From the NCBI RefSeq assembly GCF_040361275.1, contig NZ_APNH01000002.1, positions 248,001 to 312,000 on the forward strand: a DNA stretch of 64,000 bases. The letters are read 5' to 3'. Positions 1-64,000 of the stretch are shown here, piece by piece. A program made the position numbers and the translations under genes. Below the pieces are notes generated by a model. The model ran no database searches. It was not told where the DNA came from and saw nothing but the letters and a program-made list of their open reading frames with translations. The number at the start of each line of letters is the position of its first letter. Position 1 is the first letter of the stretch. Origin of the DNA: Salinisphaera sp. T31B1. GTDB taxonomy: Bacteria > Pseudomonadota > Gammaproteobacteria > Nevskiales > Salinisphaeraceae.

Positions 1-477
1 GCGACAATCGCGATCCTGCCGGCTTCGCTGTTGCTCTTGGCGGCCATCGATGGCCTGCGACGCCGTCAGGCGCCGCGAGCCGCCGCGCTGGCGGCCGCCG
101 CTATCGCGCTTGGACTGTATCAGGGCGGCGCAGTGCCTGCCTTGTGGAGCCCGAGACGGTATGCCGAGCGTGCATTCGTGCACACGCTGGCCAGACGTAT
201 AGACTCGACCACGCCAATAATCGTCTGGGATTTCGATCCTGCCGTGTATTCCTACTATCTCGACCGGCCGGTGACCGGCAGCGAAGCATTGGCCAGGGTG
301 TGTGACTGGATCGACCGTCGTTCCCGGGATCTTGTACTCGTGTATCCGTACAAGCGGCGTCAGGAACTGGCGCGCCGACTCGACGTCGTGCCGATGTGGC
401 CCGATGCCCGATCGGAGTTCCAGGCCGCACACTTACCGCGCGGCACCACCTGTCACGAGACCCGTTCGCTCGACTGA
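1..477 (+). CDS. C-terminal part of a probable membrane glycosyltransferase (partial)
   Basis: The reading frame is open from the first base, so the gene starts outside the window; about 158 C-terminal residues are visible. They begin with a hydrophobic stretch, a basic turn and a second hydrophobic stretch (end of a membrane domain), followed by a soluble tail containing YYLDRPV. This order, a multi-pass domain with a short periplasmic C-terminal domain, is common in GT-C family 39 (ArnT-like) enzymes that modify lipid A or glycans. The neighbouring two-component pair, EptA-like domain and PAP2 phosphatase support an envelope-modification role. The family is inferred from this tail and context only; another polytopic protein is possible. 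Confidence 0.4.
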   Translation, partial: ATIAILPASLLLLAAIDGLRRRQAPRAAALAAAAIALGLYQGGAVPALWSPRRYAERAFVHTLARRIDSTTPIIVWDFDPAVYSYYLDRPVTGSEALARVCDWIDRRSRDLVLVYPYKRRQELARRLDVVPMWPDARSEFQAAHLPRGTTCHETRSLD

Positions 478-490
478 GGGATTTCTGTCC

Positions 491-1171
491 ATGCATATCC
501 TCATCGTGGAAGACAATGACGATCTGGCCGCGAATGTCGGCGAGTACTGCGAAGAGGCCGGCGACGTCGTGGACTACGCCGGCGACGGGCTCACCGGCCT
601 GCACCTGGCTACCGTCAATGAATACGATGCAATCGTGCTCGATCTGAGTCTGCCGGGACTCGACGGACTGTCGCTATGCGAGCGCTTGCGCGTCGATGCG
701 GACAACAACGTCCCCATACTCATGCTCACTGCACGTGATACGTTGCGCGATCGCGTGAGCGGCTTCGAAATCGGAGCGGACGATTATCTGACCAAGCCGT
801 TCTCACTCGAAGAACTGCATGTCCGGCTCCGTGCGCTGGTGCGCCGGGCCAGCGGCAGCCGACAGCGGCTCGCGGTCGCCGATCTGGTCTTCGATACGAG
901 CACGCTGGTGGTACGGCGAGACGGACAGCGTCTGGAACTGCCCCGGATCGGCCTCAGGGTGCTTGAACTGCTGATGCGGGCGTCGCCGGCCGTCGTGCGT
1001 ACGACCACGGTGGAACGCGTCATATGGGGTGACAATCCGCCGGAGAGCGATGCCGCTCTGCGTGGGCACATTCACCAGCTGCGATCGGTGATCGACAAAC
1101 CGTTCGACAGCAAGCTGCTCAAGACGGTGCACGGAATCGGCTACCGTCTGGCCGACGATGAAACGCTCTAG
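491..1171 (+). CDS. OmpR/PhoP-type response regulator
   Basis: A 226-residue cytoplasmic DNA-binding regulator. The receiver domain (about residues 1-115) has the acidic pocket EDNDD at 7-11, phospho-acceptor D51 in the run VLDLSLPG, T80 and K102 in LTKPF. The C-terminal winged helix (about 130-224) ends in HGIGYRL. The ATG at 491 was chosen because the receiver fold begins exactly there; the longer open frame upstream lies inside the previous gene. The kinase gene overlaps its 3' end by 14 bases, so the two are co-translated. With EptA-like and PAP2 genes following, it probably controls envelope charge or lipid A modification, as PmrA or PhoP do. A close paralogue lies at 20145-20843. Confidence 0.93.
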   Translation: MHILIVEDNDDLAANVGEYCEEAGDVVDYAGDGLTGLHLATVNEYDAIVLDLSLPGLDGLSLCERLRVDADNNVPILMLTARDTLRDRVSGFEIGADDYLTKPFSLEELHVRLRALVRRASGSRQRLAVADLVFDTSTLVVRRDGQRLELPRIGLRVLELLMRASPAVVRTTTVERVIWGDNPPESDAALRGHIHQLRSVIDKPFDSKLLKTVHGIGYRLADDETL

Positions 1172-2498
1172 AGCTGCGCTGGCCTGGCGGCCACGCCTGG
1201 GCCTGCGGGCCCGGTTTCTACTGTCGATCCTGGCACTCGTTATGGTGCTGCTGGGTGGCTTTATCTATGCGGTATCCGAGTTCCTGGACGTACTTGAAGA
1301 CGACATGATCCACGGTGGGCTGGCACGCGACGTGGCGCACGTATCTGCGCTGTATCACCGCGATCCAAGCCTGCTGAACGTCCCCGAGCCTGGTCTACGG
1401 GTATTCGTGGTCGAGCGAGGCGAGACCGCCGAGCTGCCCGCGTCGCTGGCCCATCTCAAGGCGGGGCACTTCCGGGAAGTTCGCCTGCCCGATGCGCAGT
1501 ACGAATACGGTGCGACACGCCGGGATATCGGCGATACCAGCCTCTATATCCTGCGCGATCTGAGCCCCGAGGAACGGCTGGAAAAAGAGCTGATCGCGCT
1601 GGCCTGGATCGTCGGACTGGGATCGTTGTTCCTGGCCGTGCTGCTCGCGCTATGGCTGTCGCATCTGGTGGTGCGCCCCGTACGCGAGTTTGCCGCGCGT
1701 GTGGCCGAGATCGTGCCCGGCCAGGCGCGGCCGGCCTTGCGCAGCGGCACCGGGGACCGCCAGCTCGACGTCATCGTGGAGGCGTTCGTCGGGGTCCTGG
1801 ATCGTTTCGATACGTTCGTTGCGCGCGAGCAGGCGTTCACCGAAGACGCCAGCCACGAACTCAGGACACCCCTGGCGACGATCACCAGCTCGATCGATCT
1901 GATCGCCAAGGATCCGGCGCTCGGTGTCAAGACACGCACCCGTCTCGTGCGGGCGCAACAGGCAGCCGCCCGCATGCAGGAGCTGATCGATTCGCTGCTG
2001 CTGCTTGCGCGCGCCGAGGCCGGGCACGGTTACCGGACCGCGGTGGGCCCCGTGGTGCGCGAAGCGATCGCCATGCAGCGCCAGGCCGGTTCAGGAGATG
2101 ATCAGGCCCTCTCCACACCGGACATTCGTTTCGAAATGGCCGAAGAACGGTATGTGCCGGTACCGGCCAGCATGCTGCTGTCACTGGTCAACAACCTATT
2201 GCGCAATGCCGTCGAGCATGCGCGCAGCGCTCGTATCGATATCAGGCTGGACCGAGAGCGTCTGTGCATCACCGACCATGGTTCGGGCATGGCGCCGGCG
2301 GTGATGTCGCGAGTGTTCGACCGCCGGTTTAGAGGAGAGAGCAGCCGCGGCCACGGACTCGGCCTGTATCTAGTCAAACGTATCTGTGAGCATTTGGGCT
2401 GGACAGTGGACGTGCAAAGCACGCCCGGGGTCGGCACCTCGTTCGATCTGACGTTTGCCGACGCCCTGCCGTCGAGCGTCGTTGTGGGACATCGCTAA
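1158..2498 (+). CDS. Membrane sensor histidine kinase
   Basis: A 446-residue inner-membrane kinase partner of the regulator just upstream. Transmembrane helix 1 is at about 20-40 and helix 2 at about 150-172, enclosing a periplasmic sensor of roughly 110 residues. A HAMP-like linker follows, then the H box SHELRTPLATI with phosphorylated H233, the N box NNLLRNAVEHA, the G1 box DHGSGMAP and the G2 box GHGLGLYLVK. All catalytic boxes are intact. The order and sensor size match PhoQ/PmrB/QseC-like kinases. The signal cannot be read from the sequence. The start overlaps the regulator's last codons, consistent with translational coupling. Confidence 0.93.
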   Translation: MKRSRAALAWRPRLGLRARFLLSILALVMVLLGGFIYAVSEFLDVLEDDMIHGGLARDVAHVSALYHRDPSLLNVPEPGLRVFVVERGETAELPASLAHLKAGHFREVRLPDAQYEYGATRRDIGDTSLYILRDLSPEERLEKELIALAWIVGLGSLFLAVLLALWLSHLVVRPVREFAARVAEIVPGQARPALRSGTGDRQLDVIVEAFVGVLDRFDTFVAREQAFTEDASHELRTPLATITSSIDLIAKDPALGVKTRTRLVRAQQAAARMQELIDSLLLLARAEAGHGYRTAVGPVVREAIAMQRQAGSGDDQALSTPDIRFEMAEERYVPVPASMLLSLVNNLLRNAVEHARSARIDIRLDRERLCITDHGSGMAPAVMSRVFDRRFRGESSRGHGLGLYLVKRICEHLGWTVDVQSTPGVGTSFDLTFADALPSSVVVGHR

Positions 2499-2630
2499 CG
2501 CTTTGGACACGGCCTCAGCACGGTCAGACGACGCGACGGACACGATCATCTCCGGATGCGACGCCGTGATCGAGCCATCCGTACCCCACAAGAGGTTGCC
2601 CGCAACCGAAGATGCCGTACGCAAGGTTTG

Positions 2631-3569
2631 ATGGGGCTACTGCCCAGGCCGCGCAGCGACACGGTCGGACTTACGCTGGCCTCCGCTGCCTATATCGCCC
2701 TGTTTCTGAATACGACTTTCTGGAAGGCGACTTTCGCGGCTGCCGGGGTCGAACTGGCCCGCAATCTGGGCTTCGGGCTGTGTCTGGCACTTGCGGTCTG
2801 GGCGTTCTTCGTAGGGCTCGTGTCGTTCGTGGCCGTACGTCATGTATTCAAGCCGGTGCTCATTCTGATGTTGCTGCTGGCGGTGCCGGCCAGCCATCTG
2901 ATGAACCTCAGCCATCCGACGATCGATGCGCTCGTCGACGAACTCGGGCATGACTACCGCCTAGACGGGGCGCATTGGCTCGTCCGGTGGGCTCTGGTTG
3001 GCGGGCTGCCTAGTCTGGTCGTCCTCCTCTGGCGGATCGACTACGACCGCTTCTGGCGTGAAGCCCGAAAGCGGATGCTGACCCTCTCCGCCGCCGCGTT
3101 GGTCCTCTCTGCTGCGGTGTATTCGTATTACCCGGCATTCGCGAACGTGGCACACGCACACCCTGAACTGCGCCGTCTCGTGAACCCTGTCTACCCGATC
3201 TACGCATCGGTTCAGGCCATGCGTCGAGCCATCAGGGGCAGGGCGCGTTCGTACGAACCGACAGACACGGCGACTCGGCCGGTGCGTGTCCCCGGGAAAA
3301 ACGGTTCGACCCGCCCGATCGCACGGCGCGCCTCGCGGTCCTCCCAACCGCTCGCTGTACCGACGATTCATACGGACGACGGGGCCAATACCAGGGGTAC
3401 GGCGTTCGGGTTGTGCGAGGCGCCGAGCCCGGCTATCGGGTTGTCGCTTCAGGACAGGCGTCGGCGGTCGACCGCGCCTTTGCTGGCGGCGTCCGCCAAC
3501 GAACACGCCTCCGACGTACCCGAATCCGGGATTCGGCCAATTGATCAGAACAGGACCCTCTGCTTATGA
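2631..3569 (+). pseudogene. EptA-like phosphoethanolamine transferase lacking its catalytic domain
   Basis: Residues 1 to about 200 match the N-terminal membrane domain of EptA/YhjW-type lipid A phosphoethanolamine transferases: the start MGLLPRPR, helices around LYIALFLNTTFW-like sequence, the loop around MNLSHPTIDALVDEL, and the segment ELRRLVNPVYPIYA that normally precedes the periplasmic domain. The alkaline-phosphatase-like catalytic domain of about 320 residues, with its GET nucleophile motif, is absent. It is replaced by about 95 Arg/Pro/Ser-rich residues that read like noncoding sequence (about 3250-3560). Neither other frame on this strand restores the domain. The start at 2631 was chosen by family similarity. 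Its last bases overlap the PAP2 start (ATGA). It is either a decayed gene or a retained membrane-only remnant; enzymatic activity is not expected. Confidence 0.65.
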
Positions 3570-4327
3570 GCCCAAGATCCCTCGACAGCCGCCATACGAT
3601 CGCGCGCCCGGAACGCGCGTTGTTGTGGTTGGCCGATCCCGTACTCATCTGGCCTGTCGTGCTGCTGGTCTGTGCGCTCGTTGCCGTGCACTGGCTCGAT
3701 CTGGACATGCGCCTGGCGGATACGCTGTACCGCATTGAAGGCGGTCGGTGGTCGCTACGCTATACTTGGCTGACATCCGAAGTACTGCACAAGGGCTCGC
3801 AGCGTCTCTCGATCGTCATCGGTGTCGTCACCCTTGCGACCATCGTCTGCAGCGGTTTCGTGGGCCGGCTCAGACCTTACAGGCGTGGGCTGGTGGCCGC
3901 ATTCGCGGCAGCGATCACAAGCCTTTTGATCGTATCGCTATTTAAACATCAGCTGCCGTTTGCCTGTCCTTACGACATGCAGCGGTATGGTGGCAAACTC
4001 GCAGCCCGGTCGGTCTCCGAGCTGTTCTGGCATCAGGATGTCAGCGGCTGCTTCCCGGCCGGGCACGCCGCGGGCGGCTACTGTTTTGTTGTGTGGTTCT
4101 TCTTCGCCCGGCACTACCGCCTGCCTTACTACGGGTATGTGGGGCTGCCCGGAATGGTGCTCGGTCTGGTCAACGGCATCGATCAGCAACTGCGAGGTGC
4201 TCACTTTCTGTCACATGACCTGTCGGCGATTCTACTGTGCTGGGTCGTGGGCTATGCCGTATTTCATGGCGTGGTCGGTCGGTCCCCTCGGGTATCGCAT
4301 GCCGCGCTGAGAAAATCCTCGGCTTAG
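3566..4327 (+). CDS. PAP2-family membrane phosphatase
   Basis: A 253-residue inner-membrane protein with about six transmembrane helices. It carries the PAP2 signature in order: KHQLPFACP (first motif, the usual Arg-Pro pair degenerate), CFPAGHAAGGY (the PSGH motif as PAGH with the catalytic His) and RGAHFLSHDLSA (third motif, Arg-His-Asp). The family removes phosphate from undecaprenyl pyrophosphate, lipid A or phosphatidate. Its start overlaps the EptA remnant by ATGA, and such pairs are frequent beside PmrAB/PhoPQ-like systems, suggesting a lipid A phosphatase/phosphotransferase (LpxE/LpxT-like) role. The substrate cannot be assigned from sequence. Confidence 0.85.
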   Translation: MSPRSLDSRHTIARPERALLWLADPVLIWPVVLLVCALVAVHWLDLDMRLADTLYRIEGGRWSLRYTWLTSEVLHKGSQRLSIVIGVVTLATIVCSGFVGRLRPYRRGLVAAFAAAITSLLIVSLFKHQLPFACPYDMQRYGGKLAARSVSELFWHQDVSGCFPAGHAAGGYCFVVWFFFARHYRLPYYGYVGLPGMVLGLVNGIDQQLRGAHFLSHDLSAILLCWVVGYAVFHGVVGRSPRVSHAALRKSSA

Positions 4328-4459
4328 CGCGGGCTGTAACCGGTGTGAATCGTGTGGTTCGGCTACGGTGCCGAGAGCTCGTCTGTTAAGACGGCTCGCA
4401 GCCGCGGCGGTTCTGGCTCACAATGCGTGTCGTTTTTTCAGTGGCCTGATACACCGTTC

Positions 4460-4873
4460 ATGAATCACGACACTCCCATGGCCGAGATCATCGCCGGCAT
4501 GTGCCGGGCAGACCATGCCGCCTGTCTTGAGTTCACACGTCGCCAGACCCGGGAGGATCAGCAGGCACTCGAGCTCGGCGCGGCCTTGCTGCGCGATCTC
4601 GCCGCGGACCTTCGTGCGCGCGATGTCGTATCGCTCATGGCCTGGTCCTCGCCCGAGGCTTACGACCCGGTCCCCGAGGCATTGCTCATCCAGGCGCTCA
4701 AGGGTGCTGCCGCGCAGGACGCCGATCGCGTACGCGCGGCGCTTACGCCCATGGGCTTCGCCGATCTGTGCGCAGTGGCGACCACGGCCGACTTTCTTCG
4801 CCAGGCCGCAGAGCATCTGCGCGTCTACGGCGGGCCTGCCCATGCCGCGAGTCCGCAACGCCGCTTGATATAG
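4460..4873 (+). CDS. Hypothetical soluble protein
   Basis: About 137 residues, no signal peptide or membrane segment. It is rich in Ala, Leu, Arg and Asp and predicted mostly helical (AEIIAGMC..., ALELGAALLRDLAADL..., RQAAEHLRV). The start at 4460 (MNHDTPMAE) is preferred because the longer frame upstream is Ser/Gly/Arg-rich without domain character; 4478 is also possible. I do not recognise the family. It lies alone after the PAP2 gene, before a gene-free stretch. Confidence 0.5.
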   Translation: MNHDTPMAEIIAGMCRADHAACLEFTRRQTREDQQALELGAALLRDLAADLRARDVVSLMAWSSPEAYDPVPEALLIQALKGAAAQDADRVRAALTPMGFADLCAVATTADFLRQAAEHLRVYGGPAHAASPQRRLI

Positions 4874-5188
4874 CCGCCTGGACGGTCGGCATGCGCGGTC
4901 GGCCAATCAACGCCGCAATGGCGTACGCATGGCCGGATGGCCGCGGTCCGTTGCTCCTGATACAGGTACTCAGGCAAAGCCGGTAGCCGTACCGCGATGC
5001 AGGAAAAGTAAAGCGGGATGGTCGAAGCGTAAGGAAAAGCCGGCTGAAAAGCGGCGAGCTGCAAGGCAGCACGCCCGGCAGCCGATGATCGGATGACGCA
5101 TGATGCGCTCTCTGACCGGACGAGGTCTCTGGATATCTTTGGCGGCAATCGCACGACCGAGGCTGGTCGGCGATAGCTGCCGGCATGG

Positions 5189-5227
5189 AAAAATCGGGCG
5201 GCCACTGGCTTTTATGCCACGGCCGCC
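5189..5227 (-). terminator. Rho-independent terminator-like hairpin (minus strand)
   Basis: Arms GGCGGCC (5197-5203) and GGCCGCC (5221-5227) pair, extended inward by TGGC (5206-5209) with GCCA (5216-5219) across a small internal loop; the loop is 6 bases. Read on the minus strand the stem is followed by CGA and then TTTTT (5189-5193 on plus are A). It lies about 210 bases beyond the glyoxalase stop codon and could end that transcript. Confidence 0.55.
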
Positions 5228-5403
5228 GCCGGCTAACACGGCAAAGACGGCAGGCCGAGCCCGATCGATGCGGCGTCGAATCGATAGAGAAACGATAGGC
5301 GACCGAATCCCCGGCCTTCATCTCGCACGCCGGGAGCCCGCACGCTCGCAGTTCGCCGGGATACTACATGTATCGGTCGCGCGATGGCCGGCGTGAACCG
5401 AAT

Positions 5404-5433
5404 ACGGCGATACCCCGACACGGGTATCGCCGT
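5404..5433. terminator. Perfect 12-bp inverted repeat after glyoxalase gene
   Basis: ACGGCGATACCC (5404-5415) and GGGTATCGCCGT (5422-5433) form a perfect 12-bp stem with a 6-base loop, 7 bases beyond the gloA stop codon on the minus strand. There is no clear T tract on either side, so it may be an RNA-stabilising or weak termination hairpin. Confidence 0.5.
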
Positions 5434-5440
5434 GTGACGA

Positions 5441-5953
5441 TCAGCTGCGTGCGACCAGCTCGATCCAGTAACCGTCAGGATCGAGCACGAATGCGATATG
5501 ACTCATGCGCCCGTCTTCCGGACGTTTCTTGAAGCTCACGCCGTTTTCGTCCATCCACCGACACGCGGCTTCGAGGTCAGGCACCGTGAAGCAGATATGT
5601 CCGTAGCCCTGTGGTTCTTCGTTACCGTTGTGGTAGCGAGCGTTCGGGTCCTTTTCGGTGCCCCAGTTGTGGGTCAGCTCGAGAACGCCCTCGCGCCCGT
5701 TGACATATTTCGCGCGCGCTTGCTGGTCTTCGGGCACATCGTCGTCGCCGGTGCAGGCCAGAAAGTAGAGCGTGAACTCGCCTTCGGGCATGTCGACCTT
5801 GCGCAACAGCCGCATGCCAAACACCTTGCTGTAAAACGCCAGCGACGCTTCGGGATCAACAATGCGCACCATTGTGTGATTGAACAGAAAACCGCGCGTC
5901 TGTTCGGGCACCTCGGAATGAATGCCGGGCGCTTCTTCGGTATTGAACGCCAT
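5441..5953 (-). CDS. gloA: Glyoxalase I (lactoylglutathione lyase)
   Basis: A 170-residue cytoplasmic metalloenzyme that isomerises the methylglyoxal-glutathione hemithioacetal to S-lactoylglutathione. The long form is close to the eukaryotic/Pseudomonas zinc type: HTMVRI, LELTHNWGTE, GYGHICFTVPD and DPDGYWIEL are all present. Predicted metal ligands are H26, E92, H119 and E165, with E165 doubling as catalytic base. The ATG at 5953 is preferred to the upstream TTG at 5965, since family members start near MAFNTE. It is transcribed alone on the minus strand, convergent with nothing nearby, and is followed by a hairpin. It probably detoxifies methylglyoxal from triose phosphates. Confidence 0.93.
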   Translation of the reverse strand: MAFNTEEAPGIHSEVPEQTRGFLFNHTMVRIVDPEASLAFYSKVFGMRLLRKVDMPEGEFTLYFLACTGDDDVPEDQQARAKYVNGREGVLELTHNWGTEKDPNARYHNGNEEPQGYGHICFTVPDLEAACRWMDENGVSFKKRPEDGRMSHIAFVLDPDGYWIELVARS

Positions 5954-6031
5954 TTTTGCTCTCAAACGGTGTGAATCAGTGCGTTGTACTATGCCTCAAC
6001 ATTCCATGGAGCCCAAGACAAGGAGTTGGAA

Positions 6032-6460
6032 GTGCCACGGATATGGTTCGACGACATCGATCTGGCGAGTGTCAACGCTTTGAACGACAAGGACATGATC
6101 AGTCGCCTGGGGCTGGTCTACACGTCCGTCGAGGACGATGCCCTGGAAGCGGAGTTCGTCATCGACGAACGTACTCGTCAGCCGTTCGGCCTGCTCCATG
6201 GCGGGGTATCGTGTGCGGTCTCCGAATCCATGGGGAGTGTGGGCGCCAATCTGTGCGTGGACGGGCGCAAGCTGGTCTGCGTGGGCGTGGATATCAATGC
6301 CAGCCATCTCCGCGGCGCATCCAGCGGTCTCGTCCGCTGCCGGGCCGAACCGGTGCGTATCGGCCGCTCGTCCCAGGTATGGCAAACCCATCTCTATGAC
6401 AGCCGGGACAGACCGTTGTGTGTCAGCCGTCTGACGGTCGCTGTGATCGAACGGCGCTGA
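6032..6460 (+). CDS. Hotdog-fold thioesterase (PaaI/MenI-like)
   Basis: 142 residues with the 4HBT core: RQPFGLLHGGVSCAVSES (the HGG turn and helix holding the catalytic acidic residue), then strands VGVDINASHLRGA and VRCRAEPVRIGRSSQVW. The family hydrolyses acyl-CoA thioesters such as DHNA-CoA, phenylacetyl-CoA or 4-hydroxybenzoyl-CoA. I chose GTG at 6032 because AAGGAG lies at 6020-6025, six bases upstream, and the product then begins right at the fold; a longer TTG start at 5984 has no such site. It is followed 69 bases later by the acetolactate synthase gene on the same strand. The acyl substrate is unknown. Confidence 0.82.
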   Translation: MPRIWFDDIDLASVNALNDKDMISRLGLVYTSVEDDALEAEFVIDERTRQPFGLLHGGVSCAVSESMGSVGANLCVDGRKLVCVGVDINASHLRGASSGLVRCRAEPVRIGRSSQVWQTHLYDSRDRPLCVSRLTVAVIERR

Positions 6461-6529
6461 CTGCACGAGCCGGCGTCGCAATAGTCTATGCTGGAGACCT
6501 GTACCTGATCGATAGCAAGGAATACCGGA

Positions 6530-8185
6530 TTGAAAGCCTCCGATCTATTCGTCCGATGTCTTGAAGAGGAGGGCGTCGAGTATGTGTTTGGCGTACCCGG
6601 CGAAGAAAACCTCGATGTCATTGAATCCTTGCGTAACAGTCGTATACAGCTGATCGTCACACGCCACGAACAACACGCCGCGTTCATGGCGGCCACCTAC
6701 GGCCGGCTCACCGGCCGCGCAGGCGTATGTCTGTCGACGCTCGGCCCGGGTGCGACCAATCTGCTTACCGGGATCGCCTATGCGCAGCTCGGCGGCATGC
6801 CGTTGCTGGCCATCACCGGCCAGAAGGCCATTCGCGACAACCGCCAAGGCCGATTCCAGCTCATTGATGTGGTCGATACGTTCCGTCCGGTGACGAAATG
6901 GAACAGCTCGTTGACCGACAGCGGCGTGATTCCGCGCAGCATTCGCCACGCTTTCAAGGTCGCCGAGTCGGAACGGCCGGGTGCTGTGCATCTGGAATTG
7001 CCCGAAGATATCGCTGGCGAGGAGATAGAGCCGAGCCGGCCACAGGCGCGCGTGAGCCTGCGCCGGCCGAACGCCGATGAACAGGCCACCGAGCAGGCCG
7101 CAAACATGATCCGTGCCGCGCGCCAGCCGATCATCATCTATTCATCCGGCGCCAACCGGAAGCGAATCACCGAACAGCTTCAGTCGTTCGTGGAGGCAAC
7201 CGGCCTGTTCGCGATCGGCACCCAGATGGGCAAGGGCGTTCTGGCAGACGATCATCCCCAGAGCCTGTTCTGTATGGGCATTCACAACCATGACTATGTC
7301 CACAGCGCGATCGACGAAGCGGATCTGGTCATCACGCTGGGCTATGACGTGGTCGAATATCCGCCTGCGGTCTGGAACGCCGACAAAGACAAGCCGATTA
7401 TGCATATCGACTTCGTGCCGGCCGAACCGGATGAATGGTACAGCCCGGCCCACGAAGTGATCGGCGATATATCCAACACTCTGGTCAATCTCCGTCAGCG
7501 GCTGGCCGGGCACCGCTTCGATACGACGCGTCTGGCGAGACTACGGACGTTTGTCGACGAGCGACTGCACCGCGGCGAGTACGAATACAGCTATCCGCCG
7601 ACACCACAACGTATAGTCAATCAGGTTCGCGGGGTCATGGGGCGGGAAGATATCATCAGCCTCGATAACGGCATCTATAAGATCTGGTTCGCGCGGATGT
7701 ACCCGGCCTACGCGCACAACACCGTGCTGCTCGACAACGCGTTGGCCAGCATGGGCGCCGGGCTGGCAGCGGCCATGGCCGCCAAGATGGTCCACGGCAC
7801 GCGTCGTGTGATGGCGATCTGCGGTGACGGCGGCTTCATGATGAACAGCCAGGATCTTGAAACCGCGGTTCGTCTCAAACTCGATCTGGTCATTCTTCTG
7901 CTGCGAGATGACGGCTACGGATTCATCCGCTGGAAGCAGGCCGGTGCCGGCTTCGAGGACTTCGGCATGTCCTTCGGCAACCCGGACTTCGTGGCCTACG
8001 CCCGGGCGTATGGCGCGACCGGCTTGCGCGTGGCCGAGGGCGACCGGCTTGGCGATGTGTTCGAGCACGCCTATGCGCAGGGCGGTGTCGTGCTCGTCGA
8101 TTGTCCGATCGACTACGGCCCCAACAGCGAGCTCGACCACGCGCATCACGTCGATCCGGCTGTGCTGGAGGGAAAGACTCTGTGA
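6530..8185 (+). CDS. alsS: Acetolactate synthase-like ThDP enzyme (catabolic AlsS type)
   Basis: 551 residues in the three-domain ThDP fold. The N-terminal domain has GVPGEENLD and RHEQHA with catalytic E47; the middle domain spans about 190-330; the C-terminal ThDP/Mg site reads CGDGGFMMNSQDLETAV. The run GFIRWKQ downstream is typical of AlsS, the FAD-independent catabolic enzyme, rather than IlvB. No small regulatory subunit is adjacent, which also fits AlsS. It would condense two pyruvates to 2-acetolactate. The start is TTG with AAGGAA a few bases upstream. No acetolactate decarboxylase is seen, so its product would go to branched-chain amino acids or diacetyl. Other ThDP carboligases of this family cannot be fully excluded. 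Confidence 0.85.
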   Translation: MKASDLFVRCLEEEGVEYVFGVPGEENLDVIESLRNSRIQLIVTRHEQHAAFMAATYGRLTGRAGVCLSTLGPGATNLLTGIAYAQLGGMPLLAITGQKAIRDNRQGRFQLIDVVDTFRPVTKWNSSLTDSGVIPRSIRHAFKVAESERPGAVHLELPEDIAGEEIEPSRPQARVSLRRPNADEQATEQAANMIRAARQPIIIYSSGANRKRITEQLQSFVEATGLFAIGTQMGKGVLADDHPQSLFCMGIHNHDYVHSAIDEADLVITLGYDVVEYPPAVWNADKDKPIMHIDFVPAEPDEWYSPAHEVIGDISNTLVNLRQRLAGHRFDTTRLARLRTFVDERLHRGEYEYSYPPTPQRIVNQVRGVMGREDIISLDNGIYKIWFARMYPAYAHNTVLLDNALASMGAGLAAAMAAKMVHGTRRVMAICGDGGFMMNSQDLETAVRLKLDLVILLLRDDGYGFIRWKQAGAGFEDFGMSFGNPDFVAYARAYGATGLRVAEGDRLGDVFEHAYAQGGVVLVDCPIDYGPNSELDHAHHVDPAVLEGKTL

Positions 8186-8218
8186 ACGCTGCTCGTAGTC
8201 GCTACCGGCATCGATAGC

Positions 8219-10795
8219 ATGACGTCCATCCGGTCGGCCGAACAGCGCGATGCGCTGATCGATGCACTCGCGAGGCGTCGTTTCGACGGCCTCGAAGCGA
8301 TTCTGCCGGAGATCACGAACACGGCGAGAGATCTGCTATCGGTCGATCGGGTTTCGATCTGGCTGTTTTCCGACGATCGGCGGCTGTTGCACCGTATCGA
8401 GGTGTGTCCGGAGTGCGATCACTATCCGCGCAGCCGACCGCTGACACTCGATGTCACGCTACGACCCGACTATACCGAGCAACTGCTGCGAGACTCCGTC
8501 TACCGTCTTTCCGACCGCCGGGAAATGTCGCCGCGGGCAGGCGACGACCTCAGTCGCTATCTCGAGCAGCGCGGTATTCTGTCGCTCCTCGACAGTGCGA
8601 TCGTCATCGACGATCGGGTATCAGGCGTGCTGTGTCATGAACACGGCACCACGCGGCTATGGAGCCCCGAGTGCCGCGATATCGCGCTGCGCCTGGCCGA
8701 TATAACGGCTGACGCCATCGTATTCGAGCGCCGACGCCGGTCAGCGGCGCTGGGCTATCAGTTTCGCCTGCTGGTCGAAGCCAGCGCCGACTCAATCGGC
8801 ATGGCCAATGCGCAGGGCGTCATCGAATATCTGAATCCGACGGCTCGGCGAGTGCTCGGACTCACGGGCGATGAGCCGGTTCACGGGATGAAGATCGAGG
8901 AATTTCTCGCGCCGAACGACAGGGAACGCATGCGTGCCAGTATTATTCCTGCCGCCCGTGAGACTGGGAGCTGGACCGGACGTATCCGCATGCTCACGCG
9001 CCAGGCCCGCGTGTTCGAAGCCACCACCACGATCAACGTTTATCGTGGCCGGGACGGGGCGGTGGAATATGTCGGTTGCGTGATCCGTGACCTGTCTTTC
9101 CAGATCGATGCTGAACGGCGTATTGCCGAGGTACGCGCCAACTACGAGGCGGCGCTGGTCAAGTCCGGTGATACGCTGTTCCAGATCGATACGCGCACAC
9201 TGCAGATCAGCAACGCCGACGAGCACTTTCGCGACTTGCTCGGCTACGAGGCCGAACGCTACGAACACCTGACATTGCTGGATATCAGTGCCGAGACCGC
9301 AGACGAGGTACGTGCGCGTGTCGATCAGACACTCGCCGAGGGCCATCTGCTGTGCGGCGAGCGTCGACTGCGGGACGTCTATGGCGAGACGGTCGAAGTC
9401 GAGATGTCGATGGTGCGTATCGGAGGCTACGCGGGGCCGGCGATCTCGGTCCGACTACGCGATATCCGTGAGCTGGCCCAGCGACGTCGTTATGTCGAGC
9501 AGCTGGCTTATTTCGACCCGTTGACCGGCCTGGCCAACAGCAACTTCCTGCGCGAGCGTGCCGAGACAATGCTGGCCGAACGTTTGGCCATGGGCGGCCG
9601 GGTCGGCTTCATACTGCTGCAGATCGAGAGATGGCAGCGGATTTTCGATATTCAGGGCTATCAGGTCGCCGAGACGCTGATCCGCCAAGCAGGATTCCGG
9701 ATCAAGGACGCATTCGCCGGCCACGACGTCACGCTTGCGCGCGTACTGGGCGGCGTTGAATTTGGTGTGCTGTTCGACGCGGATGCCGAAGCCGATGACG
9801 AGCTGGTGCGTATCGCCCACACCACGTTTCGCGACCTGTTTCGCGCCGAGGAAGAAAACATACAGCTGAGCATTTGTAGCGGAAGCGCAGAAGCGCCGCA
9901 GCACGCGGTGAACTTCAAGGATCTGACCAAACGGGCCGGTATCGCCTTACGCACCGCACATGCCCGCAATATGGACCATTGCTACTACGATCCGGCCCAA
10001 TCGAGCCGGATACGTGACGAACGGTTGATCGAGGAAGATCTGCGCGAAGCGATCGGCACGTCACAGTTGACACTGCGCTACCAGCCGATATTGGCTGACA
10101 GCACGTCCGAATGTATATGGGGCATGGAGACTTTGGTTCGCTGGCAGCATCCGCAATTCGGCTTCCTGCCACCGTCGGACTTCATTCCGCTGGCCGAAGA
10201 GACCCAGCTGATCGTTACCCTGGACCGTCATATTCTGGCCGCAGCGGCACGAACGGCCGCCGCCTGGACCGGGCCCCTCGCGCATGCCGTGTTGACCGTC
10301 AACGTATCGGGCGTAACGCTGATGACGGCCGATATCTGTCGGCTGCTCGACGATGTACTTGCCGACAGCGGGCTCGATCCGACCCGCCTGTGCCTGGAGG
10401 TGACCGAAACCAGCATCATGACTGACCTGGCTCAGGCCGCCCGGTCGTTGGCTCGGGCGCACAATCTCGGCGTGATGATTGCGCTGGACGATTTCGGTAC
10501 CGGCTATTCCTCGCTGGCGTATCTCAAGGATCTTCCGGTCGACATCCTGAAGATCGATCGCGACTTCGTCCGCGGTATCGGTATGGACCGGCGCGATGAG
10601 CGCGCCATTCAAACCGTTGTGCAGATGGGACATGATCTGGGCATTCGTGTGTTGGCTGAAGGGGTGGAAACCGCACCGCAGCGGGCTTGGCTGTGGTCCC
10701 AACAGGTCGATCTGATTCAGGGTTTTCATATCGCCCGACCGATGACCGCCGAAGTGGCTTGCGAGGGTGGGCTGCATACGCGCTTCAGGTGCTAA
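8219..10795 (+). CDS. GAF-PAS-PAS-GGDEF-EAL cyclic-di-GMP protein
   Basis: 858 residues, cytoplasmic, without transmembrane helices. The order is GAF (about 10-170), PAS (about 180-300), second PAS (about 305-420), GGDEF (about 435-600), EAL (about 610-850). The diguanylate cyclase signature is GGVEF at 511-515, where the third, metal-binding acidic residue is Val, so cyclase activity is unlikely. The EAL signature reads ETL at 637-639 but the catalytic Glu and the downstream phosphodiesterase residues are present: TVNVSG, LEVTETS, DDFGTGYSS, KIDRDFV, AEGVET and QGFH. It is predicted to hydrolyse c-di-GMP under control of the GAF/PAS sensors. It stands 33 bases after the AlsS-like gene. A link to the exopolysaccharide cluster is inference. 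Confidence 0.92.
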   Translation: MTSIRSAEQRDALIDALARRRFDGLEAILPEITNTARDLLSVDRVSIWLFSDDRRLLHRIEVCPECDHYPRSRPLTLDVTLRPDYTEQLLRDSVYRLSDRREMSPRAGDDLSRYLEQRGILSLLDSAIVIDDRVSGVLCHEHGTTRLWSPECRDIALRLADITADAIVFERRRRSAALGYQFRLLVEASADSIGMANAQGVIEYLNPTARRVLGLTGDEPVHGMKIEEFLAPNDRERMRASIIPAARETGSWTGRIRMLTRQARVFEATTTINVYRGRDGAVEYVGCVIRDLSFQIDAERRIAEVRANYEAALVKSGDTLFQIDTRTLQISNADEHFRDLLGYEAERYEHLTLLDISAETADEVRARVDQTLAEGHLLCGERRLRDVYGETVEVEMSMVRIGGYAGPAISVRLRDIRELAQRRRYVEQLAYFDPLTGLANSNFLRERAETMLAERLAMGGRVGFILLQIERWQRIFDIQGYQVAETLIRQAGFRIKDAFAGHDVTLARVLGGVEFGVLFDADAEADDELVRIAHTTFRDLFRAEEENIQLSICSGSAEAPQHAVNFKDLTKRAGIALRTAHARNMDHCYYDPAQSSRIRDERLIEEDLREAIGTSQLTLRYQPILADSTSECIWGMETLVRWQHPQFGFLPPSDFIPLAEETQLIVTLDRHILAAAARTAAAWTGPLAHAVLTVNVSGVTLMTADICRLLDDVLADSGLDPTRLCLEVTETSIMTDLAQAARSLARAHNLGVMIALDDFGTGYSSLAYLKDLPVDILKIDRDFVRGIGMDRRDERAIQTVVQMGHDLGIRVLAEGVETAPQRAWLWSQQVDLIQGFHIARPMTAEVACEGGLHTRFRC

Positions 10796-10858
10796 TCGGT
10801 CGCGCTGTCGGCTGGAGACGCTGCGAAAGTAGTCGGCATCGGTTAGGATAGCTCCGCT

Positions 10859-10945
10859 GCCGTCGTGGTGGAATTGGTAGACACGCCAGGTTTAGGTCCT
10901 GGTAGCCGAAAGGCTGTGGGGGTTCAAGTCCCTCCGACGGCACCA
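10859..10945 (+). tRNA. tRNA-Leu (anticodon UAG)
   Basis: An 87-base cloverleaf including an encoded CCA. The acceptor arm GCCGTCG (10859-10865) pairs with CGACGGC before ACCA. The anticodon stem CCAGG/CCTGG encloses the loop TTTAGGT, giving anticodon TAG. A long variable arm (TAGCCGAAAGGCTG) identifies a class II tRNA, and the T arm has GGTTCAAGTCC. A TAGGAT hexamer at 10844-10849 could be its -10 element. Confidence 0.97.
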
Positions 10946-11504
10946 TATGGCAAGGCCACAATTCGCCTACGTGGGTGCGCATTTCGTACCCCGGCGCGCT
11001 GGTTCGTTGTCGATTCCCTCGAGTGAATCTACTTGCGTGCGTGATTGCCGACGCGCCGCCTGGGGATGTCGTATTCAGTCCGCAATACGAGACACCGCAG
11101 GCGCTGCGCCAAGGTGTAATGGGTCGCTATCAACGGTCTTTACCCTGCGTGCGGAGGCTACATAACGCACGCTGAGGGGTTGGCCGGCGAACGCGTGGAG
11201 CGTTGACTGTCTATGACCTAGCAACACGCCACCGGATGACCAGCGGCAGGCAGCTCCAGAGGGTCCCGCCGATATAACCCGCCGTGCTTCGACGCGTGCC
11301 AGGCAGACGGCCGCTGAGCGCTTTTGCAGCGCGAATGCCTGGGATTCCACCCGCGCGTTCGCAGGCTCGTCACTCCGTTTGATCCGAACACGCGGGTGGG
11401 AAGCGAATCGGGCATCGCTAAGGCAGCAGGCGAACAGCCATCCCGTACCCGCAGCTGGGGCGGGGCAGCTGGCTACGCCCGATGGCGTCTGCTAGATTCA
11501 CCAC
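10946..11504. other. Intergenic region downstream of tRNA-Leu
   Basis: About 560 bases with no convincing gene on either strand. There is no integrase, no obvious direct repeat of the tRNA 3' end and no IS end, so I see no sign of an integrated element. Confidence 0.55.
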
Positions 11505-11993
11505 ATGACCACTGCGAAACGCTTTCATGGCCTGCTGTGGGCGCTGATCCTGGTCAGCGGATTGGCCGCGGCTCAATCGACCGAGCGGCCGCGCTACGAC
11601 CGTATGGCCGAACCAGACAAACAGTTCGTGGACGTCGTGCTGGATCTGGAGCAGAGCATCGGCCAGCACAATTTTGCCGTGGTAGGACATAACGAGATCG
11701 GCCAGGCGGTTCGTGAACGAGGCCACCCGGCATTCGGGGACGCGGCCATCGTGCACTTCTGCAATCTCGAGTACGCGCGTCGCGCGATGGACATAGACCC
11801 GGCCTATATTCTGTACATGCCATGCCGCATTGCGGTGTACGAAAGTGCCGGGCGTATCCATGCCGCTAGCCTGCTACTGCCCGAACACACCCCCGAGCAG
11901 GCGTTCAACACCTTCGCCGTGGAGATCAATCGGCAGATACGAGAGATCGTCGATTACGCGGTCTCGGATACGATCAGCCCGGATAGCGGTTGA
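11505..11993 (+). CDS. DUF302 family secreted protein
   Basis: 162 residues with a clear N-terminal signal peptide (KRFHGLLWALILVSGLAAAQ, cleavage near residue 24). The mature part matches DUF302: VVGHNEIGQAVRERG, then HFCNLEYARRAMDIDPAYILYMPCRIAVYE and a conserved C-terminal helix with NTFAVEINRQI. Two Cys residues in the conserved core could form a disulfide or bind a ligand. The function of DUF302 is unknown; members are often found in periplasmic redox and PQQ clusters. Its 3' end overlaps the convergent DUF2380 gene by 20 bases, and it is the only plus-strand gene of the XoxF cluster, so it is regulated separately. Confidence 0.78.
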   Translation: MTTAKRFHGLLWALILVSGLAAAQSTERPRYDRMAEPDKQFVDVVLDLEQSIGQHNFAVVGHNEIGQAVRERGHPAFGDAAIVHFCNLEYARRAMDIDPAYILYMPCRIAVYESAGRIHAASLLLPEHTPEQAFNTFAVEINRQIREIVDYAVSDTISPDSG

Positions 11994-12624
11994 CCGGCAC
12001 GCGGTCCGGAATCGGGCTCGAACTGTCGTGGTCGATGGGTGTGGTAGTGGCCTGCGAACGATAGTTGTCCCATAGCGCATGCTCAACGAGATACAACGCC
12101 GAGGCTCGCCAGGAATCGTCGGTATTGTTACGCATGTCCACGGATGCGCCGCCGACTTCGGCACCGGTATCGGTGCGCCGCAGGGTGGCGTTGATATTGA
12201 GAATCAGGTTGCTGACCTTCTGAACCCAGCCGGTCATGACCAAGTCAGCATCGGCGGCGCGACCGATATCCACATCGCAGCCGTTACAGTCGTATAGATA
12301 GCGATACGTCTGTTGCGCCTGTTCGATCCGTGCGGTCACCGGCTCGCTGGAAATGACCTCGAATGCATCGAGATGATCCACGCTCCGGCGAACGATCTGT
12401 TCGGTTCGCTGGAGCCGCTGTTGCTCTTCGTGGGACGCGCCGCCGTTCAGCTCTCCCTCCAGACTGGTATCGACCATGTCGAACGGGAGTATCAGCACCG
12501 TACGCATCGGCAATGCCGAAGACTTTGCCGATGGAGCTGCGGTGACTGAAGCCGCCACAGCAAACCAGGCGACGCACACTGCGGCCGAGAAGAGGGCGGC
12601 CCGTAGCACGGCGCGATCAGGCAT
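11974..12624 (-). CDS. DUF2380-like periplasmic protein of PQQ-dehydrogenase clusters
   Basis: 216 residues with a signal peptide (hydrophobic 8-28, cleavage near ASVTAAP). The mature part opens with RTVLILPFDMVDTSLEGEL and contains a CNGC motif (YDCNGCDVDIGRAAD) followed by ADLVMTGWVQKVSNLILNINA. Proteins of this type (DUF2380) recur beside moxF/xoxF genes, but their role is not established. The CxxC pair could be redox-active or metal-binding. It is last in the minus-strand operon and overlaps the gene before it by 8 bases. Confidence 0.7.
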   Translation of the reverse strand: MPDRAVLRAALFSAAVCVAWFAVAASVTAAPSAKSSALPMRTVLILPFDMVDTSLEGELNGGASHEEQQRLQRTEQIVRRSVDHLDAFEVISSEPVTARIEQAQQTYRYLYDCNGCDVDIGRAADADLVMTGWVQKVSNLILNINATLRRTDTGAEVGGASVDMRNNTDDSWRASALYLVEHALWDNYRSQATTTPIDHDSSSPIPDRVPVNRYPG

Positions 12625-13420
12625 TCGGTTTGTCTTTGCTCTGCTGAGCGACGTCGGTTTTGACTTCGCTCAGCTGCAATCGTTCTACCGGCGCCGTATC
12701 GCCCGCACCGGGTATCTCGCTGCGAATCTCGACCAGGCCGCCTGGCACTTGGTCGGACAGGGTGAACACGTAGCGTTTGCTCATTTCGTCGGCGATGTCG
12801 TCGCTATGTCCACGCGCATTCGAAAATGGCTGAATGACGATCTGCTTGGCCGCGACCGTACGTCCGTCGTATTCGGTCTGCGTATCCTCAACCTTCGCCG
12901 CGTTCTGCAGTGCGAGCTTGATCTGACGCTGGAAGAATCGCCAGTTGCCACCGGTGCGCTGTGCCATCTCGACGACGTCGTTCTGCAGGAACATCATGAC
13001 GGCCGGGTTGCCGTGGGCGTTGGGCACATCGGGCACGTAGCGGTGACGATCACCGGTGAGGAAATCCACTTTCACGTTCTTGGCCGAGCCATCGCCCTGT
13101 TCGACAATCAGGTCGACATGATCGTCATAGCTGTTGGCACCGTCGCCGGTACGCGCCAGGGTGTAGATCAGCTCGGTGGGCGGTTGAATATTGGCCAGAT
13201 GATCGGTCATGAACAGCAGATGATTGGCCTGGGAGAATTCGTCCCCGTCGCTCTGCTCGTCTGCGCTCTGAGCCTGATCGGTGGTGGCGTTGGCGCCGGG
13301 CTCTGCAGCGAAGACGGCTGCCCCGAACGTCGTCGAACAGACGATCGCAAGCGCCAACACCGAAGACCGAAAGCCATGCGCCCGATACGGTAGCTCGCGG
13401 CGGTTGGCATGGTTAATCAT
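12617..13420 (-). CDS. Secreted hypothetical protein of the XoxF cluster
   Basis: 267 residues. The start at 13420 (MINHANRRE) was chosen because it overlaps the XoxJ stop by 8 bases and gives a good signal peptide (SSVLALAIVCSTTFGAAVFAAE); a longer frame upstream would run into the XoxJ gene. The mature protein is acidic near the N-terminus, then has a beta-rich body with conserved-looking DDHVDLIVEQGDGSAKNV and MFLQNDVVEMAQR segments. I do not recognise a domain of known function. Its place between XoxJ and the DUF2380 protein, with overlaps on both sides, suggests a periplasmic role in the alcohol dehydrogenase system. Confidence 0.7.
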   Translation of the reverse strand: MINHANRRELPYRAHGFRSSVLALAIVCSTTFGAAVFAAEPGANATTDQAQSADEQSDGDEFSQANHLLFMTDHLANIQPPTELIYTLARTGDGANSYDDHVDLIVEQGDGSAKNVKVDFLTGDRHRYVPDVPNAHGNPAVMMFLQNDVVEMAQRTGGNWRFFQRQIKLALQNAAKVEDTQTEYDGRTVAAKQIVIQPFSNARGHSDDIADEMSKRYVFTLSDQVPGGLVEIRSEIPGAGDTAPVERLQLSEVKTDVAQQSKDKPNA

Positions 13421-14339
13421 CGTCGTCCTCCTGTGGTTTGCGATCTTCGTCGCGCAACGGCACCAGCGGCACCCCGTACTCTTTGAGAATGGAAATAATC
13501 TGCTCATGGTTTTGATCGATCAGACTCTGAACCTTGTTCAGCCATGCATCATTGCCGTACCGGACGGCCATGGAGACAGGAAAATCGAAGTTGTTGCCGT
13601 CATCCGGAGAGAAGGGCACCACCTTGATCTTGGCGTTGGGGTCCTTCTCGGCGTAATAGCCGGCGATGGGGCCCCACACCATGGCGATATCGATATCGCC
13701 ATTAACCAGATCCTTGGCGACCATATCGGCCGGGTCCACATCAAAGCCGCCGGACTGGGCCCGATAACTCACGATCTGCCCGATCATGCCGTGGTTGATG
13801 ACCCAATCGCCTACCGGTGAGCCAGTGAAAACCCCGATCCGCAGCTTGCTCCGTTTGTCTTCGGGCAGGTTAGCCAGATCGTCCGGGGTCTCGATACCGT
13901 CGAGCCCGTGACCCTCTAGATAAGCAAACGCGTAAGTGGAGCGATAATACGGCAGGGTGGTCTTGCCAACCTCGAACCCGCTGCCCACGCTGATGATCAG
14001 GTCGCAAGCATAGCGATTCTCGTCGCCCAGCCATCGCTTGAGGGTATTCCGGCCAAACCCCATCTGCTCCGGGTACCAGTAGTAGTCGACCGGTACGCCG
14101 AGCTTGTCGCCCAGCAGCGCTGCGATCTTGTTCTCGAAGCCTTCGCGCTTGTCGTCGGAGAACGGCATGTTGCTCGGATCGGCGCAAACACGCAGCGTCT
14201 CCGCAGCCGGATTTTCAGCCGCGTCGCCGTCGCCTTGAGCCAGTCCCGTCAACGGTATGGTCAACCCCAGGGCCACGCCGGCGAGTACGCCGTACAAGCC
14301 GGCGCGGCTGCGTTGGGAACGTTGTGTGGTCGTGATCAT
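13413..14339 (-). CDS. xoxJ: XoxJ/MoxJ-type periplasmic binding protein
   Basis: 308 residues, a signal peptide (GLYGVLAGVALGLTIPLTGLAQ) and a type 2 periplasmic-binding fold: TLRVCADPSNMPFSDDKREGFENKIA is the typical opening of the 'quinoprotein dehydrogenase-associated' solute-binding family, and LVNGDIDIAMVWGPIAGYYA closes the second lobe. MoxJ/XoxJ proteins are needed for methanol dehydrogenase assembly or activation; the XoxJ structure has a large cleft thought to hold the dehydrogenase. No ABC permease is nearby, in keeping with a chaperone role. The start overlaps the SoxYZ-like stop (ATGA). The very acidic tail ending EDDDD is unusual and may suit a saline periplasm. Confidence 0.88.
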   Translation of the reverse strand: MITTTQRSQRSRAGLYGVLAGVALGLTIPLTGLAQGDGDAAENPAAETLRVCADPSNMPFSDDKREGFENKIAALLGDKLGVPVDYYWYPEQMGFGRNTLKRWLGDENRYACDLIISVGSGFEVGKTTLPYYRSTYAFAYLEGHGLDGIETPDDLANLPEDKRSKLRIGVFTGSPVGDWVINHGMIGQIVSYRAQSGGFDVDPADMVAKDLVNGDIDIAMVWGPIAGYYAEKDPNAKIKVVPFSPDDGNNFDFPVSMAVRYGNDAWLNKVQSLIDQNHEQIISILKEYGVPLVPLRDEDRKPQEDDDD

Positions 14340-15241
14340 GAAGCACTCTTTTTATGGTCGGCCGCCGATGGGCTGTTCGCCTGCATCGGCCAGCTCTGCT
14401 TGAATACGTTGTCTTTGTTGTCTTCCACCTGGGCCGAGAGCTCTCCGGGTACGTCGGTATCGACATCGAACTGGACGCTCGGGTTTTCGCTCAACGAGAA
14501 CGTCATGTGACTATTGAATACCCGCTCGTCTCCCTTGCTAACCTGGATCGCGTCGACGAAGTGCGCGGGGTAGACCAACCGTGTGAGCTGGTCCATTTGC
14601 AAGCCCGTGATATTGGGATGGCGGATCATCAATTGTGTCAATGAGCCTTCGCCTTCATCCATACGAACTTGGCGCAATCGCATTTCGCCCATGTGCTCAA
14701 GCGCTTTCTCCGGATCGCGCCCCACCGGCGCGGAACAGCCGCCGCTGGCTTTTACATAGCGTTTGACCATGTAGAGCTGGCCGTCGCTGACCTTGGCGAT
14801 CACGCGCATGTACGTATAGGAGTTCACGCGCACACGCGTAGCCAGATCTGCGCTGCGAGCGGCCGGACCGAATTCGAATATGGCGGACATCGGTTCGGGA
14901 TTGTTGTCGATGACGAGCCAGAGCTTGTCGATCTTCCGATTACCCTCGCCGGCAAGCTTGTCGGTGATACGAATCGGCACGACGGCCGGGTCCTCGGCCC
15001 GGTAGGGCGCATCCAGGGCCAGTAGCTGTGATCCGTCTTCGATCGTCTGATTGGGGAAATACGCCTTGCGAAGACTTTTCCAGACCGCCTCGTCGTCGGC
15101 GTTTCGACTGGACTGGGCGCTGGCCAGCGGTGAAGCCAGGACCGCCGCGATCAGGAACACCCGAACAATCATGGACCATGAGCATCCGAATGCTCTGGGC
15201 GCGGCCGTGCTTGGATGAGTCGCATCAGATCTGTATTTCAT
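14336..15241 (-). CDS. Quinoprotein dehydrogenase-associated SoxYZ-like carrier
   Basis: 301 residues with a signal peptide (MIVRVFLIAAVLASPLASAQ, starting about residue 24). The SoxY-like half contains YVKASGGCSAP, where the Cys in GGC corresponds to the substrate-carrying Cys of SoxY, though it is internal and not at the C-terminus. The SoxZ-like half (about 190-290) includes MTFSLSENPSVQFDV. Fused SoxYZ proteins of this kind are found only with PQQ dehydrogenase genes and have no proven function. ATG at 15241 forms an ATGA overlap with the hydrolase gene upstream, and the stop forms another with XoxJ. Confidence 0.85.
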   Translation of the reverse strand: MKYRSDATHPSTAAPRAFGCSWSMIVRVFLIAAVLASPLASAQSSRNADDEAVWKSLRKAYFPNQTIEDGSQLLALDAPYRAEDPAVVPIRITDKLAGEGNRKIDKLWLVIDNNPEPMSAIFEFGPAARSADLATRVRVNSYTYMRVIAKVSDGQLYMVKRYVKASGGCSAPVGRDPEKALEHMGEMRLRQVRMDEGEGSLTQLMIRHPNITGLQMDQLTRLVYPAHFVDAIQVSKGDERVFNSHMTFSLSENPSVQFDVDTDVPGELSAQVEDNKDNVFKQSWPMQANSPSAADHKKSAS

Positions 15242-16194
15242 TGCCACTCCAGTTCCGTATAGGCCGCCGTCACGTTGCGAGGGTTGTACTCATCGAACAG
15301 CAACCAACGATCACGCTCGTCTTGAGCGACATGGTCCTGGGCCCATCGGAGCCCACGGCCGTGGTCGAGGGCTTCGCGTACCCCGTGCTCGATGGCATTC
15401 AGATAACGGATTTCGGGATCGAGCACGGTTGGCCATCGTCCGTCGACGGGCCCGTGGCCGGGGATCGCATGAACTATGTCCGTACGTGCAGCCAGTTTGT
15501 CGAGCGCCGACTGCCAGCCGGTGATACTGCCGTCGATCGATGGTACGCGATCGACGAATAACAGATCACCCAGCCACAGCGTGCCGGTCTTTTCGTCGAA
15601 CACGGTAAGGTCGTTGTCCGTGTGGGCAGTCGGCCACGCACGCAATCGCAGGGTGCGTTCGCCCAGATCGAGAGTCATCTGGTTGGAAACGGTCTGGTCG
15701 GGCAGCACGATCCAGCTAGAGTCGGTATGTACGTCGAGACTCTCTGATAATCGGTCGAGGTAGGTGGACGCGCGCGAGGCGAGTGCTCGCGATAGCCCTG
15801 CGGCGCCGACGAAGCGGGTGCCGTCAGATACGAAGGCCCGATTGCCAAGCACATGATCCGGATGCATGTGTGTGTTGATCACGTAGCAGATCGGCGTGGT
15901 CGTACGTGCTTCAACCGCACGCCGAAGCGCAGCGCCAACTGCAGGGCTCCCGCCTGTATCGATGACTGCCACACAGCGGCTACCGACAATGAAGCCGATG
16001 TTTGCTATGTCGCCACCGTTTTCGCGGTTCTCTTCGGCCTGCGCGCCTGCGTGATAGAACACGCCGGGCGCAATCTCGGTCGTCGGTAAGACGTTCGGGA
16101 GAGCCTGAGGCGACGCATCGCCGGCCCAGGCCGACGATGCCCACACCATCAAACCGATCGATACGACCGAGGCCAGCCGGTGCCACCACACCAC
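15238..16194 (-). CDS. Quinoprotein-associated metallo-beta-lactamase-fold hydrolase
   Basis: 318 residues with a signal peptide ending near SSAWAG (24). The MBL motif THMHPDH is at 108-114; further metal-site segments are AWPTAHTDNDL, WLGDLLFVDRVPS and AIPGHGPV. These give two-zinc ligands H109, H111, D113 and H114 plus later His/Asp. The family 'quinoprotein relay system zinc metallohydrolase' is recurrent in PQQ/methanol dehydrogenase clusters; its substrate is unknown. It lies 21 bases after the XoxG stop and overlaps the SoxYZ-like gene by ATGA, so all three are on one transcript. Confidence 0.87.
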   Translation of the reverse strand: MVWWHRLASVVSIGLMVWASSAWAGDASPQALPNVLPTTEIAPGVFYHAGAQAEENRENGGDIANIGFIVGSRCVAVIDTGGSPAVGAALRRAVEARTTTPICYVINTHMHPDHVLGNRAFVSDGTRFVGAAGLSRALASRASTYLDRLSESLDVHTDSSWIVLPDQTVSNQMTLDLGERTLRLRAWPTAHTDNDLTVFDEKTGTLWLGDLLFVDRVPSIDGSITGWQSALDKLAARTDIVHAIPGHGPVDGRWPTVLDPEIRYLNAIEHGVREALDHGRGLRWAQDHVAQDERDRWLLFDEYNPRNVTAAYTELEWQ

Positions 16195-16215
16195 GGGTTG
16201 CTCACGGTGCTCGCT

Positions 16216-16842
16216 TCAACCCTTGTCCTGCATCGGCTGCGGTCGGCCGGCGGGCAGGGCGCCATCGGAGCGCGCTTTCAAAAAGGCCCAGATCTGCTGG
16301 ACATGGTTCATGACATCTTCGTTCTCGGACCAGGCCGGCATCACGCGGTACATGCCCGTCGTGCTGTCCATCGTGGTGACACCCCCGGCCACTGCCGCGG
16401 TGAAACGCCCCTGATCCATGCCTTTCAGGCGGTCTACCAGACTGGGCGCGAATGTGCTGCCCTCTGCGTTCTGAGCATGACACTGCGAACAGTGACCGCC
16501 GAACTTCTCGTAACCGACCATGACGTCCTCGCTGACCTTGCAGGGTCCGCTACCGTCGCAGTCGACTTTATAAGGCTTGCCGTCTTCGCCGCCGCTAGAA
16601 GCGGTCTGGCTACTGGCCGAACTGTTGCTCGAGCCGGAAGAATCGGACTTGGCGGCCGCGCTGTCGCCGCTTTTCTCGCTGCCAGCGGACGACTGGGTGT
16701 CGGAAGGGGCGTTGTAGTCGGCGCCCATCTTGCTGTAATCGTTGACAATCGGGCCGTCGTCGGCAGCAAATACCGCACTCCCCCATGGCGCGATGGCCAG
16801 GGCGAGTAGGACGGTGGCGACGGTCTGACGTTTGTAGGTCAT
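16216..16842 (-). CDS. xoxG: XoxG-type cytochrome c with serine-rich linker
   Basis: 208 residues from ATG 16842 (MTYKRQ), exported by a signal peptide cleaved near VFAAD (27). A Ser-rich low-complexity segment (about 47-84) separates the N-terminus from a single-haem domain with CSQCH (C118, C121, H122) and the likely axial Met in YRVMPAW (M168). It is the expected electron acceptor for the PQQ dehydrogenase, passing electrons to the respiratory chain. STFAPSLVDRLKG is typical of cytochromes of this system. It lies downstream of xoxF on the same strand, beyond a terminator, so its level may differ from that of xoxF. The linker resembles one in XoxF. Confidence 0.88.
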   Translation of the reverse strand: MTYKRQTVATVLLALAIAPWGSAVFAADDGPIVNDYSKMGADYNAPSDTQSSAGSEKSGDSAAAKSDSSGSSNSSASSQTASSGGEDGKPYKVDCDGSGPCKVSEDVMVGYEKFGGHCSQCHAQNAEGSTFAPSLVDRLKGMDQGRFTAAVAGGVTTMDSTTGMYRVMPAWSENEDVMNHVQQIWAFLKARSDGALPAGRPQPMQDKG

Positions 16843-16888
16843 GGCTCTCTCCTCGGTTGCACTTTCGAAAACCGCTTCGTCGGCGGCT

Positions 16889-16936
16889 AAAAAAAGCCCG
16901 TATCCGGCCGGCATCAAGCCGAACCGAATACGGGCC
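16889..16936 (-). terminator. Intrinsic terminator between xoxF and xoxG
   Basis: On the minus strand, ATACGGGC (complement of 16896-16903) closes a stem with GCCCGTAT (complement of 16928-16935) and is followed at once by seven T (complement of 16889-16895). The 24-base loop holds a further short GC-rich pairing. It begins 33 bases beyond the xoxF stop codon and 47 bases before the xoxG start, so most xoxF transcripts should end here. Confidence 0.8.
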
Positions 16937-16968
16937 AGTACGACTGTTAAGTCATACGTTCTTCAGGC

Positions 16969-18927
16969 TTACTTGGACGCGACCTTTTGGCTCTCGTCCG
17001 CCTTCTTGGCGACCGAATCGGGCAGCGCGAAGACCGTCAGCACTCCACCCAGCTGGGTGTAGTTCTTCAGATCCTTATAACCACCCACGGCACCGAGGCC
17101 AGCGTTCGGGTCGGTCAGGCCTGCGGCCATACCGATACCAGCCCAGCCGCCAATGCCCGAGAGCACGCCGATGTACTGCTTACCCTCGTACTTCCAGGTG
17201 TTGACGTTGCCGATGATGCCCGACGGCGTTTTGAAGCTGTACAGCTCCTTGCCGGTCTTGGCGTCTACCGCCTTCAGATAACCTTCGAGCGTGCCGTAGA
17301 ACACGACATCGCCGGCCGTGGCCAATGCGCCACTCCACACAGAGAAGCGTTCCGGCACGGACCACTTGATCTTGCCAGTGGTCGCGTCATAGGCGATGAA
17401 GGTGCCCATGCGGTTTTCGACATTGTCGCCAACCGGGTTGGTGATGTCCTGCGGGCCCGGGTACATCGCCACCGTCGAGCCGACATAGGGTTGGCCGGCC
17501 GTGTAATCGACCTTGGACGGTTCGTAGTCCATGCAGACATGATTGGTCGGCACGTAGAACAATCCGGTCTTGGGCGAATACGACGCCGGCTGCTGGTCCT
17601 TGGAACCGAGCGCGGCCGGGCAGATGTCCGTCACGTTCTTGTCCACCTTGCCGTCGGTCGAGTACTTGGACACGACCTGCGGACGACCCGTCTTCATGTC
17701 GACCTTGGTCGCCCAGTTGACCGCCGGGTCGTACTTCTCGGCCACCAGGAGTTCACCGTTGGTACGGTCCTGGGTGTAGGCGAAGCCGTTACGATCGAAA
17801 TGAACGACAAGCTTGCGATCCTTGCCGTCGACCTTCTGATCGACCAGGATCTTTTCGTTCACACCGTCGTAGTCCCATTCGTCATGGGGCGTCATCTGAT
17901 AGAGCCACTTCGCTTCGCCGGTATCCGGGTTGCGAGCGAAGATCGTCATCGAGTACTTGTTGTCGCCCGGACGCTGGGTCGGGTTCCAGGTACCGGGGTT
18001 GCCGGTTCCGTAGTACAGCAGATCCAGATCCGGATCGTAGCTGAACCAGCCCCAGGTCGTACCGCCACCGATTTTCCACTGGTCGCCTTCCCAGCTCTTG
18101 ATGCTGGTGTCTTTACCGACAGGCTTCTGAGTGACCGCGTTGATGGTCTTGTCCGGATCGATCAGCATCGAGTCATCGGGCCCGGTGCTGTATGCCCGCC
18201 AGGCCATCTTGCCGTCCGAGATGTTGTAGGCCGTCAGATAGCCACGCACACCAAACTCACCGCCGGAAATACCGGTGATGACCTTGTCCTTGACCACGAG
18301 CGGCGCATTGGTCGCTGTCTGACCCTTGCTCGGGTCACCGTTGACGCTCTTCCAGGCCACCTTGCCGGTCTTCTCGTCGAGTGCGACCAGGGTGGTATCT
18401 GCCTGCTGAAGGAAGATCTTGCCGTCGCCGTAGGCCAGACCGCGGTTGACGGTATCACAGCACATCACCGGAATGACCTGCGGGTTCTGGGTCGGCTCGT
18501 ACTTCCATTTGATCGCGTGGGTCTTCAGATCGATCGCGAATACCTTATTGGGGAAAGGCGTCGCCAGATACATGGTGTCGCCCTTGACCAGAGGCCCGCC
18601 TTCATGACCACGAAGCACGCCGGTGGAGAACGTCCACGCGGGTACCAGTTGGCCTGCGTTTTCGGAATTGATCTGGTCGAGTTCGCTGTAGCGCTGGCCG
18701 TTGTACTGGCCACCCCACATGATCCAGTTGGCTGGATCCTTCTGCATGCTGAGCAGATCGGTACTCGAGCTCGAACCGCTGCTGGAACTGGAGCTGCTGG
18801 AACTGGACTTGTCGGAACTCTTGGCGCTGCTGTCCTGGGCCAGGACAAGGCCAGAGCCCATCAGCGTGGTAACGGCAAGCGTTGCCGTCGCCATACGGAC
18901 TGCCCTTTTGGTAGGTGTCAATCTCAC
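16969..18927 (-). CDS. xoxF: Lanthanide-dependent PQQ methanol dehydrogenase XoxF
   Basis: 652 residues, periplasmic, signal peptide ending near LVLAQ (31). It oxidises methanol or another primary alcohol using PQQ. The eight-bladed propeller family is clear: vicinal disulfide C156-C157 in [28 protein letters not shown], and the active-site run [10 protein letters not shown]. There D352 is the catalytic Asp and D354 the extra Asp that marks lanthanide enzymes; the calcium enzyme MxaF has Ala there. No mxaI small subunit is present, as in other xox clusters. It is longer than usual because of a Ser-rich insert (about 32-55, including ten consecutive Ser). A terminator follows it. Methanol is the likely substrate, but ethanol or formaldehyde are possible. 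Confidence 0.93.
18778..18807. repeat. Perfect 15-bp tandem duplication coding Ser tract
   Basis: The unit GCTGCTGGAACTGGA occurs twice without mismatch (18778-18792 and 18793-18807). Read on the minus strand it encodes ten consecutive Ser in the xoxF linker. The identical codon order in both units points to a recent duplication or slippage. Confidence 0.85.
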
Positions 18928-19343
18928 GACGTTTCTCCTCCGTCTCGTGATTTGTAAAGCAAAACGCCGGATACAGAAGCACTGACCCAGCTTCGCCGTT
19001 TATGGGTTGTGCGGACCGTTGACCGGTCAACCCCTCACCACCTTCGATAGCACGGCTCAAGAATCGTCGTCAATTGGGTTGCCCTACATACAACCGGTTT
19101 TTCTCCACGAATTTGAAGTGGTTCGGTACCAGCATGCAATGGGAAATATTCCCGATTCCTTGACGTGGTTGGCCCAGCGCTCAAGTGCTGTATTGAGCCA
19201 GGCAGAGACAGCCTGCTCGCGATAGCTGCACGCTTAACTTATTCATTACTTAATTTAATCGGACAACCGGCCTATCCAGTCATCACTGGCGCGCTGCAGT
19301 GCAACAGAATCCGCGGTACCTTGAGCACGATTTCGAATGCCGA
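18928..19343. other. Upstream region of xoxF
   Basis: About 415 bases with no supported gene. It contains a GGAG-type ribosome site complement just before xoxF (CTCCTCC at 18935-18941), the palindrome at 19018-19031, a GGGAA-ATA-TTCCC inverted repeat at 19141-19153 and an AT-rich stretch at about 19232-19260. It probably holds the xoxF promoter. Confidence 0.5.
19018..19031. promoter_or_regulatory. Perfect 14-bp palindrome upstream of xoxF (possible operator)
   Basis: GTTGACCGGTCAAC is a perfect palindrome centred about 97 bases before the xoxF start codon. It is nested within GGGTTG (19004-19009) and CAACCC (19029-19034). A dimeric regulator could bind here; the protein is unknown. Confidence 0.4.
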
Positions 19344-19763
19344 TCAGCTGTTACTGTCGGTTTTCGCCGGGGTGTCGTTTTTCGCCGGTGCGTTGCCAGC
19401 ATTCGTGTCGATCAGGCAGCGATCGGCCGCCTTGGACTTGATGCTTGCCAACTTGGAGCGACTGTCGCGGGCAAGCGACCCCTCGCGCAGCACTTCCGGA
19501 CGTTCTCCTGCTGCCTGCTTGCCGCGGGTATAGGTGTCGAGCGTGACGTAGTCGTCGTACGACAGGTTGTCGGCGATATAGTCGATGCTGCACGAGCATT
19601 TGTAGAGTGTGTCGTAGTTTTCTCCGCCCAACTGATTCATGCATTCAAACACGTACTCGGCACGGGCTTCGGTCGGGTAGTTGTGGGCAGGCAGCTTGGC
19701 TGCAAGACCCAGCCCTGGGACGAAGGCGGCGGCAAGCAGGGCAGACATGCGGATCGAGATCAT
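19344..19763 (-). CDS. Small secreted four-cysteine protein of the XoxF cluster
   Basis: 139 residues from ATG 19763, chosen because GGAGG lies six bases upstream and a good signal peptide (MSALLAAAFVPGLGLAA) follows. The mature part contains FECMNQLGG, YKCSCSIDYIADNLSYDDYVTLDTY and DRC, giving cysteines at 41, 56, 58 and 116, which may form two disulfides or a metal site. The tail is Lys/Asp/Asn-rich and low complexity. I do not recognise a characterised family; its position just upstream of xoxF on the same strand suggests a role in the periplasmic alcohol-oxidation system. It is separated from xoxF by about 415 bases and has its own promoter region. Confidence 0.65.
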   Translation of the reverse strand: MISIRMSALLAAAFVPGLGLAAKLPAHNYPTEARAEYVFECMNQLGGENYDTLYKCSCSIDYIADNLSYDDYVTLDTYTRGKQAAGERPEVLREGSLARDSRSKLASIKSKAADRCLIDTNAGNAPAKNDTPAKTDSNS

Positions 19764-20144
19764 GGTCATCCTCCGGAAAGTGGGTGTTGTTATACGCACA
19801 GTTGGAACAACCGACAGTGCAACCCATCACCGGACTTTTTGCAAAGCGTGATCGCGATTTTGGATCGATGTGGACACTGGACAGGGCCGCGGCGCATTGC
19901 TGGCTGGCGGACGAAACGGTTAATAAACCGGAGTTTGGGTTTGGCTTTTTACGCCAATGCTCGGGTGCGCACAACGCGTACCGCGGGACGCGGCGTCGAT
20001 TCACGGAATGGCCGCCCGAACCAGGGTCGCCGGTCCGCCAAGCTCCCGAACTCATGACAGAAACATAATTCTGCCGTCCATTCAGGTATTTGGGCATTAT
20101 TCTTAAAGCTAGAACTTGCCTTAGCTCGGTCAATGCCTATAGGT
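19764..20144. other. Intergenic region between secreted Cys protein and orphan regulator
   Basis: About 380 bases without a supported gene. An inverted repeat CGGTT-AATA-AACCG lies at 19917-19930. It is downstream of the regulator gene and upstream of the Cys-rich protein gene, so it should hold the promoter of the latter. Confidence 0.45.
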
Positions 20145-20843
20145 TCACGGTGTGATGGCTGCGTCGACCAGCTGATACCCCACACCATGGATCGTGCGAA
20201 TCGAGTGGCGCTGGTCCGCTTCGCCGAGCAGATGACGCAAACGGTGGATATGACCGCGTAGTGCGGCGTCTGATTCGGGCGGCTGATCGTTCCAGATGGC
20301 GTGCTCGATCTGATCGCGGGTCACCACGGCCGGGTGAGCGCGCATGAGCAACTCGAGAATTCGGAAGCTGATCGGCGCGAGCTCGAGCCGTTGCCCGCCG
20401 CAGTGAACCAGCCGCTGCTCGCAGTCCATGCGGAGTTGGCAGACGTTGAGTTCGCGCGTGGTCTTCGTGCCGCGGCGCACGATGGACTGCAGGCGAAGAT
20501 AAAGCTCCCGCAGCGAGAAGGGTTTGACCAGGTAGTCGTCAGCCCCCGCCTCCAAGCCTTCGATGCGGTCGGCCAGGGTATCCCGCGCGGTGAGTATCAA
20601 CACCGGCGTCATACTGTGCATTTGCTGACGGAGCCGCTGGCAGAGCGCGATCCCGTCGACACGCGGCAGTCCGACGTCGAGCAGAATGGCGTCATAGCGG
20701 TTTGCCTCGCATAGACGTAGGCCGAGTGCGCCATCACTGGCGAAATCCGGTTCGTCACCGCGTTGTTCCAGATATTCGCCGATCGTCGCGGCGAGATCGT
20801 CGTTGTCCTCGATTATCAGCACATGCATCGGCCGGTCCGTCAC
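20145..20843 (-). CDS. Orphan OmpR-type response regulator
   Basis: 232 residues. The receiver domain (about 6-120) has EDNDD at 12-16, phospho-acceptor D56 in LLDVGLP, the T of ILTARD and the K of YLVKPFS; the winged helix ends in HGVGYQLVD. It is strikingly similar to the regulator at 491-1171: EDNDDLAA near the start, LTARDTL, GADDYL.KPFSL, PPESDAALRGHIH.LR and the final HG.GY. Unlike that gene, it has no kinase next to it. ATG 20843 is taken as start; 20828 is possible. It lies between the XoxF and Pao clusters, so it may control one of them, or share the kinase at 1158. A hairpin-type repeat lies six bases upstream. Confidence 0.9.
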   Translation of the reverse strand: MTDRPMHVLIIEDNDDLAATIGEYLEQRGDEPDFASDGALGLRLCEANRYDAILLDVGLPRVDGIALCQRLRQQMHSMTPVLILTARDTLADRIEGLEAGADDYLVKPFSLRELYLRLQSIVRRGTKTTRELNVCQLRMDCEQRLVHCGGQRLELAPISFRILELLMRAHPAVVTRDQIEHAIWNDQPPESDAALRGHIHRLRHLLGEADQRHSIRTIHGVGYQLVDAAITP

Positions 20844-20848
20844 TCGAT

Positions 20849-20873
20849 GTTGCCGACCACAATTGTCGGCAAC
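20849..20873. promoter_or_regulatory. 9-bp inverted repeat before orphan regulator start
   Basis: GTTGCCGAC (20849-20857) and GTCGGCAAC (20865-20873) are perfectly complementary with a 7-base spacer, ending six bases before the start codon on the minus strand. In RNA it would mask the translation start; in DNA it could be a dimer operator for self-regulation. Confidence 0.5.
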
Positions 20874-20979
20874 CGCTCAGACAACACGCGCAACGATTCG
20901 TTTTCAACGACCGGCGCTTGCGGTGATCGGCTCGGAGAGCGCGTCGCTGGGCCAGGGCGACGCGCCGCCGCCGTGCCGA

Positions 20980-23202
20980 TCAGGTCTGCATGAGCGATTC
21001 CAGCCGGATCGGCAACTCGCGTACGCGCTTGCCGGTTGCATGGTGCACGGCATTGGCGACCGCAGCCGCCATACCGGTTACCCCGATCTCGCCGATGCCG
21101 CGCGCGCCGAATTCGTTGAATTCGTAGTCCGGGTAGTCCAGGAGCACGACCTCAACCTCGGGAGGCTGATCGGCATGGACCGGCACGAGATATTCGGCAT
21201 AGTTGTTGTTGACCGGCAGGCCGGAGCGCTCGTCGTAGTCGGTCGCCTCGAACAACGCCATGCCGATCCCCATGGCGATCGCGCCTTCGACCTGATTGGC
21301 AGATGTCTTTTCGTTAATGATCTGGCCGACATCGATCGCACTGACCACACGTGAAACCCTAAGACGGGAAATGCCTGCGTCCCAGCGCACCTCCACGAAA
21401 TGGGCGCCGAACGAACGGAACGAGAACTCGCCTTCGGGCGCACCCGGCGTATGAGCCTCACCGTCGGCGTTGGCGAGCTTTTGCTGCTTGAGGATATCCG
21501 TATAGGCAACGGACTTTCCGTTTGCTGAAGACAATTTCCCATTCGCGAAATTCAGCGCGTCCGGCTTCGTGCCCTCGAATTGGGCACCCTCTGCGCTGGC
21601 ATAGCTCTTGAGCGCTTCGATCGCCGCCCGCGTGGCCTCTGCCACGGCCGGCAGGGTGGTGGCCGTGGCCCAAGAACCACCAGACAGGGGGCCACTCGGA
21701 TAACTCGAGTCGCCCAGTTCGACCTCGATCTGGTCGATATCCAGACCGGTGATCGCCGACACCGCCTGGGCGACGATGGTATAGGTACCGGTACCGATGT
21801 CCTGGGTCGCACAGGAAACATAGGCCGTGCCGTCGGCGCGCAGCGACACCCGAGCGTCGCATTCCATCTTCAGCGCTTCCCAGTTGCAGGCCGCCATGCC
21901 CCAGCCGATGACGTCATTGCCCTCACGCATGGACCCGACCTCGTGATCGCGCCGCGACCAGCCGAACTTCTCCGCGCCGCGTTCAAACGCTTCCATCAGG
22001 TGGATGCTCGAAAATGGGAGATCCATGCTCTGGTCACGCTCGGTATAGTTGGCCTTGCGGAACTCGAGCGGGTCCATTCCGAGTTTCTCGGCCATTTCGT
22101 CCATCGCGGATTCGAGCGCGAACAGTCCGGGTGCGGCGCCCGGTGCTCGCATGGACGTCGGCGTGCCGTGGTGGGCGGCGACCGTTGCATGACTGACGCG
22201 CAGGTTTGCACAGTCATACAGGCTCTTGGTGCAGCTGCCCGTGGTCTCGACATAGGTGTTCACCATCGAGGTGGTGTTGACCGAGTCGTGGCTGAGCGCG
22301 GTCAGCTTCCCATCGTCGGTGGCACCGATGCGAATCCGTTGATGGGTCGGCGGGCGATGACCGGTCGTGGTGAACATCTGGCTGCGGGGGACGACCAGCT
22401 GGACCGGCCGGCCGATCTCGCGGGACGCAGCTGCTGCAGCGACCGCGTGCGGCCAGATCCATAACTTGCTGCCGAAACCGGACCCGATGAATGGCGCCCG
22501 CACCTCCACGCGCTCGGGCGGCAGGCCGAATATCTTCGCCATGGCATTGCGCGCGAAGATGACGCCCTGCGAAGCCTCATGAAGAATCAGGTCGCCGTTT
22601 TCCCAGCTTGCGGTACTGGCGTGCATCTCCATGGGATTGTGAGTTTCCATGGGAGTGACATAAGTCGCGTCGACCTGGTTCGTCGCCGAGGCGAACGCAT
22701 CGTCCGGATTGCCACGGCTGTGCCCGCTCGACTCATCGGGCTTGGGCTGGCCGGCCTGTGCCATGGCCTGTTCGAGATTGGCGATCGGTTCGGCACCGGC
22801 GCTGTAACGGACCTGGACCGCATAAGCAGCGGCTCGGGCGTTGGCAAAGGTGTCGGCCACCACGAGCGCGACGAACTGGCCCGGGTAGTAAACCTTGTCA
22901 TCTTCGAACGGAAGACGGGTTTCATCGACCTTGTTCTGCTGGGCGAAGCTGCTCGGGGTCCGATACAGATCCGGAAAATGGCCGTGATGAAAGATATCGA
23001 GCACCCCCGGCATCTTTTTCGCCTGGCTCAGGTCGATCTGCTCGACGGTGCCGCTGGCCACCGTGCTGAACACGCCGTAGGCATAAGCCAATCCCGGCAG
23101 ATGGTAGTCGGCGGCATACCGGGCGCGGCCGCTGAGTTTCTCCGGGCCATCGATACGCGATCTGGACGCGCCGATGACCTTGTCCTGAATCTTGTCAGTC
23201 AT
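20980..23202 (-). CDS. paoC: Molybdenum aldehyde oxidoreductase, large subunit (PaoC/YagR type)
   Basis: 740 residues of the xanthine oxidase family: the aldehyde oxidase a/b hammerhead domain (about 20-135) and the molybdopterin-cytosine-dinucleotide domains after it. Motifs include GSGFGSKLWIWPHAV, TSMRAPGAAPGLFALE, CATQDIGTGTYTI, LSGGSWATATTLPA and FGARGIGEIGVTG, which carries the catalytic Glu near residue 706. It oxidises aldehydes to acids with water as oxygen donor. It is third in the order 2Fe-2S, FAD, Mo subunit, as in E. coli paoABC. The Tat signal of the small subunit would carry the complex to the periplasm, alongside XoxF. The actual aldehyde is not shown by the sequence; isoquinoline oxidoreductase-like activity is an alternative. 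Confidence 0.9.
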   Translation of the reverse strand: MTDKIQDKVIGASRSRIDGPEKLSGRARYAADYHLPGLAYAYGVFSTVASGTVEQIDLSQAKKMPGVLDIFHHGHFPDLYRTPSSFAQQNKVDETRLPFEDDKVYYPGQFVALVVADTFANARAAAYAVQVRYSAGAEPIANLEQAMAQAGQPKPDESSGHSRGNPDDAFASATNQVDATYVTPMETHNPMEMHASTASWENGDLILHEASQGVIFARNAMAKIFGLPPERVEVRAPFIGSGFGSKLWIWPHAVAAAAASREIGRPVQLVVPRSQMFTTTGHRPPTHQRIRIGATDDGKLTALSHDSVNTTSMVNTYVETTGSCTKSLYDCANLRVSHATVAAHHGTPTSMRAPGAAPGLFALESAMDEMAEKLGMDPLEFRKANYTERDQSMDLPFSSIHLMEAFERGAEKFGWSRRDHEVGSMREGNDVIGWGMAACNWEALKMECDARVSLRADGTAYVSCATQDIGTGTYTIVAQAVSAITGLDIDQIEVELGDSSYPSGPLSGGSWATATTLPAVAEATRAAIEALKSYASAEGAQFEGTKPDALNFANGKLSSANGKSVAYTDILKQQKLANADGEAHTPGAPEGEFSFRSFGAHFVEVRWDAGISRLRVSRVVSAIDVGQIINEKTSANQVEGAIAMGIGMALFEATDYDERSGLPVNNNYAEYLVPVHADQPPEVEVVLLDYPDYEFNEFGARGIGEIGVTGMAAAVANAVHHATGKRVRELPIRLESLMQT

Positions 23203-23224
23203 GATATTCGCTTGTCCTCGTGGC

Positions 23225-24208
23225 TCAGGCCTGGGTGACGGTGGTCAGGCTACGTACGATGGCCTGCTGGCCGAGCGGAATCTTGAACGCGTTCTGGCTA
23301 TAAGGTCTGGCGTCGGCGAAAGCGATTTGCGCCGCCTTGGTGAAGGCTGCCTCGCCGATGGACTGACCGATGAGCGACTTCTCGGCTGCCTGGGCCCGCC
23401 AGGGCTTGGTGCCGACGCCGCCGAGCGCGATCCGCGCGTCGCGAATCGTGCCGTTATCCGTGGCCACGATCACGCCAGCCGAAGCAAGCGCGAACTGATA
23501 GGACGCGCGATCGCGGAGCTTCAGATAGTGCGACCGATTGCCATTGATCGGGGCGTCGAGCACGACGTGGGTGATCAACTCGTCGGTATCGAGGGCATGC
23601 TCCCGGTCCGGCGAATCACCGGGCAACAGGTGGAAATCGAGAAAATCGATTTCACGCTCACCGTTCGGACCCGATACGACCACGGTCGCGCCGATGGCCG
23701 CCATGGCGACACACATGTCCGAGGGGTGGCTGGCGATGCATTGTTCGCTCGTGCCCAGCACTGCGTGCACGCTTCGGTTATGCCCGCCGATAGCCGAACA
23801 GCCCGAGCCGGGAGCGCGTTTGTTGCAATCGGATACGCCGTCACGGAAATAGGGGCAGCGCACCCGTTGCATCACGTTGCCGCCGGTGGTCGCCTTGTTG
23901 CGAAGCGATGTCGATGCGCCCGACAGCAGGGCTTCCGCCAGCACCGAATAATGAGCGCTCACACGGGGGTGATATGCCAGATCAGTATTCGACACCATAG
24001 CGCCGATCTTCAACCGGCCGTCCTCGAGCGTCTCTACGTCGTAGAGCGGCAGGCCGTTGACATCGACCACACGCTCGGGGCGCATGACATCGAGCTTGAC
24101 CAGGTCGAGCAGGGTGGTGCCGCCCGCCACGAACGACGACGGCTGCCCGCGGTGGGCTGTTACCGCAGCATCGACGCTGTCGGCCTTCTGATACTGAAAG
24201 TTTCGCAT
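23225..24208 (-). CDS. paoB: Aldehyde oxidoreductase, FAD/4Fe-4S subunit (PaoB type)
   Basis: 327 residues of the FAD-binding PCMH/CO dehydrogenase medium-subunit family. FAD loops are FVAGGTTLLD (26-35) and ATTGGNVMQR (106-115). Four cysteines, C118, C128, C137 and C157, lie in an insert with RCPYFRDG and GSGCSA; such a set holds the extra 4Fe-4S cluster found in E. coli PaoB and not in classic xanthine dehydrogenases. It passes electrons from the 2Fe-2S subunit to an external acceptor. It is spaced 22 bases from paoC and 9 bases from paoA, so all three are one operon. Confidence 0.9.
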   Translation of the reverse strand: MRNFQYQKADSVDAAVTAHRGQPSSFVAGGTTLLDLVKLDVMRPERVVDVNGLPLYDVETLEDGRLKIGAMVSNTDLAYHPRVSAHYSVLAEALLSGASTSLRNKATTGGNVMQRVRCPYFRDGVSDCNKRAPGSGCSAIGGHNRSVHAVLGTSEQCIASHPSDMCVAMAAIGATVVVSGPNGEREIDFLDFHLLPGDSPDREHALDTDELITHVVLDAPINGNRSHYLKLRDRASYQFALASAGVIVATDNGTIRDARIALGGVGTKPWRAQAAEKSLIGQSIGEAAFTKAAQIAFADARPYSQNAFKIPLGQQAIVRSLTTVTQA

Positions 24209-24217
24209 CGAATGCTC

Positions 24218-24898
24218 CTAGACCTTGCCGCGCGCGGACTGAACCGCGGCCAGAATGTTCTTGTAGGCGCCACAACGGCAGATATTGCCGCTCATGGCCT
24301 CGCGGACGGCCTCATCGCTAGAGTCGATGTGCTCGCTTGCCAGAACATAGGTCGCGGTCATCATCTGGCCAGACGTGCAATAGCCACACTGATAGGCGTC
24401 GTGATCCAGAAATGCCTGCTGCACGGGATGGAGCCGGCCCGGCTCCGACAGACCTTCGACTGTGGTGATCTCGTCACCGTCGTGCATGACCGCCAGGCTC
24501 AGACAGGAGTTGATCACGCGGCCGTTGACGTGCACGTTGCAGGCGCCGCACTGGCCGTGATCGCAGCCCTTTTTGGTGCCTGTCAACGCCAGATCGTCGC
24601 GTATGGCATCCAGAAGAATGACGTTGGGGGCGACATCCATCTGCTTCGTCTGCCCGTTGATCTTGAAGGTCACTCGCGTGGTGCCGTCGGCCGGCGCGTC
24701 CGTCGAATCACGGTTGACGCCTGCCGCACCGTCGGCTGCCCAGCTTGATCCAAGCCCGGCACCGCCGGTCGCCGCGGCGAGGCTGGACATGCCCACCGTC
24801 TTCATGAAACGTCTGCGAGAGGCCGAATGGGCCGGCTCGGTCTTCGCGGTCGGGCCGGCGGGGGTGGCCTCGGCGGGATCCTTGGGATCGTCGGTCAT
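24218..24898 (-). CDS. paoA: Aldehyde oxidoreductase, 2Fe-2S subunit with Tat signal (PaoA type)
   Basis: 226 residues from ATG 24898, chosen because GGAG lies six bases upstream and the start gives a Tat signal SRRRFMKTVG (27-36) followed by a hydrophobic stretch. The plant-type 2Fe-2S domain has C112, C117, C120 and C132; the second all-helical 2Fe-2S domain has C171, C174, C207 and C209. All eight ligands are present. It would carry the folded three-subunit complex through the Tat system to the periplasm. It heads the paoABC operon, 118 bases after the mocA stop. Confidence 0.92.
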   Translation of the reverse strand: MTDDPKDPAEATPAGPTAKTEPAHSASRRRFMKTVGMSSLAAATGGAGLGSSWAADGAAGVNRDSTDAPADGTTRVTFKINGQTKQMDVAPNVILLDAIRDDLALTGTKKGCDHGQCGACNVHVNGRVINSCLSLAVMHDGDEITTVEGLSEPGRLHPVQQAFLDHDAYQCGYCTSGQMMTATYVLASEHIDSSDEAVREAMSGNICRCGAYKNILAAVQSARGKV

Positions 24899-25016
24899 GG
24901 GAAACTCCGTCGATGGTATCGGTGGCGTGCCCGTCGGCCGGCGCACGCTGGACTCAGGCAGTGATTAGAGACAGGGTAATCGTACGTTCCCGGCCAGCTT
25001 ACCCAAACCGGATCGT

Positions 25017-25649
25017 TCACTGTAGTCGCGAGTGACCACGCAGCCGCGAATCGGACGTGCGGCGCAGACGCCGCAATGCCTCTGGTGTGTCAACGTCCAG
25101 CACGCTGGACCGGGAGGCAGTGACCAGCTGCTTTCGCGCCGACGGCACGCGGTCCAGTATGGACTGGGCGCCGCGATCACCGCTCAATGCGGTCACGGGC
25201 CCGAACAGCGATCGCGATATCAGTACCGGATGACCGACTCGCCCGGCATATGCCGGGCGCACGTAATCAATGCCCGGGCGCCAATGGCGGCACAGACGAC
25301 GCACCAGTTGCGTATCGATGGTCGGCATGTCGGCGAGACAGACAAACGCGGCGTCGCAGTACGGGGGCAGCGCCGCCAGACCCCGGCGTAACGAGCCGGC
25401 CATACCGTGGGCGTGCAATCGATTGTCGACCAAACGTACCGATTGCAACCGCGGCTGGCAGGCATTCACCGTACGCCGGATCCATGCAGCTCGACGGCCG
25501 GTGACGACCACCACTGGCCGTACCGGCGCACCGGACAACGCCGTCAGCACATGTTCGAGCAACGTCAGCCGCCCCAGTCGAGCCAGTGGCTTCGAGCCGT
25601 AGCCGAACCGCCGGTTGCTTCCTGCCGCCAGCACGACGGCTCCGATCAT
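25017..25649 (-). CDS. mocA: Molybdenum cofactor cytidylyltransferase-like protein (MocA)
   Basis: 210 residues of the MobA-like NTP-transferase family. It opens with MIGAVVLAAGSNRRFG (nucleotide-binding LAAG...R motif) and has CLADMP, VGHPVLISRSLF and DVDTPEALRRL near the end. MocA joins CTP to molybdopterin to form MCD, the cofactor of the PaoABC type. The GNRRFG basic residues replace the usual SSRMG. The start at 25649 gives an ATGA overlap with XdhC. It stands directly upstream of paoABC on the same strand, in agreement with cofactor supply for that enzyme. Confidence 0.85.
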   Translation of the reverse strand: MIGAVVLAAGSNRRFGYGSKPLARLGRLTLLEHVLTALSGAPVRPVVVVTGRRAAWIRRTVNACQPRLQSVRLVDNRLHAHGMAGSLRRGLAALPPYCDAAFVCLADMPTIDTQLVRRLCRHWRPGIDYVRPAYAGRVGHPVLISRSLFGPVTALSGDRGAQSILDRVPSARKQLVTASRSSVLDVDTPEALRRLRRTSDSRLRGHSRLQ

Positions 25650-26683
25650 GCGAACGCGGTTTCGCGCGGGCAGCGTTCGACCAGGGCGGCCAGCATCGAC
25701 AGGGCGATCTCCCTGGGTTCGCGAGCGCCGATATCGAGCCCGGCCGGGGTATCGAGCCGAGCCAGATCGGTGTCGCCGTAGCCTTCGGCGCGCAGCCGCT
25801 GTGCCCGCTCGTCGGCCTTGTGTCGGCTGCCCAGAGCGCCGACACAGAACGCCGGTGAGGCCAGGGCACGACAAAGCACGGTGTGGTCGTCGTCCATATC
25901 GTGGGTAAGTGTGTAGACCGCGCTTGAGGCATCGAGCTTCAGCGCATCGAGCGCGCGTGCCAGGGGTCTTGTGTCGTAATGACACAGGCGCGTCTCGGGC
26001 GGCGGCGCGGTCGGGCCGTATGGCCGCAGCAGCACCACCTCATAGCCGAACAACGGCGCCGCCTGACACAACGCGAGGGTCACGGGATCGCTGCCTACCA
26101 CTACCAGACGCGGCACCGGACGGTATCGCTTGGTGAAACCGCCCTGGCCGATGTCGGGACCGGCCGGCTGAAAGCGGTGAGCCCCGGATTCGAGATCGAT
26201 ACGAACATCCAGCGTCTGGCGAGCCCGACGGGCTTCTCGCAGACGCGCGGCATAAGCCTCTATATCGGCAATCGCGCGTACGAAAATCCCGATTCGACCG
26301 CCACAGGTCAGCTGCACATCCAGTACGGGGCTACCCGCGCCGTAGTCGAGCATGACGGGGCGACCGGTCGCGAGCACTTCCAGTGCCTGCGTGGCGACGG
26401 CGGCCTCGACACAACCGCCGGACACATACCCCGCGACCTGGCCCGCGTCGCTGATGGCCATCTCGCTGCCTAGCGGCCGCGGCGACGACCCGCGGATGTC
26501 GACCAGCGTGGCGATCGCCACGCGTCGACCGGCATCGGCCCAGCGTTCAAGAATGGGCAGGAGGTCGTCGACCAGACCGTAGGTCGGCCATGCCGGCCAG
26601 TCGTCCAGCGCGGCGCGCGGGCGCTCGGCAGGCTCCACACGACGAGTGGAGCTATCCGGGAACGGCGTAATCTTGTCTGACAT
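25646..26683 (-). CDS. xdhC: XdhC/CoxI-family molybdenum cofactor maturation protein
   Basis: 345 residues from ATG 26683 (MSDKITPF). The N-terminal XdhC/CoxI domain contains LVDIRGSSPRPLGSEMAIS and GYVSGGCVEAAVATQAL; the C-terminal Rossmann domain (about 195-345) has RLVVVGSDPVTLALCQ. These proteins bind Mo cofactor, sulfurate it and insert it into xanthine oxidase-family enzymes. Together with mocA and paoABC it forms a five-gene maturation and enzyme set on the minus strand. The gene lies 235 bases from cbbX and appears to begin its own operon. Confidence 0.88.
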   Translation of the reverse strand: MSDKITPFPDSSTRRVEPAERPRAALDDWPAWPTYGLVDDLLPILERWADAGRRVAIATLVDIRGSSPRPLGSEMAISDAGQVAGYVSGGCVEAAVATQALEVLATGRPVMLDYGAGSPVLDVQLTCGGRIGIFVRAIADIEAYAARLREARRARQTLDVRIDLESGAHRFQPAGPDIGQGGFTKRYRPVPRLVVVGSDPVTLALCQAAPLFGYEVVLLRPYGPTAPPPETRLCHYDTRPLARALDALKLDASSAVYTLTHDMDDDHTVLCRALASPAFCVGALGSRHKADERAQRLRAEGYGDTDLARLDTPAGLDIGAREPREIALSMLAALVERCPRETAFA

Positions 26684-26918
26684 GTAGTCCCATGACGATA
26701 ACCAAAGGCCCGGCGCCTTGCCAGTGCCGCGCATCGGCGACACCGGAACACCGCCGTTACGGATCGCTCAACGCGGCGGCGTTATCCGCCGGTTCGGGCT
26801 ATCTAATGGCACAACGGGTGGTTTGCAAGCATAACGGCGACCAACCGACCGCTGCGCGTGCCCGTATTCATCCGAGCCGTTCCGATCGGGCCGACAATAC
26901 GTAGCGTCGCCGTACGGA

Positions 26919-27866
26919 TCATGTCCGATCGGCGGCACGTTCGTCTGCCGTGGGCTCGACGAACACCCGGCTGGCCCGCACATCGTCGACTTCGATACGA
27001 GTCAGATCATCGCGCGTGATCTCTCCGCGTGCTTCGAACAGCCGCTTGGCCTGACGTAGCCGCATCCGATCCAGCGCGTTCCGGATCGAGCGGGCGTTGG
27101 CGAAATGCGGCTGCTGCATGCGGCGCTCGATGTACTGATCAAAGGCCTCGGCTGCCTCTTCGCTAAAGTGATAGTTCTGTTCGGCGAGCATCAGCTGGCT
27201 GATCGAGGCCAGCTCGCCGGCGGAATAATCGGGGAAGTCGATATGGTGGGCGATACGCGAGCGAAAACCCGGGTTCGATTCGAAAAAGCGATCCATACGA
27301 TCCTTGTAGCCGGCCAGCACCACCACGACATCATCGCGGTTGTTCTCCATGACCTGTAGCAGGATCTCGATGGACTCCTGACCGTAATCGCGCTCATTTT
27401 CGGGTCGGTAGAGGTAATACGCCTCGTCGATGAACAACACACCGCCCATGGCCCGTTTGATGACTTCCTTGGTCTTGGGCGCGGTATGACCGATGTACTG
27501 GCCGACCAGGTCGTCGCGGGTCACTGACACCAGATGGCCTTCCCGGACATAATCGAGTTTGTGCAGGATCTGGGCCATCCGTTCGGCGACCGTGGTCTTG
27601 CCCGTACCCGGATTGCCGGTAAAACACATATGCAATGTCGGCGCACCGGCGGTCAGCTGAAACTGCCGGCGGACGCGGTCGACCAGGAGCAGGGCGGCAA
27701 TTTCGCGGATACGCGTCTTGACCGGTTTGAGACCCACCAGCTCCCGATCGAGCTGGTCGAAGACCTCCTGTATTTGCGACTGTTCGAAGACGTCGTCCAG
27801 ATTGACGCTGGCGTTGGGGTCCAGGGTCTTTGTCTGCTGGCTGCCTGGTGTGGCTGTTTCGCTCAT
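26919..27866 (-). CDS. cbbX: RuBisCO activase CbbX
   Basis: 315 residues, an AAA+ ATPase: Walker A GNPGTGKT (84-91), Walker B GVLFIDE (142-148) and the pore-loop region VGQYIGHT (121-128). CbbX of red-type (form IC/ID) RuBisCO pulls on the C-terminus of the large subunit to free inhibitory sugar phosphates. It is 99 bases after cbbS in the order cbbL-cbbS-cbbX, the usual red-type operon. Length and motifs are standard. Confidence 0.96.
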
Positions 27867-27965
27867 CAGGAACTCCCGTGAACTCTCGAAACGATGAAAC
27901 CGGCCGCAGAAGTGCCAGGCTCGGCGGCGCGGTGGCCACCGGACCTGGCTTGCCGGGCGCGGCTT

Positions 27966-28382
27966 CTAGTACCGCTGACCTTCCGGCCGGTCGGTGGCAT
28001 AGCTGTGGATGGTGTAGCGCACGCGACGGCCTTCGCATTCCTGGCGGACCACGCCGAAGCCGGGTTCCTCGGGCGGGCGGTTGACGATGAACGACAGACG
28101 CGGTGTTTCCCATTGGTGCGTACTGTCGAACGCGGTCACCCGGATGTAGTGGTTGGGAAAGGTCTTGCGGCATTCCGCCAGATCCATCATCAGGCCGGCC
28201 GGGTCCTTGAGATCGAACATCGGCTGGCCGTACATGTCCCAGTAGGTATTGCGGGGGTGCGGGTCATCGGTGTACTCGAGGTTCACGGCCCAGCCGTTGT
28301 CGAGGCAGTATTTGACCTGTTTCTTGATCTGCTCGTCGGTGAGTTCCGGCAGGAAGGAGAACGTACCCTGTGTGATCTTCAT
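27966..28382 (-). CDS. cbbS: RuBisCO small subunit, red type
   Basis: 138 residues from ATG 28382 (MKITQGTFSFLPELTD). That opening and the tail after about residue 110, ending in RYTIHSYATDRPEGQRY, form the C-terminal beta-hairpin extension of red-type small subunits; green-type proteins lack it. Typical segments are GWAVNLEYTDDPHPRNTYW and FPNHYIRVTAFDS. It assembles as L8S8 with CbbL. The gene follows cbbL by 26 bases, so translation is likely coupled in one mRNA. Confidence 0.96.
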   Translation of the reverse strand: MKITQGTFSFLPELTDEQIKKQVKYCLDNGWAVNLEYTDDPHPRNTYWDMYGQPMFDLKDPAGLMMDLAECRKTFPNHYIRVTAFDSTHQWETPRLSFIVNRPPEEPGFGVVRQECEGRRVRYTIHSYATDRPEGQRY

Positions 28383-28408
28383 GCTGTTTCTCCGGTCTTG
28401 TATCGCGA

Positions 28409-29932
<1,524 letters not shown>

Positions 29933-29945
29933 CTAGGTCTCGCCA

Positions 29946-29971
29946 TTGATAAATAAAAGTAAATAGTTATT
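29946..29971. promoter_or_regulatory. Probable CbbR binding site before cbbLSX
   Basis: An AT-rich 26-bp element in a GC-rich genome, beginning TTGATAA and ending AGTTATT. It contains TAA-N7-TAA (29950-29962), which matches the TNA-N7-TNA consensus of CbbR. It shares 22 of 26 positions with the element at 35224-35249, in the same orientation and at a similar distance (86 bases) from its gene. It lies between cbbL and cbbR, so it may serve both. Confidence 0.8.
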
Positions 29972-30050
29972 ATTGTTTGGATAAGAAAATATAGGCGCTG
30001 CGAACACCTCGTTCAGACCGAAACGCAGTGCCGCCAAACCAAGGTGCGAG

Positions 30051-30983
30051 ATGAACGTAACGCTGCGACAGCTCAAGGTTTTCGAGGCCGTGGCTCGGCA
30101 TTCCAGCTACACGCGTGCGGCAGAAGAGCTGCATCTAACCCAGCCGGCGGTATCGATCCAGGTCAAGAGCCTCGAGGAGTCGGTTGGACTGGCGTTGTTC
30201 GAGCAGTTCGGCAAGCAGATCTATATGACCGGCGCGGGCGAAGAGATCTTGCGTTATGCCCGCAGCATCGCCGCGCAGGTCGACGAGATCGGCGACGTCG
30301 TGGCGCGGCTCAAAGGCGTGTCGCTCGGCAGCCTGCATCTGGCGGTCGCCACCACGGCCAACTATTTCATCACGCATCTACTGGCGGCGTTTCATCGCCA
30401 GTATCCGGACGTTTCGATCAATCTGTCGGTGACCAACCGGCAGGGGTTGCTCAAGCAATTGGCGGAAAACCGGATCGATCTGGTGGTTATGGGCGAGCCG
30501 CCGCCCGAGCGCGATCTGGCTGGGCAGGCGTTCATGGACAATCCGCTGGTCGTGATCGCCTCGCCCGACCACCCCCTTGCGGCACGCAAGCGCATTTCAC
30601 TGAAAACGGTCGCGGCCGAGCCGTTCGTGGTGCGAGAAGAAGCCTCGGGGACCCGTGCCGCGATGACGCGATTCGCACGCCGGCACCAGATCGCATTCAC
30701 ACCCGCGATGGTCATGACCAGCAATGAAGCGATCAAGCAGGCGGTCGCGGCCGGGCTCGGCCTGGGTCTGGTCTCGGCGCATACGCTCGAGCTGGACCTG
30801 TTTGCCGAACGGCTGAAGATCCTCGATGTCGCGCACTTTCCGATCGTACGGCACTGGTATATCGTCCATCGCAAAGGCAAACGGCTGTCACCGGCCGCCG
30901 AGGCCTTTCGCGGTTTTCTCGTCGACAACGCCGACACCGTCTGGCCAGCCCGAGGTATTCAGCAGACAATGACCGCGGGTTGA
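30051..30983 (+). CDS. cbbR: LysR-type regulator of the Calvin cycle (CbbR)
   Basis: 310 residues. The winged helix-turn-helix is at 1-60 (LRQLKVFEAVARHSSYTRAAEELHLTQPAVSIQVKSLE), and the effector domain covers about 90-300. It is divergent from cbbL, the usual position of cbbR, which controls cbb operons in response to metabolites such as RuBP, PEP or NADPH. The ATG at 30051 gives the standard family start MNVTLRQLKVF. It is convergent with prk, separated by a 58-base gap with a hairpin. Two candidate binding sites lie at 29946 and 35224. Confidence 0.95.
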   Translation: MNVTLRQLKVFEAVARHSSYTRAAEELHLTQPAVSIQVKSLEESVGLALFEQFGKQIYMTGAGEEILRYARSIAAQVDEIGDVVARLKGVSLGSLHLAVATTANYFITHLLAAFHRQYPDVSINLSVTNRQGLLKQLAENRIDLVVMGEPPPERDLAGQAFMDNPLVVIASPDHPLAARKRISLKTVAAEPFVVREEASGTRAAMTRFARRHQIAFTPAMVMTSNEAIKQAVAAGLGLGLVSAHTLELDLFAERLKILDVAHFPIVRHWYIVHRKGKRLSPAAEAFRGFLVDNADTVWPARGIQQTMTAG

Positions 30984-31017
30984 TCGCGCGATGCGAGCAG
31001 GAAGCCTGCGTGAACGC

Positions 31018-31036
31018 GCCCGCGCAGAACGCGGGC
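31018..31036. terminator. Hairpin between convergent cbbR and prk
   Basis: GCCCGCG (31018-31024) and CGCGGGC (31030-31036) form a perfect 7-bp stem with a 5-base loop in the 58-base gap between the two stop codons. A T tract is missing, so a bidirectional hairpin terminator is possible but not certain. Confidence 0.5.
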
Positions 31037-31041
31037 ATCGG

Positions 31042-31923
31042 TCAGCGATAACGAACCACGCCGGTGGTCACCATCGATTCGATCAGCGGCTGCATGATGA
31101 TTTCCATGGCGAAGCCCATCTTGCCGCCCGGCACGACGATACTGTTGCGCCGCGACATGAACGAGTCGTGGATCATCGACAGCAGATACTGGAAATCCAC
31201 GTTGATCTTTTTAGGATCCCGGAAGCGGATGACGATCAGGCTTTCATCGAGCGTCGGGATATAGCGGCTGATGAACGGGTTCGACGTATCGACCGTCGGC
31301 ACGCGCTGGAAGTTGATGTGGGTGCGTGAAAACTGCGGCGTGATGTAGTGCACGTAGTCGTGCATGCGCCGGAGGATGACGTCCATGACCGCTTCGGTGC
31401 TGTAGCCACGCGTGGCGCGATCGCGATGCAGCTTCTGGATCCACTCCAGATTGATGATGGGCACCACGCCCACGAGCAGATCCACGTAGCGGCCGACATC
31501 GATGTCTGCGCTGACCACGCCGCCATGCAACCCTTCGTAGAACAGCAGATCGACGTCGTCGGGGATATCTTCCCACGGGGTGAACGTACCGGGCTCCTGT
31601 CCCCACGGTTCGGCTTCCTGCTCGTTGTGCAGATAGAACCGACGCTGGCCACCGCCATGTTCGCCGTGCTCCCGAAAGAGTGCCTCGAGCCGGTCGAAAT
31701 GATTCGCCTCCGGCCCGAAATGGCTGAAGTGCCGGCCTTCGGCTTCGGCCTGACTGACCTGAGCCTTCATTTCCGTGCGCTCGTAGCGATGAAAACAGTC
31801 GCCTTCGACTGTAGCCGGCTTGAACCCGTCACGCCGGAAGATGTGCTCCATGGCTTCGCGCACGGTCGAGGTTCCGGCTCCCGACGAACCGGTCACCGCG
31901 AACACGGGATGTTTGATCGACAT
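31042..31923 (-). CDS. prk: Phosphoribulokinase
   Basis: 293 residues from ATG 31923 (MSIKHPVFAVTG), the standard length of the bacterial octameric class I enzyme. The P-loop is GSSGAGTST (12-20); EGDCFHRYE and FYEGLHGG carry further catalytic acids. It phosphorylates ribulose-5-phosphate to RuBP, the second enzyme specific to the Calvin cycle. It is the third gene of tkt-fba-prk on the minus strand, 73 bases after the aldolase gene, convergent with cbbR. Confidence 0.96.
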   Translation of the reverse strand: MSIKHPVFAVTGSSGAGTSTVREAMEHIFRRDGFKPATVEGDCFHRYERTEMKAQVSQAEAEGRHFSHFGPEANHFDRLEALFREHGEHGGGQRRFYLHNEQEAEPWGQEPGTFTPWEDIPDDVDLLFYEGLHGGVVSADIDVGRYVDLLVGVVPIINLEWIQKLHRDRATRGYSTEAVMDVILRRMHDYVHYITPQFSRTHINFQRVPTVDTSNPFISRYIPTLDESLIVIRFRDPKKINVDFQYLLSMIHDSFMSRRNSIVVPGGKMGFAMEIIMQPLIESMVTTGVVRYR

Positions 31924-31996
31924 GGGCTCCTCCCCGCACGCGATAGCGTGCAGACCCTTCAATGATGCTGGATTCGGATAACCGCGGGGTAGCGCG

Positions 31997-33025
31997 TCAG
32001 GCCACCTTCTTTTCGTCCTCCGGATCGTACTGACCCAGGGCGGCCGCGCGGTTGCAACGGGCTCGGTGCGCAAGAGCGCTCTGTGCCACATTCACATTGG
32101 CCGCATCGCCGCGCCAGGCTGCCAGGGCAGGCTGTTGCAGCGCGCGCGCATACGAGAACGTCAGCTTCCAGGGTGCCTGACCGGCATCGAGACGGTTCAT
32201 GGCGTCGAGATGAGCGGTGGCATCCTCGTTGCTCTGGCCACCGGACAGAAACGCCACCCCCGGAACCGCGGCAGGCACGTTCGCGTACAGACAACGCAGG
32301 GTGGCCGCGGCGACCTCGTGCACGCCTGCCTGCTGGCCGGCATGCTGACCCGGCAGGACCATGCTGGCCTTTAGAATGAGTCCGGCCAGATGCACACGCT
32401 GGTCGTGCAGGGCATCGAAAAGGCAACGCAAGGTCTGCTCAGTGGCGTGGTAGCAGCGGTCGATATCGTGCGCCCCGTCGAGCAGCACCTCCGGCTCGAC
32501 GATCGGCACGATCTCGGCCTCCTGACACAGCGCGGCGTAGCGGGCCAGCGCCTGCGCGTTGGCGACAAGACAGCCTCGGCTGGGCAGACCGTCTCCGATG
32601 GTGATGACTGCACGCCATTTGGCAAAGCGTGCGCCGAGCTGGTGATATTCGCCGAGCCGCTCACGCAGCCCGTCCAGACCCTCGGTGACTTTCTCCCCGG
32701 GGTGGCCGGCCAGATCCTTTGCGCCGGTGTCGACCTTGATGCCGGGGGTGATGCCGTGATCGGCCATCATCCGAGCGAATGGGCGGCCGTCGGCCGTGGT
32801 CATTCGCAGCGTCTCGTCGTAGAGAATCGCGCCGCTAACGTATTCGGCCAGGCCGGGCGTCGATACAAGCATCGCCCGATAGTCGCGCCGATTGTTTTCA
32901 GTGTTGTCGATCCCGTAATCGGCAAAACGCTTGCCGCAGGTCGGCGTGCTTTCATCGAGGGCCAGCAGCCCCTTGCCCGCGTCGAGCAGATGACGCGCGG
33001 TTTCTTCCAGGACGGATCGGTTCAT
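31997..33025 (-). CDS. fba: Class I fructose-bisphosphate aldolase
   Basis: 342 residues, the length of the Schiff-base aldolase of the eukaryotic type, with GLLALDESTPTCGKRF near the N-terminus, VEPEVLL and the Schiff-base Lys K219 in LILKASMV, and FLSGGQSNEDAT. It cleaves or forms fructose-1,6-bisphosphate and, in the Calvin cycle, sedoheptulose-1,7-bisphosphate. The short tail lacks the eukaryotic C-terminal Tyr. It is between tkt (39 bases before) and prk, so it is the cycle's aldolase here. Most bacterial cbb operons use class II aldolases, so class I is a less common choice. Confidence 0.94.
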   Translation of the reverse strand: MNRSVLEETARHLLDAGKGLLALDESTPTCGKRFADYGIDNTENNRRDYRAMLVSTPGLAEYVSGAILYDETLRMTTADGRPFARMMADHGITPGIKVDTGAKDLAGHPGEKVTEGLDGLRERLGEYHQLGARFAKWRAVITIGDGLPSRGCLVANAQALARYAALCQEAEIVPIVEPEVLLDGAHDIDRCYHATEQTLRCLFDALHDQRVHLAGLILKASMVLPGQHAGQQAGVHEVAAATLRCLYANVPAAVPGVAFLSGGQSNEDATAHLDAMNRLDAGQAPWKLTFSYARALQQPALAAWRGDAANVNVAQSALAHRARCNRAAALGQYDPEDEKKVA

Positions 33026-33064
33026 GGGGTTCTCCTCGGAATATTGGTTTGATGAGCAGATCGA

Positions 33065-35131
33065 TCAGGCTGGCGCCTCGGTTACGCCGAGTACGTCCCG
33101 GAGTGCCGCCGCCACGTGGCTGGCGGTCAGCCCGAACAGTTCGAACAGGTCTTCGGCCGGTGCCGACTCGCCGAACCGATCGACGCCGAGTATCAGCCCG
33201 TGCGGGCCGACAAATTCGCGCCAGAGGCGCGTCACCCCGGCTTCGATCGCGACACGGGCGGTAATCGTCGGCGGCAGCACGGCCTCGCGGTAGCTGCGCT
33301 CCTGGGCGGCGAATATCTCGACGCATGGCATGGAGACGACACGTATGGCGTGTCCCTCTACGCCGAGCGCGCGTGCCGCATCCAGTGCTGGGGTGACTTC
33401 GGAACCGGTGGCGATCACCAGCGCATCCGGCGCACGGCCGGGTTCGTGCAGCACATAGCCGCCGCGTAGGATGCCTTCGACCGCGGGAATGTCGCGCCCC
33501 AGATGCGGCAGGTCCTGGCGCGAAAGCACCAGCGCCGTCGGGCCGTCGGTTCGCGCGATGGCCGACATCCACGCACCGATGACCTCGATATCGTCGGCCG
33601 GGCGCCAGACATCGAGGTTGGGTATCAACCGGAGGCTGGCCACGTGTTCGACCGACTGATGTGTCGGCCCGTCCTCGCCTAGGCCGATCGAATCATGGGT
33701 GAATATCAGGATATTACGGATACCCATCAGCGCTGCCATGCGAATGGCGTTGCGGGAATAATCCGAAAAGGTAAGGAACGTGGCCACGAACGGGATGAAG
33801 CCGCCATGTAGACTCATCCCGTTGGCCAGGGCCGTCATGCCGAATTCGCGCACGCCGTAATGCAGGTAATTGCCCCGTCCGGCGGGCCGCCTCACGGCGT
33901 GCGCGCCGGCCCAGTCCGTCCCGTTCGAACCGGACAGATCCGCGGAACCGCCAAACAGCTCTGGCAGATGGGCGGCGGCGGTCTCGATCATGCTCTTCGA
34001 AGATTTACGCGTCGCGGCATTCACGCCTCGCGTCTGGCTATGGTGCATATGACGCATCACGAATTTCTGCCAGCCCTCCGGCAGCCGGCCGCATTCTCTT
34101 CGACAGAATTCGGCCGCATGTTCGCCGTAGCGCGCCTCATACCGGGCGAAACGCCCACGCCAGTCCTGTTCGAGTCGGGCTCCGTCCTCGCGCTTGTTCC
34201 AGGCCGCGTAGACATCGTCGGGAATGGCGAACGGTGTCGGATCCGCCCAGTCCAGACTGTGGCGTGCGGCCGCTATTTCCTCGGCCCCGAGGGCGGCGCC
34301 GTGTGCACCGGCGCTGTCCTGCTTCCCGGGTGCGCCCCAACCGATGATCGTCTGGCAGCAGATCAGCGAGGGCCGAGCGGTATCGGCCCGGGCACTGTCG
34401 ATCGCGGCTGCGATCGCATCGGCGTCATGGCCGTCGACCTTGGCTAGCACATGCCAGCCGTAGGCGGCGAAACGAGCCGGGGTGTCGTCGGAAAACCAGC
34501 CGTCGACCCGGCCATCGATGGAAATTCCGTTGTCGTCGTAGAGCACGATGAGCTTGCCCAGGCCGAGATGCCCGGCCAAAGACGCGGCTTCGTGGGAAAT
34601 ACCTTCCATCAGGCAGCCGTCGCCGGCCAGGCAGTAGGTCCAGTGGTCGACAATCGCCAACTCGGCGGTATTGAACTTGGCCGCCAGACAGGCTTCGGCC
34701 AGGGCCATGCCCACGGCATTGGCAAGGCCCTGACCGAGCGGTCCGGTGGTAGTTTCCACACCGGGGGTGACGCCGAACTCCGGGTGGCCGGGCGTCTTCG
34801 AATGAAGCTGGCGGAAGTTCTGCAACTCCCTGAGCGGCAGATCGTATCCAGTCAGGTGGAGCAGAGCGTATTGCAACATGCTCCCGTGCCCGTTGGATAC
34901 GATCAGACGATCGCGGTCGGGCCAGTGCGGATTCGCAGGGTTGAACCGCAAATAGTCGTTGACCAGGACCTCGGCGATATCGGCCATGCCCATGGGCATG
35001 CCGGGATGCCCGGAACTGGCCTGTTCGACGGCATCCATCGCGAGAATACGAATCGCATTCGCCAGCCGTCGACGGGGCGGGCGAGCCAGGACTTTCGACG
35101 CGCGTTGGCTCTGCACCTCGATGGCTTCCAT
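33065..35131 (-). CDS. tkt: Transketolase
   Basis: 688 residues from ATG 35131 (MEAIEVQSQ), with GAGGAG a few bases upstream. ThDP site: GDGCLMEGISHEAASLAGHLGLGK and DDNGISIDG; N-terminal SSGHPGMPMG; catalytic-acid region DSIGLGEDGPTHQSVEH and VVSMPCVEIF in the C-terminal domain. It moves two-carbon units between sugar phosphates in the Calvin and pentose phosphate pathways. It is the first gene of the tkt-fba-prk operon, and a CbbR-box twin stands 93 bases upstream, so it is very likely the cbb-regulated copy; a housekeeping tktA may exist elsewhere. Confidence 0.96.
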   Translation of the reverse strand: MEAIEVQSQRASKVLARPPRRRLANAIRILAMDAVEQASSGHPGMPMGMADIAEVLVNDYLRFNPANPHWPDRDRLIVSNGHGSMLQYALLHLTGYDLPLRELQNFRQLHSKTPGHPEFGVTPGVETTTGPLGQGLANAVGMALAEACLAAKFNTAELAIVDHWTYCLAGDGCLMEGISHEAASLAGHLGLGKLIVLYDDNGISIDGRVDGWFSDDTPARFAAYGWHVLAKVDGHDADAIAAAIDSARADTARPSLICCQTIIGWGAPGKQDSAGAHGAALGAEEIAAARHSLDWADPTPFAIPDDVYAAWNKREDGARLEQDWRGRFARYEARYGEHAAEFCRRECGRLPEGWQKFVMRHMHHSQTRGVNAATRKSSKSMIETAAAHLPELFGGSADLSGSNGTDWAGAHAVRRPAGRGNYLHYGVREFGMTALANGMSLHGGFIPFVATFLTFSDYSRNAIRMAALMGIRNILIFTHDSIGLGEDGPTHQSVEHVASLRLIPNLDVWRPADDIEVIGAWMSAIARTDGPTALVLSRQDLPHLGRDIPAVEGILRGGYVLHEPGRAPDALVIATGSEVTPALDAARALGVEGHAIRVVSMPCVEIFAAQERSYREAVLPPTITARVAIEAGVTRLWREFVGPHGLILGVDRFGESAPAEDLFELFGLTASHVAAALRDVLGVTEAPA

Positions 35132-35223
35132 AAGGGTCTCCTCGCTGGTCCGGCCTGATCGCGGGGGCACGGGCACGGACACGGCTCAATGGCCGCGGTT
35201 TCGATCCAATATGGACGAGGTAT

Positions 35224-35249
35224 TTGATAAGTAGAAATAAATATTTATT
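35224..35249. promoter_or_regulatory. Probable CbbR binding site before tkt-fba-prk
   Basis: A 26-bp AT-rich element beginning TTGATAA and ending AATATTTATT, with TAA-N7-TAA at 35228-35240. It has the same orientation and length as the element before cbbL and differs at only four positions. It is 93 bases upstream of the tkt start codon. The inner AATAAATATTTATT is a perfect palindrome. Confidence 0.78.
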
Positions 35250-35366
35250 GGGCTGGGAATAATTGTTCATTATCGTTCGAGCGCGCACGAACCACTGCCG
35301 GCGCGGCGGCCCGCGCGGCCGATCGCCGCTGGCCGGCTTACACACGCTCGTGCTAACGTTCTGCTC

Positions 35367-35702
35367 ATGAAGCGCTTTCGTGCATGCCTGCGCCCCTGGT
35401 TGGCGATGATGCTGATGTGTCTGATCACGTTCAGCGCACAGGCGTGGGCAGGTCATGTCGACTTGGCGGTCGACCATGAGCCCGGCCGCGCGAGCCTGTC
35501 CCATACGGCCGCCGTATCCGGCGTCGACACCGGCCATGCCGAACACGCCGAACATTGTTGTCATGGTTCGGCCCATCTGCTTGGCCTGCATGCCCACCCG
35601 GGCACGGCCACCCGTTCACACGCGAGCCGGCCCGGCGCCGTGAATGGCGGACGTTACGACAGCGTGATACACACACCCCCGGTCGACCCGCCCATCGTCT
35701 GA
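35367..35702 (+). CDS. Small His-rich secreted protein of the metal-efflux locus (CzcI-like)
   Basis: 111 residues, a signal peptide (WLAMMLMCLITFSAQAWAG, cleavage near 29), then a His-rich mature part with HAEHAEHCCHGSAHLLGLHAHP, suited to binding zinc, cobalt, nickel or copper. CzcI of Cupriavidus is a small periplasmic protein of similar position, immediately before czcCBA. Sequence similarity is low because of the short, biased composition, so the name rests on position and His content. It is 55 bases before the efflux genes and probably on the same mRNA. Confidence 0.65.
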   Translation: MKRFRACLRPWLAMMLMCLITFSAQAWAGHVDLAVDHEPGRASLSHTAAVSGVDTGHAEHAEHCCHGSAHLLGLHAHPGTATRSHASRPGAVNGGRYDSVIHTPPVDPPIV

Positions 35703-35757
35703 ATCCTCATCGCCGCTGCCTATACAGGCGGCCGTTTCAATGCATTGAGGATTCATC

Positions 35758-37062
35758 ATGCGTATTTCCCTACGCCTGCAAAAGTCGGCTACGGCCGGCC
35801 TTTGTCTGCTGGCGATCGCCGGGCAATCACCTGCGGTCACCTAGATACCCCAGCCGCTCAGGCTGGAAGACGCGCTCGATTGGGCGCACCAGTACAACCC
35901 CGTGGTCCGGGCCGCGCGTATCCGTATTCAGCGCCGTACCGGTGCGCTTACGGATGCCGGCGTACCGGTCCCGTCCAACCCGAGGCTGGAGTTGGAAGCC
36001 GGTCAGCGAAGCCAACCGCAGGGCAACAGCACCGATATCGGAATCCGTCTGAGTCAGGAGTTCTGGATCGCGGGCCAGGGCGGTCTGCGTGAAAACGCCG
36101 CGCTCAGCGCCCTGGCCGCCGCGCGGCTCGACTACGACTTTCTGGCCGCTGGTGTGCGTGCACGTACGCGCGCCGCTTTTCTGTCGGTATTGGTCGCCGA
36201 AGAAGCTGTCTCGACAGCCGAGCGCGTCGAGAACGTCAACCGGCGGCTGCAGGCCTTCGCGCGCAAGCGGCTGGATGCCGGGGCAGGCACGCGGATCGAG
36301 GCCAACGCCGCGGGTATCGGCTATCAGCGAGCCCGCGCTCTGCTGGCCGAGGCACGCAATCAGGCGACTCAGGCACGACTGCAGCTCAAGGATCGGCTGG
36401 CCATCGACCCGGCACGGCGTCTGGCTGTCGTCGGCGATATCGGATTTTCCCAGCAGGAGCTGCCGGAGAGCGATACGTTGCTCACCCGTGCGGTGGCAAG
36501 ACGAGGCGACCTGGAAGCAGCCGCCGCGCGGGTCGCTGCCGCCAAAGACCAGCTATCGCTGGCAAAACGTCGCCTTGTACCGAATCTGACCGTCTTCGGC
36601 TTCTATCGGGAAGAGGCCGGCGGGCGCGGTGACGGTGGCGCCGATATCAGTGGAGGCGGGGTCGGCTTCGAGCTCCCTCTGCTGGATCGCTATGCCGGCG
36701 ATCGCGAGATCGCCTCGGCCGACCTCGACTCGGCGCGTCTCGATCAGGACACCCTGCAGCGGGCGGTGCGTCTTCAGGTACTGTCCGGTATCAGCGCCTA
36801 CCGCAGTGCCCGCGAAAGCGCCGATGCCCTCGGCCGCGCCGTGCTCGAAGCCGCCGAGCATACACTCGAACTGACCCGGCGCTCGTTCGCCGCCGGCAAG
36901 GTCGGCGCGCCGGCCATCACCTCGGCACAGAACAATCTCATCGACGTGCGCCGCGATTATCTCGAGGCGCTGGGCGCATTGATCGCCGCCGGTACCGATC
37001 TGGAAAGAGCCACCGGCGGGCTAGTGGTCATGGCAACCGGGGAGAGCGAAAATGCGCAATGA
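35758..37062 (+). pseudogene. czcC: Outer-membrane efflux protein CzcC interrupted by an amber stop
   Basis: From ATG 35758 the frame codes a normal signal peptide (RLQKSATAGLCLLAIAG), then meets TAG at 35842-35844 (codon 29), and then continues in the same frame with a full TolC-type protein to 37062: LRLEDALDWAHQYNPVVRAAR, long helical coiled-coil segments and the second OEP repeat (LLTRAVARRGDLEAAAARVAAAK). Only the stop codon breaks it; about 405 residues follow. A GTG start at 35902 would lose both signal peptide and the first mature residues. It is either a recent nonsense mutation, a sequencing error or read-through by an amber suppressor. Its 3' end overlaps czcB by 11 bases, as in an intact operon. 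Confidence 0.75.
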
Positions 37063-38368
37063 TGCTTGTTGCCCGCGACTGACCCCGACACTGTTGCTCA
37101 TCGTGGTTTCGGCCATGGGCATTGCCGGCTGTGACGGCGGTGCCGCACCGCGAACCGAGCCGTCCGAACAGCGCGACTCGGGCCGTGAGGGGCACAGCCA
37201 GAGCGCATCGCATGCCCCGACCGATCACGATCACGGCGACGCCGAGCCGGCTCATCCGCACGAGTCGGACCACGACGGCACGCCTGACCGGGTCGAACTG
37301 AACGCCGATCAGCGCGAGACGCTCGATCTGCAGATCGGTGCCGCTCGCAGCGGCAGCGCCGCTGCGATGGTCACGGCACCGGCCACCCTGCACTTCGATG
37401 CCGACCGGGTCGCGCGGGTCGGCCCGCGCCTACGGGCCAAGGTCCGTACCGTGAAGGCCGATCTCGGCGATACGGTCGCCGCTGGCGATGTACTTGCGGT
37501 TCTCGACAGCGTCGAGCTTGGCCAGAGCAAAGCGGCCTATCTCACCGCCGCGGCCCGCTATCGCACCCGCGCCGCGGCCTACGAGCGCGATCGCCGGCTA
37601 GCCAGCGATCAGATCGTGAGCGAGTCGGATGTTGCCGAGGCGCGCGCCGATTTTCGTCAGGCCGCCGCGGAGCGACGGGCGGCGCGCGCCGAACTTGCGC
37701 TATACGGGCTGAACCAGACCGCCATCGATGCGATCAGAGACGATAGCGATACTTCACTGTCGCGTCTGACACTCACTGCCCCGCGGGCGGGACGGATTGC
37801 CCGCCGGGATATGGTCGCCGGCGAGACGGTCGGCCCCGACGAAACACCCATCCATATCGTCGACAACCGCCGTATGTGGTTGATGATCGAAGCCGCGGAA
37901 CAGGCCTTGCCGAGAATCGCGGTGGGCCAGACCGTGCGTTTCGACGTGCGGCCATTGCCCGGCGAGACATTCTCCGGGCGGATTGACTGGATCGCTCCCG
38001 AACTCGACCGCGAGTCGCGCAGCGTGCGGGTACGGGCCGTGGTGGACAATCCACAGGGCCGCCTGAAGGCGGGTATGTTCGCCACCGCGCGTATCGATAC
38101 GGAGGCAAAGGCCGGCGCGAGTGCCCAGCATGCGGTGGTACCGATCGATGCGGTACAGCAAATCGAAGGCCGCTCCGGCGTCTTCGTACCCGGTCCCGAG
38201 CACGGGGGCGTGTTCGTGTTCGTACCGGTCACCACAGGCGCGGAGAGCGGCGATGACGTCGAGATCACGCAGGGGCTGTCGCCTGGCGATGCGCTGGTCA
38301 CGAGTGGCGCCTTCGATCTCAAAGCCGCGCTGACCGCCGGTGGCCGTAGCGCCGCCCACAGCCACTGA
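37052..38368 (+). CDS. czcB: Metal efflux membrane-fusion protein CzcB
   Basis: 438 residues, the periplasmic adaptor of a tripartite RND pump. A lipoprotein signal ends in GIAGC (C at 27), so it is lipid-anchored. A long His/Asp-rich segment follows (about 45-76, with DHDHGDAEPAHPHESDHD), the metal-binding N-terminal extension typical of CzcB. Then come the barrel-sandwich hybrid (RVGPRLRAKVRTVKADLGDTV), hairpin and beta-barrel domains. The start at 37052 overlaps czcC. It connects the RND pump to the outer-membrane channel. Confidence 0.93.
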   Translation: MRNDACCPRLTPTLLLIVVSAMGIAGCDGGAAPRTEPSEQRDSGREGHSQSASHAPTDHDHGDAEPAHPHESDHDGTPDRVELNADQRETLDLQIGAARSGSAAAMVTAPATLHFDADRVARVGPRLRAKVRTVKADLGDTVAAGDVLAVLDSVELGQSKAAYLTAAARYRTRAAAYERDRRLASDQIVSESDVAEARADFRQAAAERRAARAELALYGLNQTAIDAIRDDSDTSLSRLTLTAPRAGRIARRDMVAGETVGPDETPIHIVDNRRMWLMIEAAEQALPRIAVGQTVRFDVRPLPGETFSGRIDWIAPELDRESRSVRVRAVVDNPQGRLKAGMFATARIDTEAKAGASAQHAVVPIDAVQQIEGRSGVFVPGPEHGGVFVFVPVTTGAESGDDVEITQGLSPGDALVTSGAFDLKAALTAGGRSAAHSH

Positions 38369-38382
38369 CCCCGGAGCCAACC

Positions 38383-41300
38383 ATGATCAATGGATTGATT
38401 CGCCTGGCGATGGCGAACCGGCTGATGGTGCTCGTGATCGTTGCCACGCTCGCCGTGGCCGGCACGCTGTCCTGGCGCGCATTGCCGCTGGACGCGTTTC
38501 CCGACGCCACGCCGCCGCTGGTACAGGTTTATACCGCCAGTCCCGGGCTGTCGCCGGTGGACGTGGAGACACTGATTTCCTATCCGATCGAGATCAGCCT
38601 GTATGGCCTGCCGCAACTCGAACGTGTGCAGTCCACCTCGATCTTCGGCCTGTCGCGGGTCGATATCTATTTCGAGGACGGGACCGATATCTATTTCGCC
38701 CGACGGCTGGTCAACGAACGGCTGGCCGACGCCCGACGCGACATGCCGGCCGGGCTGGGCGAGCCCCAGCTCGGCCCGCTGACCACCGGACTCGGACGCA
38801 TTCTGATGTATTCGGTGGAAAACGAACCCGGCGGCTCTCACTCGCTCACTGCACTGCGCACCGCTCAGGACTGGATCGTCAAACCGCAGCTACGCACGAT
38901 CGACGGTGTCACCGGCGTACTCTCGATCGGCGGATTCGAACAGCAATACCAGGTCGAAATCGACATGGACGCGCTGACCGCACGCGGTTTGAGCCTGGCG
39001 GACGTGCGCAATGCGCTGCAGCGCAACAATCGGAACGTGGGCGCGTCGTATATAGAACGCGGCGGGGAAGAGGCGATCGTCCGCGGCTACGGCTGGGTCT
39101 CTTCGGGCGCTGCCGGGCTCGACGATCTCCGCCAGACGCAGGTGGCGACGACCGAGGCCGGTACGCCGGTTACCGTCGGCGACGTGGCGCGCGTGGACTA
39201 CGGTCGGGCGATTCGGCGCGGCGCGGAGCTGGCTAACGGCGAGGAATCGGTCGCCGGCTACGTACTCAAGCTCATCGGCGCCGATACCCAGCGCGTGCTC
39301 GAGGACGTGAACACGAAGCTGGCGGAGATCAACGCTGCGCTGCCCGCGGGCATGACGACCTCGGTCTATTATTCGCAGGCAGAGCTGGTCGACAAGGCTA
39401 CCGGGACGGTAATCGAGGCACTGTCCATCGGGGCGGTGCTGGTTCTGGTCTTGCTGTATCTGTTTCTCGGCAACCTGCGGTCTACGCTCATCGTGATCTC
39501 CAGCGTGCCGTTGTCGCTTTTGATCGCGTTCGTGGCCATGCGCGCGGCCGGGTTGTCGGCCAACCTCATGAGTTTGGGTGGGCTGGCGATCGGCATTGGC
39601 ATGATGGTCGACGGCTCGGTGGTGATGATCGAGAACATCTTCCGTCATTTCGAAAACGATGGCGTGGATGACCGCCCCATGGCCGAGCGCACCGGTGCAG
39701 CTGCGCAGGAAGTGGGGCGGCCGATCGTGTTCGCTGTGGCGATCGTGATCATCGTGTTCATCCCGCTGTTCTCGCTCGAAGGCGCCGAGGGAAAGCTGTT
39801 TTCGCCCATGGCCTACACGATCAGCTTTGCGCTGGCCGGCGCACTCGCGCTATCGCTCACGCTGGTACCGGTGCTGGCGCTGCTGTCATTCAGGCGGGCC
39901 GAGATCGTACGTGAACCACGGTTGGTCGCTTGGCTCAAGCGGGGCTATCGGCCATTGCGCGATGCCGCACTGGGCGCGCCGGGCCTGGTGTTCGGCGTGA
40001 CGCTCGCGCTGTTCGTCGCCAGTCTTGCCGTGTTTCCGCAGCTGGGCACGGAGTTTCTGCCCACGTTGCGCGAGGGCACCTTCATGGTCCGTTCGACCCT
40101 GCCGCCCGGCGCGAGTCTCGACTCGGCGATCGGCTACGGTCAGCGTATCCAGAACACCGTCACCCAGTTCGAAGACGTCACCGATGCCTATTCGCGTGTC
40201 GGCCGCGCCGAGGTGGGCGGCGACCCGGAGCCGGTTAATGTGGTGGCGACCACAATCAACCTCAAACCGCTAGCCGACTGGACATCCGGCTATTCGTACG
40301 AAGGGTTGCAGAACGCGATGAGCCGGCGACTGGGCGATACGGTACCGGGGCTGGCCAACAACTTCTCGCAGCCTATCCAGCTACGCACCGACGAACTGTT
40401 GTCCGGCGTCCAGGCACAGCTGGTGGTCAGCATCTTCGGCGACGATCTCGACCGCTTATCGGCAATTGGCCGCGACGTCGCGGGGCTGGCTCGCAACACC
40501 GCGGGCGCAGTCGATGTGCGTGTTCAGCAGCAGGGCGGCAAGCAACAGGTCGTGATCCGCCCGGATCGCGCGGCTCTGGCACGCTACGGGCTCAGTGTGG
40601 ACACGGTACTGCAGGCCGTATCGCTCGGCGTCGGTGGACAGACGGTCGGACAGGTGTTCGACGGGGTACGCCGTTTTGATATCTTCATGCGCCTGAAGCC
40701 CGATCAGCGTGAACGCGTCGCGAACCTGCGCGAACTGTCGCTGCGTACGCCCGACGGGGCGCTTGTGCCATTGTCCCGCGTTGCCGATATCGAAATCTAT
40801 ACCGGTCCAAAGAAGATATCGCGCTCGAACGCCAGCCGGCGACTCTACGTACAGATGAACGTACGTGGCCGCGATATGGGCGGCGTGGTCGACGACCTGC
40901 GCACCGCCATTGACGAGCAGATCGACATGCCGGCCGGCTATTTCGTGGACTTTGGCGGTCAGTTCGAGAATCAGCAGCGCGCGATGCAGCGGCTGTATCT
41001 GGTCGTACCGGTCACGCTCGGCCTGATCTTTATTCTGCTCTACAGCGCTTTTGCGAGCCTGCGCTATGCCGCACTCATATTCCTCAACGTGCCGTTCGCG
41101 GTGATCGGCGGCATTTTTACGCTGTGGCTGTCGGGGCTGTATCTGTCGGTGCCGGCAGCGGTGGGCTTCATCGCGGTGTTCGGCGTGGCCGTTCAGAACG
41201 GCGTGGTGCTGGTGGCCTATATCAACCAGCTGCGCGAGCACGGCATGGCCATTGACGAGGCCGTACGCACTGGCGCCGAGCATCGTCTGCGCCCGGTATT

Positions 41301-41487
41301 GATGACCGCGCTCACCGCCATACTCGGGCTCATCCCATTGCTGCTGGCCGACGGTATCGGCTCGAACGTGCAGCGCCCACTGGCCGCGGTGGTCATCGGC
41401 GGGCTGGTGAGCTCGACCCTGCTCACCCTGCTGGTACTGCCGAGCGTCTATCGGTGGTTCGCAGCGCCCGGGGCGAGCCAGACGTGA
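38383..41487 (+). CDS. czcA: Heavy-metal RND efflux pump CzcA family
   Basis: 1034 residues, 12 predicted transmembrane helices and two large periplasmic loops. It exports metal cations using the proton gradient. The TM4 signature reads AIGIGMMVDGSVVMIENIF; the usual DFG of CzcA-type zinc/cobalt/cadmium pumps is AIG here, while the proton-relay Asp (in VDG) and the trailing EN are kept. So it belongs to the HME group but its metal cannot be set to zinc by the motif alone; copper/silver types also vary here. Repeats before and after the centre match the family. It follows czcB by 14 bases and is followed by a CDF exporter. Confidence 0.9.
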   Translation: MINGLIRLAMANRLMVLVIVATLAVAGTLSWRALPLDAFPDATPPLVQVYTASPGLSPVDVETLISYPIEISLYGLPQLERVQSTSIFGLSRVDIYFEDGTDIYFARRLVNERLADARRDMPAGLGEPQLGPLTTGLGRILMYSVENEPGGSHSLTALRTAQDWIVKPQLRTIDGVTGVLSIGGFEQQYQVEIDMDALTARGLSLADVRNALQRNNRNVGASYIERGGEEAIVRGYGWVSSGAAGLDDLRQTQVATTEAGTPVTVGDVARVDYGRAIRRGAELANGEESVAGYVLKLIGADTQRVLEDVNTKLAEINAALPAGMTTSVYYSQAELVDKATGTVIEALSIGAVLVLVLLYLFLGNLRSTLIVISSVPLSLLIAFVAMRAAGLSANLMSLGGLAIGIGMMVDGSVVMIENIFRHFENDGVDDRPMAERTGAAAQEVGRPIVFAVAIVIIVFIPLFSLEGAEGKLFSPMAYTISFALAGALALSLTLVPVLALLSFRRAEIVREPRLVAWLKRGYRPLRDAALGAPGLVFGVTLALFVASLAVFPQLGTEFLPTLREGTFMVRSTLPPGASLDSAIGYGQRIQNTVTQFEDVTDAYSRVGRAEVGGDPEPVNVVATTINLKPLADWTSGYSYEGLQNAMSRRLGDTVPGLANNFSQPIQLRTDELLSGVQAQLVVSIFGDDLDRLSAIGRDVAGLARNTAGAVDVRVQQQGGKQQVVIRPDRAALARYGLSVDTVLQAVSLGVGGQTVGQVFDGVRRFDIFMRLKPDQRERVANLRELSLRTPDGALVPLSRVADIEIYTGPKKISRSNASRRLYVQMNVRGRDMGGVVDDLRTAIDEQIDMPAGYFVDFGGQFENQQRAMQRLYLVVPVTLGLIFILLYSAFASLRYAALIFLNVPFAVIGGIFTLWLSGLYLSVPAAVGFIAVFGVAVQNGVVLVAYINQLREHGMAIDEAVRTGAEHRLRPVLMTALTAILGLIPLLLADGIGSNVQRPLAAVVIGGLVSSTLLTLLVLPSVYRWFAAPGASQT

Positions 41488-41628
41488 CCCACGCCGCGGC
41501 GACAACGAGCGCCCGGATGCTCGGCCGTTCGTTGTCGCTTACACTGACTGCGAGCAGGCCCCGGAGCCCGCTCGCTGACTTGGCCGAGCCGGCCCTGTTA
41601 TTCCGCACCATGCCGGATCTGGACGCAT

Positions 41629-42528
41629 ATGCATCGCACCATCGCCTACGCGCTCGGCAGTGTCGCCGTGGGAGTCGTCGTTCTCGGCCTGAAGTATCTG
41701 GCCTACTGGTTGACCGGCAGCGTGGCACTGTACTCGGACGCGCTGGAGAGCATCATCAATATCGTCGCCGCGGGCGCTGCGGTGGTGGCACTGCGCGTGA
41801 GCGCCATGCCGGCGGACGACAACCATCCGTTCGGCCATTCCAAGGCCGAATATTTCTCGTCGGTGTTGGAAGGCGTGCTGATCGTGATTGCCGCACTCGC
41901 GATCCTGCGCGAGGCCTGGTTGTCGCTTTCGCATCTCAAAGCCATCTCGGCACCGGTCGAGGGACTGGCGATCAATGCGCTGGCCACTCTGATCAACGGA
42001 CTCTGGTCGTGGGTGCTGATCCGGCAGGGGCGCAAGCTACGCTCGCTGGCGCTCGTGGCCGACGGCAAGCACCTGTTCACCGATGTCATCACCTCGGGCG
42101 GCGTGTTTCTCGGTGTCGTGCTGGTCGGGTTAACCGGCTGGCTGATCCTCGATCCGCTGATCGCCGCACTCGTTGCGCTCAACATCCTCTGGTCCGGTTG
42201 GGGATTGGTACGAGAATCGGTGGGCGGCCTGATGGACGAATCGTTGCCGGCCGAGGAACTCGACCGTATCCGCGAAGTGATCTTCAAGCATGCCGAGGGT
42301 GCCTACCAGGCCCACGACCTGCGAACACGGCTGGCAGGGCGAAAAACCTTCATCGAGTTTCATCTGGTCGTCGCCGGGCAAATGCCGGTGGACGAGGCCC
42401 ATGAGATCTGCGATCGGCTCGAGTCGGCACTTCATGAGGCGGTCGACGACTGTGTGGTTACCATCCACGTCGAACCCGAGGACAAGGCCAAGATTGCGGA
42501 TGTTTACGTGCCGTACGAAGGGCCCTGA
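41629..42528 (+). CDS. Cation diffusion facilitator (CDF) metal exporter
   Basis: 299 residues with six transmembrane helices (about 10-180) and a cytoplasmic C-terminal domain (about 205-290). Metal site residues: D37 in YSDALES, HPFGHSKAEY (66-75) and H148/D152 in DGKHLFTD. The C-terminal domain has EFHLVVAGQMPVDEAHEICDRLE with conserved His and Asp. CDF proteins move Zn, Fe, Mn, Co or Cd from cytoplasm to periplasm, where the Czc pump could take over. It starts 141 bases after czcA, with its own possible start region. Metal specificity is not clear. Confidence 0.9.
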   Translation: MHRTIAYALGSVAVGVVVLGLKYLAYWLTGSVALYSDALESIINIVAAGAAVVALRVSAMPADDNHPFGHSKAEYFSSVLEGVLIVIAALAILREAWLSLSHLKAISAPVEGLAINALATLINGLWSWVLIRQGRKLRSLALVADGKHLFTDVITSGGVFLGVVLVGLTGWLILDPLIAALVALNILWSGWGLVRESVGGLMDESLPAEELDRIREVIFKHAEGAYQAHDLRTRLAGRKTFIEFHLVVAGQMPVDEAHEICDRLESALHEAVDDCVVTIHVEPEDKAKIADVYVPYEGP

Positions 42529-43239
42529 AGACGTCGGACCTGAAACGCCAGACAGGGGGTTCGCGCGCCTGCGGCCTCGCGTGACGATCATCTGGCACCA
42601 GACGGGCAGGGCAGCGGCAGCGAGCGCCCAACGTCCCCCTCTGAGAGCGGTTCGATTGCTTGCGGCGGGCCCGATACCGCGAACCGGGGCGCTCCGACGA
42701 TCCGGCGTCACCGCGCTGGGCGACTGCATGGGGCGCACAAGACGGCCCGGGCGAGTCGTCACCGTTCGGCGAGGGGGCCAGTGCAGATGCACGTGTCGCT
42801 CGACCGGGTAACGACAGACGTTCACGAGCCGCTAACGGTTGCCGATACCGTGAAAAACGAAGCAGACCGCCGTCGCAAGGCGAGCAGACTCCGGCAATCG
42901 GGCCCGGTTGATCATCACGACCTGGGGCCGGCTCACGGCAGCCACCCCGAACGGCTGGTCAACCCCGACCGGTGCATGGCGGCCATTCGACGCCGGGATG
43001 GATGATCATTAAATGACCAACGCGCCGTGATCGACCACGAGCCATGCGATCCGGCCAGGTCACCAACAATTCATCCACAGGGTTGCCCAGATGCGATGTG
43101 CAAAACTTCGCACCGGCGATGCGTTAAGGTTGGTGGGACGTAAGGACGCTCTAAGTACGGCGATACCGTGCAACAGCATCGAACCAGAGCGTTGCAGACT
43201 TCCCCACAGAGAGCGTCTCACGACAGGGTATCTGGAACT
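42529..43239. other. Intergenic region before the GntR regulator
   Basis: About 710 bases. Short open frames exist (one of 74 codons at 42781-43005) but none has coding-like features or known motifs, so I call no gene. The last 200 bases, just before the GntR gene, are lower in GC (from about 43005) and probably hold its promoter. Confidence 0.5.
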
Positions 43240-43956
43240 ATGACCACGACCAGCGCCTCTGCCAAGCCGAAAGTCGCGTCCGCCAAGCTCGTGTACAACG
43301 AGCTGCGCAGCATGATTCTGAATTTCGAACTCTACCCCGGACGTCGCGTGACCGAGACGGAGCTGGCCGCGTATTTCCGTGTCAGCCGCACACCGATCCG
43401 CGAGGCCGTGCAGCGCCTCGAGGCGGAGGGCTATCTGACCGTACGGCCCAAGCAGGGGTGTTTCATTCGCGAGCTGGATATTCAACGTATCCGGCAGTAC
43501 TACGGAGTACGTATTGCGCTCGAGATGCGTGCCTTGGACCAGGCCGCGCTTTACATGACGGACGCACAACTTACCCAACTCGCCGCGGAATGGGATCCGG
43601 ACACCCAGCCGGGTCGCGAGGACGATCCCGAGCGTATGGAAGAACGCGATGAGTCGTTTCATCTGCGCCTGGTATGCGGGGAGGCCAATCGGGTGCTCGC
43701 CGAGTATCTGCGCGACGTCAACAATCATATCCGCGTGATCCGCCGCCTGGATTTCAGCGACGGCCAACGTATCGACGAGACCTATCGGGAGCATCATCAA
43801 CTGTGCCAGCTGTTGCTCGAGCGCGATGCAGGGGCTGCCAAACAGCTGATGGTCCGTCATATCGAGCGAAGCGAGAACTTCGCCAAGACCCTTACCCTGA
43901 CGCAGCTGGCCCAGAGCCGTATTCGCTCACGCCTGGCACAAGACCCTGGGCACTGA
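43240..43956 (+). CDS. GntR-family transcriptional regulator (FadR/FCD subgroup)
   Basis: 238 residues from ATG 43240 (MTTTSASAKPK). The winged helix (about 15-80) reads YNELRSMILNFELYPGRRVTETELAAYFRVSRTPIREAVQRLEAEGYLTVRPKQGCFI, a textbook GntR domain. The helical FCD effector domain (about 90-230) carries metal-binding Asp/His residues in DESFHLRLV, NNHIR and YREHHQL. It probably represses a catabolic operon on sensing a carboxylate. No such operon lies next to it; the neighbours are small proteins and AcvB/VirJ, so its target is unknown. Confidence 0.9.
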   Translation: MTTTSASAKPKVASAKLVYNELRSMILNFELYPGRRVTETELAAYFRVSRTPIREAVQRLEAEGYLTVRPKQGCFIRELDIQRIRQYYGVRIALEMRALDQAALYMTDAQLTQLAAEWDPDTQPGREDDPERMEERDESFHLRLVCGEANRVLAEYLRDVNNHIRVIRRLDFSDGQRIDETYREHHQLCQLLLERDAGAAKQLMVRHIERSENFAKTLTLTQLAQSRIRSRLAQDPGH

Positions 43957-44036
43957 ATCCGGACCGCATGCCGTGGCTCGCCGTCGAACGGACTGGCCTA
44001 CAGTGTGCGACCCGGTCGATCGAAGCCTGCGCGCGA

Positions 44037-44258
44037 TCACATGTATTCGAGCAGGCTGAGCACGCAGGCGATACTCAGGCTGGAAGCGATGACGAGACCG
44101 CGAAGATGGATACGGCGCCGCCGCTCGGGATCGGGCACGAACGCCAGCAACGCAGCCGAGCGATCAACAGCGACCGCGCGATAATTCGCCAGACTCCGCC
44201 AGGCCCCAAGGGCAAAGATCAGGACCAGGCTGGCCAGAATGTAATCGGTGAGCCACAT
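44037..44258 (-). CDS. Small inner-membrane protein
   Basis: 73 residues with two transmembrane helices (DYILASLVLIFALGAW near 5-20 and LRGLVIASSLSIACVLSLL near 52-70) separated by a basic loop (PERRRRIH). A GAGGAG lies eight bases before ATG 44258 on the minus strand. I do not recognise the family. It is divergent from the AcvB/VirJ-like gene. Confidence 0.55.
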   Translation of the reverse strand: MWLTDYILASLVLIFALGAWRSLANYRAVAVDRSAALLAFVPDPERRRRIHLRGLVIASSLSIACVLSLLEYM

Positions 44259-44459
44259 GCGGCTGTCTCCTCGACGGGGGCCTAGGCCGGTCGTACGACG
44301 ACCAGCGCAACCATCCTAGTCGGCAAGCGTTACATTCCCGTGTGAGGCCATTACCACAAAAGCGGTAGACAAATCGGCGCACACGCCCACCGAACCTTCC
44401 GCGTGTTCCGCGCTCCAAGAATCATCGGTCCACGAGACGGCAGGAGCGCCGGGCAGGCC

Positions 44460-45827
44460 GTGTCGAACACCAGAACAATCCTGTCGATCGTGCGATGCGC
44501 GATCCTGTGCGTGGCAGCGAGCCTGCTGATCCTGACGGCGTGCGGAGGCGACGAACAGGTATCTCATGGGCGCTTTGCGAGTGTTTCGATCATCCACGGC
44601 GATAGTGACGCGCAGGCAGTCGTGCTTTTTTTCACCGATCGCCGCCTGCCGGCAAACACTCCGCAGCTGGCGGCACGACTCGGCGCCAATCGCGCTCTGG
44701 TGGCGAGCATAGACACCAACCGCTTTCTCGACACTTTTGCCGGTGAGACCTCCGACGGCTGCGTCCGTATTGCCGGCGATATCGACAACCTGTCCCGCTA
44801 TATTCAGGCCTCGAACGGCCTGTCCGGATACCGGCCGCCCATCCTGGTGGGGGTCGGGGAGGGCGCCCGGGTGGTTCGCGCAGCACTAGGCCAGTCCGAG
44901 CCGGGCGTATTCACCGGCGGATTGTCGTTGGACATGACCGCCACAGGCGCGCCCGCACAACCGCTGTGTGACGCCGACCGGCCTACGCTGAGCGCGCCAT
45001 GGTTTGTGAACGTGTCAGGTCAGGACGAAGGCGAACTCGGGCCGCTCATCGCGGATTCGCCGCAGGCAAAGCGTATCGACAGGCCCACAGCCGGCAACGA
45101 TGTCTCCGCCGTGATCGATGAGGCGATGCCGAAGCTGCGCCAGCGCCAGGCCTCGATCATGACTGCCGCACCCAGCGGCGTACTGTCGGATTTGCCACTG
45201 ATCGAAGTCCCCGCGACATCCGATCGGTCGAACGACACCATGGCCATCGTGCTCAGCGGAGACGGCGGTTGGGCCGGCCTCGACAAGCAGGTCGGCGCCG
45301 GCCTGGCCGCACGCGGCATTCCGGTGGTTGGCTACGATTCGCTGCGTTATTACTGGACATCGCGAACCCCGGATGAAGCCGCACGTGATCTGGGTCGGGT
45401 CATGGATTATTACCGCGCACGATGGCATAAAAGCCGGACCCTGCTCATCGGCTACTCGTACGGTGCCGATGTCTTGCCGTTTTTGGTCAATCGCTTACCG
45501 GTTGGCGATCGAGACCAGATCGCCCGGGTCATCCTGCTCGGCCTGGCCGCGGATGTTCGGTTCGAATTCCATATCTGGTCGTGGCTCGGTCTCGGCGATG
45601 GCGGACGTCCGGTGCGCCCGGAAGTCGATCAACTGGCGCCCGGACTGGCTGTCTGTATCTACGGCCGCGGTGATACCGACAGTATTTGTGATTCACTCAA
45701 CCCGAAACAGATCGAGCTCAAGGCGCTTGCCGGTGGCCATCATTTCGATGGCGACTACACGACGCTTATCCGCTCGATCATGGACGCGGTGCCGGCGCCG
45801 CACGCGTTGTCGAGCAGTGCAGACTGA
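44460..45827 (+). CDS. AcvB/VirJ-family lipoprotein
   Basis: 455 residues if read from GTG 44460, which gives a compact lipoprotein signal (LCVAASLLILTAC, Cys at 28); a longer GTG start at 44403 is possible. The protein has two alpha/beta-hydrolase-like halves. The second is the VirJ domain: IVLSGDGGWAGLDKQVGAGLAARGIPVVGYDSLRYYW and LLIGYSYGADVLPFLVNRLP, with nucleophile Ser in GYSYGAD, and a late His in GGHHFDGDY. Members hydrolyse lysyl-phosphatidylglycerol in the periplasm (Agrobacterium AcvB) or aid type IV secretion (VirJ). No secretion genes are nearby, so a lipid role is more likely. Confidence 0.85.
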   Translation: MSNTRTILSIVRCAILCVAASLLILTACGGDEQVSHGRFASVSIIHGDSDAQAVVLFFTDRRLPANTPQLAARLGANRALVASIDTNRFLDTFAGETSDGCVRIAGDIDNLSRYIQASNGLSGYRPPILVGVGEGARVVRAALGQSEPGVFTGGLSLDMTATGAPAQPLCDADRPTLSAPWFVNVSGQDEGELGPLIADSPQAKRIDRPTAGNDVSAVIDEAMPKLRQRQASIMTAAPSGVLSDLPLIEVPATSDRSNDTMAIVLSGDGGWAGLDKQVGAGLAARGIPVVGYDSLRYYWTSRTPDEAARDLGRVMDYYRARWHKSRTLLIGYSYGADVLPFLVNRLPVGDRDQIARVILLGLAADVRFEFHIWSWLGLGDGGRPVRPEVDQLAPGLAVCIYGRGDTDSICDSLNPKQIELKALAGGHHFDGDYTTLIRSIMDAVPAPHALSSSAD

Positions 45828-45943
45828 GCGACCGTACGGCCGTAGTACTCGATAGACTGCGATGCGTAATGTTGCGGATGCGCCCGATGCCTCAGCTGGC
45901 GTTGAATAGGCGTATTCGAATCCATCCGTAGCCAATCGAAGAC

Positions 45944-46192
45944 ATGCCCGACAACCACGGCCGCTCGGTCAAGAACGATGCCCAATACGAAGCGCTGCGA
46001 GAGCAGGGTGCCAGCAAGGAAAAGGCGGCGCGTATCGCCAATACGCCGAACGCGGGCAAGAAAGGGGGCCGCTCCGATCCCTATGACCAATGGACCCGCG
46101 ACGAACTCTATGCCCAAGCGAAACGCGTCGGTATTGAGGGACGTTCGCGCATGAACAAGCGTAAATTGATCGAAGCGCTGCGATCACACTGA
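45944..46192 (+). CDS. Small DUF7218/Rho-N-like protein
   Basis: 82 residues, very basic and acidic. The first half (KNDAQYEALREQGASKEKAARIANTPNAGKKGG) is a conserved helical segment seen in many small bacterial proteins; the second half (YDQWTRDELYAQAKRVGIEGRSRMNKRKLIEALRS) matches the Rho N-terminal/SAP-like fold that binds nucleic acids. A cytoplasmic stress or nucleoid-related role is often assumed but unproven. It stands 116 bases after the AcvB/VirJ-like gene and has good coding composition for its length. Confidence 0.8.
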   Translation: MPDNHGRSVKNDAQYEALREQGASKEKAARIANTPNAGKKGGRSDPYDQWTRDELYAQAKRVGIEGRSRMNKRKLIEALRSH

Positions 46193-46531
46193 GCCGGGCC
46201 CCAAGCGGTCACGCCGTCCCGTATACGTATAAGTGCGGGCATCCCGCGATCCCTTGATCACCCCATGTCCGAGTGCGCCCGGCGAGTTCATATGGCCGTT
46301 GGCTGAGGCCGTGCTGCGCTGACAAAGGCCTGGGGACCAGGGCGATCGCTTATCGCGTGGCTCGATCGAAACGGTATGCCCGGAGTGGATCCCGGCAGAT
46401 ACGGATGGTGATCAGAAGTGCGTACACGGATCATGCCGTCCACGGCGTCACCGCCGCAGGCCGAGCCAGCCGCCGATGGGCCGGATATCTGTCCGTCTCC
46501 AGCCTTCATCCGATTCAAGCGGGGTTTGATC
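46193..46531. other. Intergenic region
   Basis: About 340 bases between the small basic protein and the next possible gene. I see no supported gene, RNA or repeat in it. Confidence 0.4.
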
Positions 46532-47104
46532 ATGTACAGCGAGCGCATGCTGACAAGCGAGTTATCGCCGCCATCCAGCGCGACCGATGTCGGTGCGTGG
46601 CCCGACAGCGCGCCGTTCGTTTTCGACAACCACGAGCCGCGCTGGCCGACCGCCGTGCTGTTGTCATTGCGTAAGCTGCCGTCACTCGCGTTGGTGGTGG
46701 CCACCGTCGGCGTCATGCTCGCATTCTGCGGTATCCCGATCATGCTCAACGATGCGGTGGCGCTGACGCCGAAGAGCGCAGCGCCGGGGCTCGGTTTGGC
46801 GGGACTGGCCATCGGCCACGCCGTCGTCAAACGATGGCTGTCCGCATTGTCCTGTTCACCGGCCGGCCTCGACGCGATCGCCGAACTGAAACACCGGGCC
46901 GCCGGTTACCAGGTCAAGGGACCGCTCGTCGACGCGCAGGCACGAACCCACGACTGCTGGCGGGTCGGTCATGTACGCGAAGCGCACCGCGTCCTCGACC
47001 GGATGAACGACAGGGTGACTGAATGGGACGATCGGCCACGCGACCACCGGGGCGTCGCGATCTCCCGACGCGACACGCGTGATCAATCGGCAACCGTGTC
47101 ATGA
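46532..47104 (+). CDS. Hypothetical protein with a membrane segment
   Basis: About 190 residues from ATG 46532 (MYSERMLTSEL). A hydrophobic segment at about 50-70 (LALVVATVGVMLAFCGIPIML) and a weaker one at about 80-95 suggest a membrane anchor; the rest is charged, with an Arg/Asp-rich tail (WDDRPRDHRG) that reads like random GC-rich sequence. There is no clear ribosome site or family, so it may not be a true gene. Confidence 0.35.
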   Translation: MYSERMLTSELSPPSSATDVGAWPDSAPFVFDNHEPRWPTAVLLSLRKLPSLALVVATVGVMLAFCGIPIMLNDAVALTPKSAAPGLGLAGLAIGHAVVKRWLSALSCSPAGLDAIAELKHRAAGYQVKGPLVDAQARTHDCWRVGHVREAHRVLDRMNDRVTEWDDRPRDHRGVAISRRDTRDQSATVS

Positions 47105-47106
47105 CC

Positions 47107-47148
47107 TATAATATGTGATTTAACATAATATACATTATGCGCATTATG
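47107..47148. promoter_or_regulatory. AT-rich palindromic island upstream of the exopolysaccharide operon
   Basis: In very GC-rich surroundings, TATAATATGT (47107-47116) and ACATAATATA (47123-47132) are inverted with one mismatch around a 6-base spacer, followed by two direct copies of CATTATG (47133-47139 and 47142-47148). It is about 400 bases before the first exopolysaccharide gene. Such repeated half-sites suggest a regulator-binding region and perhaps a promoter (TATAAT occurs at 47107-47112). Confidence 0.5.
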
Positions 47149-47549
47149 ATCTGTAGCTCAGATCATTTCTTTCGTTGTTTCGACCGCCCCTGGATCGACG
47201 GATATCACCGGCATCGCCGACTGAATGCCTAGCAGCGGGATTGGTCTGGTGACAGGTATGCATGGTCCCGGGCAGCGACCGGTACTACCGCTCACGTCAA
47301 TGGATCGCGAGTGTTCGCCCCCAGCAGAATGTGTTGTGGTGCGGTGGTAGACAACCGCGTTCGCGCTCAGCAGCCCGACCTGGGGTTTTTACCGGCTTGT
47401 GAAGATTGGCCGGCCGTTGAGTCCCGGCTTGACGGCCATTGGAATCGCAGGTGACGCGCGTCTGCAACTGACGCATAATCATCCAATACGACGGGTGGCG
47501 CCAGGCACTGGGTGCCCCGTCACGTGCCATGGTGTTGGGGGACTCGGGC
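47149..47549. other. Leader region of the exopolysaccharide operon
   Basis: About 400 bases between the AT-rich island and the Wza-like gene. No gene is supported. A GGCAC-TGG-GTGCC hairpin occurs at about 47503-47515. The long leader would allow transcript-level control, but I do not recognise a known riboswitch. Confidence 0.4.
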
Positions 47550-48539
47550 ATGATGATTCGCGCTTTACTCATGGTCGCGGTATTGACGGTGGGTTTGACC
47601 GGTTGTGCGCATTCGCCGGCGCCGAGCACTTCTTCGGCTCCGGTCGAGACCCCTACGATGACCATGCCGCGCGCCTCCGACCGGCCGGCGGGAGCCCGGG
47701 TTACCGCGCGCTCGCAGCCGATCGCCGCATCGAGATCGGAAACACCTGCGGTATCGAACAACCCCGCCGTCGCTGCTTCACTTGCTGATAGCTCTTCAGA
47801 GTCCGACGCGGCGCGTGGGATTTCGCTGGGCAGTGGCGATGTAATCGAATTCCGCATGTTCGGACAGCCCGACATGACGACTACGGGCTACATATCACCC
47901 GACGGCGATCTGTCGTTGCCCTTGATCGATCAGGTTCATGTCGGCGGCCTGACGCCCAACCAGGCGCAAAAGACGATCGCCGAAGCGTATCGCCGCGGCG
48001 GTTATTTCGCGAACCCCCAGGTCAGCATCACCATCACCGAATATCGCAGCCGTCAGATTTCCGTGCTGGGCGAAGTCAGGCGTCCAGGGCGGTATCCGAT
48101 GAAAAGCCGGACCGATCTGCTGGATGCCATTGCCGGAGCCGAGGGTATGACACCCCAGGCCTCGCGGGACGTGATCGTCATCCGGCGTGCCGACGGTGAC
48201 ACTGGCACCCAGCGTTACACGCTGAACATCGACGACCTGGTATCCGGCCGCGCCAGCACGGATGATTTCACGCTTGCCGGTGGTGATACCGTTTTCGTTC
48301 CGGAAGCGCCGTTGTTCTATATCTATGGCGAGGTCCAGCGGCCGGACGCCTACGCGCTTCGTCCCGGCATGACCCTGATCCAGGCGATTTCGACCGGCGG
48401 AGGCCTGACCGAACGGGGCTCGAATTCTCGTATTGTCATTCATCGGGATATCGACGGCCAGCCGCGAACGATCGACCCACAGCCCGATACCGTGGTCGAG
48501 CCGCGCGACACGATCTTCGTCAAGGAGCGCATCTTTTGA
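47550..48539 (+). CDS. epsE: Polysaccharide export lipoprotein (Wza/EpsE type)
   Basis: 329 residues from ATG 47550 (MMIRALLMVAVLTVGLTGC), with a lipobox at LTGC (C19). After a Ser/Pro/Ala-rich linker (about 20-90) comes the polysaccharide biosynthesis/export domain, ISLGSGDVIEFRMFGQPDMTTTGYISPDGDLSLPLIDQVHVGG, then two SLBB domains, RQISVLGEVRRPGRYPM and LFYIYGEVQRPDAYAL. It forms the outer-membrane polysaccharide channel. It is the first gene of the large operon and overlaps the next by four bases. The SLBB plus PES layout matches the methanolan EpsE group. Confidence 0.93.
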   Translation: MMIRALLMVAVLTVGLTGCAHSPAPSTSSAPVETPTMTMPRASDRPAGARVTARSQPIAASRSETPAVSNNPAVAASLADSSSESDAARGISLGSGDVIEFRMFGQPDMTTTGYISPDGDLSLPLIDQVHVGGLTPNQAQKTIAEAYRRGGYFANPQVSITITEYRSRQISVLGEVRRPGRYPMKSRTDLLDAIAGAEGMTPQASRDVIVIRRADGDTGTQRYTLNIDDLVSGRASTDDFTLAGGDTVFVPEAPLFYIYGEVQRPDAYALRPGMTLIQAISTGGGLTERGSNSRIVIHRDIDGQPRTIDPQPDTVVEPRDTIFVKERIF

Positions 48540-49987
48540 ATCGTCGTTCCGATCGCGTCCCCCTGCCCTTGATCCCCACGGCCCGGCTGCCGGCCACGCT
48601 CGGCCAGATTTGGCGTGCGCTGCGCGCGCGCTGGCGTGTGGTCGCCGCCGTCACTGGGTGCTTCGTCGTGCTGGCGACCGTGGCGATTCTACTGCTGCCG
48701 GATACCTATACGGCCCGCGTCGCGCTCATCATCGATTTCCCGGGCGACGATCCGGTCACCGGCCAGCTTTACCCGTCGAACCTGGCTGAAAGCTATAAGG
48801 CGACGCAGGTCGATCTGCTCACCAGCTATAAGGTACGTCTGGCCACTGTCAAGGCACTCGGTCTCGACCAGGATAGCGATGCCAAAGCGCGTTTCGCCGA
48901 GCAGGCCGGCTCCGGTGCCACACTCGACGAGTGGCTGGCACAGCAGATCGGCCGCCATACCAGCGTCGAGGCTGGCGCCACCAGCCAACTGCTTGCCTTG
49001 GGCTATACCGACAAGAACGCCGAACGCAGCGCAACGATCGCCAATGCGCTGGTACGGCAGTATATCGACGCGGCCACCGATATGGCGCTGGAACCGGCGC
49101 AGGCCCGCCAGGCCCGTTACAGCGCTTTTCTCGATCAGCTCAGCCAGCGCGTAGACAAAGCGCAGGACCAGCTGACACGCATGCGCCAGTCTCTCGACGT
49201 GATCGCCGGTGGTGCCAACAACGAGATCGACACACAGCGGCTGGAAGACCTCGGGCTGAAGCTCAATCAGGCAGAAGCCGAACAGCAGGCGGCGCGTGCC
49301 AAGGTGGATCAGGTGCAAGCGCTCAAGTCGCAGGCTCAACCGTTGACTGCACAGGCCGATATTCTCAGTAGTGCCTACGTCCAGGAGCTCAAGGGCCGGT
49401 TGCTGGCCATGCAATCCGACTATGCCCAGCAGCGTCACGCACTCGGGCCCAATCATCCCCGTATTCAGTCCCTGGAAGCGGAGATGGCGACCGTACGCAG
49501 CCGGCTGCGGGACGAGATCGATGCCTATGTCGAGTCAAACCGGAGTCAGGCCGAGATGGCCACAAAACGCGAAGCGGCGCTGCGATCGACCTTCGAACGC
49601 GAACGCGCGGCGGTGATCGATCAGCAGGACAAGCGCGATCGGGTCGCAAAATACGAACGTGACCTGGCCGGCGCACGGCAGGTCTACGAAGGCGCTCTCC
49701 GGGAATACGATCAGGTCCTCGGCGGCAGCGAAATGCAGCGACAGAATATTTCCGTGGTCAGCTGGGCAAACCCGCCCCGTCACCCCACCGGCCTGGGCGC
49801 AAAAGCAAAACTGATCGTGGCGTTGCTGTTCGGTTTGATGGCCGGCACGCTGGCCGCCTTGCTCATGGAGTTGTTTGACCGTCGCGTGCGCGGCGACGAA
49901 GACGTCACCCGTGAGCTAGATCTGCCGCTGCTGGGCATCCTCCCGCCCTCAGCGAGCGGCGTCAGCCGTCGCCACGCGGAGTCCTGA
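48536..49987 (+). CDS. epsF: Polysaccharide chain-length determinant (EpsF/Wzz type)
   Basis: 483 residues, inner membrane. TM1 is at about 34-54 (VVAAVTGCFVVLATVAILLL), a large periplasmic coiled-coil region (about 190-420) with PNHPRIQSLEAEM follows, and TM2 is at about 440-462 before a short cytoplasmic end. The last part PPRHPTGLGAKAKLIV resembles the Wzz/GNVR motif. The start is TTG at 48536 with AAGGAG eight bases upstream, overlapping epsE. It sets chain length and connects the export channel to the cytoplasmic ATPase EpsG. Confidence 0.9.
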   Translation: MNRRSDRVPLPLIPTARLPATLGQIWRALRARWRVVAAVTGCFVVLATVAILLLPDTYTARVALIIDFPGDDPVTGQLYPSNLAESYKATQVDLLTSYKVRLATVKALGLDQDSDAKARFAEQAGSGATLDEWLAQQIGRHTSVEAGATSQLLALGYTDKNAERSATIANALVRQYIDAATDMALEPAQARQARYSAFLDQLSQRVDKAQDQLTRMRQSLDVIAGGANNEIDTQRLEDLGLKLNQAEAEQQAARAKVDQVQALKSQAQPLTAQADILSSAYVQELKGRLLAMQSDYAQQRHALGPNHPRIQSLEAEMATVRSRLRDEIDAYVESNRSQAEMATKREAALRSTFERERAAVIDQQDKRDRVAKYERDLAGARQVYEGALREYDQVLGGSEMQRQNISVVSWANPPRHPTGLGAKAKLIVALLFGLMAGTLAALLMELFDRRVRGDEDVTRELDLPLLGILPPSASGVSRRHAES

Positions 49988-49989
49988 AC

Positions 49990-50670
49990 ATGGCCGACAG
50001 CGGTATCTTCAACGGACAGGAGATCGTCCGAGTCGGCCATATCGATCCAAGTGTGGCCGTGATACGCGATCCGGCGGGATCCTTTGCAGAGCATCTGCGC
50101 ACTATCGGGATGCGACTGCTCGTCGGCCCCGGAGCCGAGGCGGCCCGTGCACTGGCCGTGGTCAGCCCGAGCCACGGCGATGGCCGAAGCACCCTGGCGG
50201 CAAACCTGGCCGTGGTCTTTGCGCAAGCGGGGCGTCGTACCGTGCTCATCGATGCCGACCTGCGCCGGCCGTTCCAGCATCGGCTGTTCGGATGCGATCC
50301 GAAGCCGGGGTTCGCCGGGTTCGACGATCGCATCGACGAGCGTCCGCTTGCCCGCCCCGTGGACGACGTACCGGGGCTGTACCTCATCACGGCGGGCCGT
50401 TCGACTGACGCCGAGTTCGACCCCGCGGCGCTCGCCCCGGCGCGTTTTGCCCGGCTGTTGTCGCTGCTGACCGGGCAGGTCGACCAGGTGGTGATCGACA
50501 CCCCGCCGGGTCTGCATTATGCCGATGGCCCGGGGGTCGCAGCTCAGACCGGCGCGGCGCTCATGGTCGTCCGATGCGGTCATACCGGCATCGCCCGTGC
50601 CCGTCGGCTGGCCGATGAAGTCCAGGCCATGGGTGCCACGGTGCTCGGGACGGTGCTCAACCATGGGTGA
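49990..50670 (+). CDS. epsG: EpsG-like CpsD/CapB-family ATPase (tyrosine-kinase-like)
   Basis: 226 residues of the BY-kinase family. The Walker A loop is in SPSHGDGRST, followed by LIDADLRRP (Walker A') and VVIDTPPG (Walker B). Unlike typical bacterial tyrosine kinases it lacks a C-terminal Tyr cluster, ending at TVLGTVLNHG. Phosphorylation may use another site, or the protein works only as an ATPase controlling export with EpsF. It starts 2 bases after epsF ends. Confidence 0.87.
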   Translation: MADSGIFNGQEIVRVGHIDPSVAVIRDPAGSFAEHLRTIGMRLLVGPGAEAARALAVVSPSHGDGRSTLAANLAVVFAQAGRRTVLIDADLRRPFQHRLFGCDPKPGFAGFDDRIDERPLARPVDDVPGLYLITAGRSTDAEFDPAALAPARFARLLSLLTGQVDQVVIDTPPGLHYADGPGVAAQTGAALMVVRCGHTGIARARRLADEVQAMGATVLGTVLNHG

Positions 50671-50736
50671 CAGGCTCGACTCGCCGGTGGCTGAGCTTGA
50701 CGATATCGCCCACCGGAACCGGATCTGCCGACGCCC

Positions 50737-52065
50737 ATGAACATGCACCCGGCAGAAGGCCACGACCGGCGCTTCGCCGCAACGCTCGCCATCCTGTTGC
50801 TGTTGGCGCTTTTTTTCGCCGTCCTGCCGGAGGGACTGAGCTGGCAAACCGGGGAGGAAGTCGCGGCACGGGAAGGCTCCGCGCTGCGGCGATTGCAATG
50901 GTTGCCACTATTCGCCGCCTCCGCGCTGCTGATCTGGGCCCGTCGTGAAGTGGCGTATGCGTTGTTGCGTTTCGTCAATCCCTTTCTGCTGGGCTTCATT
51001 GCCTGGGCACTGCTGAGCATGACGTGGTCGGGCTATCCCGGCGTCACGCTGCGCAAGGGCGTTCTGCTGGTCGGCAGCGTTTCGATCGCTGCGTCGTTTC
51101 AGGTTGCCGCTTGGGATGCGAACCGGCTGCGTCGTCTGTTGAGACTCGGAATAACAACACTCCTGATCGCCTCGCTGGTCGCCGTGTTCGTTGCGCCATC
51201 GATCGCGCGCGTGTCGGCGTATAACGATGCCTGGGTGGGCGTCACCCAAAGCAAGAATCATCTCGGTCTGCTCGCGGGTTTCGGCAGCCTTTTGTGGCTC
51301 CACGCGCTCGCGGTCGGCGACGGGCCACCGCTGCGTGCGCTCGTCGCCACGGCCTTCTGTCTCGGCATGCTGCTGATGTCGCAGTCGGCGACTTCGCTCG
51401 GCTGCACGCTCGCGCTCGTTCCGGCCACGTGGCTTATGCTGCGTCCGCCGATCGCGCTCGGCCACAGCCTGTTCGCTGCGCTGCTCGCGCTGCTACTGGT
51501 TGGAGCATGCAGCGCGTTCATTGTGCTGATTCTTTTCGGTGTGCCGACTTGGCAGGATTTCGTCCGCCCGGTCGCTGATCTGCTGGGCCGCGACATTACG
51601 CTCACCGGGCGCTTGCAGATATGGACGCTGACGGTCGCCGAGATCGTCAAGCATCCCTGGCTGGGCACCGGCTACGGCGCGTTCTGGCTCGGCGCGGGCG
51701 GGCCGGCCCCGTGGCTGACGCAGAACCTGTACGGCATCCTGTGGCAGGCGCATGATGGCTATCTGGATGTGCTCAACGAGACCGGTCTGATCGGTATGGC
51801 CCTGGTACTCGGGTTCATTGGCGTTCATCTGCGCCAGATCGGCCTGCTGGCATCCCACGATCGTGGTAACGCTGTTCTGCACGCAGTGTTTTTGGCGTTT
51901 TTCCTGCTGAGCAATATCGCCGAATCGAGCCTGTTCCGTCCCATCCATTTCATGTTCTTCCTGTCGATCGTGATGTCGCTGAGTCTCAGCCGCGCGGTCG
52001 CCGATCTCGCCGTGTCGCGGCCGCAATGGTCCACGGCCGGCGCCGAACGAGGCGTCCATCGATGA
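50737..52065 (+). CDS. O-antigen ligase/polymerase-like membrane protein (Wzy type)
   Basis: 442 residues and about 12 transmembrane helices. The O-antigen ligase family region is GRLQIWTLTVAEIVKHPWLGTGYGAFW, followed by the periplasmic loop with AHDGYLDVLNETGLIG, a site typical for WaaL/Wzy proteins. It probably polymerises the exopolysaccharide repeat unit at the periplasmic face. It follows epsG after a 66-base gap and overlaps the next gene by ATGA. Confidence 0.88.
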   Translation: MNMHPAEGHDRRFAATLAILLLLALFFAVLPEGLSWQTGEEVAAREGSALRRLQWLPLFAASALLIWARREVAYALLRFVNPFLLGFIAWALLSMTWSGYPGVTLRKGVLLVGSVSIAASFQVAAWDANRLRRLLRLGITTLLIASLVAVFVAPSIARVSAYNDAWVGVTQSKNHLGLLAGFGSLLWLHALAVGDGPPLRALVATAFCLGMLLMSQSATSLGCTLALVPATWLMLRPPIALGHSLFAALLALLLVGACSAFIVLILFGVPTWQDFVRPVADLLGRDITLTGRLQIWTLTVAEIVKHPWLGTGYGAFWLGAGGPAPWLTQNLYGILWQAHDGYLDVLNETGLIGMALVLGFIGVHLRQIGLLASHDRGNAVLHAVFLAFFLLSNIAESSLFRPIHFMFFLSIVMSLSLSRAVADLAVSRPQWSTAGAERGVHR

Positions 52066-53498
52066 CACGCCGGATCTGTCGAAGTGTTCTAGCCCTGCTC
52101 GGCGTGCTCGCGATGACGGCGCACGCCGCTCCTGCGGCGGCGGTGCTACGCGCCGAAACGGTCCTGCCGGTGCGCCCGGTCAGCGCAGCCAACGCCAGCG
52201 TCTTCGCCACACCGCTGGCCTATCGGGACGACGTGATCTATACCGTCAACGTCGAAACCGGCACTGCCCCGGTGCCGCTGCACGGGCTCGGCCTGCGAAC
52301 GGTCATCCGGCGTGGTGAGCGGGACGCGACCGGACGGTGGCGCTGGCGCAGCCATGTGCTGGATACGACCACCCCGAACGATCCCTACCACACCCAGGCC
52401 TCGGTCGGGCTCGACGAGCGGGGATACGTACATGTCGCCTATGGAATGCACTACGTCCCATGGCAATACGCAGTCTCGACCGAGCCCGGCATGATCGAAT
52501 CGTTCATCTTCCGCGGCCAGCGCATGACGCGCGACCAGCGATATGCCTCCCAGCACCGTGACGTGGAATTTCCCGGCCCCGGCACGGCCGCCATTCCGGG
52601 CATGCAGGTCACCTATCCGGCGTTCTTCAACGACCGCCACGGCGCACTCTACGTCACCTATCGCTACGCCCTGTTTCCCGCGCGCACCTGGCAGGAACGG
52701 GTATTCGCCGGCGCGATCGCCCGCTACGACGTCGATACGCGGCAATGGCGCCAGCTCGGCGGCGCGGTGCGTATCGATCGCGACGACGCGGCGCTGCCGC
52801 CCGGCCAGAACGAGACATTCACTCGACCGTTCGCGGGTGAACCGGGATGGTGGGCCTATCAGATTCGGCTGGCGTTCGACCCTAACAATGGCATGCACGC
52901 ATCGTGGCTGTGGCGTATCGGCAACTCGGGGCCGGACAACACTCGGCCCAGTTATGCCTACGCCCCGGCCGGCAGCGAGCGGTTCTTTCGCAGCGACGGC
53001 AGCGCCTACACGCTTCCCATACGCCTGAACGACGCCGAGAGAATCGCCCCGGACACCCTGCCCGCCCTGTCGCCGCGCGGCTTCTACAATCCGGCCCGCA
53101 TGACCGTGACAGCAGGCGGCGTGCCCGTGGTGACGGTGCAAGCGCTGAACGGCCGCCGCTACGCGATCCGCCGCACCGCCGACGGCTGGGCCGAGCCCGA
53201 GCGCGTGCCCCGCGACGGCTGGCAGATCCGTTTCGACGACGAGGGCCACGAATGGGCGTTCGCCAGCGGCCTGACTGTGCTGCGGCGGAATGTCGATCTC
53301 GACGGCGTGCCGGCCTCGGACTGGCAGACCGTGTTCGACGGCCGCAAGACCCCCGCGACCCGTTTGTGCAATCCGCGTGTTGTCGAAGCGGCGGATGAGC
53401 GCGCCTTTTATGTCCATGCCAATCAGCTGGACGCCGGTGGCCGCTGTCGCGACGACCGGATCGCGATCCTGGCATTGCACCGTAGCGATAGCGAATGA
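52062..53498 (+). CDS. Secreted BNR_4 repeat protein, possible polysaccharide lyase
   Basis: 478 residues from ATG 52062, overlapping the polymerase stop (ATGA). A signal peptide is at 1-26 (RSVLALLGVLAMTAHAAPAAA). The rest matches the seven-bladed propeller BNR_4 family: YHTQASVGLDERGYVHVAYGMHYVPWQY, FFNDRHGALYVTYRY and RLAFDPNNGMHASWLW. BNR_4 proteins include ulvan and related polysaccharide lyases (PL24/PL25), and others of unknown use. Within a polymer-export operon it may cut or trim the exopolysaccharide. The catalytic residues of known lyases cannot be firmly mapped, so the reaction is open. Its stop overlaps the next gene. Confidence 0.72.
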   Translation: MTRRICRSVLALLGVLAMTAHAAPAAAVLRAETVLPVRPVSAANASVFATPLAYRDDVIYTVNVETGTAPVPLHGLGLRTVIRRGERDATGRWRWRSHVLDTTTPNDPYHTQASVGLDERGYVHVAYGMHYVPWQYAVSTEPGMIESFIFRGQRMTRDQRYASQHRDVEFPGPGTAAIPGMQVTYPAFFNDRHGALYVTYRYALFPARTWQERVFAGAIARYDVDTRQWRQLGGAVRIDRDDAALPPGQNETFTRPFAGEPGWWAYQIRLAFDPNNGMHASWLWRIGNSGPDNTRPSYAYAPAGSERFFRSDGSAYTLPIRLNDAERIAPDTLPALSPRGFYNPARMTVTAGGVPVVTVQALNGRRYAIRRTADGWAEPERVPRDGWQIRFDDEGHEWAFASGLTVLRRNVDLDGVPASDWQTVFDGRKTPATRLCNPRVVEAADERAFYVHANQLDAGGRCRDDRIAILALHRSDSE

Positions 53499-55357
53499 GC
53501 CGGGGGTTCGACGCAGAGGCGCACACCCTCATGCTGCGGCTGTGCCGCGGCATGAGCGCTCATCTGGAGCCGGTCGAGGACGATGCCCTGGCCCTGCACT
53601 GCCCCGCCTGCGACGTGCACCACATACGCTCGATCGAAGCGGTGGTCGCATTCGCCGCGGCGTACCGGGCCACCGGTGACCGCCACTGGGCCAACGCTGC
53701 CCGCGGGCTGGGGCGTTGGGCGATCGCGCGCCAGAACGTCGATGGCGCCTGGATCGAATCCGAAGCCAATCCGTGGCGAGGGATCTCCATCTTCGTGCTG
53801 CTCGCTCTGGCCACCGCCTATCGTCTGCTGCAGACCGCAGAGGAGCCGATACTTAACAACGACGAGGCACCGCGCTGGCGTGACGCCATCAAACGGGGCG
53901 TGTCATGGGCCGAGACCATACGCCCGACCGGTCATATCGGCCAGGCCGCCGCGGCCCTGTGCCGGCGTATTCGCTGGCCCGGTGCGGCGCGCAACGGCCA
54001 GTTCTGGAACACCAACTATCTCGCGACGCTGGCCCTGATGTTTCATGAATGTGGGCGCGCGCTGGGCCGCGATTTCGATGACCGGTCTCGGCGTTATCTC
54101 GAATTCACCCTGTCGCGTATCGGCGTCGACGGGCTGATCGTTGGTGAGGTCAACGAGCCTGCGCCAGGCTGGGCCAAACCGTTTCGCCGAGTCGACGCGA
54201 TCGACCCGGGCTACAACCTCGATATGACGCTCGGGGTGCTCGCCCTGTATGCCCATCATCGCGGGGACGATGGACTGCTCGAACGCGTGGCGACCAGCGC
54301 GGCCGCTCACCTGCCGCTGCTTTATGCCGATGGCAGTGTCGACAACGGCATGGGTGCGCGCGGTTACAAGGCCGCCTGCTGGGGCAGTCAGACCGCCCAC
54401 GGCCTGCAGATGCTCGCCGCCGGACTCGCCTCGGTCGACGCGCGTTTTCTACGTGCGGGTCAGCGCAACATGACGCTGTTGCAGCGCTGTCTGCACGATG
54501 ATCTGCTCCAGCGCGCGCCATGTGGCGGCGACGGGCCGCCCCCCTGCCTTTATGCGAGCTTCGCGCGGGCGGCCAATCTCGCGCTGGCACTCGCAGTCAG
54601 CAGCCCGCGGGCGTCCGCCGCGGATACGCCGTTGCCATGCGAAACGACCGCGCCGAGTCGGTGGCAACTCGCCTCGCTCGACACCACGGTGATGCGCGGC
54701 GGCGCCTGGATGATGACGCTCAGCGGCCAGTCGCGCGATTCGTCGCGCCTGCCCTATCGTTTCATCACCCCCGCCACCGGGGCGACGCTAACCCGACTGC
54801 ACCACGACCGTTTCGGCCCGGTACAGGCGGCGGGCTTCGCCGTCTATCAGCGGGTGGAAGCCGAGCACATGCCAGCGCAGGCTCAGGCCAGCGCAGCCGG
54901 CCTCGTCAATGCAAGTGGCGACTTGCGATCGATACACGACAGGCGTGTGCTCATCGAGCCGCTCGGACCCAGCGCTGTGCACGCACGGGGGCGTCTGCGC
55001 ACACGGCGTATCTGGCAGCGCGGTGCGGCCTACGAGATGGACTATGCGATCGAACACGACCGAGTGGTCAAGCGGCTGCAACTCATGCCGAATCGTTGCG
55101 ACCATGTATTGATCGAACCGCTTGTGGCGATGCCCGACGCACGATTCGCGCAGCCCGATGCACATCACGTGATCGTCGAACGTGCCGGCCTTCGACTGCA
55201 GATCACGCTGCATATCGACGCGGGCACCTGCCGGATGCAGCTCGCGGAACCGATCCAGCCCTATTCGCCGCCACTGCCGATCCGGCCGCTGCACCTGGCC
55301 TTGGGCGCCCACGGCCGACAGGCGCTGACCCTGATATTCACCGTTACCGACTGCTGA
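53495..55357 (+). CDS. Large alpha/alpha-toroid plus beta-sandwich-like protein
   Basis: 620 residues, with no clear signal peptide. Residues about 20-370 show repeated helix pairs with Trp, His and Asn (ARNGQFWNTNYLATLALMFHE, DPGYNLDMTLGVLALYAHH), similar to an (alpha/alpha) toroid of polysaccharide lyases and glycoside hydrolases; about 390-615 looks like a beta-sandwich with RRIWQRGAAYEMDYAIEHD, as in heparinase II/III-type proteins. I do not recognise the exact family. It is translated with the BNR_4 gene (ATGA overlap). Possible roles: cytoplasmic or periplasmic processing of the polymer. The lack of a signal peptide is unusual for a lyase. Confidence 0.6.
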   Translation: MSRGFDAEAHTLMLRLCRGMSAHLEPVEDDALALHCPACDVHHIRSIEAVVAFAAAYRATGDRHWANAARGLGRWAIARQNVDGAWIESEANPWRGISIFVLLALATAYRLLQTAEEPILNNDEAPRWRDAIKRGVSWAETIRPTGHIGQAAAALCRRIRWPGAARNGQFWNTNYLATLALMFHECGRALGRDFDDRSRRYLEFTLSRIGVDGLIVGEVNEPAPGWAKPFRRVDAIDPGYNLDMTLGVLALYAHHRGDDGLLERVATSAAAHLPLLYADGSVDNGMGARGYKAACWGSQTAHGLQMLAAGLASVDARFLRAGQRNMTLLQRCLHDDLLQRAPCGGDGPPPCLYASFARAANLALALAVSSPRASAADTPLPCETTAPSRWQLASLDTTVMRGGAWMMTLSGQSRDSSRLPYRFITPATGATLTRLHHDRFGPVQAAGFAVYQRVEAEHMPAQAQASAAGLVNASGDLRSIHDRRVLIEPLGPSAVHARGRLRTRRIWQRGAAYEMDYAIEHDRVVKRLQLMPNRCDHVLIEPLVAMPDARFAQPDAHHVIVERAGLRLQITLHIDAGTCRMQLAEPIQPYSPPLPIRPLHLALGAHGRQALTLIFTVTDC

Positions 55358-55360
55358 TCG

Positions 55361-56476
55361 ATGCGTATTCTCGTCCACGCCCCCATGCACTACGAGTACA
55401 GCACCGAGCTGGCCAGCGCGCTGGCCGCCCGCTCGGACGTGTCAGCGGTGTTGCTCGTGGTCTGCGCCGATTTCCCCTACGAGCAACAATGCGACTGCGC
55501 TATCGAGCGTCTGTACCCGGACCAGTCGCGCGTGCCGGGCAAGATGGCGAAGCTGCGCGCCCATTTCGGCGCGCTTGCACGCCTGATCGCCCTGCTGCGT
55601 CGATGGCGACCCGATATCCTGCACATCCAGGCGCTTCGCCACACCGATATCGACTGGCCGCTGCTGCTCGCCGCACGCCTGCTGTCGGTACCGATCGTCT
55701 GGACCGCGCACAACGCGCTGCCGCACGAGCGGCGCGCCCATCATCGCCTGCTCTACCGCACCATCTACGGCGGATCAGACCGGTTGATCGTGCATACCCG
55801 GCATACACAGGCCGAACTCGAGCGCTTTGGCGTGCCGGGCGAACGCATGGCACGCGTGCCGCACGGCAATCTGCGTCGCATGGTCGGCCGGCAGTGGCCG
55901 AAAGCGCAGGCCCGATGTGATCTCGGGCTCGAGACGGGTGACCAGACACTGGTACTGCTGTTTTTCGGCCGTGTCCGGCCCTACAAAGGCCTCGACCTGC
56001 TGCTGGCGGCCATGGCGCGGCTCGAGCAGCGCGACATCGTGCTGCTGGTCGCCGGCGAGGACCTGTTCGACGAATGGAGCACGGTCGTGGCACCGGCCAA
56101 CGTGCGCATGGATCTTCGACGGATCGACAACGACAGCGCAGACCGCTACTTCAGTGCCGCCGATCTGGTGGTTCTGCCCTATCGGCGCATCGATCAGAGC
56201 GGCGTGCTGATGCTGGCCATGTCGCACGGCGTACCCGTCATGGCGACCGCGGTGGGCGGACTGGCGGAGGTGATCGAACACGGTCGCACCGGCTTTCTGC
56301 TGCCGCCCGAGGACATCGAAGCACTGACTTCGGCAATCGGCCGGATCGACGACGATCGGGATGGCCTGGCTCGGGTGCGACAAGCGACCCGGGATGCGGT
56401 CGATAACGAATACGGATGGGCGACGATCGCCGCTCAGACAATGGCGGTGTACGGCGCGGTGGCACGAAAACGCTGA
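55361..56476 (+). CDS. Glycosyltransferase family 4
   Basis: 371 residues with the GT-B fold. The N-terminal half binds acceptor (HAPMHYEYSTELASALA, HIQALRHTDIDWP); the C-terminal half has LVLLFFGRVRPYKGLDLLLAAMARL and the EX7E-type donor site around DLVVLPYRRIDQSGVLMLAMSHGVPVMATAVGGLAEVIEHGRTGFLLPPE. It is a cytoplasmic enzyme that adds a sugar to the lipid-linked repeat unit. It starts 3 bases after the toroid gene. The sugar cannot be assigned. Confidence 0.92.
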   Translation: MRILVHAPMHYEYSTELASALAARSDVSAVLLVVCADFPYEQQCDCAIERLYPDQSRVPGKMAKLRAHFGALARLIALLRRWRPDILHIQALRHTDIDWPLLLAARLLSVPIVWTAHNALPHERRAHHRLLYRTIYGGSDRLIVHTRHTQAELERFGVPGERMARVPHGNLRRMVGRQWPKAQARCDLGLETGDQTLVLLFFGRVRPYKGLDLLLAAMARLEQRDIVLLVAGEDLFDEWSTVVAPANVRMDLRRIDNDSADRYFSAADLVVLPYRRIDQSGVLMLAMSHGVPVMATAVGGLAEVIEHGRTGFLLPPEDIEALTSAIGRIDDDRDGLARVRQATRDAVDNEYGWATIAAQTMAVYGAVARKR

Positions 56477-56578
56477 GCGTTGGCGCACGCTTGGCTCAAC
56501 GTCATAATTTCTGCGGGGCGGCGGTCCGGAGTCACGATTGCGAAGGCCGTCGATGAGACACGGGGGGAGATATATCGC

Positions 56579-58453
56579 ATGTGCGGTTTCACAGGATGGG
56601 TCTCGACCGGCGCTACCGGCGCGCGGCGCGCCGAGTTATGCGCGATGCAGGCCACCCTCGCGCATCGGGGGCCGGACCAGTCGGGCGAGCATCTGTTCGA
56701 GACCGCCGACGGTGGCGAGGTCGCGCTCGCTCATTGCCGCCTATCGATCATCGACCTGGACGGCGGTCGCCAGCCGATGTTCGATGCCGATTACGTCCTG
56801 GTCTACAACGGCGAAATCTACAACTACCAGGCGTTGCGCAAAGAACTGGTGGCCGGCGGATGCCGCTTCGACGATGCCTCGGATACCGCAGTCGTGCTTC
56901 AAGCCTACAAGCAGTGGGGCATCGATTGCCTGTCGCGGTTTCGCGGCATGTTCGCCTTCGCGCTCTGGGATGCAGCCGCCGGCCGGATGATCTTTGCCCG
57001 CGATCCGTTCGGAAAAAAGCCGCTGTTCTTCCACCGACAGGGTTCGCGCCTGGTGTTCGGCTCCGAAATCAAGGCCGTGCTGGCATTTCCGGGCGTGCGG
57101 CGATGCGCCGACCCGACGGTCCTAAGCGACTATTTCCTCTATCGCTATGTGCCACAGCCGCACACCTTGTTCGACGGCATCGAGAAACTGCCGGCCGGCA
57201 GCTATGCAATCTGGGAACGCGGCGAGCTCACCACGCATCGCTACTTCACCCCGCCGGACGCGCAGCCGCGCGCCACGGCCCCAGCAGATCGCCGAATGCC
57301 GGTCGACGGCTTTCTCGACCGGCTGACCGATGCGGTCGCCATACGCATGATAAGCGACGTGCCCTACGGCGCATTCCTGTCGGGCGGACTGGATTCGTCC
57401 GCGATCGTGGCGCTGATGGCGCGCCAGTCCACCCAGCCGATTCGCACGTTCTCGGTCGGCTTCGCCGAGGCTGACTACAGCGAGCTCGACCATGCCCGCA
57501 CCGTGGCCGAACACATTGGCGCAGATCATCATGAACTGCGGCTGTCGCCTGACGATCTCATGGACCACCTGCCCGCGCTCACGCGTTTCCGCGATGCGCC
57601 TGTGGCCGAAACCGCCGATATTCCGATCTACCTGCTGTCGCTGGAAGCCGGGCGCCACGTCAAGATGGTGCTCACCGGCGAAGGCAGCGACGAACTGCTT
57701 GCCGGGTATCCCAAGCATGCCTTCGAGCGTTATGCGCCGGCCTACGGCGCGCTACCGGATCCGGTACGTCACAAACTGATCGAACCGACGATCGCATCGC
57801 TGCCCTACCGTTACCGGCGTATCAAGACCGTCGCGGCCACGCTGGGGCTGGCCGACCCCGACGAACGGCTGCCGCGCTGGTTCGGCGCGCTGGCCCGCGC
57901 CGAGCGCGAGCGCCTGCTCGCGCCGCAATCGGTCGACCGTGCCCCGGTTGACGCGCGCTGGGCGCGCGTTGCCGGTAACAGTGCGCTGCGCCATGCGCTG
58001 TACTTCGACCAGGCCAGCTGGCTGCCCGACAACCTGCTCGAGCGCGGCGATCGCATGACCATGGCGGCCTCGATCGAGGCGCGCATGCCGTTTCTCGACG
58101 AAGAACTGGCCGCGTACGTATCGGGCCTGCCGGATCGATGGCGACTGCGTCGGCATACCGGCAAGTACCTGCTACGCGAGGCTATGCGCCGATTGCTACC
58201 GGCCGCGATCATCGACCGACCCAAAGTCGGCTTTCGCGTACCGGTCAATGAATGGTTCCGCGGGCCGATGCAGGATTATCTACGCGAGCATTTGATCGCA
58301 GACGCCACCCGTACCCGTGACTACTACCGGCCGGGCGCGGTCGCGCGGGTGCTCGACGAACACGCGGCCGGCCGTCAAAACCACGAAAAGCTCATCTGGA
58401 CGATGCTCAACCTCGAACTCTGGCATCGCCACTGTCTGGAAATGCGCCCATGA
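56579..58453 (+). CDS. asnB: Asparagine synthase-like amidotransferase of the exopolysaccharide operon
   Basis: 624 residues from ATG 56579, preceded by GGGGGAG; this start places Cys2 of MCGFTGWV as glutaminase nucleophile. The N-terminal class II glutaminase domain (about 1-200) and the C-terminal ATP-pyrophosphatase synthetase domain with FLSGGLDSSAIVAL are both complete. Asparagine synthetases in exopolysaccharide operons are thought to amidate sugar acids (for example a uronic acid carboxyl) or to supply asparagine. That matches GT genes on both sides and an overlap with the next gene. The true acceptor is unknown. Confidence 0.87.
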   Translation: MCGFTGWVSTGATGARRAELCAMQATLAHRGPDQSGEHLFETADGGEVALAHCRLSIIDLDGGRQPMFDADYVLVYNGEIYNYQALRKELVAGGCRFDDASDTAVVLQAYKQWGIDCLSRFRGMFAFALWDAAAGRMIFARDPFGKKPLFFHRQGSRLVFGSEIKAVLAFPGVRRCADPTVLSDYFLYRYVPQPHTLFDGIEKLPAGSYAIWERGELTTHRYFTPPDAQPRATAPADRRMPVDGFLDRLTDAVAIRMISDVPYGAFLSGGLDSSAIVALMARQSTQPIRTFSVGFAEADYSELDHARTVAEHIGADHHELRLSPDDLMDHLPALTRFRDAPVAETADIPIYLLSLEAGRHVKMVLTGEGSDELLAGYPKHAFERYAPAYGALPDPVRHKLIEPTIASLPYRYRRIKTVAATLGLADPDERLPRWFGALARAERERLLAPQSVDRAPVDARWARVAGNSALRHALYFDQASWLPDNLLERGDRMTMAASIEARMPFLDEELAAYVSGLPDRWRLRRHTGKYLLREAMRRLLPAAIIDRPKVGFRVPVNEWFRGPMQDYLREHLIADATRTRDYYRPGAVARVLDEHAAGRQNHEKLIWTMLNLELWHRHCLEMRP

Positions 58454-59637
58454 GTCACACCACCGGCGTGCTGATCATCGTCGAGAATCTGCCGCTGCCG
58501 TTTGACCGGCGTGTCTGGCAGGAAGCCTGTGCCCTGCGCGACGCCGGCTATCGCGTCTCGATCGTGTGCCCACGCGCGCCGGGCTACGACGAGCCACGCG
58601 TGGACATCGACGAGATCGCAATCTATCGTCATCCGCTGCCCGTGGAGGCCGATTCGGCGGCCGGCTACGCGCTGGAATACGGCGCCGCGCTGTTCTGGCA
58701 GCTCGTACTGTCGCTGCGGATTGCCTGCACGCGCGGCTTTCGGGTCATCCACGCCTGCAACCCGCCGGATACCATCTTCATCGTCGCGGCTTTCTGGCGA
58801 TTGATGGGCAAGCGGTTCCTGTTCGACCATCACGACCTCTGCCCCGAGCTCTACGAGGCTAAATTCGGTCGGCGCGATCGTTTCTATCGACTGATGCGCA
58901 CGCTCGAGCGCTGGACGTTCCGTATGGCGCGGGTGTCGCTGGCCACCAACGACTCCTTTCGGCGTATCGCGATCGAACGCGGCGGCATGGCACCGGAAGA
59001 CGTGTTCGTGGTGCGTAGCGGCCCGAATCTCGATCGTATCCGGGCCATGCCCGCCGATAAAGCACTGCGCCGCGGCCGTCGGCACCTCGTGGGCTATGTC
59101 GGGGTGATGGGACGCCAGGAGGGTCTGGACACCCTGCTCGAAATCATCGCCGACATCGTGCACCGGCGTGGGCGCGACGACATCCAGTTCTGCCTCGTCG
59201 GGTTCGGCACCGAACTCGAGACACTGCGCCGGCAGGCAATCGATCTCGATATCGCAGCGCATGTGGATTTTCCCGGCCGGCTGGAGGGCGAGGCGCTGAT
59301 GACGGTGCTCAGCACTGCCGACGTATGCGTCAGTCCCGACCCGCTCAATGCCATGAACGACCACTCGACCATGAACAAGATCATGGAGTACATGGCCCTG
59401 GGCAAGCCGAGCGTGCAATTCGATCTTACCGAAGGCCGATTTTCGGCCCGAGAGGCGTCCCTGTATGCGCGACCGGGCGATACCGCCGACTTCGCCGACA
59501 AGCTCTTGCAACTCATCGACGACCCCGACCTGCGGCACGCCATGGGGGCCTACGGCCAACAGCGCGTGCGCGACACGCTCGCCTGGCGCTTTGAGGTGCC
59601 CAAGCTGCTGGCGGCCTACGAACGGGTGCTCGAATGA
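58450..59637 (+). CDS. Glycosyltransferase family 4
   Basis: 395 residues, GT-B fold, no membrane segments predicted apart from a hydrophobic helix near 80-95. N-terminal IVENLPLPFDRRVWQEACALRDAGYRVSIVCP is a common opening in GT4 proteins of polysaccharide operons. The donor site includes GYVGVMGRQEGLDTLLE and DVCVSPDPLNAMNDHSTMNKIMEYMALGKPSVQFDL. It overlaps the amidotransferase gene by ATGA and the GT2 gene by ATGA, so the three are strictly coupled. Confidence 0.92.
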   Translation: MSHTTGVLIIVENLPLPFDRRVWQEACALRDAGYRVSIVCPRAPGYDEPRVDIDEIAIYRHPLPVEADSAAGYALEYGAALFWQLVLSLRIACTRGFRVIHACNPPDTIFIVAAFWRLMGKRFLFDHHDLCPELYEAKFGRRDRFYRLMRTLERWTFRMARVSLATNDSFRRIAIERGGMAPEDVFVVRSGPNLDRIRAMPADKALRRGRRHLVGYVGVMGRQEGLDTLLEIIADIVHRRGRDDIQFCLVGFGTELETLRRQAIDLDIAAHVDFPGRLEGEALMTVLSTADVCVSPDPLNAMNDHSTMNKIMEYMALGKPSVQFDLTEGRFSAREASLYARPGDTADFADKLLQLIDDPDLRHAMGAYGQQRVRDTLAWRFEVPKLLAAYERVLE

Positions 59638-60572
59638 CGACAACCCCACCACCGAACATCGAGCCACCCCGGACCGAGGCGAGCCATTCGTTGCAGACAG
59701 CCCCCATTCTGGTGATCTCGCCGGTGCGCGACGAGGCGCGCTATCTGGAAGCCACCATCAAATCCATGTGTGGGCAGACCATACGCCCGGCAGAATGGGT
59801 GCTCGTCGACGATGGTTCCACCGATGGCACCGGCGAGATCATCGATCGCCATGCCGCTCGCGAGCCCTTCATGCGCCGCGTCGCCAAGCCCGACCGCGGC
59901 TTCCGGCAGGTCGGCAGCGGCGTGATCGAGGCGTTCCGGTATGGCCTGTCGCAGGCGCGGCGCACGGACTATCGCTATATCGTCAAGCTCGACGGCGATA
60001 TCACCTTCGGCCCGCGTTATATCGAGCGCATGCTCGCGGCATTCGAGGCCGATCCGGCACTGGCTGCCGTATCGGGGCGCGTGTTCCGGCCTGAAGGCGA
60101 ACGCCGCGTCGAGGAACGCCTTGCCCCGGACATGGTGACCGGGCAGTTCAAGTTCTACCGGCGCCGTGCCTTCGAGGCGATCGGCGGCTTCGAGCAGACA
60201 CTGCAGTGGGACGGTATCGATATCCATCGCTGTCGCATGAACGGCTGGCGTACCGCCAATATCGACGATCCAGACGCCGTGATCATGCATCACCGGCTGA
60301 TGGGCTCCTCCCAGCGCAGTATCGTCGACGGCCGGTTGCGCTGGGGGCGTGGCATCCACTACATCGGCTATCACCCGTTGTATGCGCTGGCATCGGGCGT
60401 ATTCCGCATGCGTGAAAAGCCCTATGTCATCGGAGGTCTGCTGATCGTGGCCGGCTACGGTTGGTCGGCGTTGCGCCGTCGCCCCCGTTATCCCGACACG
60501 GCATTCCGGCACAGCCTCAGGCGCTGGCAGCTGGCACGGCTCGGCGCGATGCTGCGCCGGGGCAACCGATGA
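59634..60572 (+). CDS. Glycosyltransferase family 2
   Basis: 312 residues, GT-A fold. SPVRDEARYLEATIKSM and VLVDDGSTDGT form the nucleotide-binding part; KLDGDI is the DXD-type metal site; GTQWDGIDIHR-like sequence (LQWDGIDIHRCR) lies at the acceptor side. A hydrophobic segment near 270-285 may bind the membrane. It adds a sugar from a nucleotide donor to the repeat unit. It overlaps both neighbours by four bases. Confidence 0.9.
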   Translation: MTTTPPPNIEPPRTEASHSLQTAPILVISPVRDEARYLEATIKSMCGQTIRPAEWVLVDDGSTDGTGEIIDRHAAREPFMRRVAKPDRGFRQVGSGVIEAFRYGLSQARRTDYRYIVKLDGDITFGPRYIERMLAAFEADPALAAVSGRVFRPEGERRVEERLAPDMVTGQFKFYRRRAFEAIGGFEQTLQWDGIDIHRCRMNGWRTANIDDPDAVIMHHRLMGSSQRSIVDGRLRWGRGIHYIGYHPLYALASGVFRMREKPYVIGGLLIVAGYGWSALRRRPRYPDTAFRHSLRRWQLARLGAMLRRGNR

Positions 60573-61966
60573 TTGCGCCCGGCCGCAACGGCAGCATATT
60601 CGCACCGGTACTTCACGGTGCGGTATTCGCTTCGGTCGGGGTGGGCAATCTGTACCTGCTTGCGCGTTTGTTCGGTCAGGTCTTCGATGACAGCTATCAA
60701 CTGCTGGCCTTCGCCGTTTTCGTGGTGCTGTTCACCTTTTTCGGGCGCTACAGCATGGTATGGCAGTGGAAGGTCGGGCGCAGCGGCTCGATCGGCACTC
60801 GAGTGCTGGTAAGCTGGCTGGTGCTGGCCGCAAGCCTCGTGTTCATCGGCTTTCTCACGCGCCAGACGCAGGATCTTCAGCGGCGCGTGATCCTCCTCTG
60901 GTTGGTCAGCACGCCGCTGTGGTTCATGGTGGCCCATCTGGGTGTACGGCGCCTGTTCCTGACCTTTTTCCCGAGCAGTCTCCGTTCGCGGTCCACGTTG
61001 ATCGTGTTTCTCAATCCGGCTTCGCATCGCTTGGCGCAGATGTTTGCGAACCTGGACACGCCACAGTTCCGCCTGGTCGGTTTCATAGAGGACCGCAACG
61101 GCGAACGCGCCATGCCGCCGCCGTCAGGCATGGAAATCGTCAGCGATACACAGAATCTGGCGAACTACGTCAATCAGCATCGTATCGAGGTCGTGTTCGT
61201 GGTGCTCCCGCTGGAGGGCGCCAGTCGAGCGATGCGGGTCGTCGAGCAGCTGGGCAATACCACTGCCTCGGTGTATTACGTGCCCGACTCCAATCTGTTT
61301 CAACTGGACTACATGCGCTTTTCGGAGGTCGGCGGTATTCCGGTCTTCACACTCACCGAAACCCCGTTCTTCGGCGCAGACGGGCTGCTCAAACGCCTGA
61401 TGGATATCGCATTTTCATCTGCGATCCTGATCACGATCGCGCCTTTTTGCCTGCTGGTCGCTCTAGCGGTGCGAATCAAGATGGGTTCGCCGATCATATT
61501 CACGCAGAAGCGTTACGGTCTCGACGGCCGCGAGATCAACGTTCACAAGTTCCGGACCATGACCGTGGCCGAGGACGGCGATGTCGTTGTGCAGGCCAGC
61601 CGCGATGACAAGCGCATTACCCCACTGGGCGCATTTCTTCGGCGCACCTCGATCGACGAGTGGCCGCAATTCTGGAACGTGCTCAAGGGGGATATGAGCC
61701 TGGTCGGCCCTCGACCGCACGCGGTGGCCCATAATGAGCAGTATCGCAGCCTAGTCGACCGTTACATGGTGCGGCACAAGGTCAAGCCCGGCCTGACTGG
61801 CCTCGCCCAGGTCAACGGCCTGCGCGGCGAGACCCGCGAGCTCGATGCCATGAAACGACGCGTCGAGCATGACCTCAAGTATATTCGCGACTGGTCGCCG
61901 GGCCTGGATCTGTCGATTCTCCTGCGCACGGCCTGGATCGTCTTCCGTGATCGATCCGCGTACTAA
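60569..61966 (+). CDS. epsB: Undecaprenyl-phosphate sugar phosphotransferase (WcaJ/EpsB type)
   Basis: 465 residues from ATG 60569 (MIAPGRNGS). Four N-terminal transmembrane helices, a CoA-binding-like middle domain (LIVFLNPASHRLAQMF...), a fifth membrane helix (KRLMDIAFSSAILITIAPFCLL) and the C-terminal bacterial sugar transferase domain with FTQKRYGLDGREINVHKFRTM and WPQFWNVLKGDMSLVGPRP. It begins repeat-unit synthesis by placing a sugar-1-phosphate, usually glucose or galactose, on undecaprenyl phosphate. It overlaps the GT2 gene by ATGA. That the initiating enzyme is late in the operon is common for this group. Confidence 0.94.
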   Translation: MIAPGRNGSIFAPVLHGAVFASVGVGNLYLLARLFGQVFDDSYQLLAFAVFVVLFTFFGRYSMVWQWKVGRSGSIGTRVLVSWLVLAASLVFIGFLTRQTQDLQRRVILLWLVSTPLWFMVAHLGVRRLFLTFFPSSLRSRSTLIVFLNPASHRLAQMFANLDTPQFRLVGFIEDRNGERAMPPPSGMEIVSDTQNLANYVNQHRIEVVFVVLPLEGASRAMRVVEQLGNTTASVYYVPDSNLFQLDYMRFSEVGGIPVFTLTETPFFGADGLLKRLMDIAFSSAILITIAPFCLLVALAVRIKMGSPIIFTQKRYGLDGREINVHKFRTMTVAEDGDVVVQASRDDKRITPLGAFLRRTSIDEWPQFWNVLKGDMSLVGPRPHAVAHNEQYRSLVDRYMVRHKVKPGLTGLAQVNGLRGETRELDAMKRRVEHDLKYIRDWSPGLDLSILLRTAWIVFRDRSAY

Positions 61967-63128
61967 GCCGGGCCGGTACTGGCTGGCCGCCGGTCTGCTG
62001 GCCGCCTCCCAGACGACTCTGGCCGGCGCGCTCGAAGTGCGGCCATACGTGGAATACGGCACCACCTACAACAACAATCTGCTGACGGTGCCCAATGCTC
62101 GCGCGCGCAGCGAAACCATCCGCAAGGCGTCGATCGGCACATTGGTCGACTGGCCGGTTTCGCGTCAGCGCCTGATTGCGTCCGGGCAAGTCAGCCGGTT
62201 TCGCTACCGTCGCTACGATCAGCTCGATCACAGCGAATACGAAGGCCGTGCGACCTGGGAGTTCCAGTTCGGCCATGCCGTATACGGCGCGCTGGGCTAC
62301 CGTCGCGAGCGTTATCTGGACGACTTCGATAATCGCCAGCGCGCGATCACGGACTTCATCGACGTCTCCGAGCCCACGCTCGAAACCTATGTCCAGGTCC
62401 ATCCCGACTACCGCATCCGAACGCTGGTCAGCCACCTGAGACTCGATCACAGCCTGGCGGAACAATCGCGCTTCGACCGCGAACAGACCCAGGCTCGCGT
62501 CGAACTGCAATATCAGGGCGTACCGGACTCGGTTTTCGGATTCGGCGGCGAAACCATCGACGGCCGCTTTCCCGGGCGCGTATCCACCGATCCGCTGTCA
62601 CCGACGTTTACCCAGAACAGCGTTTTTGCAACCTTCGACTGGGAATACAGCGGCATATCACGCATCCAAGGCCAGCTCGGTTATACCGAGCGCGACGCGG
62701 GCACGCGCGATGACCGCGACTTCGGCGGCATGACTGGCCGGCTGGCCTATATCCGCACCCTCTCGGCCAAGACGCATGTGACCCTCGAGCTGTCGCGCTT
62801 CATCTACTCGGTGGACGACGTCGACGCGAATTTCGTACGGGATACGGGCGGCCGGCTCGTGCTCGACTGGGACTACAGCCCGAAGCTGGCACTCAACGCA
62901 AGCCTTGGCCGTCGCGAACAGGTCTACCAGACACTGGGCGCCGATCTCGCACGTAGCGATACCGTGGACGAACTGGCCGCAGAGATGATCTATCGTCCGC
63001 TGCGCCAGTTTTCAGTCACCGCCACCGCAGCCTATACCCAGCGGGATTCGAACGTGGCCAGCGAAAACTACGACGCGGTGTCCGGCGGGCTGTCGTTCCG
63101 CTGGTCGCCGAATCCGGAGAACCGATGA
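61947..63128 (+). CDS. epsL: Outer-membrane beta-barrel protein of EpsL type
   Basis: 393 residues if read from GTG 61947, which overlaps the 3' end of epsB by 20 bases and gives a signal peptide (YWLAAGLLAASQTTLAGA). The mature protein alternates polar and aromatic residues in short strands (LEVRPYVEYGTTYNNNLL ... FSVTATAAYTQRDSN), with the last residues forming a barrel-type end. This is like the EpsL family from EPS operons associated with exosortase systems, a predicted outer-membrane barrel of unknown role. No exosortase gene is in this window. Confidence 0.8.
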   Translation: MIDPRTKPGRYWLAAGLLAASQTTLAGALEVRPYVEYGTTYNNNLLTVPNARARSETIRKASIGTLVDWPVSRQRLIASGQVSRFRYRRYDQLDHSEYEGRATWEFQFGHAVYGALGYRRERYLDDFDNRQRAITDFIDVSEPTLETYVQVHPDYRIRTLVSHLRLDHSLAEQSRFDREQTQARVELQYQGVPDSVFGFGGETIDGRFPGRVSTDPLSPTFTQNSVFATFDWEYSGISRIQGQLGYTERDAGTRDDRDFGGMTGRLAYIRTLSAKTHVTLELSRFIYSVDDVDANFVRDTGGRLVLDWDYSPKLALNASLGRREQVYQTLGADLARSDTVDELAAEMIYRPLRQFSVTATAAYTQRDSNVASENYDAVSGGLSFRWSPNPENR

Positions 63129-63189
63129 ACCATCGGCGATACGCCAGCATGCAGGACTGTCATGGTCTGCACCGTCCATCCGCCGAGCG

Positions 63190-64000
63190 ATGCCGCTGAT
63201 GGGAACACGTGTCGATCCCATGCTCGGCTGGATCTCGCTGTCGTCGCTGGACGCCGTCGGTCGTATCGGGCTCAAGGTGCTGGCCACGGTCCTGTTCGCG
63301 CGCTGGCTCACGCCCGACATCTTCGGTCAGTCTTCGCTGACGATCGTGCTGGTCGCGCTGCTCGCGATCATCGTCACCGCGCCTTTCGAGGAGGCGCTGA
63401 CCCAGCGCAAGGTCGTGGACAGTCGTCATTTCCGTACGGCGCTGACCGTCGTCACGGCGCTGAGCGTGGTCATCTGCGGCGTTGTCTTTACGGTCGGGCT
63501 CATCGTCGACCATGTGGCGGGGGAACAGTATCCGGTGGCAGCGACGGTTGCGTGGTTCAGCGTCATCCTGTTCGCCCAGGGCCCCATCTCGATCTACACC
63601 GCCCTGGCCCGGCGTCAGCGCGCATTCAAACGCATCGCGATGAGCAATCTCTCGGGTGACACGATCGGTACCGCCGTCGGTCTTGCCCTGGCCTGGTCTG
63701 GCGTCGGCGTGTGGAGCCTGCTCGCGGTGCGGTTCGTATCCGCCTTCGTGGTTCTGAGCGCACTGATGGCGGGCAGTCCGGTTAGGTTCGGGTTCGGTCT
63801 GTCGCGCGACCGCTTGCGCGATCTGTCGTCGTTTGCCGGCTGGCTGTTCGCGGTACGCTGTACCGATCGCATCTCCGATGCGTTGTTCCAGGGGCTGGTC
63901 GCCAGCTTCTTCGGACTCAACGGCGCCGGCTATCTGAACATGGCGTTGCGTATCATCGAGCCCATGCGTGGGGTCACCGGCTCCATGGGGCACAACATCG
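63190..64000 (+). CDS. Polysaccharide flippase Wzx-like (partial, continues beyond window)
   Basis: At least 270 residues, open at the right edge. About six to eight transmembrane helices of the MATE/MOP superfamily are visible: LKVLATVLFARWLTPDIFGQSSL, LTVVTALSVVICGVVFTVGL, LFAVRCTDRISDALFQGLVASFFGL. The last of these, with a strongly conserved Arg/Asp, is typical of Polysacc_synt_3 flippases. It would move the lipid-linked repeat unit across the inner membrane. The start ATG 63190 has only a weak ribosome site; an upstream non-ATG start is possible. Confidence 0.88.
   Translation, partial: MPLMGTRVDPMLGWISLSSLDAVGRIGLKVLATVLFARWLTPDIFGQSSLTIVLVALLAIIVTAPFEEALTQRKVVDSRHFRTALTVVTALSVVICGVVFTVGLIVDHVAGEQYPVAATVAWFSVILFAQGPISIYTALARRQRAFKRIAMSNLSGDTIGTAVGLALAWSGVGVWSLLAVRFVSAFVVLSALMAGSPVRFGFGLSRDRLRDLSSFAGWLFAVRCTDRISDALFQGLVASFFGLNGAGYLNMALRIIEPMRGVTGSMGHNI

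Follow-up and report, generated by a model that had tools for sequence, protein, structure and literature searches.

The 64,000-nucleotide stretch of the Salinisphaera sp. T31B1 genome analysed here (the window) raises the question of what two large proteins resembling polysaccharide-active enzymes are doing inside an operon that builds a polysaccharide, and whether they act together. The genes around them, in the order EpsE, Wzc, CpsD, Wzy, P0001, P0002, GT4a, AsnB, GT4b, GT2, WcaJ, EpsL and Wzx (Table 1), constitute a Wzx/Wzy-type exopolysaccharide (EPS) biosynthesis operon, as the initial annotation had proposed. The two reading frames, P0001 and P0002, were confirmed at their annotated positions, together with the four-base ATGA overlaps that link Wzy to P0001 (52062-52065) and P0001 to P0002 (53495-53498), the former overlap being present in one relative genome (G003) as well. 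The Asn-synthase-type amidotransferase starts with MCGF, thus carrying a cysteine at position 2. A recent foreign origin of the P0002 and AsnB genes was considered on the basis of base composition and rejected, since their GC contents (0.671 and 0.652, respectively) are in line with the rest of the operon. Beyond Wzx, on the opposite strand, lies a gene for a hybrid PKS-aminotransferase-NRPS protein of more than 2300 aa, accompanied by two exosortase-A-associated-hydrolase-like genes (L053:3299-11975).

Table 1. Features of the EPS operon and their positions in the window.
Feature	Position	Strand	Remarks
EpsE export protein, Wzc-type co-polymerase, CpsD-type ATPase	47529..50670	+	Pfam and NCBIfam matches
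Wzy_C polymerase	50737..52065	+	ATGA overlap with P0001
P0001, BNR_4 beta-propeller	52062..53498	+	478 aa
P0002, putative distant PL37/P29_PDnc-type protein	53495..55357	+	620 aa
GT4a (GT4 glycosyltransferase)	55361..56476	+	between the P0002 and AsnB genes
Asn-synthase-type (AsnB/WbpS-like) amidotransferase	56579..58453	+	Asn_synthase 8e-110; TIGR01536 above cut-off
GT4b, GT2, WcaJ undecaprenyl-phosphate glucose phosphotransferase, EpsL outer-membrane barrel	58450..63128	+	Pfam and NCBIfam matches
Wzx flippase	~63190 to past the window end (64000)		operon end

In regard to P0001, its assignment as a BNR_4 propeller with lyase relatives holds. The protein matches PF15892 (BNR_4) at 3.4e-27 (95.9 bits, cut-off 27.3) and the NCBIfam BT3686 model weakly (5.5e-14, below cut-off), while a three-sequence profile searched against the PDB retrieved the GH145/PL42 structure 4irt (1.3e-21) and FoRham1 (7esl, 3.6e-11). 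The GH145 family is to be renamed PL42 (PMC8377490). FoRham1 relies on His85, His105, Tyr150 and Arg166 as its lyase residues, with an analogous set in the PL24/PL25 ulvan lyases (PMC8377490). According to the alignments, P0001 carries this quartet as H110, H130, Y185 and R201, with spacings of 20 (H110/H130) and 16 (Y185/R201) that are identical to those of FoRham1. The quartet is also kept in each of the three genus orthologues that are complete, in a Persicobacter BNR protein and in an Alteromonas one, whose gene neighbours encode sulfatases, one rhamnosidase and a GH88 protein, as in ulvan polysaccharide utilization loci (PULs). As for the posterior catalytic histidine of GH145 (His48 of BT3686), no His occurs between positions 50 and 72 of P0001, a region that aligned unreliably. 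The conservation of the quartet, together with the FoRham1 spacings, makes P0001 most likely a uronate lyase, predicted to be a periplasmic or secreted, uronate-specific polysaccharide lyase of the PL42/PL24/PL25-like kind. Alternatively, P0001 could be an inactive BNR_4 propeller serving as a polymer-binding lectin, in accordance with the finding that Bacteroides GH145/PL42 proteins holding the anterior quartet showed no lyase activity (PMC8377490); however, with all four lyase residues found in every complete orthologue and in the ulvan-PUL relatives, we consider this doubtful. The single-sequence AlphaFold model of P0001, with a pLDDT of 33, was unusable.

In comparison with the characterised PL42 enzymes FoRham1 and BT3686, which act on L-Rha-alpha-1,4-GlcA, P0001 shares the BNR_4 fold family and the quartet spacings but is encoded in a biosynthetic operon, and its substrate is probably not Rha-GlcA. 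The T31B1 genome contains no RmlC, so dTDP-L-rhamnose is probably not made, and a rhamnose-specific activity was rejected on this ground. With the PL24/PL25 ulvan lyases (LOR_107, PLSV_3936), P0001 has in common the seven-bladed propeller class and the His/Arg catalytic logic (PMC8377490), although the target of those enzymes is exogenous ulvan; no sequence match to them was detectable in the PDB search with the P0001 profile.

The second protein, P0002, gave no convincing family match in Pfam, NCBIfam or the PDB, and the initial annotation could not match it to a described family. It can nevertheless be placed. A tblastn search against plasmids returned one match, on plasmid 5 of Persicobacter sp. 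JZB09 (CP012863; 26.7% identity over 92%, 1e-30), which is full-length by alignment and reciprocal at 9.7e-33. The family in question is represented by P29_PDnc of Formosa agariphila (Cdf79930, WP_038530528.1; PL37; 622 aa), for which an alpha/alpha toroid followed by a beta-sandwich was obtained by homology modelling (PMC6168547). Its activity is disputed, having been described as that of an endolytic lyase (PMC6168547) and as that of a dehydratase acting on non-reducing-end GlcA/IdoA within the ulvan PUL (PMC8511951). Eight of its residues were mutated (D248, E254, E255, D269, D290, R300, K303 and Y306), of which D248, K303 and an arginine proved essential, while Y306F remained active; the arginine appears as R300 in one place and as R230 in two, and is apparently R300 (PMC8511951).

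The Persicobacter protein holds all eight of these residues at exactly the published spacing, and none of 10,000 shuffles exceeded six. The aligned positions of P0002 are D237, D243, M244, D258, D279, R289, K292 and C295. Thus D237, D258, D279, R289 and K292 are the counterparts of D248, D269, D290, R300 and K303 at exact spacing, with the three essential residues represented by D237, R289 and K292, whereas E254 is replaced by Asp, E255 by Met and Y306 by Cys. Many aromatic and polar positions around the D/R/K triad are conserved in the alignment as well. The score of five out of eight is unconvincing for P0002 alone, being equalled or exceeded in 54 of 10,000 shuffles, and the PL37 claim consequently rests on the alignment to the Persicobacter protein; membership was judged from the published residue spacing by way of this member. 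On these grounds P0002 is, at the level of sequence, a distant homologue of PL37/P29_PDnc, the ulvan-oligosaccharide lyase/dehydratase family. The earlier idea of lyase- or epimerase-like chemistry would agree with this homology and with the catalytic residues kept. A toroid plus beta-sandwich fold, also suggested before, fits the available evidence and is supported only indirectly, through a full-length homologue with the eight diagnostic residues of P29_PDnc and through the helical N-terminal half and strand-rich C-terminal part predicted in a single-sequence AlphaFold model that is otherwise useless (pLDDT 35).

Searches for further P0002-type proteins covered 100 related genomes, 369 genomes of Gammaproteobacteria and, with a two-row profile, 398 of Pseudomonadota, and recovered only the P0002 gene itself. 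Likewise, none were found in genome and viral contigs when either single proteins or the two aligned rows served as the query. Other matches were weak toroid-repeat hits or noise with E of 1e-4 or worse (e.g., YyaL-like, L016).

The Persicobacter relative (L024:14890-16815) begins with a twin-arginine-like leader and is surrounded by genes for a BNR_4 protein, sulfatases, two GH2 proteins and a sulfatase-GH78 fusion, a composition like that of the Formosa agariphila ulvan PUL, in which P36 is such a fusion (PMC8511951). The BNR_4 and toroid genes there belong to the same PUL without being adjacent. As a separate observation, plasmid 5 thereby reveals an unannotated ulvan-type PUL (L024:10959-27943) that includes a P29_PDnc-type gene.

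P0001 and P0002 also differ in their predicted export, as the initial annotation had noted. P0001 starts with MTRRICRSVLALLGVLAMTAHAAPAAA, judged by eye to be signal-peptide-like, while an in-frame stop (at 53489) lies two codons upstream of the P0002 start codon and leaves no room for a signal peptide. The two would therefore reside in different compartments, which makes the joint trimming system once envisaged for the exported polymer unlikely. Distribution within the genus points the same way. P0001 is found in five of 14 genomes and GT4b in those same five, P0001 accompanying the operon in each of them. Over the extent covered by the contigs of the four relatives, the operon order is unchanged, except that in all four the operon lacks the P0002 and AsnB genes without any remnant. 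In the three in which the junction was read at the sequence level, the P0001 gene abuts GT4a directly; in the fourth (G006), the P0001 gene is cut by a contig end, with its 3′ part adjoining GT4a. The BNR_4/toroid pair is thus not supported as a conserved coupled pair. The simplest reading is that P0002 and AsnB were gained in T31B1, with loss in the relatives as a less simple alternative; the closest AsnB homologues in the genus are about 39% identical and located outside the EPS operon. In addition, GT4a shows clearly greater divergence between genomes than its neighbours GT4b and GT2, with no more than 46-48% identity to the corresponding protein of the relatives, compared to 69-70% for GT4b. 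We take this divergence to be consistent with an altered sugar at that position.

No GH88/GH105 (PF07470) is present in the genome. In the breakdown of ulvan and chondroitin, enzymes of these families use what the dehydratases produce (PMC8511951, PMC12269599), and the known catabolic dehydratase-GH105 route is accordingly absent. Both nucleotide-sugar dehydrogenases of the genome lie outside the EPS operon. A second polysaccharide locus (L054-L056; G000:C2:764001-812000) holds a nucleotide-sugar dehydrogenase and an XrtA/PEP-CTERM-type amidotransferase (938 bits, above cut-off), as well as a gene for a 380-aa toroid protein beside an ATP-grasp-like gene, a pair also seen in a further genome of the genus (L003). 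This toroid protein (C2:798803) was rejected as a P0002 paralogue, being a generic squalene-cyclase/pectate-lyase-like repeat protein.

Taken as a whole, the best explanation, to which we give somewhat less than an even chance, is that the operon encodes a periplasmic EPS uronate lyase, P0001, and a separate cytoplasmic tailoring enzyme of the PL37 type, P0002. For P0001, the conservation with or without P0002 makes a periplasmic EPS lyase the best explanation. Lyases of the AlgL type carry a signal peptide and are encoded together with polymer biosynthesis machinery. P0001 is a candidate of the same kind, differing from them in fold and polymer, and would most likely be an AlgL-like enzyme that clears polymer or sets its length, as a standard part of operons of this type. 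In the periplasm it would catalyse beta-elimination at a 4-O-linked uronic acid of the operon's own polymer, with His110 as acid/base aided by His130 and Tyr185, and Arg201 neutralising the carboxylate.

P0002 would be a separate, strain-specific and non-exported addition. Since the operon builds lipid-linked repeat units and P0002 is predicted to stay inside the cell, a tailoring enzyme acting before export is its best explanation, and the lipid-linked repeat unit would be its probable substrate. Asp237 as base could abstract H5 of a uronosyl residue, with Arg289 as neutraliser and Lys292 as acid, after which either water would be eliminated across C4-C5 or C5 epimerised, so that the polymer displays a changed sugar; the AsnB-type amidotransferase could amidate a uronate. 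A more specific proposal casts P0002 as a biosynthetic uronate 4,5-dehydratase installing 4-deoxy-hex-4-enuronic acid, or else an epimerised and possibly AsnB-amidated uronate, on the lipid-linked repeat prior to export; we offer it tentatively, as it is unlikely to be right in this exact form. In relation to P29_PDnc, P0002 agrees in length, in predicted helix/strand arrangement and in the spacing of five residues (Asp as base, Arg, Lys as acid and another two Asp), but departs in the three substituted positions, in sharing about 27% identity with the Persicobacter member, and in lacking a signal peptide, a PUL and a GH105 partner. The GH154/BcGDH glucuronate dehydratases are also a uronate dehydratase family (PMC12269599), reported to be unrelated in sequence to P29_PDnc.

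Several other roles for P0002 have to be weighed against tailoring before export. Lyases and C5-epimerases have the H5-abstraction step in common, and P0002 could thus be a uronate C5-epimerase of a lipid-linked oligosaccharide or of the polymer, performing the proton abstraction of a dehydratase with no loss of water. Retention of the base, neutraliser and acid residues while Y306 is Cys would suit such a role, yet nothing points specifically to epimerisation and the characterised family member eliminates, which leaves this reading unlikely. It is also conceivable that P0002 serves cytoplasmic salvage, in which fragments released by P0001 are imported and their non-reducing-end uronate is dehydrated/hydrated as in ulvan catabolism. 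In its favour, the P29_PDnc family has a catabolic role wherever it has been characterised (PMC8511951), P0001 resembles a lyase and the Persicobacter relative lies within a degradation PUL; on the other hand, the missing GH88/GH105, the biosynthetic nature of the operon and the presence of P0001 without P0002 in the other genus genomes make salvage decidedly improbable. Finally, the low identity to the single relative found and the loss of E255 and Y306 could indicate a non-catalytic or divergent protein, either with a binding or scaffold function or belonging to another toroid class with unrelated chemistry. The exact positional retention of the triad essential in P29, and the conserved aromatic and polar surroundings, argue against this, and we regard it as just as improbable as salvage.

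What would be new in P0002, as predicted from its sequence, is a PL37-type protein devoid of a signal peptide and encoded in a biosynthetic operon, which suggests that an ulvan-digesting enzyme type has been recruited for polymer making. Along with it, a PL42-type propeller, a candidate lyase, is placed inside an EPS operon. Some Klebsiella K-/O-antigens are listed as containing unsaturated 4-deoxy-hex-4-enuronic acid (PMC7541508), and P0002 represents a concrete candidate for a biosynthetic enzyme of such a residue. The occurrence of the same operon with and without P0002 in one genus provides a clean natural comparison and, if the proposal is true, P0002 would show a family of ulvan degradation turned to the making of a polymer.
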